Positions 1-64,000 of a DNA stretch of 64,000 nucleotides are shown here, in pieces; position 1 is the stretch's first letter, and each line of letters starts with the position of its first letter. Source of the stretch: Tomocerus qinae (Eukaryota; Arthropoda; Collembola; Entomobryomorpha; Tomoceridae). A program made the translations under genes and the position numbers. A model generated the notes under the pieces. That model did no database searches. It had not been told where the DNA came from and saw nothing but the letters and a program-made list of their open reading frames with translations. Where the stretch lies: assembly GCA_020055645.1 (NCBI GenBank), contig CM034546.1:69688001-69752000 (forward strand). Direction: 5' to 3'.

Positions 1-78
1 TATATGAAACACTGCCAAGTTACAGATGATAGACAGAACAGAACTCTTTGCTTGGCATCGAAATTTATTTTTTACGTT

Positions 79-314
79 TCGCAGTCGCATTCATAACACA
101 ATCACACGAATCATACCACGTGACGTATTATACCTTTACCTAAATGTTTTCGATATGCACCCCAAAGCAGTTTACCCGAAGTCCACCACACGCAATTTGT
201 GCCTATGTCGGGTAACTTTGGAAGGCACCCGACACAGGTACGTTACGTGTTTTGGACTTCGGGTAAACTGCTTTGGGGTACATTATCGAAAACATTAATA
301 CTTCGACTGCGAGC
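79..314. repeat. Foldback (hairpin) MITE-like element
   Basis: Two arms read as reverse complements of each other. The motif CCCCAAAGCAGTTTACCCGA at about 160-179 returns inverted at about 258-277. The outer tip TCGCAGTCG near 79 returns as CGACTGCGA near 304. The arms meet around 215-225, where GTCGGGT and ACCCGAC face each other. There is no credible gene inside; open frames here come from the inverted arms. Mobilisation by a DNA transposase is inferred from shape only, and I see no clear target-site duplication. Confidence 0.75.
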
Positions 315-2168
315 AAGAGCATGCTGTGTGCTGTGTCTCCTCATCTCCTCTCTCCTGGCTGTCCTAGTCCTGTCTGTCTAGCATGTTGCATTATTTTACG
401 TTTTGCATAATATAGCATTGCAGTTTGCAGTAGAAGAAGCTCAGAGGCAGGGGGTAAGCTTACATATTCGACCGCCGAATGGTAGGTAGCCGACCGCAGA
501 AAGGTTCACCGCCGAATGGCACCCGATCAGAGTAGAGCAGAAAGGGTATTTAACCGAATCCGTGGCCAAAAAGAAAAAACTTAATTCACATATCTTGGGT
601 ATATTTTCTTATCTTCGTCTTTAAAGTACAATATAACTCGAATCAATTCACCACATACTACACTACCTTAAAGGGTAGTTATAAATGAAATGAGTCCCTC
701 CATATCCAATATTAACTATTATCAATAGATCCAAAAGTGTCTTACGATCGTTAAGAGACATTCATTTGAATTAATAAGGAACTAGAAATGGGAATTACAT
801 TCCCAAAACCCGTATGTGTGCCAAATATTTATGTTTGTTAGAATTTACTGTCGTCCGTTAATTATGCACTGTTCCCATTCAATATGACTATCAAATCGAG
901 ATAATCCAGAAGAAAGCATTACAGTACACTACAGTATTTAGTAGTATGCACTTCGATTTATCAGTAGTCAGTATTTTTCAATGTTATATAGTTGTGTTGT
1001 GACTTCACATGGGTTGGGTAATAATATTATTCCAAGATTTATTTTTATGGGTTAAGATTCAGAAATGTAATCTGAATCGAAGGCATAACTTAAAAAGCTA
1101 AAAAGAAACCCCTTTCTACGGTTTCTACCTTTGGATTCGGCTAAATACCCTTCCGGCAGGATTTATATTCGTCTAAGTGCCATTCAATTGTCGTATATAT
1201 ACGGTGCCCCCCTAAATTTCCAGAAAAAGGCGATTTTTTTATCAACAAAGGTTAATGTCTTCATTTTACCAATATTATGTGTTAATGTGGCCCTGTGCCC
1301 CCTTTGGTTAAATACCTGGATACGTGCTTGCATATCTTTCGACTTCGGCTAACCACTATTTGGCGATTGTGTATGTATTAATACCCAAACCTAATGACAG
1401 ACAGCTGAGCTGGCTGAAGAAGAACCGCGACCGACAGAAGTCTGATCTGAGCTGATTTTATTGCATTACTGTGACTGTCCACTGAACGTGACGTGCTTCT
1501 GGCTGTTTGGCGTTGATCTTCTGTCTCCGTAGCACTGTTTTGTAAGTAGTACATACAACATATGACATAGTTAGTGTAGTGGGCCAAGCTGTAGAAATTT
1601 TGGAAATTGGGACAATCATTTTGACGGTAATGTAAATAAATTGAATATTTTGGTCAATGGTGTTTTTGATGGCACTCTTATAGTTTTGAGTTTTATAATT
1701 TCAAATTTTGTTTGTCATGTCTTATGTTGTCATTTTGGGAGGCGATGCGATACTGCTGCACACTGTGCACACATAAAAAATTATTTCCGCAGGCGTCATT
1801 ATTTTGAACTTTAACATTTTCACAGCCAGATTATTTCTTTTTTTAATGATTAAGAAAGAAAATACAACGTTACACATACAATCCACCCAACTTGTTCTGT
1901 TGTCTTTCACATTTTTTTTCATATTTTGATATCGGATGAAATATGAAATAAAAAGCTATATATCTATGTGTCCTATTAGTCAAGTGTCTTTTAAATACCA
2001 CCATCACCATACAATAAAACTGGCAAGTGCATCTTTGTTTTACCGAAAAAAAACTGTAAAACTAATACGTTGTTTCCCAATATCATAATAGGGTGTCAAC
2101 TAGCAAAATTAACAAAAACATTAAGGAAGCTGGTATTGGGTATAGACAGTAGAGTCATAAGTAAGTAA
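315..2168. other. Intergenic, no gene recognised
   Basis: AT-rich DNA without an open frame that looks conserved. It holds a twice-occurring ACCGCCGAATGG motif (about 470 and 508) and one reverse-oriented copy of the dispersed GTATCCAG repeat at 1205-1333, listed separately. Short frames at 1131-1352 and 1378-1587 show no recognisable protein features. Confidence 0.5.
1205..1333 (-). repeat. Dispersed repeat copy, GTATCCAG family, partial
   Basis: Read on the minus strand it begins CAAGCACGTATCCAGG, followed by a block ending in AAAGGGGGC, then an A-rich tract and AAAATCGCCTTTTTCTGG. The same order of blocks is seen at 47447-47626 and 58733-58915. The left end of this copy is not clear, so it is probably truncated. 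Confidence 0.6.
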
Positions 2169-2336
2169 GGATAGAGTGGAAGTTTACATTCACTCTGTGT
2201 TATAACTTTTGTGGTAGAAATCCCCGCGAAAGGATGTAGATATACCTATAGATTGTAGAGTTTATATATATAATAATGTTCGCGGGTATTTCTGCCAGTA
2301 AAAGTAAACAAACGAAACTTCCAGTCTATTCTATCT
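2169..2336. repeat. Foldback element just upstream of the FKBP gene
   Basis: The left arm has GGATAGAGTGGAAGTTTAC and GTAGAAATCCCCGCG. The right arm carries the inverted equivalents CGCGGGTATTTCTGCC and CTTCCAGTCTATTCTATC. The element ends about 40 bp before the start codon at 2375, so it probably overlaps the promoter or 5' leader of that gene. Identity between arms is clearly imperfect. Confidence 0.65.
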
Positions 2337-2374
2337 AACGTCTTTTGTATAGACGTGTGAAGCATTTTTCAATC

Positions 2375-4705
2375 ATGGAGAGCAATGAGGAATATTTTCA
2401 AGATGAAGACGATTACATGAATTTCGAATCAAGCTCTATTAGACCGCGTTTCAAGAATGGAATGGATATAAGGTATATAATATACGTGTTTTTAAAATAT
2501 ATTTAAAAAAAAAATTTGTATCATAATAATACAAAGAAATTGGTAATTAGGAAATTAGTCGGTGGAGGTGGGGTGTCATTTGAAATCGACACAGAAGAAA
2601 CTAGTGCCATTATAGAAGATTCTGAGTTGTTTGAGGATCCTTCGTTTGCAGAGCAGTACATGAAAGAGGTCATTGAAAAGAAAAATAATAGTATGCAGTC
2701 TTTGTTCAAGACGATGACCCTGGACAGCGTTGGTGGAAATTACGATGAATTAGATAAGAAAATGGAAAATGTCACTGAGGATGGAGGGGTCAAGAAAATG
2801 GTTTGTTTTTATCATATTCAGATCCTAAAATCAGCTGTTCAGATAAAAGGGTTGGAAAATTTAATTTTTGTGCAGATTTTAAATCCAGGAAACGGTGCCA
2901 AGGTGTCGCTTACTTCAAAAGTATATGTGCACTACGTTGCTGTGAGCGAAGGAAGTGATGAACCATATGATTCAACTTTGGCACGAAAAAAAGCTGCAGT
3001 GTTTAAGTTGGATGAAGCCAACATAATACCCGGACTCTATTTGGCAGTCACTTCCATGAACGTTGGTGAAATATCAAACTTTCTCATAAAACCTGAGTAC
3101 GCTTACAAAAGCTGCGGAATTCCACCGAGAGTTCCTCCAAGTAAATTATTTTAGTGTTATTCCTGAAATCTATAAAAAGTTTAAAAATTTAAATACTAAA
3201 GATATTAGAGCCAGAATATAGCGCGCCTCCCTCATCCATGAAAAAAAACTATCCTCCATAACTAAAGCACACATTAAAATCATTTGATTTTTTTGACAAA
3301 CTGTCCTACACTGGAAAAAATATTCTGGCCCCATATTCCAATAGCTAAAGTTTTTCCATGGGGTTGTAATTTATAATAAATCGTAAAATGTTTTTTATGT
3401 ATCCAGACTGTCGCATTTTGTTTGTTGTTGAACTTCTCGAAGCCTTCGAACGTGACCAATTGCCCAATATTACTCAAAAGAGTCCAGATGAAAGAGCGTT
3501 GATGGAATTTTCTGAAATTTGCAAAGAGGCTAACAAATTAAGATCTGATGGAAACGACGATTATATCTGTTCACGATACAGTATTGCAGTTCGTCGGTGC
3601 GTTACAGTTTTTATTGAGTTTAAATACAATATTACAAGACATAAAGTCAGCGTTATATTTAATACAGCGTATTACAATAATGAGTCTGTTAATAAAACCC
3701 TACCATTAAATATTATGACTAAATATCTTTTGGACACTGAAAATTAACCAACTTCAGGGCCTTGACTTACACTAGCCCAAGGAATAAACGTAGAACACCT
3801 TCCGAATCACCGAATTAAATTATTCAGTACAGTTGTAATAATTCCATCCATTTGGAATTATTCCAATTGCAATAACAGCTTACTTAATCTCAAAGAAGTG
3901 GGGATAAATTTTCAAGAAAAATAGTTGCAATCAATTGATTTTTGATTTTGCTATGGTGAAGTAAATAGTAGTCACATACATATATTATATTAATCTCCAT
4001 AATTACTTTTAAATAGGTATCGCGATGCTATTCGGATTTTGGAAGATTATCCCGTGGTTAGTGAAGAAAATGAAAACAGTCGCAATGAAATATTGTTTAC
4101 GTTGTACATCAATCTGGCCCAGAGTTATTTGAAACTCGAAAAAGGACCTCAAGCTTGCGTAGCTAGTCGTATGGCTTTACGTTTTGACATGGGTGCTAAG
4201 GGAAAACTATACAAAGCCTTGTACAGGTTAGCTGGAATCATTTTACTATAATATGTTGTGCTGAATGACAATTATGAATAGGTCATTATGACAATTTTCG
4301 TAAATGAAAGATTCATAATGTTTTTTTAGATTTGCCAGAGCAAAGTTTCTTTTGGGTAGTTACGAGGATGCCCAGCGTTTAAATGATAGGGCTCTAAAGC
4401 TGCAACCGGGAATGAAAACACTGAAAGATTTTCGGACGGAGGTATTATCGATTCTTTTCAATCGTTAAAGTATTCTAAAGAGAAAAAAAATTGTATTTAA
4501 ATAATTCAATCTTGAAAATTAGATTCTCAAAAAAATTCGTGAAGATGAAATCACTTCGAAGGTTATGTATAAAAAAATGTTCCAAAACGATTCTTCTGAC
4601 ACTTCGTCTGTTTGCAGTGACTCAACCACTGCTACGAACGCCACCGAGTCAGATGAAACTAGTTCAGGGACTACGAGCAGTGGTGGAAGCACCGAAACCT
4701 CGTAA
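2375..4705 (+). CDS. shu: Shutdown/FKBP6-like immunophilin co-chaperone (FKBP + TPR)
   Basis: Seven exons join in frame to 435 aa: 2375-2472, 2551-2800, 2876-3140, 3407-3596, 4017-4226, 4330-4441 and 4523-4705. The order is an acidic N-terminus, then one FKBP domain (about residues 117-222), then tetratricopeptide helices (about 230-375), then a Ser/Thr-rich tail. The FKBP fold shows VYVHYVAV, EPYDST, IIPG and the closing strand ILFVVELLEAF. The position of FKBP12 Trp59 is occupied by Leu (IIPGLYL), as expected for the catalytically weak FKBP6/Shutdown group. Known family role: an Hsp90 co-chaperone for loading piRNAs into Piwi proteins in the germline. Length matches the family (about 450 aa). 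Assignment to Shutdown over another FKBP-TPR protein rests on single-FKBP architecture and sequence feel. Confidence 0.85.
2801..2875 (+). other. 75-nt intron that is open in frame
   Basis: This intron of the FKBP gene is a multiple of three and contains no in-frame stop, so retention would add 25 residues immediately before the FKBP domain. It is scored as an intron because it starts GTTTGT, ends TTTTTGTGCAG, and its removal joins KKM directly to the FKBP first strand ILNPG. Confidence 0.6.
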
Positions 4706-5838
4706 ATTAAATCTTACTTCATCTATCATAACAACTACAGGGTCTCAATAAGCTAAAGTCAATAACCAAATGGTGCCAATCAAATCATATCTCTCTAAAT
4801 GAATTTCATATTAAAGACTGATTAATAATATTGTTATGTAGGAAATAAGAATTCTTAGAAAAATGTAGTTTAATTATAATCAGATTGCTTTCTCACTTGT
4901 AGTAATTGATTATTTCAGTTTGATTCTCTCATTTAGTTTAGTTAAAATTTTGAATTTTTTAATGAATTGTTAATTGTTGATAATTTGATTGAGTGTTTAA
5001 ACTCACAATATAATTGAAAGTTCAGTAAAATAATTTAATGACCATTAAGCTCTTGTACTTGTCAAATACTATTACTATACTATTTATTAAACTGTATGAA
5101 TCAGGTACGAACGTGTGCTTCTACTCAGGTACTGTCTTACTGTATTTTTGAAAATCTATATACTACATTTTTTTAGATAAAAATAATTAAATGTTTACAT
5201 ATTGAATATTAATTTGATTTAGGGAATTGAACTTTTGTTATACCAACCTATACAGATCTCCTTATTGACATATCTGTGAGAGCTTTTGATAATCGAAAAT
5301 TAAATTTATGTACCAGTACAGTCATTTGATAAACCAATAAATTGTTAAACTTTGATAGAAGTTATTGCAGTACTCAATTTTAATTCCTTTTCAATTGCAC
5401 TTTAATAAAATATGTTGCATTATCCTAATGAAGAATTATGTAATATATAACTTCACTTGCCCAGTAGATTAGTTAATTCGCCACGTAATGGCCCAATGGA
5501 GAAAATCACCTAGCGATTAAATCAACATACAGACAATTTTTATTAGAAGAAAGGCATTTCCGATGTTCCACCTTCCATGATATAAAGTTTTAGTCCGTTG
5601 GTCTCCTCCATAGTGAGAATAATTAAAAATTCGATGCAAGGGAAAAGTCAACAACGATGATTAAATCCTGACATTCGGCTTTCATTCCATTTTTTGTTTC
5701 TTAGCTCTTAAATGCTATAGAGAAACATTTATGGTGGCTACGTTGTAGTGACAGTAAACAAAAAAAATATTATTTCTACTTAAAAATTTTAAACCTCAAT
5801 TTAGGGTAAGCGTTGATTTTAAAGCGGCAAAAAGTGAA
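4706..5838. other. Intergenic between FKBP gene and 5S rRNA
   Basis: AT-rich spacer with no convincing coding frame. It includes the 3' UTR of the FKBP gene; several AATAAA-like strings occur, for example near 5337. No repeat structure was recognised. Confidence 0.45.
5829..5833 (-). terminator. RNA polymerase III T-run terminator of 5S rRNA
   Basis: Five T residues on the minus strand lie about six bases beyond the mature 3' end of the 5S gene. This is the standard pol III stop signal. Confidence 0.8.
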
Positions 5839-5957
5839 TGCCAACAGCACCCGGGGTTCCCAGGCGGTCACCCATCCAAGTACTAACCGGGCCCGACGTT
5901 GCTTAACTTCAGTGATCGGACGAGAACTGGTGTGTTCAACGTGGTATGGCCGTTGGC
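5839..5957 (-). rRNA. 5S ribosomal RNA
   Basis: The minus strand begins GCCAACGGCCATACCACG at 5957 and ends GGTGCTGTTGGCAT near 5839, about 119 nt, the usual 5S length. The 5' and 3' ends pair (GCCAAC/GTTGGC). The internal pol III promoter is present, with the box A region around AGTTAAGCAACG and the box C region GGATGGGTGACCGCCTGGGA. A TTTTT terminator lies at 5829-5833 just past the 3' end on the minus strand. Sequence agreement with metazoan 5S is very high, so it looks functional. Only one copy is in this window, and whether it belongs to a larger dispersed set cannot be seen. Confidence 0.96.
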
Positions 5958-7460
5958 GAGAGCATGATGCGTTTATACTCCTTTTATTATTCGTTTGTCT
6001 CACTTTTCCCTTTTCCATCTGTCTTTTTATGACTCTTATGTCTCATTCATACATAAACTCTCATCGTCTCATTTCAACTGTTAAACTAATAGTACAGTAT
6101 ACGATGACGCATGCATAATATTACATGCAGTACAGCACAACTCAGCACGCATTCGTGAGACAATGAGAAAAATGAGACAAACCAATTTAAATGTACATAA
6201 TTACACACTTAAATGAAATTAGTTATAGCCTTAAAAAGTCATAAGCTGTTTATACCAACACTTTAAAGAAAAGTTACAAGACTCATTTAATATTTCTAAA
6301 ATATATTAGTTACTTGATTATGTATGGATTGAAATAAACTGAGACTTGTATGAAATGTTGATCATTATACCCGATTATTTAAATGAGTCTAATATTGAGT
6401 TCTATAGGTTTAAAGCGTTTTGAGAATGGGTCTCTGCCCTCTACTAGCTACCAAGCCTATTTTTCTGCATAGTTATCAAAATTGCAAATGCAATGAGGTA
6501 TATTTATAACATATGGTTCAAAATATGAGCATACCAATGTCAATGTCAATATTGACTCTGACACAGATAAATTGTTGTTGATTAACTTTTTTTATCCATA
6601 TACTCAGTATATAAACATACATCGTATTACAGATATAAAGTGGTTCATTAGGTTCATGAATTCGCCAGCTTTGTACTGATAAAGCAACGAGGTGCAGATA
6701 AGACCGTCTAGTTCTCTTATAGTTTTATGATTACAATTGTAAGTTGTGCTTTTATATGGAGTATTATATAGTTAGTAGTAAGCCTGACTAAAAAACCAGT
6801 TTATTTATTACTTCCTTGATGAAAATGAACGCAATGACACGGTACGGTTTATCTCACGACATGGGAACTGCTTCTTCTTTGTATTGTTGTAACACTTTTC
6901 TCAACACTACTAAACTACTTAATTATCGCCATTGCACGTCATTCTTATCCCACAAATATATCTATTAAGGAACTCTAAAATATTTAATTATATGGAGGCA
7001 GGTAAACTCATCAGTTCAAATGTAGCAAATAAATACAAACACATCAATATTTTAAGGAGTTTAAGTATGTTAATTTTTTGTATTTTAGGCACGCTATTAT
7101 TATCGGATTGCTAAGCGCTTATTAAAACTTTGTGCGTAGCTATTTTAGTTTTAAACGTTGCTAGTGCACAGTATGTGAATTATTCGTTTGCGAGTATACA
7201 AAATAATATTATTCTACTATACACAACTCAGTTTTAGTATTTTTAGTAATCTTTGTGTCTAATGGTAGATATAGTAGCAAATGTGATGCTGATTGCATAA
7301 ATTTGTTTAACGGGAATATACGCAAGGTACTATGTATTTAATAATCAGTTTCTCAATTTCCTAAAACAAAATTTGAGTAGTAATACGCAGAAATTCATTT
7401 TACTTATTGAATATAAATTTGGAGTATCACTGTTGTCAACTAAAGACGAACATCATCAAA
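5958..7460. other. Intergenic, no gene recognised
   Basis: AT-rich spacer between the 5S gene and the cathepsin gene. The frame at 6932-7114 is low-complexity and has no family features. No transposon ends were recognised. A TATAAA string lies about 50 bp before the cathepsin start codon, but I could not pair it with a convincing initiator. Confidence 0.4.
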
Positions 7461-9153
7461 ATGAAATTCCCGATAATTATTTTTATCCAGTTGCATCTCA
7501 TACACTTGTGTTTCGCATTACCATCAGGTATTAACAATAATACAATAATACTACATTACAATCCTTTACAATAATTACAAATTGAAATTTACAGTCTACC
7601 CTTTATTATTATTTTATTAAATTATTTCTTTCGTCGGTTTAAAGATTCTATTGAGAGTTTTATAAATGGACCGATCGAACTCTTTAAAAATGTTAAAATC
7701 CCATCTCCTCCTAAGAGTCCATTTGGTGATATTATTAAAATCGACGGCGTTGCTGGCATCCCAGGACAATTGTTGAGATTAATAGGCAACAAGGATGTTG
7801 TAAACACTCTATACAACAATTTTAAGGTCAGAATTAGTAATTAGTTATTCATAATTTCGGAACTAATTATACAAGGCTAAAAATATTCATCAAATTTCTT
7901 GTTTTCTTGTGGTTTAGATGATTTTCAACAAAGATTATGACGGAGACGAAAATCCTATTCGTCAAAAACTATTTATGGATAAAATAGTTAATGTAGTTAA
8001 TCATAATATAAATGCCAGGATTGGACAAATCAGTTTCGAGAAGGGGATCAATCAGTTTTCTGACATGGTAATAATAGAAATACTAACTACTGAAAATAAA
8101 ATGCGTTCACAGTTAATACATCATTTTTATTTTAATAACAACTGGTACTTACCTACTAGCAAATGAAAAGATATTCCTGTTTGCAATTTTGAAGATTTCG
8201 CCAATTTAATAATCTGTTTTCTTGTTTGAGATTGCTGAATGTTCTAAAAATAAAATATTTAATTATCTATATAACATTCAAAACACTCAGTTGAAGAAGA
8301 ATCCATAGAAATGCTAAAAATGGTTAATAAATTGACTGTTGTTGTACAGACGTATGAAGAAGTGGTTGCCAATTACACTGGATTCGCCGAGGATATGGAC
8401 GACGATACATTTCTTGATGGTAATAATGTGACCACGTTTTCAATGTTCGATCCAGAATCACCTCCTCCGTTGCCTCCACTGTCTTTGAACCGTGAAGATC
8501 GTGTTAAAAGGCAAGCTTTGGATTCAATCGACTGGAGGAAGTATGGAATTATTTCACCAATAAAATATCAAGGTCGTTGTGGGTCTTGCACATTATTTTC
8601 TGCAACTGCCTGTCTGGAAAGTTCTTGGGCATTGTGGAAGAGAGGACCGTTATTGGATCTTAGCGAGCAAGAGCTTCTTGATTGCATTCCTAAAGGGAAT
8701 GGTCATCTTGGATGCGGAGGCAACGACTATCAGTCGACAATGAGATATCAAATTCTTCAAGGTCAAGGCTACGAAAAAGACTACAACTACACCGAAAAGG
8801 AGGGAATGTGCATGAAACAGACTGCGGTTAGTAAGGCTATGAGATATTACCAGGTTCGCAAAGATGAGGAATCTTTGAAGCAAACGGTAGACGACTATGG
8901 CCCAGTGGGCGTGGCTATTCACGTGGGAGATCCTTTCATTGAATACGATTCTGGAATTCTGGACTATGAATGCAATGGAGAACTTAATCACGCTGCCCTC
9001 GTTGTAGGATTTGGTAGTGAAGGTGGGAAAGACTACTGGCTACTCAAAAATAGTTGGGGGGATTGGTGGGGAGAAGAAGGATATTTTAGACTCCGCCGAA
9101 ATCATAACAACCTGTGTAAAATTGTTAATTCAGCTTTCTTTATGACTGCCTAA
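7461..9153 (+). CDS. Cathepsin L-like papain-family cysteine protease, secreted
   Basis: Proposed exons: 7461-7527, 7645-7826, 7918-8067, microexon 8231-8240, 8291-9153, giving 423 aa. It has a signal peptide (residues 1-20), an extended linker, an I29 inhibitor prodomain ending INQFSDM, an acidic/proline-rich spacer with a VKRQ cleavage-like site, and a C1A peptidase. Catalytic residues are Gln230 (QGRCGSC), Cys236, His370 (LNHAALVVGFG) and Asn390 (LLKNSWG). The nearly invariant Trp after the catalytic Cys is Thr here (CGSCTLFS). Without the microexon, exons 3 and the last exon differ by one base in phase. The 10 nt at 8231-8240 restore phase and create FSDM-IAEF, matching the conserved end of the prodomain. 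The microexon donor (GTTCTA) is weak. Likely an acidic lysosomal or digestive protease; the exact paralogue is unknown. Confidence 0.85.
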
Positions 9154-10124
9154 CTAAATCTCAATCACAGAGTTTAATAGAAATATTATTAGCGAACGTA
9201 TAAGTTCTCTGGTATTTACCATTAGTATTTTTATGTGATTAGACGTAAGACGTACGTCAGTTTTCTTAAATATTATGTTAATCCATTGTTTAAGAAAGTA
9301 AACTAATTGGCTCTATCGCCATAGGACAGAATGTACGGATATGTTGAAGTGAAAAACTCATGTTTTAAGATATTTTGATTAAATTAAAAGAATAACCTTT
9401 GTAACCAGTAGTAAGTAGTAATGCTATAGCACTTTATTGGCTTAAAACCTCCTTCAATCAAAATTTACCTTGACCTTACTTGTTTATGGTTATTATATCA
9501 AATAAAATTATTTAATGCCAGGAGCAGTCTATCTAAGATTCCAGGAAAAGTTTACAAAGAATGATTATTGTTTCATATTGTGATAATAATACATTATTTC
9601 TTAGTCTTGGGTAAATTACTTCACAAACTTACTGCCAATACCTACCAGCCAAAATAACTACCTTAATAATATTTCTCTATACTACAACTTGGAGCTTGAA
9701 TCAATTAAGAAATATGAATAAAGCAAATTTTCTGAATTATACTAATCATTATGACTTGGAAAATTGCTATAATTTTTATATAAAATTATATATAAAATAA
9801 AATAAAATAAATAATGATACATGTCCGCACATAAATGCGCATTATCCTTATCATTGCACCGCATCGCATCAGTAGTGGGGAAAGCTTTGTTGCATTTAAA
9901 ATTTTATTGACTAAGTGATGCCTCGTGTCTCATTTGAAATGATGAAATTTTAAATGAAGTAACTCCAATTCACATTAGTAAACGGAGCTAATAAATGATA
10001 CAAATGTATCACAAGGGTGCGGTTTCAACAGTTACTTAATTTAAGGGTGAGAAACTTGTTACGAATGACCTTATTATCTATCCAAGTGATTCCCATTCCA
10101 TAAATCTGCAAATCTTACTCAAAG
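9154..10124. other. Intergenic, AT-rich
   Basis: Spacer between the protease and the reductase gene. It contains a short AAAAT/TAAAA microsatellite near 9777-9815 and nothing else I can name. Confidence 0.4.
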
Positions 10125-10157
10125 TATAAAAGTCGGCATAAAAGTAGTTGTTTCAGT
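10125..10157 (+). promoter_or_regulatory. Core promoter of the reductase gene (TATA and initiator)
   Basis: TATAAA begins at 10125. The arthropod initiator TCAGT lies at 10153-10157, its A at 10155, 30 bp downstream. This is the canonical spacing for insect pol II promoters and leaves a leader of about 114 nt before the ATG at 10269. Confidence 0.7.
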
Positions 10158-10268
10158 CAGAATAAACTTTGGCATTCCGTTGACTGAAAAATATCCCTTC
10201 TGAATATATTCTCTTTTCTGAATATCCTTTGTCTCACTTTCAAATTGTTTTACTTCAATTTTTTGACA

Positions 10269-11600
10269 ATGGGCGATAACCAAACTGCAAATACATTTGA
10301 AGAGGTAGATCCCGTTTTGTTAGAATTAATTAAAGAAGACTCTTTGCTACCTCCACATATCAAAAGTTTTGGAGAAGTACCAGAAGCATCGCGGTGCAAT
10401 GTAATTTTACTAACTGGATTAACAGGAAATCTTGGTCCGTACTTGTTGAAGAATTTGTTGAAGCGATCTAATATAAAAGTCTACTGCCTGGTGCGGAAAT
10501 CAGCTTTAGAACATGCTGAAAAACTTGTAGCGGAATTGCAAATGGAAAATGATGTTGAAGAGAGGGTGATTTTGATTCCTGGAGATCTGTCTGTGGAAAA
10601 ATTTGGAATAGAAGCTACAAAGTACGACGATCTTTGTTTGGAAGTTAATGCTGTGGTACATTCAGGTGTGAAAAGCCATCATTTGGAGATGTATCAGAAG
10701 AATATTGGCAAAAACAACGATTTGCGGACGGTTAACGTTCTAGGAACAATAAGAGTTCTGGAATTTGCAACGACTGGTACATTGAAACGGATTTTATATG
10801 CTTCGTCAATTTTGGCATGCAATAGAATTTCCGACACTGAAACAACAATGTCAGAAGAACTGATAGAAGATGACAATTATGGCGATGGACTCGGCCAGGG
10901 CTATGCTATTTCGAAATTTATCGGTGACAAATTGATGAGTCAAGCCATTCGGAGAGGAATCCCAGTCATTGTGTTCAGATTTCCATTGATAATTTTTGAT
11001 AGTCAAACTGGACACATGAATTTTAAAAACAATCATTTCTTCTATCTTCTAATGGCAGTCATCGAAACTGGAAAGAAGCCGGAGTATCCGTCTGCATTTC
11101 CAGCAATTCCTGTTGATATATGTGCTGATATCAGCATTGATTTGTTCTTCAAGGATGACGTACCAGAAGGAATTTACAATCTTTTGAATCCCCATAATTG
11201 GAACTTTGAAACAGGAAAATTGGAAGGTTCAAAGATAATTTCGCTGCCCCCAATCAGAAAAGTTCAATTTACTGAGTTTTCTAACACATTGGTAGCGTTA
11301 GGAGACAAATCTATTTTGTATCCCTTCAGGATGATTTACTTTGACAAAGACGCACAAGAAATGTTAGCCACATTCAGTTTGACTTCGAAACTTCTTCTTA
11401 CTGAAGAAGGTGGAAAATATCTGGAGAATGTTTCTTCTAAGTTTCGAAAATATGTACTAAATATTGATCAATTAATTGAAACTCCGCTCGAATTGTCCCT
11501 AAAATTGATCACGTTGGGCAAAGAAGCAGGTTACTGTACGAAGCAAGTGACGCAATATTTGAAGGAAATAATTTTTGAAGACACAAGAAATATTACTTAG
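10269..11600 (+). CDS. Stand-alone NRPS-type thioester reductase (NAD-binding 4 / Male-sterility fold)
   Basis: A single uninterrupted frame of 443 aa; the ATG at 10269 (context ACAATGG) is the first true ATG. It is an extended short-chain dehydrogenase: nucleotide motif TGLTGNLG at residues 49-56, YLLKNLLKR and VYCLVRKSA after it, VVHSG at 129-133, catalytic Ser in YASS (about 179), and YAISK (Tyr212, Lys216). The leader before the Rossmann fold (ELIKEDSLLPPHI) resembles the linker that precedes reductase domains in NRPS, aminoadipate reductase and carboxylic-acid reductases, rather than the start of animal fatty acyl-CoA reductases. The C-terminal FAR_C region typical of wax or pheromone enzymes is not apparent. 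Expected chemistry is NAD(P)H-dependent reduction of a thioester to an aldehyde or alcohol; the substrate is unknown. It has no introns while its neighbours do. A poly(A) signal AATAAA follows at 11703. Confidence 0.8.
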   Translation: MGDNQTANTFEEVDPVLLELIKEDSLLPPHIKSFGEVPEASRCNVILLTGLTGNLGPYLLKNLLKRSNIKVYCLVRKSALEHAEKLVAELQMENDVEERVILIPGDLSVEKFGIEATKYDDLCLEVNAVVHSGVKSHHLEMYQKNIGKNNDLRTVNVLGTIRVLEFATTGTLKRILYASSILACNRISDTETTMSEELIEDDNYGDGLGQGYAISKFIGDKLMSQAIRRGIPVIVFRFPLIIFDSQTGHMNFKNNHFFYLLMAVIETGKKPEYPSAFPAIPVDICADISIDLFFKDDVPEGIYNLLNPHNWNFETGKLEGSKIISLPPIRKVQFTEFSNTLVALGDKSILYPFRMIYFDKDAQEMLATFSLTSKLLLTEEGGKYLENVSSKFRKYVLNIDQLIETPLELSLKLITLGKEAGYCTKQVTQYLKEIIFEDTRNIT

Positions 11601-11702
11601 ATATTATACTTTATTTGCTTCTTGGCACATTCGATTCTGTTAAATGAACATTTACTAAAATAATTGATTTGGTTATTTATAACTTTATCGGCAATGAAAT
11701 CA

Positions 11703-11708
11703 AATAAA
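11703..11708 (+). promoter_or_regulatory. Polyadenylation signal of the reductase gene
   Basis: AATAAA about 100 bp past the stop codon, on the coding strand and in an AT-rich context; it is the first perfect hexamer in the 3' flank. Confidence 0.5.
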
Positions 11709-12812
11709 AGATTAAATTAACTTGCTTCGAATCTTCTGATAATATTTTACTGTAAAACGGGTCCTATGGCCTATCATGTTTATTTCCAAATCCAAACTAA
11801 TACTTTTGTTTTAAAATAATTATAATACCTATATTATCTGACCTCTATAAAATATTATAACATTGCCATGACTATGTAAATGTTGAAGATTGTAAATGAA
11901 TGTCTTTGGGTCCTGGAATTCCATTAAATTATATTTCATCAGTTTCTCTTTAGAATAGTGTTGATTTGAAATTATTTAAAGCTGGGTAAATGATGGATTT
12001 TTGATGCTGATTTATAAGTTAAATGAATTGCATTCAAATGGAAAATTGCACATCATAAACAGTTTATAGATAATTTATTATCATGGTTATGACTTACCTA
12101 TAGGTAAAAAATAAACGATGTTTAAGGGCATTTTTGTTGCATCAGTTTTTTATTTTGGCTGGAAGCTGAAAAGGCTTGATTTGATTCATTCTAAATTTCT
12201 GTCCAATAATCAACGTTTTAGTTATAACATGGTATTTGGTGAAAGAAAATTATCTGTTTCGTATTTAATAAAATAAAATTTAATTGATTCTAATATCCAT
12301 TAATGACAAATCCAAAACAGGAAAGTGTGTTTTATTGTTGGCAATTAGAATTGTGGCATACAAAAAGTATCAAAGTTAAAATTAGATTTTAAAATTATAA
12401 GTAGAAACTGCAAAGACTTCAAGGCTCAAATAAAAACTGCCATATAATATACAGGAATTTGTGAACCAATTCTTATACTTATTTCTACAAAGCCTACCTA
12501 TGTTACTATATAGGCACTGGCTGAGATATAATACGTTATAGGTAAAGAGTAAGATAATTATTTTTTAGCAGTGTTGTTAATCTCTAAATCTGGTCTGATT
12601 CATTCATGTAAATAAGTTCGTTGTTTAGTTCTAAAATAACTTGAGTTTAGTTTCCCTTACCGGTAAAGCCATAACCTAAATTTTATTTATATTAGGTAGG
12701 CACCTATGCTACATTTCTATATTTGTTAAGTGTCTATTGAAGAGTAATTTTCAAAAATTATATCTGTATGCCTATAGTGTAGAAATAGGTTGTTAAAAAT
12801 TAGCTGGGAGTT
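11709..12812. other. Intergenic, no gene recognised
   Basis: AT-rich spacer between converging genes. I found no coding frame or repeat ends. Confidence 0.4.
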
Positions 12813-13682
12813 TTAATTTTGAAGACACATTTTCATGCAATAGCTTTCTTTGGCTGCTTTTTCACAGTTTTCATAATTGTATTCGTAAAAATACTTGGGA
12901 TCCTTAAATCCAATAGACTTTACATGGTCGTAAATATCCTCCTTTTCAGCATTGTCAAGTTTGTTGACTTTAGTATTAACAGCCCAACTCTTTTGTCCAC
13001 TAGTCCAGCAAGTTACAGTGACGAAGTAGTCAGCTCCAACTTTGGTTACCCAAGATCTCTCTAAACAAAGTAACAAGAGCAGGCAATCAGTATTCATAAT
13101 TAGAAATTAAAATACGTAGGAAATTCGTTATAAAAATGCTGCTATACTTTACTAGCCATAGCTATAAATAATTGTATTTTAACTTTATGCCAATTTCTGT
13201 CTCAAAATCCATTTTCTAAAACCTCAGTCAAAGACTCAGTTACGATTATTATTGTTAGAATCAAATAAATTTCATTAAGAATTTGATTTGAAAATCAATG
13301 TATTTGGATTGTATGAAAATTAGTTCTTACGCCAATCCTCTTGACCTCTGACTGTCCAAATCAGAGTATTATTTTCTGAAAGTTTCATGTCGTACGCAAC
13401 ATTTGCTCCACCAGACCCTAATACTTCAACGTTCAATGGATGTTGGGATGCATCAATAGTAAATGTAGGGCAAAGATTTTTAATATCTTCATCGGATATA
13501 CTTTTTGCTTTCCGCCCTATAACGTCTTTTCCGAACATAAAGAGTTCATACTTGGATATCATGGGGTTAAACCATGTTATGCTCCTGTTTTGAAACTGAA
13601 AACAACATAAAATTTTTTAAAAATTAGCCAATAAAAACTATTTTTAAAAGTAGAATTTTTACCAATGACGAATCTACAGGTA

Positions 13683-14927
13683 CACTCTTAAAAAATAGCA
13701 TAATATTTTCATCAAACTTGAGTAATCGGTACTCAATATTTTAGTACGAAATGTGCTGACTCAACTGTTGAATAAAATTTATTCAACCGAATTGAGTAAC
13801 CTGTTTTTACAGAAGTTGACTTACTTTTACTCTATTGTTGAGGAAATTATCCTTTCCGGTTGTGTAATTTATGCTGTCATGTTGAATATAATATGATATC
13901 ATGTTGAGCATAGCATGCTATCATGTTGAGTAAAATATGCTATCATGTTGAGTAAAATATGCAATCATGTTGAGTGTAATATGCTATCATGTTCAGTAAA
14001 ATGTGCTATAAAGTTTAGTAATATCACGTTCAGTTTATTTATTGCAGCTGTTATATTTTAATACAAGCACAAAACAGTATAAAATTATTAATAATCGAAA
14101 AAAATTCAATATAAAAACAATTAGAAACACTATAAAATTTAAACAAAACAATTAAAAAACATGCAAATCAATTCAATTTTTAGTACCTAAATAATTGTGT
14201 ATTACAGTTTGAACAGTTACGGTAAGGTTGTTGAGAAAAAAACAAGTATGTTGCAGAATCTTCAAACGATTACCAATTGAAGGGACGAGAATGGCAATCA
14301 ATAGATCTTCCAACCAATTTTCTTGTATGGCAAAACAGAAATTGCAACGAAACTTCGTCATCCACGTTATTCTCTGAAAAAAACAAAGTATATTTAAAAC
14401 CGATTATAGTCAGCTGAATTTTGTTGTCATTGGTTTATTTTATCAAACTAAACACTAAACTAAAAACGAAAAAGTTTTATGTAATATAGTTTGTTTCCTT
14501 ACCTCACCATCTCCGAAAGAGGACCAAGATTTGAAGAATTAAGTATATTTTCACCTGCTGAGTATGACATTTTATAGGTTTAAAAAATTTATTGGTGACA
14601 GCAGACTGGTATTTTATTTTAAAGCGTACGAGTGTCCAGAATGCTACTTCCGCATGCACGCATGTTGTCAAAGGTAGCCGCGTGATGATTACTCTGGCGA
14701 TTGAGTATTATTTATTCAACATTTCGACATCGTTTGCTCAACAGTTGACTAGTTTAAGGACACTACACAACATTGAGGATAATTTACTCAATAGTTAAGT
14801 TTGATTTATACAACCGCAGAATGTATAACTGTATTGAGCAAAAATCAATCAACATTTGCTCAGTTTTTTATCAAAGTTGGGCAAAATAGTATTACTCAAC
14901 AAAATTGGCTGAATTTTTTTAAGAGTG
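13683..14927. mobile_element. 1.25-kb non-autonomous TA-target transposon
   Basis: The element is bounded by inverted ends CACTCTTAAAAAA and TTTTTTAAGAGTG and flanked by a TA dinucleotide on both sides (13681-13682 and 14928-14929), the target duplication of Tc1/mariner-type elements. The interior has no transposase. It has degenerate inverted sub-terminal motifs of the type TGTTGAGTAAA on the left and CTCAACA on the right, and a short 22-bp tandem array at about 13890-14010. Because the pre-insertion site is a readable coding exon, both ends and the target duplication are well fixed. Confidence 0.88.
13890..14010. repeat. 22-bp tandem repeat inside the transposon
   Basis: About six imperfect copies of a unit like ATCATGTTGAGTAAAATATG. 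The unit contains the same GTTGAGT string that recurs throughout the sub-terminal regions of the element, so it may be a transposase-binding motif array. That role is inference. Confidence 0.75.
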
Positions 14928-15029
14928 TAATGACACAAGATCTTTAAGACATGGTCCTTCAGCAGCCAAATCAACGTCCAGAGCAGTCGAAACTGCAATA
15001 AAGCCAAGCAATGGAAGAAATTTAATCAT

Positions 15030-16502
15030 TTTTGAAAATTGGAGAGCTATTTGACGAAGGAATAATGTCTTCAAAGTACGTCTCTAAACGCGAGACAAAA
15101 TTAAACAGACTCAGGACATAAAGGAATCCGCTATATAAACCAATTCAATTTATGTGTTTTTTGTCCGCTGGATAATTAATTTATGCACAAAAAATCGTGT
15201 TTCATTGCGAGAGAGAAGAAAGACCGGTTTGTATATCCAGTAATATCCAGTTGAATTACTTAACGTAGTACAGCATGGACAAACAGCATCATTTTTGTGT
15301 TTATATACAAAGTACAACGCACTATGTTCATTTCCTTGGTTCAGTTTGTGACAAAAGGGTAACCTGAGACGAAATCAATTTTTACAATATAATGATTTTA
15401 AATTTTCTTACTTTTAAATTGACGGTGGCTAAAACCTTTTAATTATACTCGTGGCATTTAGCCTTACGAATTTTTTCAATAAGTGAAATTTCAGCAAATG
15501 TTTCCTACTGCCGATTCCGAGTTTGATAAGGCCAAAATTTAATAATTTCAAATTCGCAAACTCAGCCACTTGTTATTTTCGATGAATTTGTTTCATGAAA
15601 CAATTTAAATAATTCTTCAATTTCACATCCACCTGCTGTTTAAAAATCAAACCCCCGACTTTTGAATAACAAGGATTAAAACCTCTGAAATTCTTAATGT
15701 GATATTCCCCAAAACGTGTTTTAAGGTTGATTTCTACCGTAGTTTTTACGAATTCGAGGTACTGAAATCGCATAAATATCATTTCCATAAATTATTTTAA
15801 ATATCGAGGTTTTAGGTATTTCTTTATATTTTAAAAGAAAAATAGCTTCAGTAAACTTGAAACCATTTTTAGAATTAATGTCAAAATCTAAGCAAAGAAA
15901 ATGAACATAGTGCAATGCTAAGACCATGCCCAAACCTTTTCTTATTTCAATCTTTCAATCAACAACTTTTCACATATAATGTATGGAAAATTTAAAATTG
16001 ATTTATGCTGTCATGTTGTAAACCGGCAAGTAACACGATTAAATACATTTATAAAAAACAAAGATAACAAAAATAGAAGGCAAAAATTATTCTCTTCATC
16101 GTCGCAGTACAACAATCCGTGGTAGAAGATAACACTATATTTGTGTAAAAATTAAATTACAAGGTTCATCCGGGCCGAAAATAATGTATTCATCATAGGC
16201 GTCCTATGGATTTGCAAAAACAAATCCACCTGGACATTTGCAAGATAAAATGTTAGCTACAGACTAGACTGTGATAATTTGAACAATTCAAAACTAGTTA
16301 AATCGAATGTGATGCAACAGTGTGATGTGGCTGTTATGGAAGTAGTGGTAATGGAGGCAAAAAATTACAGCTGCCTAAATATAGCCGTCTATCCAAAATA
16401 AATCAAACAAATCTTACGAATGTCAACCAACCCAACTGAAAATAAAAGTCTAGTAAACATAAATGTTAAATATAGTTGGACTACAAACAGTGCAGTAAAT
16501 AT
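15030..16502. other. Intergenic, AT-rich
   Basis: Upstream flank of the minus-strand secreted-protein gene. A TATATAG string on the minus strand near 15137 could be its TATA box. Frames at 15573-15933 look random. No repeat boundaries were recognised. Confidence 0.4.
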
Positions 16503-17012
16503 AGACCAACTTAGATCAACTTGGGGCAATAGAGATAAACTTAGATCAACTTATATTAATTTAGATCAACGCTTATACCAATTTAGACAAACCTAGACCA
16601 ATTTAAACGAACCTAGACCAATTTAAACAAACCTAGACCAATTTAAACAAACCTAGACCAATTTAGACGAACTTGGACCAATTTAGACGAACTTGGACCA
16701 ATTCAGACGAACTTGGACCAATTTAGACGAACCTAGACCAATTTAAACGAGCTTAGACCAATTTAGACGAACCTAGACCAATATAAACAAGCTTAGACCA
16801 ATTTAAACGACTTAGACCAATTTAGACGAACTTGGACCAATTTAGACGAACTTAGACCAATTTAGACGAACCTAGACCAATTTAGACGAACCTAGACCAA
16901 TTTAAACGAGCTTAGACCAATTTAGACAAAATTGGACCAATTTAGACGAACCTAGACCAATTTAGACGAACTTAGACCAATTTAGACGAACTTGGACTAA
17001 TTTAGACGAACT
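16503..17012. repeat. Minisatellite, 20-bp unit
   Basis: About 25 head-to-tail copies of a unit like TTAGACCAATTTAGACGAAC, mostly exactly 20 bp apart (one copy is 19 bp). The edge copies on the left (TTAGATCAACTT) are more diverged, as expected for an array growing by slippage or unequal exchange. Variation alternates between CTAGACC and TTGGACC and between AGACGAAC and AAACAAAC, which hints at higher-order organisation. No spacers and no cas genes are present, so it is not a CRISPR. Confidence 0.95.
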
Positions 17013-18825
17013 TTAAAAATCACAGAAAAAACATTTTAAAAATACATTTATGCTTCACAGGTACATTACATAATATATTGCATTCAAAGGTAGAGAAAAA
17101 TAGTAACTTTGCTTATTCACAGCAAACAAGGAAAAAGTATCTAAACTCTCTTCTTCGCTACGCCTAATTTATATGTTTAAAAAGCTGTAACCTTTCAAAT
17201 ATAGGTGTGCACTTTGAACTGTATAAAATAATCTGTCTATCTTCGATATTTATTGGTTGTCCGGTAAAACTATATACCATTGTGGGAAAAGGTCTTTATT
17301 CAAGAATAAATTTGGTGTCGGGGTAATTACCATAATTATTAGCATTATTTATTTACTGCAAACGCACGTAGTGAAATACAGAAATAATCTATTGAATGTA
17401 AAACTGAAATTAAAATGGATTTTTAAAAATTATAAATTCGGAAGACATCCTTTACATTGCAGATTGCAGCAATGAAGATAAAGTGTAAGATGCATAATAA
17501 TAATATACTTTTATATAAACATGGAAGAACGTTAATAATGCAAAAATATTATTACATAGTATCCGTTACATGCAATCTGCATACACGAAAACCTTGAACT
17601 GATAAGATAATTATATCTTACAGTTAGCATAATAGATAAGATATCTATTATGCTAACTGATTTTTAAAACGTTATCATCAACACCGTACTTAATCCTTAA
17701 AGCATTCAAATGACTGTAAGATAGTTTTAATTTGTTATTAGATAAATCTGATCGCTACTTATCCCTACCGCTTTACAAACGTTAAATGTGCTGCGGCTTT
17801 AGGAATGCGAATAAATTCGTACAATGGTATTCTAGACTAGTTAAAGAAGTGCAAAAATGTAGGTACTAGCAGTAGTTTTAATACCAGCACTGGAAGCAGT
17901 TGCAATACTAGGACTAGGACACTATAGGCACTGACCACGAAGAGTAGTCAAGTATTCACCGCATTAACCAGTCACTACTGTAAACACCAGAGTATGAAAA
18001 CCTCAAGGGGTTTTTGGTTTGATACCCAAAAGCCCGGTTTTTGGGTTTCATACCCTCAAACTCAAAAAGGCAGGATTTTGACTTTTCAGGCCATGGTAAA
18101 CACTCCAAAGGTTTCGTTTATTTTAAATGCGATGTAAGAATACAGAATTATACCAATAACGCTCGTTTTTGTGTAATAGAGTTGTTTACCGATAATGTCA
18201 TGCTGATATGGTGACACTGACACCTTAATTGCATTTAGACCACTGTTTTAAATTACAAACTATTATTGTGGTAGGTAATGTTATTCTTGTTTTGAAGTTA
18301 TTCATGGTTAAATACGCATTAGTATGGCTGTGGGAAGCGAATACCAAAATGTAAACAGAAAATAACGTACATTCAAATTCAATATAGAACAAACCTTTAA
18401 TAATGTTAAAATCTTTAAAAATGTGTTGACTATGTAATAGTTGCCTCCTGCATGAGACTTGGAGAAGAGTTAATACGGAATGTTCTAATGGTAAAGTAAA
18501 GCCAATGCAATTAATTCCAGTCCACCTATATGCTAATGTTTTGGATTGAGAAACCAATAATTTACTTATTTACATCTTCGTACACTCAAAATAGAACGAT
18601 GTCTTGTTTGCTGGAATGTTGGTTTCTCGTAATTACATTATGATTAATGGATGTGTTTTTGTGTTACGACTACGACTCTACGAAGTTCATTTCCCCTTAC
18701 CAGTCGTCCCATTCTCACAAACTTCCCAGTCGATGTTTGAGCAATCAGAAATTAAAGTCACTTATCATCTAAGTCCCTTCTTCTTTATCGTATTAGAATA
18801 CTTTTTACGCGTTCTACAGATAGAA
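17013..18825. other. Intergenic with a short perfect palindrome
   Basis: No credible gene. It contains the 39-bp inverted repeat listed at 17621-17659 and an odd C/G-tract stretch at 18000-18070 where CAAAAACCC-type and GGGTTT-type strings alternate. The minus-strand frame 18225-18557 has no family features. Confidence 0.4.
17621..17659. repeat. Short perfect inverted repeat
   Basis: Two 18-bp arms (CAGTTAGCATAATAGATA and its exact complement) with a 3-nt loop, a potential very stable hairpin. A second weak hairpin (AAGATAATTATATCTT) sits immediately to the left. Function unknown. Confidence 0.85.
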
Positions 18826-19463
18826 ATGGTAAATCAAATCGTATTGCATTTTATTTCCATCCTTTTCGTTTGCAGCACTTCTTCAGGTAACATTTAATCC
18901 GTGATAAGTTTATTATTAAATGGTAATTTCAAATTTTGTGACGTTCAGTTTATGAAATTTTTTTGTATACAACGCTATTATATTCTTCCAAAAATGTAAT
19001 TCAGCTTTGAGATGTTACCAGTGTCAAAGCAGAGACGAAGGTTGCCTTTCACATCCACCTCCCGAGAGATACCTCCAATATTGCGATTCTTGTAAGTTTT
19101 AAGATTTGATAAAAAACCCAACTAAATTTAATCAATAATATATACAATAAAAATTATGTATTTAAATATTTAAATATTTTTCAAGATTCCGTGTGTGCTG
19201 TTATGTATTCAAAGGAGGAAGGCATGGATAAGGATAACGTCAACCGATATTGTACCAGATACGACATGAGCTCTGGTCAAATCGGTCACTGTGAGGCTAT
19301 GGATTATGCCTCGGCTATGGAAGGAAATAGAGAACGATTACGTAGAAAACTTTGTACTTGTAACGACAAAGATGGTTGCAATGGAGTTGGGAATGTCAAA
19401 TGCTCGAATTTCTTTATGTATTTCATGTTCCTTGGAACGGTTTCATTAATAAAATATTTCTAG
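18826..19463 (+). CDS. Ly6/three-finger GPI-type surface protein
   Basis: Three exons join in frame to 141 aa: 18826-18886, 19005-19091 and 19186-19463. Residues 1-20 are a signal peptide ending CSTSS. The mature part opens with the diagnostic LRCYQCQS, continues with YCDS and VCAVMYSKE, and closes with LCTCNDKDGCN, the CN motif that ends the three-finger Ly6 fold. The last 15 residues are hydrophobic and end in LIKYF, consistent with a GPI-attachment signal. The family in insects (Boudin, Crooked, Coiled, Quiver relatives) acts at septate junctions and in ion-channel modulation; which orthologue this is cannot be said from sequence alone. Confidence 0.85.
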
Positions 19464-20082
19464 AATGTCTCACCTATACAACAAATCCCATTAGTTATTG
19501 ATCTATGTTAATTTATACTTCAAAAATTTTGAATTGTATGAATAAAAACATGTAAACATTTTATTCCGTACTGCTATTCCTTTACTAATTATAGGTCATG
19601 TCTTTCTGAATCATCTTATAGAACTTCAGCTTCAGCATGTTAGATATAATCCAAAATAGGGTTGATCAAACAAGGAGAAAACAGAATCCAAATAAATTTG
19701 TTAAAACAAATCTTCCAATATTGACGAGTCCAAGTAATTTCTATTAGGTGTTAGTGATACTTAAATAGCATCAGGTATTGGTACATGTTGTTATTTTTAT
19801 GCTTCCCATAATATTGATTATAAATATGAGTATAGTCTAAATACGAAGAATATCGATGGAACAGAGTCCAAGATTATTTTTATTAATTAGCTGTGTCTGG
19901 GTGTGATACTTAAATAGTATTGGTAGAGATGTTTTTTATTTGTGAGTTTCCCATAAAGAAATATTTTGAATAATAAATGAGTAGTCTAAGTACAACGAAT
20001 ATTGAAATTATTACATTTATTCTTAATCTAAGGTAATCTTATTAGAGGGGGTATTATTATTTATTTATTTAGGTCAAGTACT
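19464..20082. other. Convergent intergenic spacer
   Basis: Spacer between the Ly6 gene and the minus-strand chemoreceptor. Two related stretches (around 19735-19840 and 19865-19990), sharing the CAGGTATTGG/CATAATATTG and TCTAAATACGAAGAATAT motifs, suggest an old local duplication of about 125 bp. Nothing coding. Confidence 0.45.
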
Positions 20083-21698
20083 CTATTTGTGCATTGCTGT
20101 GATTAGCTTAAATGTCCCGTTTGTTATTGTAAGCATAAATTTCGGGACACTTTTCTTTGACATTGAAGCTACATTACCAATTTTGATGACTACAGGTCTC
20201 CAAGTCTTATAGAATGCTTTCATGTATGCATTTTTTGCAGGATCTTTTGAATAGAATGACTTCCATGACTTTTTGCAACTCTTTTTTGACCTTGTCATGT
20301 GCTGACCATTTCTGAGACAGTATACCCACGTAACAATCGCTACAACAATAACGCTAACAAAACAACAAATTTCAATGGTTTTCAGTTGGGAATATGCCTT
20401 CATCAATACTAAATTACTGCCAAAAATCGACCTGGTGATCAAGGAGCGAAAAGGAACATAAAATAGTGACACGTTGCTTTGGTAGATATTAGTAATGATG
20501 GTTGTCGTACGTACGATGTTCGTTATTGCTTCAGGGGTTCGGATAGAGTCCTTGGTGGTATATCTTGATTTTCCATACCTATAATTCAGAGCAGAATTTA
20601 AGCCCAGCTCTTTACCACTTTTCTATTGTGAATAAATTATGTATAAATAATCATGTATTATATTGCAGGCAACAATATTCATTTCCATACAAGTATCTAA
20701 GGTACATGTCGTGCTGACCCATAAACCCCAAGAAAAGGATGTTTAGTCAAAATCCTTTAAAATTTAAAAATCTAAAACTTTTCATGCGATATTTTGCCAA
20801 TAAAAGCCAAATGCCATTTTTACCCGCAATTTATGGTGGTTAAAATAATTATACTTATGGATCAAATGACCCATTTGCTATGAAAAGGAATGAAATGAAG
20901 GATTTAGTGCTTACTTGATTTCATTATAGATGTATCCTACACAGAGTTGTGCATTGTTTTCTCCAATCAACACCATCAACATCAGGAATGCAGCTCCACC
21001 TGTTATGGTGAAGGCCAAGCCCATTATAAATGCGAGGTGAAAAAAGACATAGCGGTTGTGTTTTGGAATCAATGTTGGTAGCCATACCACTTGATTTTTT
21101 GTCTCCAAATAGAATAGAATCGCTAACATCGGGGCCATCGGTCTCATCAACAGAAATAGTTTTTGAATCAAGCCATCAGTTTTAGATGTTACGTTCAAGT
21201 TTGGATTTTTAAAATATGTTTCTGAAATGAAGACAATTTTATATTTAATTAAATAATTATGTATTGGCTTTAAATAGACATATTTATGAGTAATTTTATA
21301 AAATTAAACTTGATGAAAGATGATTTTAATTCAAGAGACTTACTGCGCAATTTTATGGCGAAATGTGCAGTAATGTTGGTAATGTAGGCCAAATCATCAC
21401 TTTTCATATAACTTAGAACTATTACGAGAGAAGACAGTAAATTTAACATTAGGAGAATTCCGCTAATTAAATATTCACTTGATTTTGATCCCTCCAAATA
21501 GACTTGCAACAAACGAACCGCACAGAAAGTCGTTTGGAACAGTACAGCGGCAACCATTCCGTAGTGCTTTAGTTGATGAAATAAATTCGCTTTCACTATT
21601 TTCCCTTTTTTATCATCCCAAACATAGGGCAAATATCCGAAAAAGCAACTCCAATTTATGGCCACTGAAAGATTTTCAATGGATTTTTTGGACAACAT
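20083..21698 (-). CDS. Seven-transmembrane chemoreceptor (gustatory-receptor-like)
   Basis: Three exons join in frame to 385 aa: 21698-21344, 21221-20915 and 20578-20083, all with GT-AG ends. The protein is strongly hydrophobic, with membrane segments near residues 45-65, 75-97, around 140, 160-190 and 285-305. It has an intracellular N-terminus (SVAINWSCFFGYLPYVW) and a C-terminal end (RPVVIKIGNVASMSKK, TNGTFKLI) in the position where arthropod gustatory receptors carry their conserved last helix. Length (about 380-400 aa) fits the family. The canonical TYhhhhhQF signature of insect Grs is not present, so assignment rests on topology, length and C-terminal style. An unrelated polytopic membrane protein is the main alternative. 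Confidence 0.65.
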
Positions 21699-22294
21699 TT
21701 TACAATGACTCGCTACGGGAAATCCAAATTCGTTCTAAACTCTGAAACTATTGGCTATATATAAAACTTCGAAAATAACACAGAAATTATGATTGTACTC
21801 ACCTACCGTAATAATAGGCTAATTCCTCCTAACAAATGTAAAACGGTTTCGGTCTTCGGTGCATTGTCATGATTGTCGTGGCAGGCCTCCCCCACTTCAC
21901 AATTTCTTTTTCTATGCATAAAAATTACCCATACTTTAATTTTCTCTTTGTAAAGCTACCTCAGTCTATATTTTTAGCATCGCAAAATAATGCAGCTTTT
22001 TTCAGGATCCGACAGATAACAAGCGAATATTTCCCAATCCATGTTATCCATTTAATTCTTTTCCGCGTAAAGAGTCACTTAAATAGTTGCAATAGTGGTA
22101 TATTATAATTTTACAATACCAAAACAAAATATATACACTTACAAGTAATCGAAGTAAATATAAATTGTAGGGGAATAATAATGTTGGAAAAACTCATGTA
22201 AAATCTTCTTGATCCATTATAATAATACATGGTTGCCTTTACAGTATTGCAAAGGCCAAAACAGTCTATCTTTTACTTTTAGTAATATTGTAGG

Positions 22295-22579
22295 GTGCTT
22301 TATTTGTTTTTGTTACCTATAAACAAGCTATTTAAATTGTCGTATATTTATCAAGTTGAGACTGGCCCCGAAATAGCCCGTCTTTTGATTGGTTTTGCAC
22401 TTGTTTTTGCTGTTACAATAAATTGTCAATGCGCAATTTTCTATATTGTCAGTAAATTGAAAATTGCCAGTAAAATTATTTTAATACATCCTTTAAATCT
22501 TTTTACTGACGGATTAAAAGAGATCGAGAATTTTCAGGGTACTAAATCACATGAAATTGTATTTTCTAGAAGCAATTAA
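22295..22579 (+). pseudogene. Possible chemoreceptor exon relic
   Basis: An isolated frame with a transmembrane stretch (LLIGFALVFAVTI) followed by CAIFYIVSKLKIAS and HPLNLF. The order of features resembles residues about 70-112 of the complete minus-strand receptor nearby (SSEYLISGILLML, LSYMKSDDLAYITNITAHF). No start, no neighbouring exons and no good splice sites were found. I regard it as a decayed paralogue; it could also be chance hydrophobic sequence. Confidence 0.35.
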
Positions 22580-23992
22580 TATATTTATTATTTATGTAAT
22601 GGAAGATGGAAGACGTTCTCCCATATTGAACAGTAACATTATAGGACAGAGCAGCAGGTAAATAGCCCATGGAGTCAAGAACATGTTTTATGTTTGATTG
22701 GTCTTTGTAGTAGTTTTAGACTACCTGCGTATATATGAAAAGGTGAAAAAGGAAAAATGATTAAAAAAATTTACTTTTTGCCTTTTGTGTAAAAAAGGCA
22801 TTGCGTTTTTGCTCCTTGGTTTTTAACACCCAAAAATATATCTTAAAGAAAAGTTTTAAAAATTATTTCTAAGGACAATTGCCACGCCCCCTCCTAATTA
22901 CTTTTCTTGTTCGGCCATAAATTTAAGCAAACATGTAAAACAAAAGTTATATATTGTATTGATTGATTGATTAAGTGCATCTGCGATTCCTTATATATGA
23001 AACATGTATCGCTCATTTTTCAATACAATTGGATCCGGTCTCGGTGAAAAGAGTTAAGGGTGGCTAATAGTGGGGGTTTAGCTCCTCCCACAAGTACATC
23101 AATGATGGCAAAAGCAAAGCTAACTGCACTGCACTAAAAATTAAATCCTTCCCTGGTATAAAGTAGTCCCTTTAGCACTCCAAATTCCGCCAACACAAAA
23201 TTACATTTACCTTCGCACACAAACAACAGATTAGATAGGTGAAAATTCATACTTTTATAGAATCCGGATATATTTTCAAACGGATCAAAAATCTGTAAGA
23301 AAGACGGAACTAGGACAGAAAACAAATATCTAGTTTGTTTTGAGTGTGCACTGTAACCTGTAACTCTAGTTCCATACTTGTTTTGCGTACTCTGCCACTC
23401 TAGATTTGTGGGTCGTTCTCTGATGGTTTTGCTTATACATTTTTTCAAATTACAGACCTTTATAATAGTGGACATAAATCAAAAAATAATCAACCGATTT
23501 CATTTCGGTAAATTTTGTGTTGATCCTCCAGGATTTGTCTGGAATATGTGGCTCTCAGATTTTTAAATTATTTGATTGTAATAAAAATAAATCACAATAT
23601 TGTCGCAGAAAATTTCCGCGCCCTTTTTCTATAAAATTTTTTTTTTTGAAACGCTAATTATGACCCACTTGGTTTGTTTTTGAAAATTCGGAGGGCCACA
23701 AGTTCCAGGGAAATGTTTAATCTTTCCAACAATAGTCACCAAAATCTTGTACGTGCAATATTACTTCAGATATTTTCACTTTCCTGAGATAGGAAATTAA
23801 CATTACTGATACTCAACCTTGAAACTTGGAAAGTTTCGAGGATAGACTAAGCTTGTTGTCTATATGTAAAAGGTTAATAAGTTCGTGCTTGGCTCAGTTG
23901 GTGGAAGAGTATCGATCGCGTTAACAGGGAAGGGTGGAGTCCCCCCGACTGGCTTTACTTAGTAAAAACAACAACTCGACAATATTTTTGTA
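22580..23992. other. Intergenic, no gene recognised
   Basis: AT-rich, with frames at 23134-23475 (-) and 23378-23566 (+) that show no family signal. No repeat ends were identified with confidence. Confidence 0.35.
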
Positions 23993-24258
23993 TATGTTAC
24001 AGGAGATGTTCAAAATGCTTGGGATATAATATGTATTTTCAGAAACCCAAATTTTGATTTTTAGCAAAGCTAACCTAATTTAAAACAACTTGTAGAGTAT
24101 AAATTGTACTTTCATGCAAGTTTGTTTGTTTTAAATCAGGTTAGGTTCGTTATTCGTTACTAATCAAAATTTTGGTTTCTGATCTGAAAATACATATTAT
24201 ATCCCAGGCATTTTGCATATTATGTCTTGTCTGTACTATACACATTTCCTGTAACATA
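23993..24258. repeat. Foldback MITE-like element
   Basis: Left arm strings GTTACAGGAGATGTTC, GGGATATAATATGTATTTTC and TAGCAAAGCTAACCTAA return inverted as GAAAATACATATTATATCCC and TTCCTGTAAC on the right. Arms are about 100 bp with a short loop around 24110. No coding content. Confidence 0.75.
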
Positions 24259-24597
24259 AATACGGTAATGGTTCAGCGATAAGACGTTTGTGGAAAATCA
24301 TAAGCTTTTTGATTACGATTTTTATTTACTTTCCTGCTGTTCTATTCTATCTGTAAAAGAAAAGTATTAGACTGCTTTATTAGATTTATTGATTTACGCT
24401 AGAATTGGAATTAGCTAACGTCAAATAAATAAGTCAGACAGATGTCAAATAATAATATTGCCTTCGGTCTTCCCAAATCCTATTTATAACTTCATATTAT
24501 GTATTAAATATTGTTTATCAGTTCAAAAACCTGTACAATAAATTCCTCTCTGTATAATCAGTTTACATTTGCTTAATATGCGCAAAATATGACATTT

Positions 24598-24829
24598 TTA
24601 TTTCATTACAAATTGATCATAGAGTATAGGTAGTACAACAATATGTATAGCTTGTACATTAGTAGATATCTGTCCATTTACTATTTGCCCATAAACACCT
24701 AATTTTACACCATTGACCATTACACTAACCTTAATAAATATATAATTTTTCATGTGCGTTAAGCACATCTCACCACAAAGATAATGGACAATCACGAAAG
24801 CTGGTCGCGTGGTACTGCATAATACAATT
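24598..24829 (-). other. Possible orphan terminal exon
   Basis: A minus-strand frame preceded by a fair acceptor (TATTATGCAG at 24829-24820) and ending at a TAA. It reads roughly PAFVIVHYLCGEMCLTH then KVSVMVNGVKLGVYG. No upstream exon could be joined and the family is not recognised, so chance is a real possibility. Confidence 0.2.
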
Positions 24830-26861
24830 AATTAGTATTATTATAATTTCCTTTTCTTCCCATCAAATATATTTGACCTATAAAAGCCTGTGTTACATTT
24901 TAGTAGAAATGTTATCTTAATGAAAATTGCTGTCTAGGTTTGTATCTATAGGTAGTAAATAAAACATCTGATTTAGTAGTAATAAATATTTCAAACAGCA
25001 AAGAATAATGAAAGCCTTTATTGGTAAAAACCTTTATTTAATTTAAGATAATATTTTATCGTTTGAAAAAGTCGCAAGTAAAAGTCCAGAAGCTAAAGTC
25101 ATTTGAAAATGCTCACTAAAATCCAATTGTTCCATATTTAAAACAAAAATTAACAACAAAAATGTTAGTAGGATAAATACGATAATCTTTAGTATTCTCG
25201 AGGGCCTAATAATTACAAAACATATTATTTGCTTTACAGCACGTCCCACTAAATGTTGATGAAGGTAAAGGTTCTGTTATTGTAAAAGGGGCATGCATGG
25301 CCTTGCTTAGAATTATTTTATAATGTTTACTTCGCCATTTAATCGGTATTATTGTTGTTGCATGACATTGTTGTTGCTAAACAAAATTGTGACGCATTAC
25401 GCTCAAAATAATTATACAACGAATTATCATGCAGTTTGCAGTAGCATAAATGCATCATTTAGCAATTACTTGTCCCTTTTTTGCACATGCACCAAAAGGT
25501 AATAAAATATATATAGTCTTCAGAGTAGAGCAGGAACTTTAATAAAAATAATTATATAGATGCGTACAAGGTCAATTATTATTTTATTATGGATATTAAA
25601 GGGAATACTCATTTCTTGTTAGAATGTTTTAAATTAAAATTAATAACAATAGAGACTTGGGGGCGGGGGATATTTTCAATTCCAGGTTTTAAGCCTACAG
25701 ATAGCGTCGTGTTAAAATGACAACATTGTCAATACAAAAGATGTTATAAATGTACATAATAAGTGATCTAATCTTGGGGTGCATTACTAAAAAGATGATG
25801 ATGGAAAGATTACAGGTTTGGTCACATCAACAAGAGCAGTAAAAAATGACCTGGGGCAACAGAAGAATAGGCAACGCAAAGTTAATAAACTTTAGGTACC
25901 TGGAGAAGCAGTAATAATATTACTATGGAATCAAGATCCTGGAGCCTGGAGGCTTTTAACAACTGTCATAAATAACATACCTAAAAGTATGTGCATCTGA
26001 TTGTGCTCATTAGGTTCTGTGTGGGGGTGGATACCCAACAATTAAATCTACCCATATGTCTGCCAAGTCTGTCAGATCTGCCATATATTTATTCTCAAGT
26101 CAGCCGTTAACCAGGTTATGCAAAATGTTGTTTCATTATAAATGCACATAATAAGTATTATGTACTTATAAAGTATACAGGAATGGGATACCTGAGAATT
26201 TTTCTTTGCAAAGATTTGTGCAACCATCTGAAAATACCCAGAAAAGTGTTTTTGCAACCAATAGTGGTATGGTTCAATTCAAAGGTTTCGGATACATAGA
26301 ATTATTAATACAGTTATTTAAATTATGAAATGTAACTTCATTCTCATAATAGTGCAACCAACAGTAGGGTAGCTTATTTTAACCAGCATTTTAGCATTTC
26401 TGCTATTTGGCATTAGTGATTAATAAAATGACCATTTTAATGACAATTTTGACAACCTAAATAGCCCTCAATTATTTAGTCGTAGTTTGACAACAAATAA
26501 ATTCTTTCTAAGATATAAGGGAAGGATAGCTTTGTCTTAAATACATATCCAGTTGTCAGTTCTCAATAGTATTGAGGACTGGTTGGTTGATCTTATTTAT
26601 TGGCCAAGGGCTAAAGATAGTGATAGTAATACTAATAATCCAAAGGAATACTTAATTTTAGCTAAACCATAAATATTAATAACTCAATATCAGCGTAAAC
26701 CTTAAATTTTGTTTGAGTGTCTTCCAATATTTTAATTTTGATTTATTATAAGATTTAAGACCTAAAATGTAAAATTGAAAATATCCATTGTTCCATATTT
26801 ATAAACCCTGTATAAATATTTTTACCATCCACAAGTCCACAATATTCTTCAATTACTGACG
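24830..26861. other. Intergenic, no gene recognised
   Basis: AT-rich. The minus-strand frame 25043-25249 has one hydrophobic helix (IVFILLTFLLLIFVL) but no supporting exons. Nothing else is nameable. Confidence 0.3.
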
Positions 26862-27113
26862 ATGAGTTATATATCAGACATGCAATACATTACTGTAAGT
26901 ATTGCTATGTACTTGTATGGTTTCTTCAAAGTCAAGTCAGAAATTTCCCTCGAATTCATGCATTTATTACCCTTTCTTGCGTTGGCACTGTCTGGATCAC
27001 TATCTGGATTTACTTTTGAGTTGATTATTTACCACGACCGCAGGAAACTTTTAATTATAAACTCACCACTGGACTTGCTCATTCTAAATTTTGCTTGGTT
27101 TTGTTTATTGTAA
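26862..27113 (+). pseudogene. Second possible chemoreceptor exon relic
   Basis: 83-codon frame with membrane-type stretches (ITVSIAMYLYGFF, LLPFLALALSGSLSGF) followed by FELIIYHDRRKLLIINSPLDLL. The pattern E-x-(hydrophobic 20)-(F/Y)-basic-loop-(I/L)xx(S/H)PL-(D/N)L parallels the fragment at 22295-22579 and the same region of the complete receptor at 20083-21698. No partner exons are visible. Weak call. Confidence 0.35.
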
Positions 27114-27229
27114 AATAAACTTACATAACACTATGTAGTAAGTGATGCAATATTACTACAGCTCAGACTATTTCAAATCAATCCAAGTGATAGTCGCACT
27201 CTTACTCCGTAGTATTCATTAAAATAATT

Positions 27230-30121
27230 ATGAAAGTTTTGACTTGTCTAACGTTTTTGGTAGTGATTATATCAGCGTACAATTTAAGTGGATCCGATGC
27301 ACAACTCCAAATAGCAAGTGTCAACTCATTGGCAGATGCAATAGTAAGTTCTTCTTTTCTTCCATTTTAATTATCAATTGTAATTTGATCTAATTTGTTT
27401 TATGTAGCGATACCTCTTAAAATTCGGCTACATTCGCGACATAAAGGAGGTGATTGCCCTTCTTAATCCCGCGGCTAGCACAGGATTGATAAATCCAACG
27501 AGTCCAGCAAGATCTGCCCTGCGGATTGCCCTATCGAAATTCCAACAATATGCAAAACTACCACAAACTGGAGAATTCGATGATGCAACTAAAGCCAAAA
27601 TGAATTCTCCTCGATGTGGAAATAAAGATATTCTTCCCGAAATCCCAGCGGCTGCCGGGGATCTCCTCGGGTCATTACTAAAACGAAAAAAGCGCTACAT
27701 ATTTTCAGGATTCAAATGGCAGAAGTTAGAATTGACTTATCGTTTCATTTCTTTCTCTGAAACTGGTTTCGAACCCACTATTATTCAGAAAGAAGTAGCA
27801 AGAGCCTTTGAATATTGGAGCAATGAAACGAATTTGATGTTTACAAGATCCGAAAGTCCTAATGTTGACATTGAAATCAAATTTGCTAGAGGAAGTCATG
27901 GCGATATAGAAGCTTTCGATGGTAATTGAATTACATTTTAAATTCTGATGCCACTTCTTCGATATCGACATCTTCAATGTTATTTTGACCTACAAATTAT
28001 ATGCAAAGAATGAACATTCTAATTCCTTTTCCATGTTAGTTAAATTTTCATGATAAAACAATAATTGTGTCATTTGAAGTCATGAAAGTTTGTTCTGTTT
28101 ACTTAGGGCGTGGAATAACGCTTGCTCATGCCTTCCCACCAGGACCTGAAATAGGAGGAGATGTTCATTTCGGTAATTTTACATGTAGTAGTTTCATTTC
28201 TAGTTGTTTACATGCATGTAAATTATTGGAACTTAGATTTATTGTCAAAAGTAGTACTTAACAGTTTATGTTCATGAATTTTAGATGATGATGAAGAATG
28301 GACTTCCAAAGTTCTGTCGGGAACTAATTTTTTTCATGTGGCTGTACATGAAATCGGACATGCACTAGGATTAAGGCATTCTGATATCGAAGAAGCTGTA
28401 ATGTACGCATTTTCTAGAGGCTATAATCCAGATTTCAAACTGCACGAAGATGATGTTCAAGGAATTAGGGTATTTTTAAATCATCATTTAAAAAGTAGTG
28501 GCAAACTAGTTATACATTGTATAGTAGATAGCTTCAAGACTGTTAAAATAGTTGTTGTGTTGCTTAATCTACGGCATCTAATCTAAGGCATAAGACTGTA
28601 CTTATATGACGGTATGTCAAGAACTTGATACCTTTCGTATAGATTTTAAATCAAAGCATTATGTATTTTGGCCAGTAAAATGGAAATTGGTACTTATTGT
28701 AACGAATTATTGAAATGCAGTCAATATACGGAGAAAAAGGCGAAGAACCGAAACCAGGAGACACGACGAGTACTACAACACGCTCGGCTTCTCCCTTTGG
28801 GGAATCTTCTGATCCTCCCCCAGTTAATCCACCAATTGCAGGTTCTGGCTCTTCCCAAGATTTATGCCGAGATTCTCATCTTGATGATATAACAGCCATG
28901 CCAAATGGAGATATTTATGCATTTAAAGGTACCTGCCTAAAAATATAATGATTTTTACATATTCGTATCCATATAATAGTTGTTAATGTATTGAAAGTAT
29001 TGATAATGCTATATTTTGGTCTTCGATGACATTAGACAGATGAAAATTTGGTTGTAATTTTATATGACGTATAATTTCAAAAAATTAATTGTTAGCAATT
29101 TGAGCATTCAAAACTTTTTGTCTGTAAATTAATTATTTTAGGTGCGTACGCCTTCAAAATTCACGCTGATGGCCAGGGAGTGGATAAGAAACGATCTGAA
29201 AGAATTGACTATCTTTACCGAGGTCTGCGATCACCCATTGATGCAGCAGTTACCTTGAAAGACAACAAAACTTATTTCTTTAAAGGCAGTCAATATTGGC
29301 GCTACGATGACAAAGGGAAATTAGATGGAAAATTCCCCCAAAAAATTAGTTCTGGTTTTCCTGGGATTCCGAATGACATTGATACAGCCTTTATTTGGTC
29401 TGGAGATGATCAACTTTACTTTTTTAAAGGTGCATTTACAACTAATATACAAATTATCATATGTCTCTGAAGATTTTCTTTAATAGGAATTTGATTTCTG
29501 TTCTCCCGTTCGAACTATTTAAAAACTGATTAATCGTAAAGATTCGTAATAGTTTTGGTAACATATAATATTGTGTATACTATAATTTCATGTGTTTGTA
29601 GGAGGACAATATTGGAGTTTCATATCTGAAGAGGAGCCACAAGTTCCGACCAATTTTCCATTGCCAATTTCCCAGTGGTTAGGACTCCCACTGAAAGAAA
29701 TAGATGCTGCATTCCAAGCACCAGAAGGACCTACATATTTCTTTAAAAATGATTCGTATTGGTTGTTTGACGATGAAAACTTTGAGGTCTTTTAAAACAA
29801 AATTTACATTTAATTTAAGAAGAGAAAGCATTTTGGCTTTAGTATCTATTAGCAATGAGTACAAATGATATTTTAATTATTGACAAACAACAGGTGGCTA
29901 CAGCAGATCCTATCTACCCTCGATCAAGTCGGATCATGTGGTTTGGCTGTACAAAGTATCGTCCTGAAATCAAAGATTTGAGAGAAGGGTGGATAAAAAG
30001 GACAGTGAAGAAAATCGTCCACACAGTCAAAACCATATTTGACTACAAGGTTGACAAGATAAAGTCCCTTACTTGGAAAATCAAGCAATCTTTGCCAATC
30101 CTTAGGGATGATGCTCGCTGA
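27230..30121 (+). CDS. Mmp: Matrix metalloproteinase (secreted, hemopexin type)
   Basis: Eight exons join in frame to 595 aa: 27230-27343, 27408-27921, 28107-28172, 28285-28469, 28721-28928, 29142-29429, 29602-29786 and 29894-30121. Order: signal peptide (1-16 or slightly longer); peptidoglycan-binding-like prodomain with a cysteine switch SPRCGNKD (Cys108); furin site KRKKR (130-134); metzincin catalytic domain with HEIGHALGLRH (zinc ligands His253, His257, His263; Glu254 catalytic) and Met-turn Met271; Pro/Ser/Thr hinge; four-bladed hemopexin domain bracketed by Cys in QDLC and WFGC. It ends in a basic amphipathic tail with no membrane segment, so it is predicted to be secreted. Role in the family: extracellular-matrix turnover in growth, moulting and wound repair. 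The cysteine switch departs from the usual PRCGVPD at its last residues. Confidence 0.95.
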
Positions 30122-31266
30122 ATTTGTAACAAATTTTTGTCAAAGTTATGATATCATATTAAAATTATATTATCCCTTTGGTATGGATTCAATATAATTC
30201 ACATCACATTCCAAACAATACGTAAAAACTAAGTAAACCTTTTTTAAAAAAAGTTTGGCTATGGGCGTGTTAGTAAGTTAGGATGCACTTACGCCCATAT
30301 GCGTGAAAATGGATTTATAATAGAAATTGGCTTAAAATGTGATCATAAAATATGAAGGTAACAAATTATATTGACATTGACTTTTGAACTACATAAATAT
30401 TAATATTTACTAAAGTATCCTATGCATCTCATCAGTAAGCCAACTATACAGCTAAGTGCATAAATCGAAGTAAATTCTTAGCAATATATGAACTAAAGGA
30501 TTTTCCTTGAATGAAATCCTGTCGCTTAACGTTGTGACTATTTTTATATAAAAATACAACATAGTGATTCTGCCTATAAGCATTCAGTATTTAATTACCT
30601 AATACATTTATGTAAATTTAAATAGGAAATTAGCATTTATAAAGGATCGCCACTTATAATATTCTCCCTACCACAGCCACCCCACCCTCCGATTAGATAT
30701 CAGACCCTTAGTAGAAAGCCTTTTGGCGGATCTAATGGGCCTAATCTCGTCAAAATTGGCTAACGTTAAGTGGGTTAAAAATATTTTGAAAATAAAAAGT
30801 TTTCACAAATTATACCTGCTTCCCAACACTCGACTCTCAAAATTTCCCCAGATTTCCAAAAATATTATTTTAGAATATCTTTTCCAGAAGCATTACAAGA
30901 ATCGCTTTATATAGTATTTTTCCACCAATTTTCATCAAATTCAGGGGTGGTTGATTAACCAAATATTTTTGCGGATTAGTCCACTTTTAAAAAAATCAGT
31001 CTCTAACCGTTATTTTTTTATGATTGAGAGTGAGAACTCTTTACAAATAACCTCCCTGAATATTGACAGCATATAATACTAATCTATCTATTGGTATTTA
31101 TTTGTATTGTCTTACACCTAAATACACCCAATCATCCTATTCCCTGTTCATTTGAATCGTTTTGCATCTTCAAAGGTAAATATCAGTATTTATTGCTAAA
31201 TTTTTTTGGCTTTTCGATTTGAATTGTATATTTCACAATCGATATCAAATTAATTCGATTACAAAT
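30122..31266. other. Convergent intergenic spacer
   Basis: Spacer between the MMP gene and the 3' end of the receptor kinase. It holds the inverted pair TGGGCGTGTTAGTAAG/CTTACGCCCA near 30263-30297 and otherwise nothing recognisable. Confidence 0.4.
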
Positions 31267-34200
31267 TCAATTTTCATTGTAGTAACAATAGGGAGTATAG
31301 TTGTCCTCATCTGCTACATTCTAAAAACAAAAATTACATCATGAGATTAATGGCAATTGTGTGTGATAAAGATTTTTGTTGGGTCTGGGGGGTGTGGCTG
31401 TTCATCGATACATTAAATATTCAATGGATAACTGTTTTAGAGAAGTTCTAAGAATAAAAACTCTTTAATTTACCAGGTGGTTAATTACATTAATGATTCG
31501 GTCTAGTCTGCACTTACATAATTCGTAAAGAAATCTCTCAAGACACTGAAGGTAGGTCTTTCCGTTGGGTTTTTGTTCCAGCACGAATGCATTAATTTGT
31601 ACCTGCATACGAAAATCAAACGATTGTTAAAATAACTTTACAGGAGTAATTATTTGGATATTTTTAAAGCCACTCTAACTACCAGGCAATAACTACAAAC
31701 AATTTAACAGACTTCAATGCAAATTAATAAATTAGATTAATAACTTAAACTCTAAAGTGAAAATTGATAACGAGAAACGCGAATTACGACATCACAAATT
31801 GGCACAAAGTTTTAATGTTTTACAAATCAACAGTGGCGTATTTAGGTTCTAGATTTCTCAGTCCTTGATCCAACATGTCCATAAACTCTATCGTCCAAGA
31901 AATTCCAGGATACGGAACATTTCCAAGTGAAAATATTTCCCATATAGTCACGCCATATGCCCATACATCTGACTGAGTAGAAAAGGTCATATCTCTCAGA
32001 GATTCAATAGCCATCCATTTCCATGGCAAAGGATTAGTTGTGTCCTTTTTTTTATATTCACTGTACTCATACATTCGGCGACTTAAACCAAAATCTGATA
32101 TTTTCACAACTTCTCCCTCTGCAAGAAGAATATTCCGGGCAGCAAGATCAGAATGAACCACCTGAAATTAGAAATAAATGTCAGTTGAATATTAGAGGTA
32201 TAGATTACAACAGATTTGCTTTACTGCATACCTTTTTAGAGGAAAGATAATCCATACCAATTGCAATTTCTTTTGACCATCGCAGGCATTTCGAATAAAG
32301 CTCCGATCTACAAACGAAAGGAAAATATCAAAATGGCATAATTAACAAAATATAGAAGTTAAATTGGTACTTAATCGACCAATGAACGCTATCCAGTACT
32401 CAACTTTTTGCCTTTAGACCAGCCAATTTACTTTTAGGAAAAAACCAGTTTATTCTTAGAAAAGACCAATTTTTACTTTTAGGAAAAAACCAGTTTATTT
32501 TTAGAAAATACCAGTTATCTTTTGTCTATTGTAACAGTTGACTAAGACCAATTTTCGAATAAACGGTTTTGATACTACAAGGTACATCCATAAGAAAAAT
32601 CAAACAAAATAGTCATTGAAAACCAAGAATAAATACATGATAAGAATCATTGTGCAGATGAAGTACTATGTAATATCTATAGTTCTAGTCCAGGTATTGA
32701 GTGATCTTTGATGTTCTCTACGGATGTACGTGATAAGTCTGCAATCTACTTTCGTTATGAACTAAATCAGGTTACGTTGATTATAAGGCAACTATGAAAT
32801 TTAAATTCTGATACTTCCCAAACTACAATTGTTTCATTCCTAAACTTTAGTTTCAGCCATTGTATTGACTACTGGCGTGGCTGAAACTTGAAGGTTATAT
32901 TGAGTGGAATCCAGAACAAGGGACTATTTTTTAGATGCCAGAAATTGTAACTGAAGCAGTAATGATGTATATTTTTATCCTATTTCTCATTTTCGCCCAA
33001 ACAGCCAAAATGTTTGGAATATGGCATATTTTGGCTAAATGACTTCCCTGTCCACTCGAAACGGAGTTCCAGTAGTTACAATTACAGTTTTACTTGCCTC
33101 CATTGTTTAAAAACTAATAAAATTTGGTAATTGTTTCGTTGTGTATGGCCCGGTTGCCAAAGTTCTGTAAGTGTATAAGATTCTGGACGTTGAAATGAAT
33201 TTAAATAAATAGAAACTTTAAGCAGCTTAACCGCCATTCTTACTGGTGAAAATTGTAGTCCTCTGAAATATCTTGTTTAATATTTCGGAGATGAGAATGT
33301 AAAGATCCCAAAGAACAAAGTTCGGTGGCAATGAACAGTAAACCTGAATCGACACAAAAATATAGCTTAGTCATTTTTTCTAAACATTTAAAACAAATTA
33401 ATTGAGGATTACGAAGTTATGAAATGGAATATTTATTAATAAATACTATTAGGCTCCCTCAAGCATATGTGTGACTCAATTTTGAAAGGTAAGTTTGTAT
33501 CTAAGATAGTGAATTTTCTCACATTTGTCGGGAACCATAACTCGATTAAAATTAAATGGAAAATGTTGATTCATATTTGAAGGTGGGCTCAAACTTCGTA
33601 TACAAGTCTTTTCGATAACTTCACACACATGGCACGGGCGACAATTTGTAAGTGAAGATATTTACCATTTTGGAAATATTTTTGGGTTTTAAAGTAAAAA
33701 AATTCTTTTCTTCCTTTTTAGGATATGACATAGCCCGTCGGCCCCTTCGCTTTGTATTTAACAGGTCTTTTGGATAAAGTTATTAAATGTAATTAGTGGC
33801 TATCCGGGTAATCCGGGAATGTATAAAACCATAACTACGTAAATTTAATAGTAAATGTTCCATCCAAAGAAATGTCACACATTAGACTCAATCATACTTA
33901 CCCGTTTTTATCTCCTTTGTGTACGCCCCAACCAGTTTGATTATATTATCATGTGGTCCGACGTAAATCATCATTTTCAATTCAGACATTAATCCTTTTA
34001 AAATTACTGGGGCAAAAACATGTTTAATAGTTTTGAATGCAAACTCGCCGCCATAAGAAATAATGCTACCCTTGTACACAATTCCAAATTGACCGGATCC
34101 TAAGATTTCATTTTCATCTGTATTGTTAAAACCAAACAACAATTAACGTACTATGGAACTTTTCGGTTAAAATAACATTTTATATTATAACACCAAAACT

Positions 34201-37200
34201 TGATTTCACCGATTTCAAAAGAATCCTTATCCAGTTCATATTTTTTGTCATAAGGAAAAGCGAGAGGGTCATCTACTGATTGTGTAGACTCTGAAGTTAC
34301 TGTACCTTGAAAAAAGTCGTCAATTTCTGCCTCAGATAAGTGGAGAATTAATCGCTACACAATCAAATAAACTAAAATGAATTTTAAATATTTAAATATC
34401 TGATCACGACCGAAGGCTTGAAGCCCGCATTTTCCAACCGGATTTTTGATAAATGCTGAAAGACAGATTTTATTTGATATAGGTAAATGGTTTTCCGGAT
34501 GGCTTACAAACTGCCATTTTCTTCTCTCTATATGTGAGGATTAGGAATGGCAATAGTAATAAGGAACAAACAACTTTCAGGGAAAGAATCATTTTTAACC
34601 CTTTCAGTAGTTATGTTATGAAAAGACTTCTTAAAAAGGAAAGCAAAATAACTTTTGAATCCTTGGACGCATTTTGATGAAAGTTGGTATGGAGACCCCT
34701 CATAAGTATATCTCCAGGAGTATTTTGAAAGAGCTGTAAATTCTTGGTTTTTGGATTTCAAATAGCCCGGCAAAATTTCAAAAAGTGGGTTTTTTCGAAT
34801 TTTTCATAAAGAAATTTTTTTCGAACATCTGCTCGGTTCAAATTAAAGAGATTACTAAACTACATTTTGAGGGTAAATCAAGTGTTTCAATTTCGATGAC
34901 CCCTGCTAGGTGTCAAAGGTCAAAACTTGGTATTCTGAAGAATTTCACACTCAGAGGTATCAATCGAAAGCTGACAAGGTCCCCGATGTTATTTTATGTT
35001 AGATATGGTAGCCTTTAGTATGCAAAATAGGTATATTTCTTCGGAATTTTATCGCGATTTTGTGAGTGTTAATATACAAAAATAACGTTGGTGTATAATT
35101 GCATTATATGGCCTATGAACTCTTTAAGAGGTCATTATCAGCCAAAATAATGCATGCTTTCAAAATACGTCTGGAGATGTACTTATAACGGGTCTCCATA
35201 CCAACTTTCACCAAAATCCGTCCTAGGATTCAAAAGTTATTTTGATTTCCTTTCTAGGAGCTGTTTTTCATATAACTAAATACTGACAAATGATTTTTTA
35301 ACTCTGTCCTGAAAGTTATTTCTTTCTATTGCCATTTGCCACATATAGAGAGAAGAAAATGGCAATTTGGAAGCCATCGGGAAAACCATTTACCTATATC
35401 AAATAAAATCTGCCGAAAGTGTTTGCAGGTTTTCGACATTGTTCGGTAAATTGCTTTTCTAACATTAGGTAAATTTTAAAAAAATTGTTTAAAAAAACAA
35501 AGTACCAATTGTGTATTGAAATATTGAAATGTAATAAAAGGCGTATTCACCTGCGATGCCCTTAAACGCCGTATTAAATAGAACATTATAGGCAGCGTCG
35601 CTATCAACAGGCACGCCAATATTGTCACAATCAAAAGTGTTGGATCTAAATTATATTATATCTATAATTATTTGCATTTCAGTCAATCACTTGTTATTTA
35701 GATTAGTAAAATCTAAATAATAAAATTCACCTGTTTTTTTTGTTGATAATTTAAAATACTTTGTAGTAATTCCATAGGCATTGGATGCTGTGCAAAGATA
35801 ATCTCCTTGAAATTTGTCACTGTATTCGGGAAATATTAGTTGTTTGGAATTCTTTCCGCCAGAGACGGCTAACGGAGCTTCAATTATCTTTTCCAGAAAA
35901 TGGTAATAAAAATTGTCATAAATAAAACAAACAAACTTAAGGGGAACCTATAGCGACAAAGCATACAGAGGAGCATCCCACTAACTCGATCAATTTACAT
36001 TGAGTGGAATACAATAAAATAAAATAAAATTCCATGAAATCGTTGATGACTCAAGGCAAACTCAATTTACAATGATAGCTCATTTACCAATTAAAAGTGC
36101 TCTTCTAAAACTCGAATAAAGACTCAGAGTAATCTGAGTATATGAGTTTCCATTTTTTACAAAGAGGTTTTGGTAAATGACATTTACCAAAGCCTGTATA
36201 ATATTATTACAGAGTTAAAACTTTAGTGAAACTTTTTAAACCCAACTAACCCAATTTAGAAATTTTGAATTTGCAATACGTCTCTTAAGGTATCAACTAC
36301 GCAATATGCAATTTCAGTTGGTGCCGAAAATACGGAATAATTTACGCATCGTCAGGCTGGTACAGACAATACGCAATATGCCAGGCTTAACCATGGCTTA
36401 GCCTTAGCCTATGCATATATTGAGTATTTTCGAGACTAGCCTGAAAATTCATATTGTGTATTTTCGGTACCAGACTGCTGCTGATGCATTTATAGCGTAT
36501 TTTCGGTGGCAGCTATTAGCTGCATATGCCTAATTGGTACCTTAAATGACGAATATTTGGTACATTCTAAAAAGTGGCAGGTGTATGTATAAGATTATTT
36601 CCAGTCCAATAGAACTGATCCCAAGTTTTTGTGATATCTGCTTCCAAAGTTTTCGAAAAATTGTGAGACTTTTAATTTTTGAAATTTACTTACTCGATTA
36701 TTCCGCGACCACTCAACCTTGGGAGTTGGACGACCTTCACTAAAGCAACTTAAACTTTGTCCTTTGTCTCCAAGAGATAATGCCCTCTCTGATTCAAGAG
36801 AAATTATTTTGGGTGCCATTGCATCTGTATAGAGTCATATTTTAATATTATATGGTTTGGCTTAAAAGGATAGGAAAAATTGTAAAATTATAAAACTATA
36901 TTCACCTAAAAATTGAATTTGTTTAGTTGCATTCTGCCACTCTTTTGAATCTAACAATGGAATAACACAAATAATACTTTCTATATCCTTATATCTGAAC
37001 CAGATATTAACAACGCTGAAGGGAAGACTGTAGTCGTCATTAACTATTTCTGCTTTTCTATAACTTATCATATCTGAAAAGAGAAATCCAAAAGTCTGTC
37101 ATAACATTCATATCAAATCTCAAGCGGAAAATTTTGCAACGTATTAGTATAACTCAGAAAGCATCTATTGTATATTTTACTATGGCTGTGCATTATACCT

Positions 37201-40200
37201 GCAGGTATTTCTTTCAAACTGCCATTGGTGAAAGCAACAAGCCACTGAATTCCATGGGAATGAAAAAAGGGATGTCCTGTACAAGAAAATGTTACATTTT
37301 GGTCTATGATGACATAACTCTCTTCGTTTAACCATTTCAGGTCTAAAATTGCTTCCGACTTGACATCAGATCTTGTATCTAAAAATAATCGAAGACATTA
37401 TATTATTGATACTTGTAAATATTGTGATTTTGAAATTGGTACTAAAGCAGTATCAACATTTTTGGAATATGTACGAACCTTTAGGATGTGCAATTCAATT
37501 ATTTAATTAGCAATGAAAATAGTCAACTATTATTTACAACATACATATAATTCCATCGAATCCTGTAAAATAAAGTTCGTTTAGTGATTCCTGATAGTCC
37601 ATGAAGCACTGTAAAACAGCTCTTTTGACTGGTGATAGAGATCTACAAAATGCATTTTGGATTTTCGGGTCGTATGCAGAATGATCATTGCATTCCGTTC
37701 CTTTCAAGAAAGATATCTGTTCATAGTCGCAAAGTTCCCGCGTTTTCTAAATGTCATAAATAAGTTTTTCTGATTTAGAGCAATTTTTTTCAAATTGTAA
37801 TATTACATTAATTATACCTTAGAGCTTATTATCTTTGTTATATTTTAATCTCAGAGCATCTTAAATTATTCTCAGGGTTTTTAGTAAAACAGCGTACAGC
37901 ATCACTATTAATAATGTGAAAGGACAACCTTATTTCGAAGATAGTTTTCCCACATGCGACATTGGTAAATGTCATCACATTCCACTTGTTGCAAATGTAC
38001 ATCTTCGTCAATAGTTCCATTACAAACAAATTTCGAAAGACTGTGTGCATAGACAAGTTGAGTACCATCGGTATTATCTGCACTCATATCACAGAATGAC
38101 CAGGAATGTAACTTGTTCTCTGTGTTGGAAGATTCAACACAATCTACTCCAGTGTATTTTTGTCCACCTGTAAATTTCCTTTCAGGGTATAATAAATCCA
38201 TTTCAGCGACAAAACGATGTTCTGGCTTCAAAATCTCATAGTGGCTTAGTGTTCCATTATGTTCTAAGGGATTGCCCCACAGGTCTCTGTACCATAATCA
38301 TTATTAATTAATATTACATTATTAAATAATAATTCTACTTCACACCCGGCAGTGCGTGCCAGCAAAGTACAAATAATAATTTTTAACACGGCCTCTGGTG
38401 CTCGTATAATTGTATTTTGTGGACATGGGGTGGCATCACGTATCTTTTCAAATAAGCCGCTTAGATATAATCCAAAGTTAACCCGAGTTTAACCGTAAAT
38501 ATAACCTCATTCTGTAGCAAAAAGTAATATGGCTCAACTTTGGTTCAAACTAAACCATGGTTTAACTTTTTTAACCACAATAGTTTGATCCCCATGGCTA
38601 CTCCTACATGTGGATGGGTCAAATTACTAATGTGGTTTGCAGATTTAAAAATATAATTTATATGAGTCTTCAAGTTTACTTCCAAAATAAAAGTGTCCAT
38701 GACTATCTACGCTGAGATTTGGACTTGGACTGTAAAGTATGAGAAAATACAATGCAAAATAACATTATTATCAGACTTAATCCACCTATGAGGCTGGATT
38801 AACTTTTTTGGCTCAATTCGTGGTTTGAACTTGACGTTTAAAGTTACAGAATATGCGTATTCGCTAATTTAGGTCAAAGTGACGATGACTTAACTTTTTC
38901 TCATCTTTTGTTATCTCAGCAATTTTATTTCCGGTTATAGAATAGATTTAAGTCTGGATTAGAAGATAACCCGATTATTTCTGGCTTAACGAAGTTACGT
39001 AATGCCACCCATGAATAAGAACTCTTAGAGGGTTTAGTATCCCTGCCACAAAATATAATCGTTCTTGCCTAATAAATTGTGCAATTTTAAGTTTCATTTT
39101 TAGCATAAAAATATTTGTACCTGAAAATCATTGTAACATTGTTTCCGGTGCTACTGCAAAACAGTCGAATACTTGGTATTAAAAGGCTCGTTTTAGGTTT
39201 ATCGGTAGCCAATTTTGATTTATACCGTATGAAGTCCGTTTTCGGGTAAATTTGTGATTCTAAATTACCATTATAACATTTTAAACGAAGATTCATCGCG
39301 TTTTATTGTTTCTGTGTCAGTAGCGTATTGAGGGGTCACTATTCTGACTATAGCCCCTTCCCCCCGAAATTCAAGAAAAAATAATTTTTTAAATATAATA
39401 TCAAAAACGTTTGTCATTATTTGCTTTATTTTTATTTTTACATTATTTTTTATTTCCTGTTGGATTCGGCTTCTGGAGTTTATGCATTGTTTTCTGCATC
39501 CTCTCGGCTTCTCTTACATTCCTATTCCAACTAACATAACAGGAAAAATTGTTACCATGTACAAAAATAAGAGGGAAGGGAGGAAGAGCTATTTCATCTA
39601 TTGAATATAATGCCAACTCATAATATGTGAATATCTTTTTTTCAAGCTTGTCGATTGCTTGTTGACATGCTATATATTCATAGATGTGCTTTATGGTAAA
39701 AATTGAAGTATAAAATTACTTGGAGGAAATTGTAATCCAAATAATTTGCATAAATGGAGATGAGCCTTTTCTCTGTTTCTGGAAGCCTCTTCCCTCGATT
39801 CACCTTCCTCTACGCAAACCAACGTTCCATTTCTATTCCAAAGAGAGCTTACATTTAACTTGAATCCTTCCAAGTAGTTCCACTGGGCCAGTGAGCTATT
39901 TAGTTGTATAAACTTAGACTCCGAATACTATATTTCGAAATAGAATTAATTTTGTAGTCTCGTACCATGAATTAACAGGATTCAGAAAAGATAATATTTA
40001 TTTATTCTTACTGGGCACGTTTCGCTATTTAGGGCCCCTTCAATGAAAATCAGATAATTTTTGAAGTAGTCAGCATGCTGGAAGCAAGGAAGATAAACCA
40101 TATCATCTGTGACGTCAATTTTAGCAAAATCAGCATCCTTTGGGTTTCCTGAGGAATTCAAAATATTGTTACAGTTTTTAGACCCATTACGTATCAAATT

Positions 40201-41157
40201 CGGTGTCAAATCTCAAATTTATCTTGTAAACGCTAAACGTCATGTCATGGGCGTTTACTATATACAGTCAGTCGACCACAAAAAGAAATGCAAAATTTAA
40301 GTTAACACACTTCTCTAGCGTAAAAATGTTTATGAATATTACATAAATTAATTAAAACAACGGGTTAACATTTGCGTATTTCGAAATAAAACCAAATGTT
40401 TATGCCTAATTATTTTGAAATTCAGACAGTACTACTGGTGGCCTAGTTAGTGACAATTATAAACACGACACAAATATCGAAATACATGCGAGGATAGAGG
40501 GATTTCATGGCTACTTATTTGATATGTACATTAACATACATTTTTCGAAGGTAAATAGCATAATGTAATATAAGTTTGGTAAAATCAAACAAAAACTTTA
40601 CTTAGTATATTGAAGAAATGTACTTCCGTCTTTGGAGTTTCCATTGGTTGATTTGGTATGCCTATTTTGTATGTGAACCGAGAAAACACTTCATTGTCAC
40701 TTTCATGTCTTTGTCTGTTTGGGACGATCATCTTTATTTTGAAGGAGTAGGAAGTGGAATTAAAAAAGTTAGAAACTCGCTCTCTTTTGAATTTAGTAAA
40801 TTGAAACAATGGCTTCTCTCTACCAAAATCATAATCAATTGTAAATGGGTTTTGAGAGATACATTCAAAAGACTTGAGAACAGATAGCAAACTCAAAACT
40901 ATTGACAAATCTTCTTTGGTTGTTTTATAGCAGCCTCCAAATGGTTGTATTGGCGGGTCTCCATAATTATAGTCAACTTCGACCGCAATGGAACAGAATA
41001 TGGAATACTTTACATCGATAATTTTGCATTCCAATATCGTCTTATTGCGTTCATTGTCTATTGAAGGAATTATTACGTCACCAGTCACATTTGTTAGTAA
41101 TGATTGTAGTAATTCAGAAATTAATGACCGACAAAATATTTTCCAGGAAATTTTCAT
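31267..41157 (-). CDS. Receptor tyrosine kinase, VEGFR/PDGFR (Pvr)-like
   Basis: Eighteen exons join in frame to 1081 aa: 41157-40602, 40148-40012, 39912-39804, 39259-39121, 38286-37929, 37746-37545, 37378-37199, 37073-36906, 36824-36694, 35887-35731, 35645-35551, 34354-34210, 34117-33902, 33343-33244, 32307-32232, 32161-31824, 31602-31518 and 31320-31267. The long divergent ectodomain contains Ig-type strands ([34 protein letters not shown]). A transmembrane helix spans about 715-737. The kinase has a glycine loop GSGQFG (799-804), Lys821, SELK helix, HSDLAARN (926-933), DFG (946-948) and KWMAIESL. The HRD arginine is Ser927. The kinase insert is very short for this class. A Tyr-rich tail ([12 protein letters not shown]) could be phosphorylated. 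The ligand is unknown; arthropod relatives bind PDGF/VEGF-like factors and steer cell migration and growth. Confidence 0.9.
34455..35425. repeat. Large foldback element in a receptor-kinase intron
   Basis: The left arm (about 34455-34745) carries CAGATTTTATTTGATATAGG, CCATTTTCTTCTCTCTATAT and TGGTATGGAGACCC. The right arm (about 35150-35425) carries their complements, including GGGTCTCCATACCA and CCTATATCAAATAAAATCTG. Arms of about 280 bp flank a loop of about 400 bp. It lies wholly within the intron between exons 11 and 12. No transposase. Confidence 0.85.
36285..36545. repeat. TTAA-flanked MITE in a receptor-kinase intron
   Basis: The ends read TTAAGGTATCAACTACGCA and GCCTAATTGGTACCTTAA, imperfect inverted repeats each carrying TTAA at the outer edge, compatible with a piggyBac-type target duplication. 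Inner strings such as GCAATATGC/GCATATGC and TATTTTCGG are also inverted. Located between exons 9 and 10. Confidence 0.6.
38427..39010. repeat. MITE-like element in a receptor-kinase intron
   Basis: The ends are GGGTGGCATCACGTA and TACGTAATGCCACCC, inverted. Internal AACCCGAGTTTAACC, GGTTTAACTTTTTTAACC and TAACTTTTTC strings recur in both orientations. About 585 bp, in the intron between exons 4 and 5. No clear target duplication. Confidence 0.6.
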
Positions 41158-41969
41158 TGTAATGAACTTTCAAAAACAACTAGAAACTCAAATAGCAAAA
41201 AATATCCTGTATACATATATAATAAACGATTATTTGAAATTGGAATTACAAAATAAATGGCTACAATTTATATTCTACCAAATGGTTGTCAAACGGTATA
41301 TAATGGGCCATGTAACGTAAGTAAACGTTACTTCTGTAAGTATGGAATAGCTAAATTAGTTCAGCATATTTAAGTGATAATGCTACAAGTACAAGTAAGT
41401 GAGATAAGCGTATACTGACGTATGCAAAGAAGTTGTTGTTTTCAGCTCTCAGTTACATACTGATTCGATATGAATGGAAAGGTCATAGTTTCTTACAAGC
41501 AATTAAATTAATATTCCTGTTTCTTAAATAAATCTTATTAGACTACTAACAAAGTTTATCCTGTGTACTACCTCCGCTAAAAGTGTATATGAAATTATAG
41601 CTAATTAGATATTGAAAAATCATGGTCGACGAACAAATGTGCTACATAATCACAGGCCACATGTTTCCATGTTTTTGGGTTCATTTCAGTAACATTCTAC
41701 ATTAGTAACAGATTAAAACTTTTATTTTTGAATTTTTTAGTTGATTTAATGTTTTTTGAAATTTTAAGCGCTCTATATTACAGCTCCGCCCGTAGGACGG
41801 GTAACTTTTCTAGTTTGCATTAAAATTGATCACGCTGGATTACTTTTGAGGCCTTATGGCTAATTTGACTAACAACACTTTTCTAATTTTACTAGTAGGT
41901 AACTTTGGGTTTGGGTATATACCGACTTGCTCCATATTATAATACAATGTGAGTTATGATTATGATAGT
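41158..41969. other. 5' flank of the receptor-kinase gene
   Basis: The start codon of the kinase gene lies at 41157 on the minus strand. A TATATAA string on the minus strand near 41217 may be its TATA box. No gene is seen in the rest of the interval. Confidence 0.35.
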
Positions 41970-41977
41970 GATGTCCT

Positions 41978-42358
41978 CAGAGTTCAACTGGCCGGTGGGT
42001 AGTGGCTAGGTGGCTAGGGGGTAAAAGTGGCTAGTGGGCGGGCAAAATGTCAGGTGGCTAGTGGGCAAAAGGGGCAAAAGGGGCAAAAGTAAAATTAAGG
42101 TTTTAAAAATAGCACAAAAAATTTGAAACTTAACTCACGCAAGTAAACTAACTGTTTGCCATTGAAATTCGGAGTTAATGATATTCTAGTAAGCCTGTTT
42201 TTAGCTACGTATAAACGAAGAGACATCGATGCGACATCTATTTTGGTAGATGAACTACGATTTAGACTTTTTGCCCCTTTTACCCCTTTTGCCCCCTTTG
42301 CCCCTTTTGCCCGGGTGGGTGGGCAAAATGTAAAAAAGCCGGCTAAAATAGAACTCTG
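41978..42358. mobile_element. hAT-type MITE with perfect 8-bp target duplication
   Basis: The ends are CAGAGTTC and GAACTCTG. They are flanked on both sides by GATGTCCT (41970-41977 and 42359-42366), an exact 8-bp direct repeat. Sub-terminal regions are long inverted arms rich in GGGCAAAAG on the left and CTTTTGCCC on the right. 381 bp and non-coding. The frame at 42156-42398 is just the arm read as FAPFAPFA and is not a gene. Confidence 0.9.
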
Positions 42359-42366
42359 GATGTCCT

Positions 42367-45300
42367 ATGTAATAAGTAATAGCTGCCAACGCCATTAAGT
42401 GACAGTGATAAGTATGTAATTATGTATTAGTACACGATTAAGCAAACGTTTTCTTGTTGACACTTGTATGAATAAGTAGCATTCATTACTAACATCTTCT
42501 TAAGTAATCTTATGACATTAATCACTTTATCCTGCCCTTTGCTTCCTCACTGTCGTACTGTTTTCAATTTACTCAACCAACACTCGAAATGTAGTCTTGA
42601 GTCTTGGTAAGTATTTTTTGACCTTGTTGCATTCAAAGGAGATTGTTACTTTGAGAGAGGAATGTCTCACAAAAAACCACAAAATAATACAAACGTAATA
42701 CTACAAAGTAATACATACAAAATACATGCTAAAGATGAAGTATACGTAAAATAATATTGCTAAAAATTGTATGCAGACCACATGCAAATTAATACAAACA
42801 GACAAATACATAATTTTACATTAGATGTTTTTACGGATGTAGAATAGTAACACTGACACAATATATAGTTCCTATATAATGCTTCTATTGCGCCTAGTGC
42901 AGTAATGCACCTGAAATAAATCATATTATTGCTGAATGCTAAAGAATAAATTGATTACTGATACTGATTTACTTATGAGCTTACACATTTTTGGAAACCG
43001 ACAATCACTCAAAATAGTTGAATTGTGCAAGTGGGTGTATAGGTAAATCCTACTTGTCCACATGTTTTATGTTAATTTTTTCAAAAAAGACTAAAACGTG
43101 TAAAAATGCCAGATTTTTGTCAATATAATATTTGTTCTATCTTATTAAACTCTATTCATAACTGTTTTCTTATCTACTTGATCTGTTCAAAAAATTCTTG
43201 GAAAATTGTCTGGAGACCTTTTCTTAGAAGTTTTCAATAAATTGTTACCAGAAAGTCCGGGCTAGTCCAGATTCCCCGTATTACTACGTATATTTTCCAT
43301 CACCGTCAACATAAGCATTACCACTCTCACAAACTCGCAATTGTGTAGATTAGTACTTACATTTCTTGCATGACACAGTAGGTGATATCTTAGTAGCAAA
43401 CTGACTGTAGCTTTGACCTATATGATACGCTAAGTGTAATGTTTGTTGTTGATTAAAGAAAAACAAGATAAATTTTATTACTTTGCCTCTCTTTATTTAC
43501 GCCTTCAATTCATTATTTATAAATCATACTCATACGGCTACAAAAAACATACTATTATACGTATTCCTAATGGAACTCTGAGAAGAGATTTTTTTTAGAA
43601 ATTGCTTAGCATCTGTAATTACAGGTTAATGGAACAATTTCTTTTGGTGCCTGTTAATAACACTGTAATGACATCAATAAATTTAATTTGTGTAGACTGT
43701 ATGTCGATTGATTCGAATAAGCACATTATTATACTATGAATACAAGATTTTCCGGTTAACATTAGTGACATTTAATAATAATGTTATCATTTTGCACAGC
43801 CTTTCCAAAAGCCGGCCTTATGTCAGTTGTCAGGTAGAAAGTATCTATACAATATGGTGGCAAATAATCATGTAAATTCAATTATACTAGTAAACGTAGA
43901 CAAATAAATATTTATAATTTATCATATAATATTTCAAAGGCTGGACAGAAAGTATTAAACTTGCAGCAAGAGCATGTTGTTGTGCGTCCTCTCTGCATAC
44001 TCATGGTTAAGCACTTTCTACCTAAGCAACCTAGTGACCAGGTAAAAGCTAGTGATGGCCAAGAAACCGGGAAGGAAAACGAAGGGTCTTCAGAGAATAA
44101 ACAATAGATATTAATAGCTCAAGATGACCACACAGTCACTTTTTGCCTTAGTCCCCATTTTAGTCTCTAAAATAGTTTATAGATTACTAGACCCTCAGTA
44201 CTAATGCTTAATTTTCAAAATGATTAGGCATATTAAAAAAGTTTAATTTTTGAAATATGCTAATGTTGACTCATATTCAGGGCCGCAGCCAGAAAAAAAT
44301 TTCGGGGGGGGGGCCACAAATTATAAGTGAAAATATATACTTTTCGGGGGGGGCTACCGTCTGGACTTCCTTGTTTTATGAAACATTCGCACATGTGAAT
44401 TGCAACAAAAAACCGCATTTACCATGGCATAGATGGATACATAGATAGATACCTACGACATACTTATAAACAGCTTTATTATATAGAGTCTTTATTTTAT
44501 GCCGTGCAAAAACGATGAGGAAATTGGCAAAACAGAAAGTTTTGTCACATTTTTTGTTTGTACAATATTATGTATGTAGGTAGATGTATATAGCTAAACA
44601 TTACATTACCATACCACTGAAGGGTTTTGCATAACGCGGCCCATTCCATACCTAGAGAGCTTTTGGCGTAGTAGTGATGGTAACCGTTGGTGTTACATTA
44701 GTGGCTACTTGACAGTCTGGCATTAAGGGTAATTACTATTTTGTAGTTCTTCAGCTATACCTATACCCTTCCTCAAATAGTGGACCACATCTCCAATGTT
44801 ATATACGGAAAAAAGAGATATTTATGACCAAAGGAGTCTCAAAATAAATTGATTACAAGATTGTAGTTAATACAAGTTATCGGCCCAAGCATGACGGCAT
44901 GAAGATGTCAAAAGGGAAAATTCCCAGTAGTAGCCATTAAGATATTATGTCTGTTGTATTTAAAAACAAGTGACTAATTTGTGTGAGTGTCGGTGAATAA
45001 GCAATAAATTCAAGTTGATAAGATTTTATTTTATGCATTTGACGAGCAATGGCCCATAAAGCATGACATAATTCAGATTAAATAAACGTTAAATTATACT
45101 CTATATAAAAAGAATATACGTTTAATTGACTTATTAAGACTCTATTCGATGTTTGTCTAATCTGAACAGTTTTATCATTCTGTCTGTTCTGTCCGTCTGC
45201 ATGTCTGCAAATTACTGTATACGAAACTTTCACTTATTACGAACGGATTTAAGTGCACAATTTAAATTTTCTTTGTGCAATTTAAGGAATTAGTTAAGAC

Positions 45301-45726
45301 TTCTGAGCTCATAAACTATGATAAAATTGAACAACTCCTGTCTAGGTTAGGAGTTCAAAACTACAAAGCATCGTCTCGGTCATCATATCACAAATAATCG
45401 TGTAATAGAGGAAACAAAAATACAATTTGGTTGTGGGAAGTGGTCAGAATCTTAATTATATTTTTTGAGAATACTTAATCCATTATTCACTAAGCTACCT
45501 TGCATTTGTATTCCTTTTTTAATGATTTATAAAGCGTGATATAAAAGAATAAAGTTGTTAGTAGAAATGAAATAATTGCTTATTCGTTTGAGAGATCTTC
45601 ACACAGACAGATTCAATTAAGTTCTACTCTATTACATAATAGACATTACAGATATATGACAGTCTCAGTTCTGTATCATTATTATTGTATTGACAGTTTG
45701 CAACTCTATTCAGTAAATACAATAAA
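42367..45726. other. Intergenic between the receptor kinase and STAT
   Basis: 3.3 kb of AT-rich DNA separating the two divergent genes. Apart from a hAT-like end fragment at 44279 I found no element with two ends and no credible coding frame. The stretch around 43960-44010 (GCAAGAGCATGTTGTTGTG) resembles the right edge of the hairpin region near 310-345 and may be a shared repeat. Confidence 0.4.
44279..44376. repeat. hAT-like end fragment with G-runs
   Basis: Begins CAGGGCCGCAGCCAG, a typical hAT terminal string, followed by AAATTTCGGGGGGGGGG and a second TTTTCGGGGGGGGCTACCG about 55 bp on. A proper right terminus was not found, so this looks like a truncated copy. Confidence 0.5.
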
Positions 45727-48700
45727 ATGTCTTCGTCTACATGGCAGAAAATACTTGATCTCGGTCAAGAAGAGAGAAATGAAATTTTCCAACTTTACGA
45801 CGACCATAAATTTCCAGTTGTTATACGACAAGATTTTGCTTGTTTCATTGAAGATAATTGGTCAGTAATAATATTTAAAATATTTTCGTAAATGGTGTCG
45901 ATTCACTAGTATTCATTACACCATGCAGCCCTTTTCAACCGACTAGAAAGTTACTTTGAAGCACTGTAGTATTTTTCTCTTGTTATTGATATTATTATCG
46001 GGCGCTTTGAAACCTTGCCAGGGACAAAACCTTTGGATAAACTATTAAAATTTATTGTTAACCTGCGGGTCATAAAACACTGGCGACGAGCCACGATGAC
46101 TATATAGTCTTATTAATGATTAAGTTATTGATGAAGTCCATTTGTATTACATCCTATTATCTTATCTTTCAGGGCACCATTCTTATCTTCCAATGATCAA
46201 TGTGTTGGCAATTCCCATGATCATCAACCTTATGTGGAATGGACTAGAACGTTTCAGCAGAATTTAATCGAAATAATAAATTCGCAAATGGAAACTAATG
46301 TGAAATCCCATGCAATATTTAGTCAAGCGAAAAAGAACATATCAAAGGTTTGTTTTGTCAATACTAAAAACGTTACACTATAGCGTAAATTATTGTAGCT
46401 ATAGTTTAGTTTCAACCTCAAAATCATCACTGTTGACAAGATATTATATGTATTGACCCCCATTGTATTATTATTGCGTACTTATAAACCATGGCAACAA
46501 AGGATTTCTGGAAAACAATACAGACGAACTAATTGATTTTATTCCATTGTTATCAATCACGCAATCCGATTTTAATTTGTTTTTGAACAATGGCTATTGT
46601 ACTATTGTTTATCAAACAAAGAGTCCTCTCGCAGCCAGCAGCTAGCTAGAACGACTGAGCGAGCTCATTGTTTGGTGAACAAAAACCATTTTTCAAAAAC
46701 AAATCGGATTGCGTGGTTGATAACACAATGAAATAAAGCAATTAGTGCATCTGCATTGTTTTCGAGAAATCCTTTGTTGTCGATGTGAGATAATACTACA
46801 CTGTTCAAAAGAGAAATAAAGCGATGTCAAAAGATTATGATAAACACAGTTTTAATTGGTATTCGTGAATCTTAAATTGATTTATTGAAATAATATTTAT
46901 TGAACCTTTAGATTGAGGCTGGAAAACTTTTCAAAGTCCTAAAGTTTTGTCTCACAAAGGAAAGAGAGTTGTTAACAATGCACAATCATTTTATTTACGC
47001 CAATTTGAAGAATTTCCTAGCAAACAAAATGACAATGGAGCATCACAATAAGGAGCGAGAAAAGCGTCTGTCCAAAAATAAAACAGGTATTTTTTAATGT
47101 TACAAGTAGTACGAAATATTCGAAGCTCCCAATTATAATTATATTGTTTTATTAGAAAATCCTCTTCGTGTACTTGCTCAGGTAATTCTCATTTATTTAC
47201 TTTTATTGCTATCTTAAAACACTATTCTATTCTTTTGTCTATTTCGTTTATATAAGAGGTGATCTACAAAGTACATACTATAACTAGGATAAGTGTTCAG
47301 ATCCAACAGATACAACATTAAACGTTCACTTTATCGAAATAAGTTTGAATATTTTATGTAATTAGCTCATTCAAATGTATTAAAAAAGGTATTGAATACC
47401 TCAATTTGTGAAAGGTCCTACAAAATAATACGGGCGAACAGATCCAGGCGCGTATACATCCAGATAATATATGACCAAGGGGGGCAAACCAAAGTAAATT
47501 GGTTAAAATTATGACATACAAAATTTTTTGAATTTTTACCTATTTTTTACAAAAAAATCGTCTTTTTCTAGGAATTTAGGGGGGCTCGAGCCCCAGGCCC
47601 CCGTCTGGATACGTGCCTGTCCCTTAATTCCCAGAAAAAGATTCAAAAATGGTTATAAACCCAAAAATTTTCCATAACTTTACCAATATATTTCGGTGTG
47701 CACCCCTTGGTCAAATTCCTGGATACGGACCTGGGACAGAAATATCATGAACATTGAAGTGCCCTCTTTTTCAAACCTTTGCCTATGTCTGGACACTTAT
47801 TACTTATTATATACTAGGTCACTGTTTCAAACTACGCTATTTACATATATAACAAATTTGTACTCTTTTTTGTTAGTTATTGGAAGAAAATGTAACTGAA
47901 ATTTTAAAACTTCAAAAAGTCGTTGTGACAAACATCAGCCACTGGAAAGTACTCCCAACTTCTGTGGAGAGGGAAGAAAAAGCATCAATTGGACAACTTC
48001 AAAAATGGTGTGAATTAATGGTAGAGGTTTTCATTGCTTTCGATAAACAGCTCCATTTTTACAATTCCATCCCAGATGACAACTGGATTCAGACAATCAA
48101 AAATAAAAAACTCCGGGTAATTACAACCTGTTTAGTGGTTCATAATTTGCTAAATTTTTAAATTTTTAGTTAATTTATAAAAACAATGATAATTTGAGAT
48201 ATAAAATGTTTTACGTTTATTTAAGGCTGTCTCGTCGATGAGCAAAACATTGATAATACATCCCCTGTGAAGAATAAAAAAGTTATCCTCTTTTTTAAAA
48301 CATGTACCACATATTTTGTGAAGGCTTAACGTGGCCCTGTTCCCCTAATTGTCCCTGCATTTTTCATAATTTAATAGTCAATGGAGTGGGAGAAATGCAT
48401 GGGAATTTGAAAAACTTGTCTCGTTCTCTGTTTTGTAAAAATATTAAGAAATAGGGCCAGGGTAAGCCTTGCAGAATTTTGTGCGCTATTTTTCTGATAC
48501 TACATTTTAAAATCAGTTGCCCCCAATTAGGGGTTATCAATGTTTTGTATTTTTCCTATACTTTCCTTGCGGTTACACTAGACTAGACTGCCAATTTTTA
48601 CAACGGGGAGGAAGGGAGCCAATTTAATAATTAATCATATTTTTCTGACTGGGTTTGTTTATTATCATATGCATCCCGTAGTAAAATTATTAATTTTTGC

Positions 48701-51700
48701 TCGTTGCTAACCAACCGTATTATATCTAGGCAGCCTTAAGTCTGAATATTTCATTCCTTTTTTCCATTGTCATTAAATGGGAAATTGCAATTCTGTTTTA
48801 GGTGGAAATATCATTACAGGAGCTTCTGAATTCCACGCTGGTAATTGAAAAGCAACAAGAGCAAATATTATCAAAAAATGCAAAAATAAATGATATGGTG
48901 GTTCGTCATCTTTGTCTTCATAAAGTGTTGCCAAGCACTTTTAAAATGGAATCTAAAGTTAGATTGTATGAGCTGGACGAAAACGCCAATGGATTATTGC
49001 TCAAAGGAAAACTCATTGATTCTGAGGGGGATAAAACTTTAACGTAAGAACCTTATAAAGCTAGTCAAATTTATTATAATAACATAATTTAAGAATAGAG
49101 CGGATGAGGCGCCCATTCTAGGATGGGATCTGATGTGGTCTTTTAATCTTGCTGAGTTTTTGTTTTTTCCCCAGTATTGTCCAGGATTTGACGCCCTATA
49201 AAATTCCCTTAATTTTGGAAGTTCCTCTTACTAAGGACAAAGAGGGTGAAGCCTATTGGGCACGCTTCAGTGGTTGTAAATTTACACAAGGGGAGCGTGG
49301 ACAAAAAAGAACGAACGGAAAACTAGTAATGGAAGCTAAAAGCCATTTCTATTTCAAGCTACAACTGAAAAAGTGCGAATATTTCAACGAGCTCAGCATT
49401 GGAGTAACCTCTTCGCCATTTATCATCACTAGCCATGGATGCCAAACTCCCAAGACGTCAGGCAAAGTTTTTTGGGACAATTTGGTTGCAAAGCTTCCTA
49501 ATCGTGGAAATGACATTCCTAAAAGTGTCCCTCTAAATTTGCTACTTGATATGCTGGAAGAAGAATTCAAATCTAAAACTGGTAGACCATTGACTTCAGA
49601 ACAGGTTGATTATCTGAAAAATAAATTGGTTCGACCCCGTGAAGCACCCAGTCAATGGATAGGAGGGTTTGACTAAATTCTAACTAAGTATCTAAATGTA
49701 TTACACATTTAAACACAAGTGAAGTGATATAATTTTCTTCATTGCAGAGAACTTCAAATATTGGAAGACGATTTTTGGAAAAACAAAATGATCTATCGAA
49801 ACAGACCATTAGACTTCAGCTTCTACTCTTGGTTTTATGGCATACTTGACCTAATTGAAACGTGCGTAAAAGATATTTGGACAGACAAGCGTCTGCAAGC
49901 CTGCATGTTAGGTTTTATGCCTAGATCATGCACAGAAAATAGGCTCATAGGGTGTCCCCCAGGTACTTTTGTAACAAGATTTTCTGAATCTACATTTGCC
50001 GCTCTAACTATTAGCTATGTTGGTGAAGGTATGTTAAACAGTAAAAAGGTTATTCAATTTAATATCCATTTTGTGCTTGAATGTTATCACAGTTGATTAA
50101 CACTCAAGTCATTTCATTATGCTTTAGATGGAAAAGATATTGGTACCACTGTTCCAATCACCAAACAAGAATTACAACACTTTCTGATTCCAAAAACGTT
50201 TTTAAAGCACGCATTTTCAGAAAAGGTCATAGGAATACAAGATGTGACATTTGTGTACAATGGTCGCAACTCTGAACCTTTCAACAGCTTACATAAAGAA
50301 GATGCATTCGAAGCACATCGTCTTAGTCCCAAAGAAAGATGCGACAAAAGCAATTATTCTGACTATCGTTATTTTCGAACGATAGAAAGGTACACTTTGA
50401 TACACTTTTTTAACGCCTGCTATGATATTAATGCACTAGAATGCAATTAATTCAAACTCATAACATTATAGAATTGAAAGACCTCATGAACGTGGTCTTT
50501 CTCTTGATAATGCTGTTCTAAACAGTCTACTATCTACTACTACTACCTGCAATTTCGTCCAGGCATCTGCATCTTCCAACATGGAGTATTATTATTTTAT
50601 TTCCATATTATTCCTATCTTCTAAACTAAATTTTAACAAAATTTTACTTAATGGAGCTTATGCCTAATCTGGATAATTTTAATTAATATTGGTACTAATA
50701 TCCTCATCGTCCAGCCACAACATATATATTCTAACTCCAAACTAAAACGCCTTCTTAGGAATTAAATTAAAAAACAAATTTCTCAAATTGGAATAGTACT
50801 ACTAATTATATTATGTAAAATATTGTCGAAGTTGTAATTTAATGCAACTAAAAATAATCAAAAAATATATACCTAAAAGATACATATTGACATCATCAGA
50901 AGGTAAAATCTGCAAATTGTAAAATGGGGGGGAGACTGCATTTTGTATAGTATTAATTATTATAGTAATTTATGAAATTGCTTGTAATTTCAAAATTGAA
51001 TTTACTATTACCAAAATTTACTTTGTAATTGAATTAATTTTTCTTATGATATGCTTAAGAACATCTTATTGCAGAGTTTTTGATTATTTCTAGAATGGAA
51101 ATGGATAATCTTAACCAGTATGGCCAATCCTCGAACCGGGGTTTACACTTCGGTCTTGATGTTTTTCGTACTGACCAAATTCCTCACGAATCAACACAAT
51201 CTATCACAGCGTATGTTTATTTATAGCTTTTCTACACGGATTATTTTATGTTTCAGTCTATCTGGAATGCGAATGGAAATATCTTTAGAAGTACCTCATA
51301 TTTTGTGAAGGCTTATATCGTGGTCCTGTTCCCCCAAAGTCCCTGAACTTTTCATAGTTTAACAGTTTATCGAGTGGGAAAGATGCATCAGAATTGGACA
51401 AACTCGTCTCGCATATAAGTATAATAATGCCCGTAGCAACATGGCGGATGGTACATACCTCTGACTTGTGGTTCAGGAAAGTTTGAAGTTTCCAAGAAGT
51501 TTTGAATTATAGCGTTGGCGATAAATCATGTTTTCCCGCTTACGTTAAAATTCAAAATGTATTAAATGTTTTTATATTTCGGAGCCACAAAAGTCCGAAA
51601 TATTCACCTTTCGTCACCTTTTGAAAATTTTGAATACTTTTGGTAAATAAGTACAGGCTATGCTATAATCATAAGTATGAAGTAGTACACATAAAAGCGT

Positions 51701-54137
51701 ATGTTCAAGCTACCCCGTTATATTAATTACCATTAAAAGTTTAAAAATCAGCACAATTAGGGGGCGGAGCAAGTTCCCTTGCCTGATTGGGTCACCTTCG
51801 AAACAAACTTAATATATTCTAGTCTATTCTAGTATCAAATTTTTGATCACTTATGATATCTCTATTGTTTGCGTCATTCAGGTTTGATCAATCTTTGTTG
51901 GAAAATTGTCCATATCAGCAACTTGATGGTCAATACAACGTTCGCAAAAACACTTTGGCTCCATTCCAGGAGACATTTGAATTCAATTTAATTAACCCTT
52001 TTATTATCTTTGGAAACGAAGCGTAAGATTTTTCATATCTCCGATTGTTGTTTAACAATATAAAGCATTCTTACCACGATTTATTTCATTTTAGGATGGA
52101 AGTACCACAACAAACAGGGTCATTGCATACTCCGTGTTCTTCCTTGCCATCAGAATTGACCCAAAATAACAGTATGCTGACAATGACACAAGAGGACCAG
52201 TGAGTTCAATAACTTTTATGAAATTATGACCGCATTTATCGATTTACCAATTCCTATACACATTATATTTTTACTTGTACTGCACGGTATCTGGAGAGAT
52301 AGATGGCAATATATACTTACATTACATACGCAGCATAAGTTTCCAATTAGATACCCGCAACCTTGAACAACCGTTTACTTTAACTTTTAAAATTTTCCAA
52401 ACTGAATAATAAACAATTGGACAGGCCCATTGGCAAATACAGATGAGGTATACACATGCAACTTCATGATCGGCGATCCGATCCGAACCGAGTCGCTATC
52501 ATTCAACAATTTAAGCGATCCGATCCGATCCGAGTCGCTGTAGTTCAAAAATTTAAGCGATCCGATCCGATCCGATCCATAGCTAATGTAAAATGTAATC
52601 GATCCGAACCGAACCTCCAAAATAATTTTAGCGATCCGAACCGATCCGATCCGACCCAACAAAAAAAATTTACCGATCCGAACCGAGTTGCTGTCATTCA
52701 AAATTTTGAGCGATGCGATCCGAACCGAACCAGTCCTCCAGAAAAATTCGAGCGAACCGATCCGAACTATGGTTCGGATCGGGTTCGGATCGCTAAAACA
52801 GCGAACATCGATTTGCAATGCCGAACCTCCAAAAAGCTTTTTAATTAATACATGATTTACAGCATAGAACTGTGAACTGCGACCGACTACAATCTACAAC
52901 TGCTTAATGTCATTTTGTCATAATGACTTATTTAACGTAAATGCTGCGCCACTTCTAATTTTTAATCCAACTAAATTTTTCTATTACAATTATTTACATC
53001 GATGTATTTTATTTTGCCATTTGCTATTATATTTTGATACTCTTATAATACTGGACAAATTGGGGACTAAGGGGGTGCAGTCTGTTACGAATACAGGTTG
53101 GTAGAGAGTATCTGCCTATCTTAGTTTATACAAAAGATTATCGAGTGTATCCGATCTTCTAAAAAATTGTTCAGCGAACCGATCCGATCCGAGTCGCTGG
53201 TATTCAAAAATTTCAGCGAACCGATCCGATCCGAACCAGAGCAAATACAAAATGTAATCGATCCGAACCGATCCTCCAAAACAATTTTAGCGATCCGAAC
53301 CGATCCGATCCGGCCCAACAAAAAAAATTTTACCGATCCGAACCGATCCGATCCGGCCCAACAAAAAAAATTTTACCGATCCGAACCGATCCGATCCGGC
53401 CCAACAAAAAAAATTTTACCGATCCGATCCGAGCTGCTGTCATTCTAAAATTTAAGCGATCCGATCCGAACCGAACCAGTCCTCCAGAAAAATTCGAGCG
53501 AACCGATCCGATCCGAACCGTGGTTCGGATCGGATCGCTAAAACATCGAACCTTTCCGGATCGCCGATCATGAAGTTGCATGTCTGTATGAAAGACGTAC
53601 TGTCGAGTTTTTTTTTAAATGATAATAATGACCTCTGATAACCCCAAGTTGCTCCGCCCACAGCAAATATCTTTTCATGAGTATGTAAACATAAACAATG
53701 ATTTAAATTTAGCTTCCATGGTTTTCATGTAAAAAATACTGAAAAATACAATAGTAAACGATAATATTGTTGTTATCGGAACCCGATGTAAATCTAAAAT
53801 ATGCGATGTTACATGTAATTTGCTGTGAATATCTGAAGTATAGTACTTAAGAAAGTAACCGTGGCCAAAAGGTTATTAGAGGTCATTATTATCATTTTAA
53901 AAAAACTCGACAGTACATGAAATTTAAGAATCCAATGTAGGAAATTCAAATATTTATAGTCGTACACCATGAGAAAATGGAATATGCATAAGAAAGTAAT
54001 TACAAATGAATTTTTTCTAAATCCCATTATTTTGATTAAATGTGATAGGGATACTGGATTCTCATTTCCTGATATTATTTAGGACAATTTACCATTCACC
54101 ACCAACAACCGTAACAAGAAAAGGCCTTATATCCTAA
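45727..54137 (+). CDS. STAT: STAT transcription factor
   Basis: Thirteen exons join in frame to 814 aa: 45727-45860, 46173-46347, 46912-47086, 47156-47181, 47877-48116, 48802-49043, 49175-49666, 49748-50028, 50128-50389, 51094-51210, 51882-52022, 52095-52199 and 54083-54137. Order: STAT interaction domain (FPVVIRQDFACFIEDNWAP), helical coiled-coil region, immunoglobulin-like DNA-binding domain (NSTLVIEKQQEQIL, KVFWDNLVAK), linker (FSFYSWFYGILDLIE), SH2 domain with phosphotyrosine-binding Arg572 in GTFVTRFSES, and a polar tail. Family role: latent cytoplasmic factor activated by JAK tyrosine phosphorylation, dimerising through SH2-pTyr and entering the nucleus. The usual GYVKP-type acceptor Tyr after the SH2 is not obvious; NYSDYRYF and NQYGQ are candidates. 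Exon 4 is only 26 nt. The exon 7 donor (GGTTTGAC) is weak. Confidence 0.93.
46494..46782. repeat. Foldback MITE in a STAT intron
   Basis: The arm beginning CAACAAAGGATTTCTGG and running through ATCACGCAATCCGATTT to TTTTTGAACAATGG at about 46612 returns inverted to CCTTTGTTGTCG at about 46782. Arms are about 110 bp and roughly 85-90 per cent alike by eye. It lies in the intron 46348-46911. Confidence 0.85.
47447..47626 (+). mobile_element. GTATCCAG-family MITE, copy in STAT intron 4
   Basis: Left end CAGGCGCGTATACATCCAG, right end CTGGATACGTGCCTG, near-inverted 15-bp termini. The body has GGGGGGCAAACC, an A-rich tract, AAAAATCGTCTTTTTCT and a C-rich block before the right end. It sits head to head with a second, inverted copy (47627-47740). 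Confidence 0.75.
47627..47740 (-). mobile_element. GTATCCAG-family MITE, inverted partner copy
   Basis: On the minus strand it starts CAGGTCCGTATCCAGGAATT, then ACCAAGGGGTGCACACC, an A-rich body and TCTTTTTCTGGGAATTAAGG. It abuts the preceding copy with no spacer, so the pair forms a larger inverted structure. Flanks GAACAGAT and GGACAGAA could be a degraded 8-bp duplication around the pair. Confidence 0.6.
48221..48739. repeat. TTAA-flanked foldback element in a STAT intron
   Basis: The ends are TTTAAGGCTGTCT and AGGCAGCCTTAA, each with TTAA on the outer side. Inner matches such as AACATTGATAATACATCCCC versus GGGGTTATCAATGTT support a partly self-complementary element. It contains copy A (48313-48426) of a repeat also found at 51295-51415. 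Confidence 0.6.
48313..48426 (+). repeat. Dispersed intronic repeat, copy A
   Basis: ATTTTGTGAAGGCTTAACGT, then CCTGTTCCCC, TCCCTG, TTTTCATAATTTAA and CTTGTCTCG, in the same order and spacing as copy B at 51295-51415. The two copies sit in different introns of the same STAT gene, same orientation. Confidence 0.75.
51295..51415 (+). repeat. Dispersed intronic repeat, copy B
   Basis: Reads ATTTTGTGAAGGCTTATATC, CCTGTTCCCC, TCCCTGAAC, TTTTCATAGTTTAA and ACTCGTCTCG. Matches copy A (48313-48426) over about 115 bp at roughly 75-80 per cent by eye. Located in the intron 51211-51881. Confidence 0.75.
52454..53583. mobile_element. 1.1-kb GATCCGAACC-rich element in the last STAT intron
   Basis: Bounded by perfect 26-bp inverted repeats (52454-52479 and 53558-53583, starting ACATGCAACTTCATGATC). 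The interior is two related halves (about 52480-52830 and 53160-53557) built from dozens of CGATCCGA and GATCCGAACC blocks, separated by about 300 bp of ordinary AT-rich sequence. In the right half a unit of about 63 bp with GGCCCAACAAAAAAAATTTT is repeated three times. The periodic sequence opens reading frames of up to 143 codons on both strands with repetitive SDPNRSDP-type translations; these are artefacts of the repeat. No clear target duplication. Confidence 0.85.
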
Positions 54138-54572
54138 CCAATGAGAAGGTAATTAATGCCATCAAAGCAGTAATGAGTAAGTCTATGAACCAACTACTTA
54201 CACTCTGCAAAAGATTTTTACAACATTTTAATTAACATTTAGTTTCTAGTTTCTATAAATCTGACGAAACAGGTGTAAATATCCCCATACAAATGTGTTG
54301 AAAATAAAAATGTAATCCATACTTATGCCGTGATGATAGCAATAAAACATTATCAAAATAAAACGTAAGGCAATGAAAAGCTTGGATTCTTTCAGTAAAA
54401 TGATGTTTAACAATGAACATGACATTTGGTCTTTCCAGGTTTTTTTAGAGTTACTTTCCAATGTCAAATGTTTAATCTGTTGTAAATTGCACTTAATGGT
54501 AAAAACGATAAATTATGACAATTCATTCAGCAATTACACCAAGACACATTGCAATAAGTTTTGGCTAGATTA
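54138..54572. other. STAT 3' flank
   Basis: 3' untranslated and intergenic sequence after the STAT stop codon. AATAAA strings lie near 54301 and 54343. No gene. Confidence 0.4.
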
Positions 54573-54911
54573 AGGCTGCGGGATCTCGTTGCCTCAATTG
54601 CCCCCGTTGCCACTGTTGCCTCCGTTGCCCCTAGTTTAGCCACTTAACCTATTATCTTTGCCATTTGCTTCCCGTTACTATTTCTGCCTCTTTTGTGACC
54701 TAACCTAATAAAAATAAGCATATTACTTGCTTGTTAGGTTTTAACAATAAAACAGTTTATTTTTTATTAGGTTAGGTCAAAAAAGAGGCAAAAATAGTGG
54801 CGGGAAGCAAAAGGGACAATATATATTAAAGTAATGGTTAAGTGGCTAAACTAGGGGCAACGGGGGAGGGGGCAATTGAGGCAACGAGATCCCGCTGCCT
54901 AAATGCAGCCT
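54573..54911. repeat. Foldback MITE with long terminal inverted repeats
   Basis: The left arm runs from AGGCTGCGGGATCTCGTTGC through CAATTGCCCCCGTTGCC, GCCACTTAACC, GCTTCCCG and TTTTGTGACCTAACC. All of these return inverted on the right (GGTTAGGTCAAAAAAGAGGC, CGGGAAGC, GGTTAAGTGGC, GGCAATTGAGGCAACG). The right tip carries an extra CTAAATGCAGCCT. About 340 bp, arms about 130 bp. The TTAAGGCTG-type end resembles the element at 48221-48739. Confidence 0.85.
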
Positions 54912-55499
54912 AAGTTTTAATGTTCTTTTTTATCTAAAATACATAAATACAGATATACAGATATTCATCACTGCATTTAGTGATGTACTATTTTAGTGAT
55001 GAATATCTTCATGGTACGAAGGATCCCACCATCAAATTCACTTAAAATCTGGAAACACACTAGATGTCGATGGTAATACAGATATTGGGAATTAATCTTC
55101 TTCCAATATAATCGCAAACTAGAAAAAATTTCCCTACCTATGCAATAATATCTATATATAGTAAGTAGGAAAAATTTAAATTTTACCGCGTTGATACAAG
55201 AAGTCATTATTAAGTAGCGGAGCTGCTTTATAGGAATGACTGATTTGTCTGTCTGTCCGTCCGTCCATCAGGACGATAGCTCAAGAACGGTTTATGAGAT
55301 AATCAATTCAAACTTTCTGAACGTACTCTAGAGATAAAAACTGAGGTAAATTTTGAATATGGTTAACATCGGAAACACCCCCTGTGGTGTGGTTCAATAA
55401 TTATATCTAAATGTTCAGTGAGAAGTGAAAGCACAATGAAACAATCATCAAATATATAATCGCAGACTTTAAAAAATCAACCATCTATGTATGTATGTA
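54912..55499. other. Intergenic
   Basis: AT-rich, with a CTGTCTGTCCGTCCGTCC run near 55240-55266 of the type found in many arthropod repeats. No gene recognised. Confidence 0.4.
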
Positions 55500-57606
55500 T
55501 GGTAGGGAGAATCTAGGGAACGTGCACATATTACGTAACGCAAAATTCCCTCCCCCATGCATAACGCAACGCTGACTACACACGTAAAATATGCACGTTC
55601 CTTAAAAGCAAAATACGCATGCGCATGCATGCCTACTTCCTCTTAACCCCTGAATGAGTCGTTTCAAAATATTATACATCAAAACATAATAGAAATTTAC
55701 ATAGGATGATTATTGGTGACTAGTATCATTTAAATGCCATTTATCCATTTAGAACAGCATGTAAATTACCTACCCACTAATAGAGTTTAACTAATAGCAA
55801 ATTTGAAAATTGTGTTTAAATGAAAGATAAACATTATCTCATTGGCGTCCACCTCAGAATTACATGAAAGCTTTCGACGAAGATCAAGTTTTGACACTAA
55901 AGGAGATTTATAAGGATTTAGAGTGGAACATTCAAATGAAATTTTTTAATTAATATTTTAGTACAAGGAAAAATAATTTAGAGGATTTTTGGGGTAATAC
56001 AAGATTTTTAGGAACAGTTAAATTGTAAAATGTTGGTTTGAGTGTTTAATGACAAAAACTAAGCACTAAAAATGCGTTATTGTTGTGAAAATTATTTGAG
56101 TAACGTGGTAGATATTAAATAGAACTATTTTGAACATAATCAAACAACTTATTGGCGGATGTCGGGTAATTTGAACAATTGACCGCTAATTTTTGACCCT
56201 GTGATTTTGTGTAAACGACAGGAAAATGTACATTTGTTCATTGGTAACCAGATTGTGAATATCTTAACTACAATCCCATGTTCATTTGGTATTTGGGGCA
56301 AATAGTGGCTTTTTAAAACTGTAGTCAAAGTTTACGACTTTGGTAAAGACTATAGTAAATTCTCATTTAGTGTGTATTGACATTGGCCCGAAAATAGAAT
56401 TGAATCTCATTGAGCCAGAACTATGTACACAAAGTCTAGGCCTTATAGCTCCTAAACGGAGGCTGCTACGGAAATGAGGCGACCACCATTGGAAAGAGCA
56501 ATAACCTAAAAATGAAATGGGCTATAAGAATATTTTTATTGAGCTGCATTTTGCAATTTAAAAATCAAAAAGTCGAAGGCCAAAACTCAATGTTAAATTT
56601 TCCAAATAAACATAAAATTCCTTTTAATTAATTAAATCTGTTCGTCGGTTTTCGATGATTGCTTGCAACGATTGCAACGATTTGCAAGAGGAGTTCATTA
56701 AAAATTTTTGGGAAGAAAGAAGGGAGTGAAGGATTTCCCTTGAAAAACGTCTTGAAGATTTCAGCTCGTTAAAAATGCGCATTTAAAGACGAGAAAAAGA
56801 TGTTTTCAAGGAAAATTCTTTGGAAATTCCTTGAAATTCGAAAACGAAATCATTTTCTCGTCAGTCTTAAAGGAATTTAAACGCTACTTTGAGGTTACAC
56901 TCGCTGTTGATTCTTTAAGTTGGTCCATTTCGCTCCCAAAGGTCAATTAATGGTGTTTAACTCATGAGAAGGTTAACAATTTAAGTAAAATGGCCACTAA
57001 ACTTCAAGAAGACAGTCGAAAAACAGTTTTAATGAATTCGTCTTGCAATTCGGCTTGCAAATCGTGTGGAAGGTGTTGCAAAAAATCAACGAAAGACGAC
57101 GAACAAATTTAATAGTTAAAGGGAATTTAACACTGAATTTTGGCCTTCGACTTCTTCATTTTTAATTTGTAAAACGTAGCTCAATAAAATTATTCGTATA
57201 GCCCATTTTAATTTTAGGTTATCCCTCTTTCCAATGGTGGTCATCTCATTTCCGTAGCAGCCTCCGTTCAGGAGCTATAAGGCCTAGACTTTGTGTACAT
57301 AGTTCTGGCTCACCTTGTACATAAACCGACACGGATACCGAAACATATTCAAAATTATATATGTGCATGTTCGACGTCGTGTTTATATTATAGGATGACA
57401 CGACTCATTTCGGTGGTTTAGAGGAAATGGGCTTGCGAATTTTGCTTTTATGGAATGTGCATCGTGCATATATTACGTGAGCTGTTGATGGGAGGAAGAG
57501 GTTCTCAAAACTGTTGCAGTCTTGCAGTCAGCAAGCACTTACGTTATATATGGGGAAATGGGTTTTGCGTTACATAATATATGCAGGTTTCCTAAGCTCT
57601 CCTACC
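55500..57606. mobile_element. 2.1-kb element with long imperfect inverted ends
   Basis: The left end (55500-55600) carries GGTAGGGAGAATCTAGG, GTGCACATATTACGTAACGC and CCCTCCCCCATGCATAACGC. The right end (about 57500-57606) gives on the minus strand GGTAGGAGAGCTTAGG, CTGCATATATTATGTAACGC and CCATATATAACG. No transposase frame is visible; the centre is occupied by another foldback (56411-57312). A non-autonomous DNA transposon invaded by a second element is the simplest reading. Confidence 0.7.
56411..57312. repeat. Nested 0.9-kb foldback element
   Basis: The left arm starts TGAGCCAGAACTATGTACAC and runs about 280 bp through AGTCTAGGCCTTATAGCTCC, GAGGCTGCTACGGAAATGAG and GTCGAAGGCCAAAACTCA. 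The right arm ends GTGTACATAGTTCTGGCTCA with all these blocks inverted. The loop of about 340 bp has no coding frame. Arm similarity is around 85-90 per cent by eye. Confidence 0.88.
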
Positions 57607-58339
57607 AGACAAATATAGATAGGTTGGTCAATATTTTTAAGTATGTGATTATATTATAGAATTGTTATTACTCATAGCCACTTATAAATTTAAAGTTATA
57701 TCCTGTCGCATTCAACACTGAATTCAGTGTTCAAACATATAAAATTAACAAATACCACCTCATAATAGGTTACATCAAATCCTTTAGGGAGAATCAACAA
57801 TTGAAGAATAGAAATTCATATTCAATAAATAGTTAAATCAAATCTAGAATTTTTTACTTGAGAAATTTGTTTATAATAGTATTTGTTTTACGTAGCACAC
57901 TATTAAAATATTTATATCGGCATGAAAGTACCAATAACATAATTTGTTGAAGTTTTACAGAAAAACCATTAAAAATATTCTCTTATTTTGCATCTAATGA
58001 TAAGTACTTGATGAATCCAATTAAGTATAATGTGGTCACAACATTAAGTTTCAGGATTTCTTCTTAGGAAATCTTTACTTTTATTACTTTGGTATGTACC
58101 TCCTGCAAGCCATGGTTTACGTAGTAGAATATTTTTTATTTGTTCATTGTTGAAACTGTATATTTTATATGGTTTCTAGACAAATTCCTATGAACTCATA
58201 ATACTACCCAATCTTCTTTATTAATAACACTTCGACGACTTAATGACTATTGATGGCTGCTACAAAATATGGGCAGCATATTGACTGCGGCCCTGCAGCC
58301 TCTATTTAGCTTAGCAGTAATGCATGTTATCACAATATT
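57607..58339. other. Intergenic
   Basis: AT-rich, no gene or element ends recognised. Confidence 0.4.
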
Positions 58340-58630
58340 CAGGGTATGGAAATGGCAAAAAGGTGCCTTTTTTGTCCAGAAAAATTAGCAAAAAGTCTCC
58401 TTTTTGATTTTTTGGTTATTTTAAAACAAATTGAAATTTGAATGTTAAACGTTATGAAAGTTATACAAAATGTCAAATATGTTTTTCCATGTGAAAAAAA
58501 CTATGTAATAACTCAAATTCCATCATAATTCAGCTTCACATGTAACGAATGCCAAAGACAAGGGCAAAAAGACACAAGAAGGCTAAGATGTGGAAATAGC
58601 TTACAGAAAAGCAGCCTTTTTCATGCCCTG
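58340..58630. mobile_element. Probable hAT-like MITE
   Basis: Ends CAGGGTATGGAAATGGC and CTTTTTCATGCCCTG, imperfect inverted repeats with the CAGGG tip common in hAT elements. The flanks ACAATATT and ACAGTAAC match only in part, so a target duplication is not secure. 291 bp, non-coding. Confidence 0.5.
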
Positions 58631-58732
58631 ACAGTAACTGGCATGCCTCCTAGTCAGTTAGATGGAAGTGGGGAACATAATAACTTACATGAAAATGTTA
58701 ATTTTCCTTCATTGGAAGTTGAACAGCCAAAC

Positions 58733-58915
58733 ACGTATCCAGGAATTTGACCTAGAGGGGGCCCACCAAAATATATTGATTAAATCATGGCATATTCGCG
58801 CGAAGCGCGAAAATTTTTTGGAATTTTAACCTTTTTTGACAAAAAAATCGCCTTTTTCTGGCCACTTAGGAGGGGGCCCGGGTCCCCCCGGCCCCCCCTC
58901 TGGATACGTGCTTGT
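58733..58915 (+). mobile_element. GTATCCAG-family MITE with 8-bp flank repeat
   Basis: Left end CAAACACGTATCCAG, right end CTGGATACGTGCTTG. Body: GGGGGCCCACCAAAATAT, a CGCGCGAAGCGCG hairpin, AAAAAATCGCCTTTTTCTGG and a run of C-rich blocks. Flanks TGAACAGC and TTAACAGC differ at one position, consistent with a hAT-type 8-bp duplication. Related copies are at 1205-1333 and 47447-47740. Confidence 0.75.
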
Positions 58916-60059
58916 TAACAGCTACCAAGCAAATCCATATTATATTCAATGCGATTTGATATTTTCGTAGAAAAATATAGCACATATTAAATTGTTTTTA
59001 TAAGAAATCACAACTGTACTATATACAACTACCAATTTTTAGCTCGCCTGAGGAAATAGGCTTATAGAACCACACAGTTTGTCGTAAGGTAAGAACTTTA
59101 GTATGGACTTCGTACCCAAAATAACTTTCGAACGCAAAGACGGAAGTTGACCAAACTAGACATAAACTATGCCTAAGGACCACTGACGATCTCTATTGAT
59201 TGAAATGGCCATTGAAATCGCAATTCCGTTTCTTACAAATTGTTGCCGTAAAAGTATGAAATATTTCATGCTGCTTCTATTAAAACTGAAATATAGTTCT
59301 ACTATTATTCTACCAAAAGTGTGCGCACGGTCCCCTGTACTCATGCGAGCATATGTTACGGCTTGCTGTAGGTATTAACTTATAATACCAATAAGAATTT
59401 TTCTACCGAAATAAAAATCAAAGTCCTAGAATTGATAGTATTATGTTTTATATCGAGTTTAGATTCCTCAAAAGTCAATAGATTAACGCATGAAATAATT
59501 TGTTGCTTTTAAATACGTTGATAAGCAATTATAATTAAAGTAAATACAATCATATTGGTCAGATAAGCAGGTAATGCAGTTACACTCTTTATTTATAATA
59601 CAATAATAATATGGTTGGTGCTAATATAAATTAAATGACGTATTCTGTGGCTAACATTTTGAACATTGCACTCAGTAGTATATAAATGATCCACTTGATC
59701 GTTGAAAGTTTCAATAAGAGACATTTTCCAACTAAAGAAGGTTTCATCTATCGGAAGTAACATCTTGAGAATTTCAAATCTTTAATAGTCAAAAGTATTC
59801 TTAAAACACTGGAAGCCCTAGCCACTACCATTTTTCATAACGAAGTTAATCAACTCGCTTACATGTTTAATCTTTCAACTGAAATAAATCTTACGTCAAT
59901 AGGCCTTGAAATAAATGGAAATAATAACGTTTTATTTAGCATGGTATTTCCTGCATGGTAAAAATAATGTCTTTACTCTGATAAGAATCTTAATTACCAT
60001 TTATTTCAATTTCTATCCTATAAACAAACTATATGTACACGATCATTTACTCCGCTTTC
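58916..60059. other. Intergenic
   Basis: AT-rich. The region 59156-59378 has short frames on both strands around a loosely self-complementary stretch (AATATTTCATGCTGC and neighbours) but no protein features. No gene recognised. Confidence 0.4.
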
Positions 60060-60063
60060 TAAC

Positions 60064-60430
60064 AGACGTGTGGACATACTAATCATTGATCATAATTTCC
60101 AAAAACATTACAATTTCGATTCAACAATTCGCTTTAAAACTGTTACAGATCAGGCTATGTTGGTAGATGCTGAAAAGAAAAACATATACAATAGTTGCAT
60201 TCCAGATTTGCCAAACAAATACTTTACACATTACGAATTTCAAGTGGTTGGATTATAAATTGGAGCCCGTGGTACTATATCTTCTTACTTTGAGAATATT
60301 CGTAAAAGGTTTAACTTGCCATCTCAATTAGTAGAGGAAGTGGCAATAGTTGCTGTTGAAGGATCAACATCCATCTTACATCATTATCCATTACATCATT
60401 GCTGTGTCCAAAGGCAATCTCAATTTGAGA
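60064..60430 (+). pseudogene. Retroelement pol C-terminal relic
   Basis: One frame with a single internal TAA at 60256-60258 reads roughly RVDILIIDHNF, FDSTIRFKTVTDQA, KKNIYNSCIPDL, HYEFQVVGL, stop, IGARGTISSYFENIRKRF and VEGSTSILHHY. This matches the familiar end of many arthropod non-LTR retrotransposon polyproteins, after the reverse transcriptase (blocks of the type DPTIRFE, KxxIYxPCIP, EVxGLxxGARGTIP, KRFxLP, VxGSxxILxNHLY). No reverse transcriptase domain remains upstream, so it is a dead 5'-truncated or eroded copy. Confidence 0.6.
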
Positions 60431-60680
60431 CAGGAGGAAAATTATTATTATGACTGTTACACGACTTCTTCGCTGATGGAACACAAAAATTTTGTAATAT
60501 TATGGGAATGCCATTCATGGATTAAGATGCTATATGCTAACCAGTTAAAACAGAAATAATTTGATATAGAAAAATAGATCTTGAATGTATAGTTTAAAGT
60601 AAATTTTTCTGTACCTTTAGAGTCACAAATTAATACCTATGTTCAAAAAATCATTTTTCCAACACTTCAGGGGATATATA

Positions 60681-60756
60681 AAGTCGAAATATGAAATAAA
60701 TCTATAAACTATCAGACCGGTCTGATAGTTTATAGATTTATTTCATATTTCGACTT
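60681..60756. repeat. Perfect 76-bp palindrome
   Basis: Every base from 60681 to 60718 is complemented in reverse by 60719-60756; the centre is ACCGGT, with no loop at all. The symmetry ends abruptly at both outer edges. Left arm begins AAGTCGAAATATGAAATAAA. No coding content. Confidence 0.95.
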
Positions 60757-62089
60757 ATGCAATTTTGATGTAACATGAAACAGAAGTCAACAATTGCTGT
60801 CTTGCTTTATCTCGGGGTGTTTTTTGCGTGTGCGAAAAATTCTAATTTCTTCACCTATAAAGTTATGGTTTACAGGTAATATTTCAAAATTTTTGAGCTC
60901 TACGAGGCGTCAGAGGTCAGATTTTGATCAAATGAAAACAAAACATTTATTCAAACCGAGGACCTTGTAATTAATTTCTAATGGAAAGGCTATACACTAA
61001 GTAGTTGCCCCTGTTCCAGTGCATAAGCTAAATGTCTCCAGCTTTCCTGCCAATTAAGACACTTGTCTGTCTGTTTGCTCTCTGCCACCATTATCTATAA
61101 AATGGCATTATTAATTAGTTATTATTAATCCAAAACTGGCAATTTTATAATGCCAAACAAGTGTACTTTTAAAACAGTTTTTGCAGGACTAAGTGGCAAT
61201 GCAGTTAATTATTTAGCTAAAGTCATAGTTTTATGATATTCGACAGTTCATATCCTTTCCACTTTGACTTTTATTGACAGCACTCATAATATCATTGCGA
61301 TGTGCTAAAGATCAATTGTATCAGATTGAGTAAGCAAAACTATATAGACGAGTCTTTATTTGGTTGGAAAGCTGGAGAAATTTTTCCACGTATTAGGTAG
61401 ACAACTGGTACCAACTAAACTGTTTACCGTAAAACGAAATCACTTACAATTACATCTTATATTCACATATTTTTATTTAGCGTAGTTACGAAACTCAAAG
61501 TTGAAAGTTTCTTAGTAAAGATCATTTCATTTTTCCTTTTCTGCATACACAGTAACTATGCTTGAATGAACTCAACAACCAAATAGATACGTAGGCTCGC
61601 ATTTTTATAATATAAGGTTATAGGTTTAATAATTGATAATAACGTAATCGGAAAAACTAAAGCGCAGTGAACATATGTGGAAATTTTCAATCCAAGTCAA
61701 TACATCGTAGTCGTGGTCGTGGCAAAGGATATAGATCATGTTAAATAACATTGGTTTAAAAACTATCACTAATTTCTTGTAATTCGTCGTTTTAAGTTTA
61801 ACTGTAAAGGTTAGCCTGTTTCAAGAAAGCAGCAAGTATCTAATTAATTCATACATTTGTGAGTTTGATAGTTTTGTTGGCAGCAATGGATATAATTACA
61901 TAAGAAGTAATCCCTATGCTGAGGATTTCTTCGTATAAGTTCAAGGTTTAATTTTCTCATTCTGTATCCAGAAACAGCCTCTAACCTTTTATGTTGAAGT
62001 GCATCGTACCAATGAAAGGACAACGGACGTTTTTACACCTAAAGTATCCCTCGATGCTGTAGTTCACGTGTTCACTAACTATAAAAGGC
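60757..62089. other. Intergenic, upstream of the serine protease
   Basis: No gene recognised. An exon-like stretch at 61973-62095 is open for about 40 codons after a TCCAG acceptor-like site, but nothing supports it. Confidence 0.35.
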
Positions 62090-62123
62090 CCGAGTAAGTG
62101 ACGATGTATCCATTGGTGCTTCA
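62090..62123 (+). promoter_or_regulatory. Putative core promoter of the serine protease
   Basis: TATAAAAGG starts at 62090, and a TTCATC initiator-like string has its A at 62123, 33 bp on. The ATG of the protease is about 150 bp downstream. Spacing is plausible but the initiator is only approximate. Confidence 0.5.
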
Positions 62124-62270
62124 TCATAGTTAATATTGTTTTTGGCAGGAAGGATTTTAAGGTGAGGATATAAATATTCTCATATTTTATTTTTGCCAGG
62201 TGCTAATTTTTTTTGCCAACTATTGATTTTTAAGATATTAAATTGCGATTGGACTCTACTGGAACTCCAA

Positions 62271-64000
62271 ATGACCAAATTATTTGTCATTTTTGTTTGC
62301 TCAACATGGCTAGTTCATTGGCTAGAATTCTGCAATGGTAAGGTTTTTAATTTTGTTCAGGTATCTACTGTCTACTCTTTTCAATAATTATATCTCATTT
62401 TTCAACCGTTTTCTAAATTCCAATTGTTTATGTCTTTACGGTTTCTAGATGCGATTTCTATTATTTTCAGGACAGAGACATAGAGTACAAGGTGGAACAG
62501 AGACTAAAAAGCACGAATTTCCATTTATTGTCAGTCTTTCTGAACATGATGGCCAACATAGATGTGGGGGAACAATTATTCATGAAGAATGGATTTTAAC
62601 AGCAGCCCATTGTTTTGACCGTTTGACATTGAATCAAGTGGCGGCAGGTGTATATAATACTGAAGTGCACGATGGAACCGAGCAAATTGTTGGCATAAAA
62701 GTCACCAAAATATATCCCGATTACAAGAAAAATGAGTAACTACCATTTTAACCAATTAAAACTAAATTATCGGTGTTAGGACATTAGGAGACATAGTTAT
62801 AGTTACTTCCAGTTTCAACAGATATATTTTATAAAACAGAAATCCACCAAAATAGAAACCTAGAAGTCTATTCGCAGTCAAGAGTGGTTAGGTTCATTTT
62901 TGGGATACTTAATAACACTTTAATTGTAATCTGAAGTAAAATTTCCCAATTTCCAACCTTAGATATACAATAAGAAGATTCAGATTACCTGTGGTTTCAT
63001 ATGGTAAGTAATATGGTGGTTTCATATGGTAAGTAATATGGTGGTTTCATATGGTAAGTAATATGGTGGTTTCATATGGTAAGTAATATGGTGGTTTCAT
63101 ATGGTAAGTAATATGGTGGTTTCATATGGTAAGTAATATGGTGGTTTCATATGGTAAGTAATATGGTGGTTTCATATGGTAAGTAATATGGTGGCTTCAT
63201 ATGGTAAGTAATATTATGGTGGCTTCATATGGTAAGTAATATGGTGGTTTCATATGGTAAGTTAATATGGTGGTTTCATAAGTCCACACTTTATACTCCT
63301 TCGCCATTGCGTTGAAATTATAGTAATTGTTGTTTAATTATAGAGTTGTTTAACATTATCAGGACATCAACAGTAATAAAAAATTATATGTAAGACTAAT
63401 ATTGATGAATTAAGCGGAAATGATTAGCGAAAGAAGACATTTCATAACATTTTACGAATTAATTAGCATTCCATAACTTCTTATCCAAGGTGACTTTTCT
63501 ATATCGACAGCCATATTTACGAGTTTGAAGTAGAGCTACTTTTTATTGCTCCCTTGATTCTTTTGTCTCAGTTTGTAAACCTTTTTTGTTTACAAATGAC
63601 AAAACTGCGTACCACTATATTGATATACAGGACGGTGGAACCAAAATAAGTTGCATTTCTAATGCATAAAGTTGATAACATTACATTGAATTATTTTAAA
63701 ATGTATATTGAAATTTTAATTGCATGACCTTGTCTAGGGTTGTACTAAAACTTATTTTTATTATACAATGTTCACGATTATTCATATTTTACTTTTATTG
63801 TAGGACTGAGCACGATATAGCTCTCGTACGTGTGTATCCACCATTTAACCTTAATGGACACGTTAAAGTTTTGCCACTTTCAGCAAAAAACGCAGTTGCT
63901 TCTGGTATGTTCACTTTATTATCATTTATATTTACATATATAGTACAGGGTTAGTCATTTAAGACAATATTATGGGATTATTACATGTTCAGGGTCATCA
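62271..64000 (+). CDS. Trypsin-like serine protease (S1), partial at window end
   Basis: Exons 62271-62337, 62471-62735 and 63804-63904 join in frame for 144 codons, after which the gene runs past the window. It has a signal peptide (MTKLFVIFVCSTWLVHW), a short activation peptide ending RHR and the mature start VQGGTETKKHEFPFIVSL. The catalytic His69 is in LTAAHC and Asp115 in EHDIALV. The Ser exon (GDSGGP) is not in the window, so activity cannot be judged. The mature N-terminus is VQGG rather than the usual IVGG. Digestive or immune-cascade roles are both possible. Confidence 0.88.
62995..63280 (+). repeat. 25-bp tandem repeat made of splice-donor-like units
   Basis: About 11 copies of a 25-bp unit like ATGGTGGTTTCATATGGTAAGTAAT, nearly identical in the first eight and slightly drifted at the right edge. 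Each copy contains GGTAAGT, matching the consensus 5' splice site, on the sense strand of the protease gene and inside its second intron (62736-63803). Confidence 0.95.

Follow-up and report, generated by a model that had tools for sequence, protein, structure and literature searches.

A non-autonomous cut-and-paste DNA transposon has very likely hit a TA dinucleotide in exon 1 of a three-exon gene, and the assembled allele of that gene is most likely null. The gene lies on the minus strand of the 64-kb window (the whole stretch of DNA that was analysed), and its first exon is split by the element. The ends of the element, the TAs beside them, the frame and splice phases of the exons and the premature stop were read directly from the assembled sequence. 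In the series of events that we favour, a transposase encoded elsewhere would have mobilized the element in trans, and the element would have inserted at a TA within the first coding exon, duplicating that TA. The host gene would encode a putatively secreted protein, and translation from its normal ATG would meet a TAA in the terminal repeat of the element after 36 codons.

The insertion site and the host gene

The transposon occupies positions 13683-14927 (1245 bp, 30% G+C; no strand assigned). Its ends, CACTCTTAAAAAA, form perfect inverted repeats of 13 nt at 14915-14927 and 13683-13695, complementary at 13 of 13 positions, as fits a terminal-inverted-repeat DNA transposon with a TA target. 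A TA adjoins each end (14928-14929 and 13681-13682), and with these two copies of the duplicated target site included the perfect inverted repeat extends to 15 nt, TACACTCTTAAAAAA, at 13681-13695 and 14915-14929. In 60 first-order Markov simulations, a perfect TA-starting inverted repeat of 15 nt with arms 100-3000 nt apart had an expected count of 0.15 per 64 kb. In the window itself, 12 TA-starting 15-mers of that kind are present, the other 11 of which fall in five other inverted-repeat clusters, so such a repeat taken alone is nothing unusual. Chance does not easily explain the exact coincidence of the repeat with a phase-restoring site between open reading frames whose splice phases match, a coincidence for which we computed no single probability.

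Exon 1 begins with the ATG at 15029, and its 5' piece (14928-15029) comprises this codon and 33 further codons, or 102 nt counting one TA. Beyond the element, its 3' piece (13663-13680) contributes 18 nt, that is, six codons, and is followed by a GT donor at 13662-13661. Removing the element together with one TA therefore yields an exon of 102 + 18 = 120 nt, a multiple of three that ends in phase 0, matching exon 2. Loss of the element with both TAs would instead leave 118 nt and a broken phase; TA duplication is thus favoured by the frame itself, in agreement with the TAs found at both ends. Intron 1 (13596-13662, 67 nt, GTAAAA...TTTTCAG) leads to exon 2 (13331-13595), which is open in phase 0 immediately behind the acceptor TTTTCAG; it ends in phase 1, as TGG C|GTAAGA. 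After intron 2 (13061-13330, 270 nt, GTAAGA...TTTAG), exon 3 (12813-13060) carries on in the matching phase and ends at a TAA. Exons 2 and 3 together encode 170 residues without a stop. These results bear out part of what the first-pass annotation had proposed: a transposon within a coding exon, a reading frame restored by removing 13683-14927 plus one TA, six codons and then a GT donor, and downstream exons that are intact in that they lack stops.

Codon usage gave moderate backing to a real gene. To train the score we used seven window stretches, each of which has a Pfam match above the cut-off (three were picked before the Pfam result), and we compared it with 3000 random frames drawn from anywhere in the window. 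The fraction of random frames scoring at or above the exon was 0.0013 for exon 1 (33 codons), 0.015 for exon 3 (83 codons, four intron bases included) and 0.039 for exon 2 (87 codons), which is the weakest link. Four of the seven scored pieces were set against this null; the six-codon piece and two other pieces, from the element, scored positive without it.

No Pfam family was returned for the host protein, whether each of its three exon pieces or the spliced fragment of exons 2 and 3 was searched, and the status of the gene thus rests on its open reading frames, splice phases and codon usage. Against the PDB, exon 2 had no match, while exon 3 and the exon 2-3 fragment had a single chance-level match each (E 0.26 and 0.79, respectively). 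Apart from self matches, tblastn of the exon pieces found nothing in the window better than E 0.14 that might be a paralogue. The N-terminus is hydrophobic and, judged by eye, resembles a signal peptide; the protein may look lipocalin-like, a likeness that we do not put forward as an assignment. A scan for bacterial-type promoters upstream of the gene, a type of scan not applicable to an animal gene, found nothing.

Coding content and internal repeats of the element

The longest stop-to-stop open reading frame lying wholly within the element measures 76 aa, and none of its seven frames of at least 50 aa (one scanned from its acceptor on) reached the Pfam cut-off. By frame length and Pfam, then, no transposase gene is present, and the element looks non-autonomous.

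The element contains a tandem array at 13836-14021 (no strand assigned), with 8.5 copies of the 22-bp unit TGTTGAGTAAAATATGCTATCA. The word TTGAGTA, which we chose by eye from this unit, or its complement is present eight times in the element, where its density in the rest of the window predicts 0.24. Two of the eight lie inside the tandem array, and both element ends carry the word. Transposases often bind to subterminal words, and the TTGAGTA words and 22-bp repeats are possible candidates for such binding sites.

A gene-like stretch runs along the minus strand from an ATG at 14570 to 14173, with a GT donor at 14507 or 14502 and a TTTTTTTCAG acceptor ending at 14374. After the acceptor, a frame of about 66-67 codons leads to a stop at 14173, and AATAAA follows on the same strand at 14043 and 14039. 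The codon usage of this frame is at background, with 0.44 of random frames scoring as high. Both PDB matches of a 41-aa piece of the frame were STE11 chains, at non-significant E values of 0.24 and 0.28. When the piece was joined to the neighbouring frame, the same chains were matched at E 0.10 and 0.11, and four unrelated entries appeared at E 3 to 3.6. The matched STE11 entries are SAM domains; the end of the frame would thus weakly resemble the last part of such a domain, which we regard as a lead. No SAM family was found in Pfam for the element's frames. Two other Pfam candidates were rejected for these frames: WIV_dom_3 (E 0.0065 and 0.037) scored 17 and 14.6 bits where the cut-off is 27, and CNP1 (E 0.14) was under threshold. 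Viral contigs scanned with the element frame yielded 15 stretches fitting a pattern, none of which was confirmed as a relative.

Compared with the rest of the window, the element gave short matches only. The best, an exact match of 18 nt with E 0.005, pairs 13867-13884 of the element with 16001-16018, some 1 kb upstream of the gene; it may be a piece of a relative or have arisen by chance.

Probable effect of the insertion on the gene product

In the assembly, the frame from the gene's ATG runs for 36 codons, counted from the Met of a 54-aa stop-to-stop frame at 14919-15083. It is closed in the terminal repeat by a TAA that, read on the gene's strand, makes up element bases 7-9, and a donor deeper in the element therefore cannot rescue the frame coming from exon 1. 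The element also contains seven AATAAA in the direction of the gene's transcription, which together with the TAA stop would be grounds for a null allele; we infer loss of function. The earlier annotation had expected only a peptide of about 36 residues from this allele. The length agrees with the frame; the word 'only' goes beyond the evidence, given the phase-0 GTs in exon 1 and an in-frame ATG near the other end of the element (13701-13699). That the allele yields this peptide and nothing else is likely, not certain.

Those two features are what an insertion tolerated by the gene would draw on, with expression that begins at a start codon or promoter in the element, or that relies on splicing from a weak GT of exon 1 over it, giving a product that lacks the signal peptide or a few residues. 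We consider this unlikely. Upstream of the element, exon 1 contains five GTs, three of them in phase 0, like exon 2. Against the donor consensus four of the five score 4/9 and one scores 2, near the 5/9 of both native donors, so that this scoring separates native from cryptic donors poorly. Both native donors read GTAA, however, and none of the exon-1 GTs does. Five GTs inside the element score higher, at 7 or 8 of 9, but they lie after the stop. As for a new start, the ATG at 13699-13701 (minus strand) is followed by an open frame that runs on into exon 1's final six codons, and exons 2 and 3 beyond are stop-free; it may therefore serve as an alternative start for a product without a signal peptide. 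Such a protein would probably not be secreted, though, and so short an open frame at the element's end may be chance.

Two further readings question the locus itself. The view that the locus is an old pseudogene or holds no gene, with a phase restored by coincidence, would accord with the empty Pfam search, with the PDB search that brought no relative beyond chance and with the codon usage of exon 2, weakly above that of random frames. Three compatible exons with two matching splice phases and no stops speak against it, as does a codon usage in exon 1 that 0.13% of random frames reach, and we hold it to be very improbable. More doubtful still is a bolder reading in which the element belongs to an undescribed TA-targeting family with a small spliced SAM-like gene besides a transposase that recognizes the TTGAGTA repeats, and in which the in-frame start in the element's end makes an intracellular protein out of a secreted one rather than abolishing it. 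Least probable of all is an assembly artefact, a wrong join with another copy of the repeat having placed the element here. Repeats commonly cause misassembly, but an exact TA on both sides and a restored phase are the mark of a real insertion and would not be expected from a wrong join. A transposon that inserted into a gene and most likely inactivated it is the reading that we retain. The earlier annotation's 'young' outruns the evidence, a recent origin of the insertion being plausible.

Relation to known transposons

The word CACTCTTAAAAA was not found in the literature searched; a terminal sequence similar to that of the element may be present in fish repeats. With TA-target transposons bearing terminal inverted repeats (IS630/Tc1/mariner-type, MITE-like), the element shares flanking TAs, short terminal inverted repeats, a length of 1.2 kb and the lack of a transposase-sized frame. 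It differs from them in its ends, its subterminal TTGAGTA words and its 22-bp tandem repeats. The TA target is described for the IS630/Tc1/mariner-type group in the available portion of PMC7325037; the portions available of that source and of PMC9179366 were otherwise no help in classifying the element.

Terminal inverted repeats and AT-rich targets are shared also with PIF/Harbinger, ISL2EU and Spy of the PHIS superfamily. As defined in the accessible text of PMC4482050, Harbinger duplicates TWA and ISL2EU duplicates AT, Spy makes no target duplication, and the ISL2EU terminal repeat usually starts with GG. Measured by these definitions, PIF/Harbinger was rejected on its 3-bp TWA duplication, the trinucleotides flanking our element being GTA and TAA, and ISL2EU was rejected on both its AT duplication and its GG start, where our element has TA and CACTC (PMC4482050, same text). 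Judged by titles and the beginnings of abstracts, literature searches for SAM-carrying transposons gave nothing fitting the element, and neither did those for TA-target elements with subterminal repeats.

A comparable event is a Harbinger insertion in melon CmEIN2, which, according to the part of PMC11161486 at hand, impairs a single gene with a phenotype traced to the insertion. Both cases involve a DNA transposon in one host gene; there the phenotype was traced, whereas here the insertion is known from sequence alone.

Other repeats and protein matches in the window

Several further repeats occur in the window. A long imperfect inverted repeat at 56411-57312 (189-nt arms, 91% complementary, 524 nt between them) is probably another DNA transposon or a foldback element, and one at 34464-35412, with arms of 90 and 111 nt (88% and 87% complementary), is probably another transposon remnant. 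At 52449-53588, arms of 32 nt (94% complementary) surround tandem arrays whose units measure 42-43 bp and are rich in CGATCCGA; this is probably a mobile element. Nested inverted repeats with arms of 46, 31 and 54 nt at 54560-54913 are MITE-like. Tandem repeats were observed at 62991-63280 (25-bp unit, 11.4 copies, 96% matches) and at 16572-17013 (20-bp unit, 22.1 copies, 88% matches). Pfam domains recognized in the window are a STAT linker, matrixin, hemopexin, trypsin and tyrosine kinase, a set that indicates an animal.

Significance of the insertion

Such insertions are well known to produce null alleles. Gene-breaking DNA transposons are well documented, and the present case is a new example of a well-known type of event, with little wider consequence as long as neither the gene nor the allele turns out to be important. 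The insertion is clean, its pre-insertion site can be read and it can be tested by PCR, which makes it of use as an allele marker; it also anchors the ends of an unclassified TA-targeting repeat.
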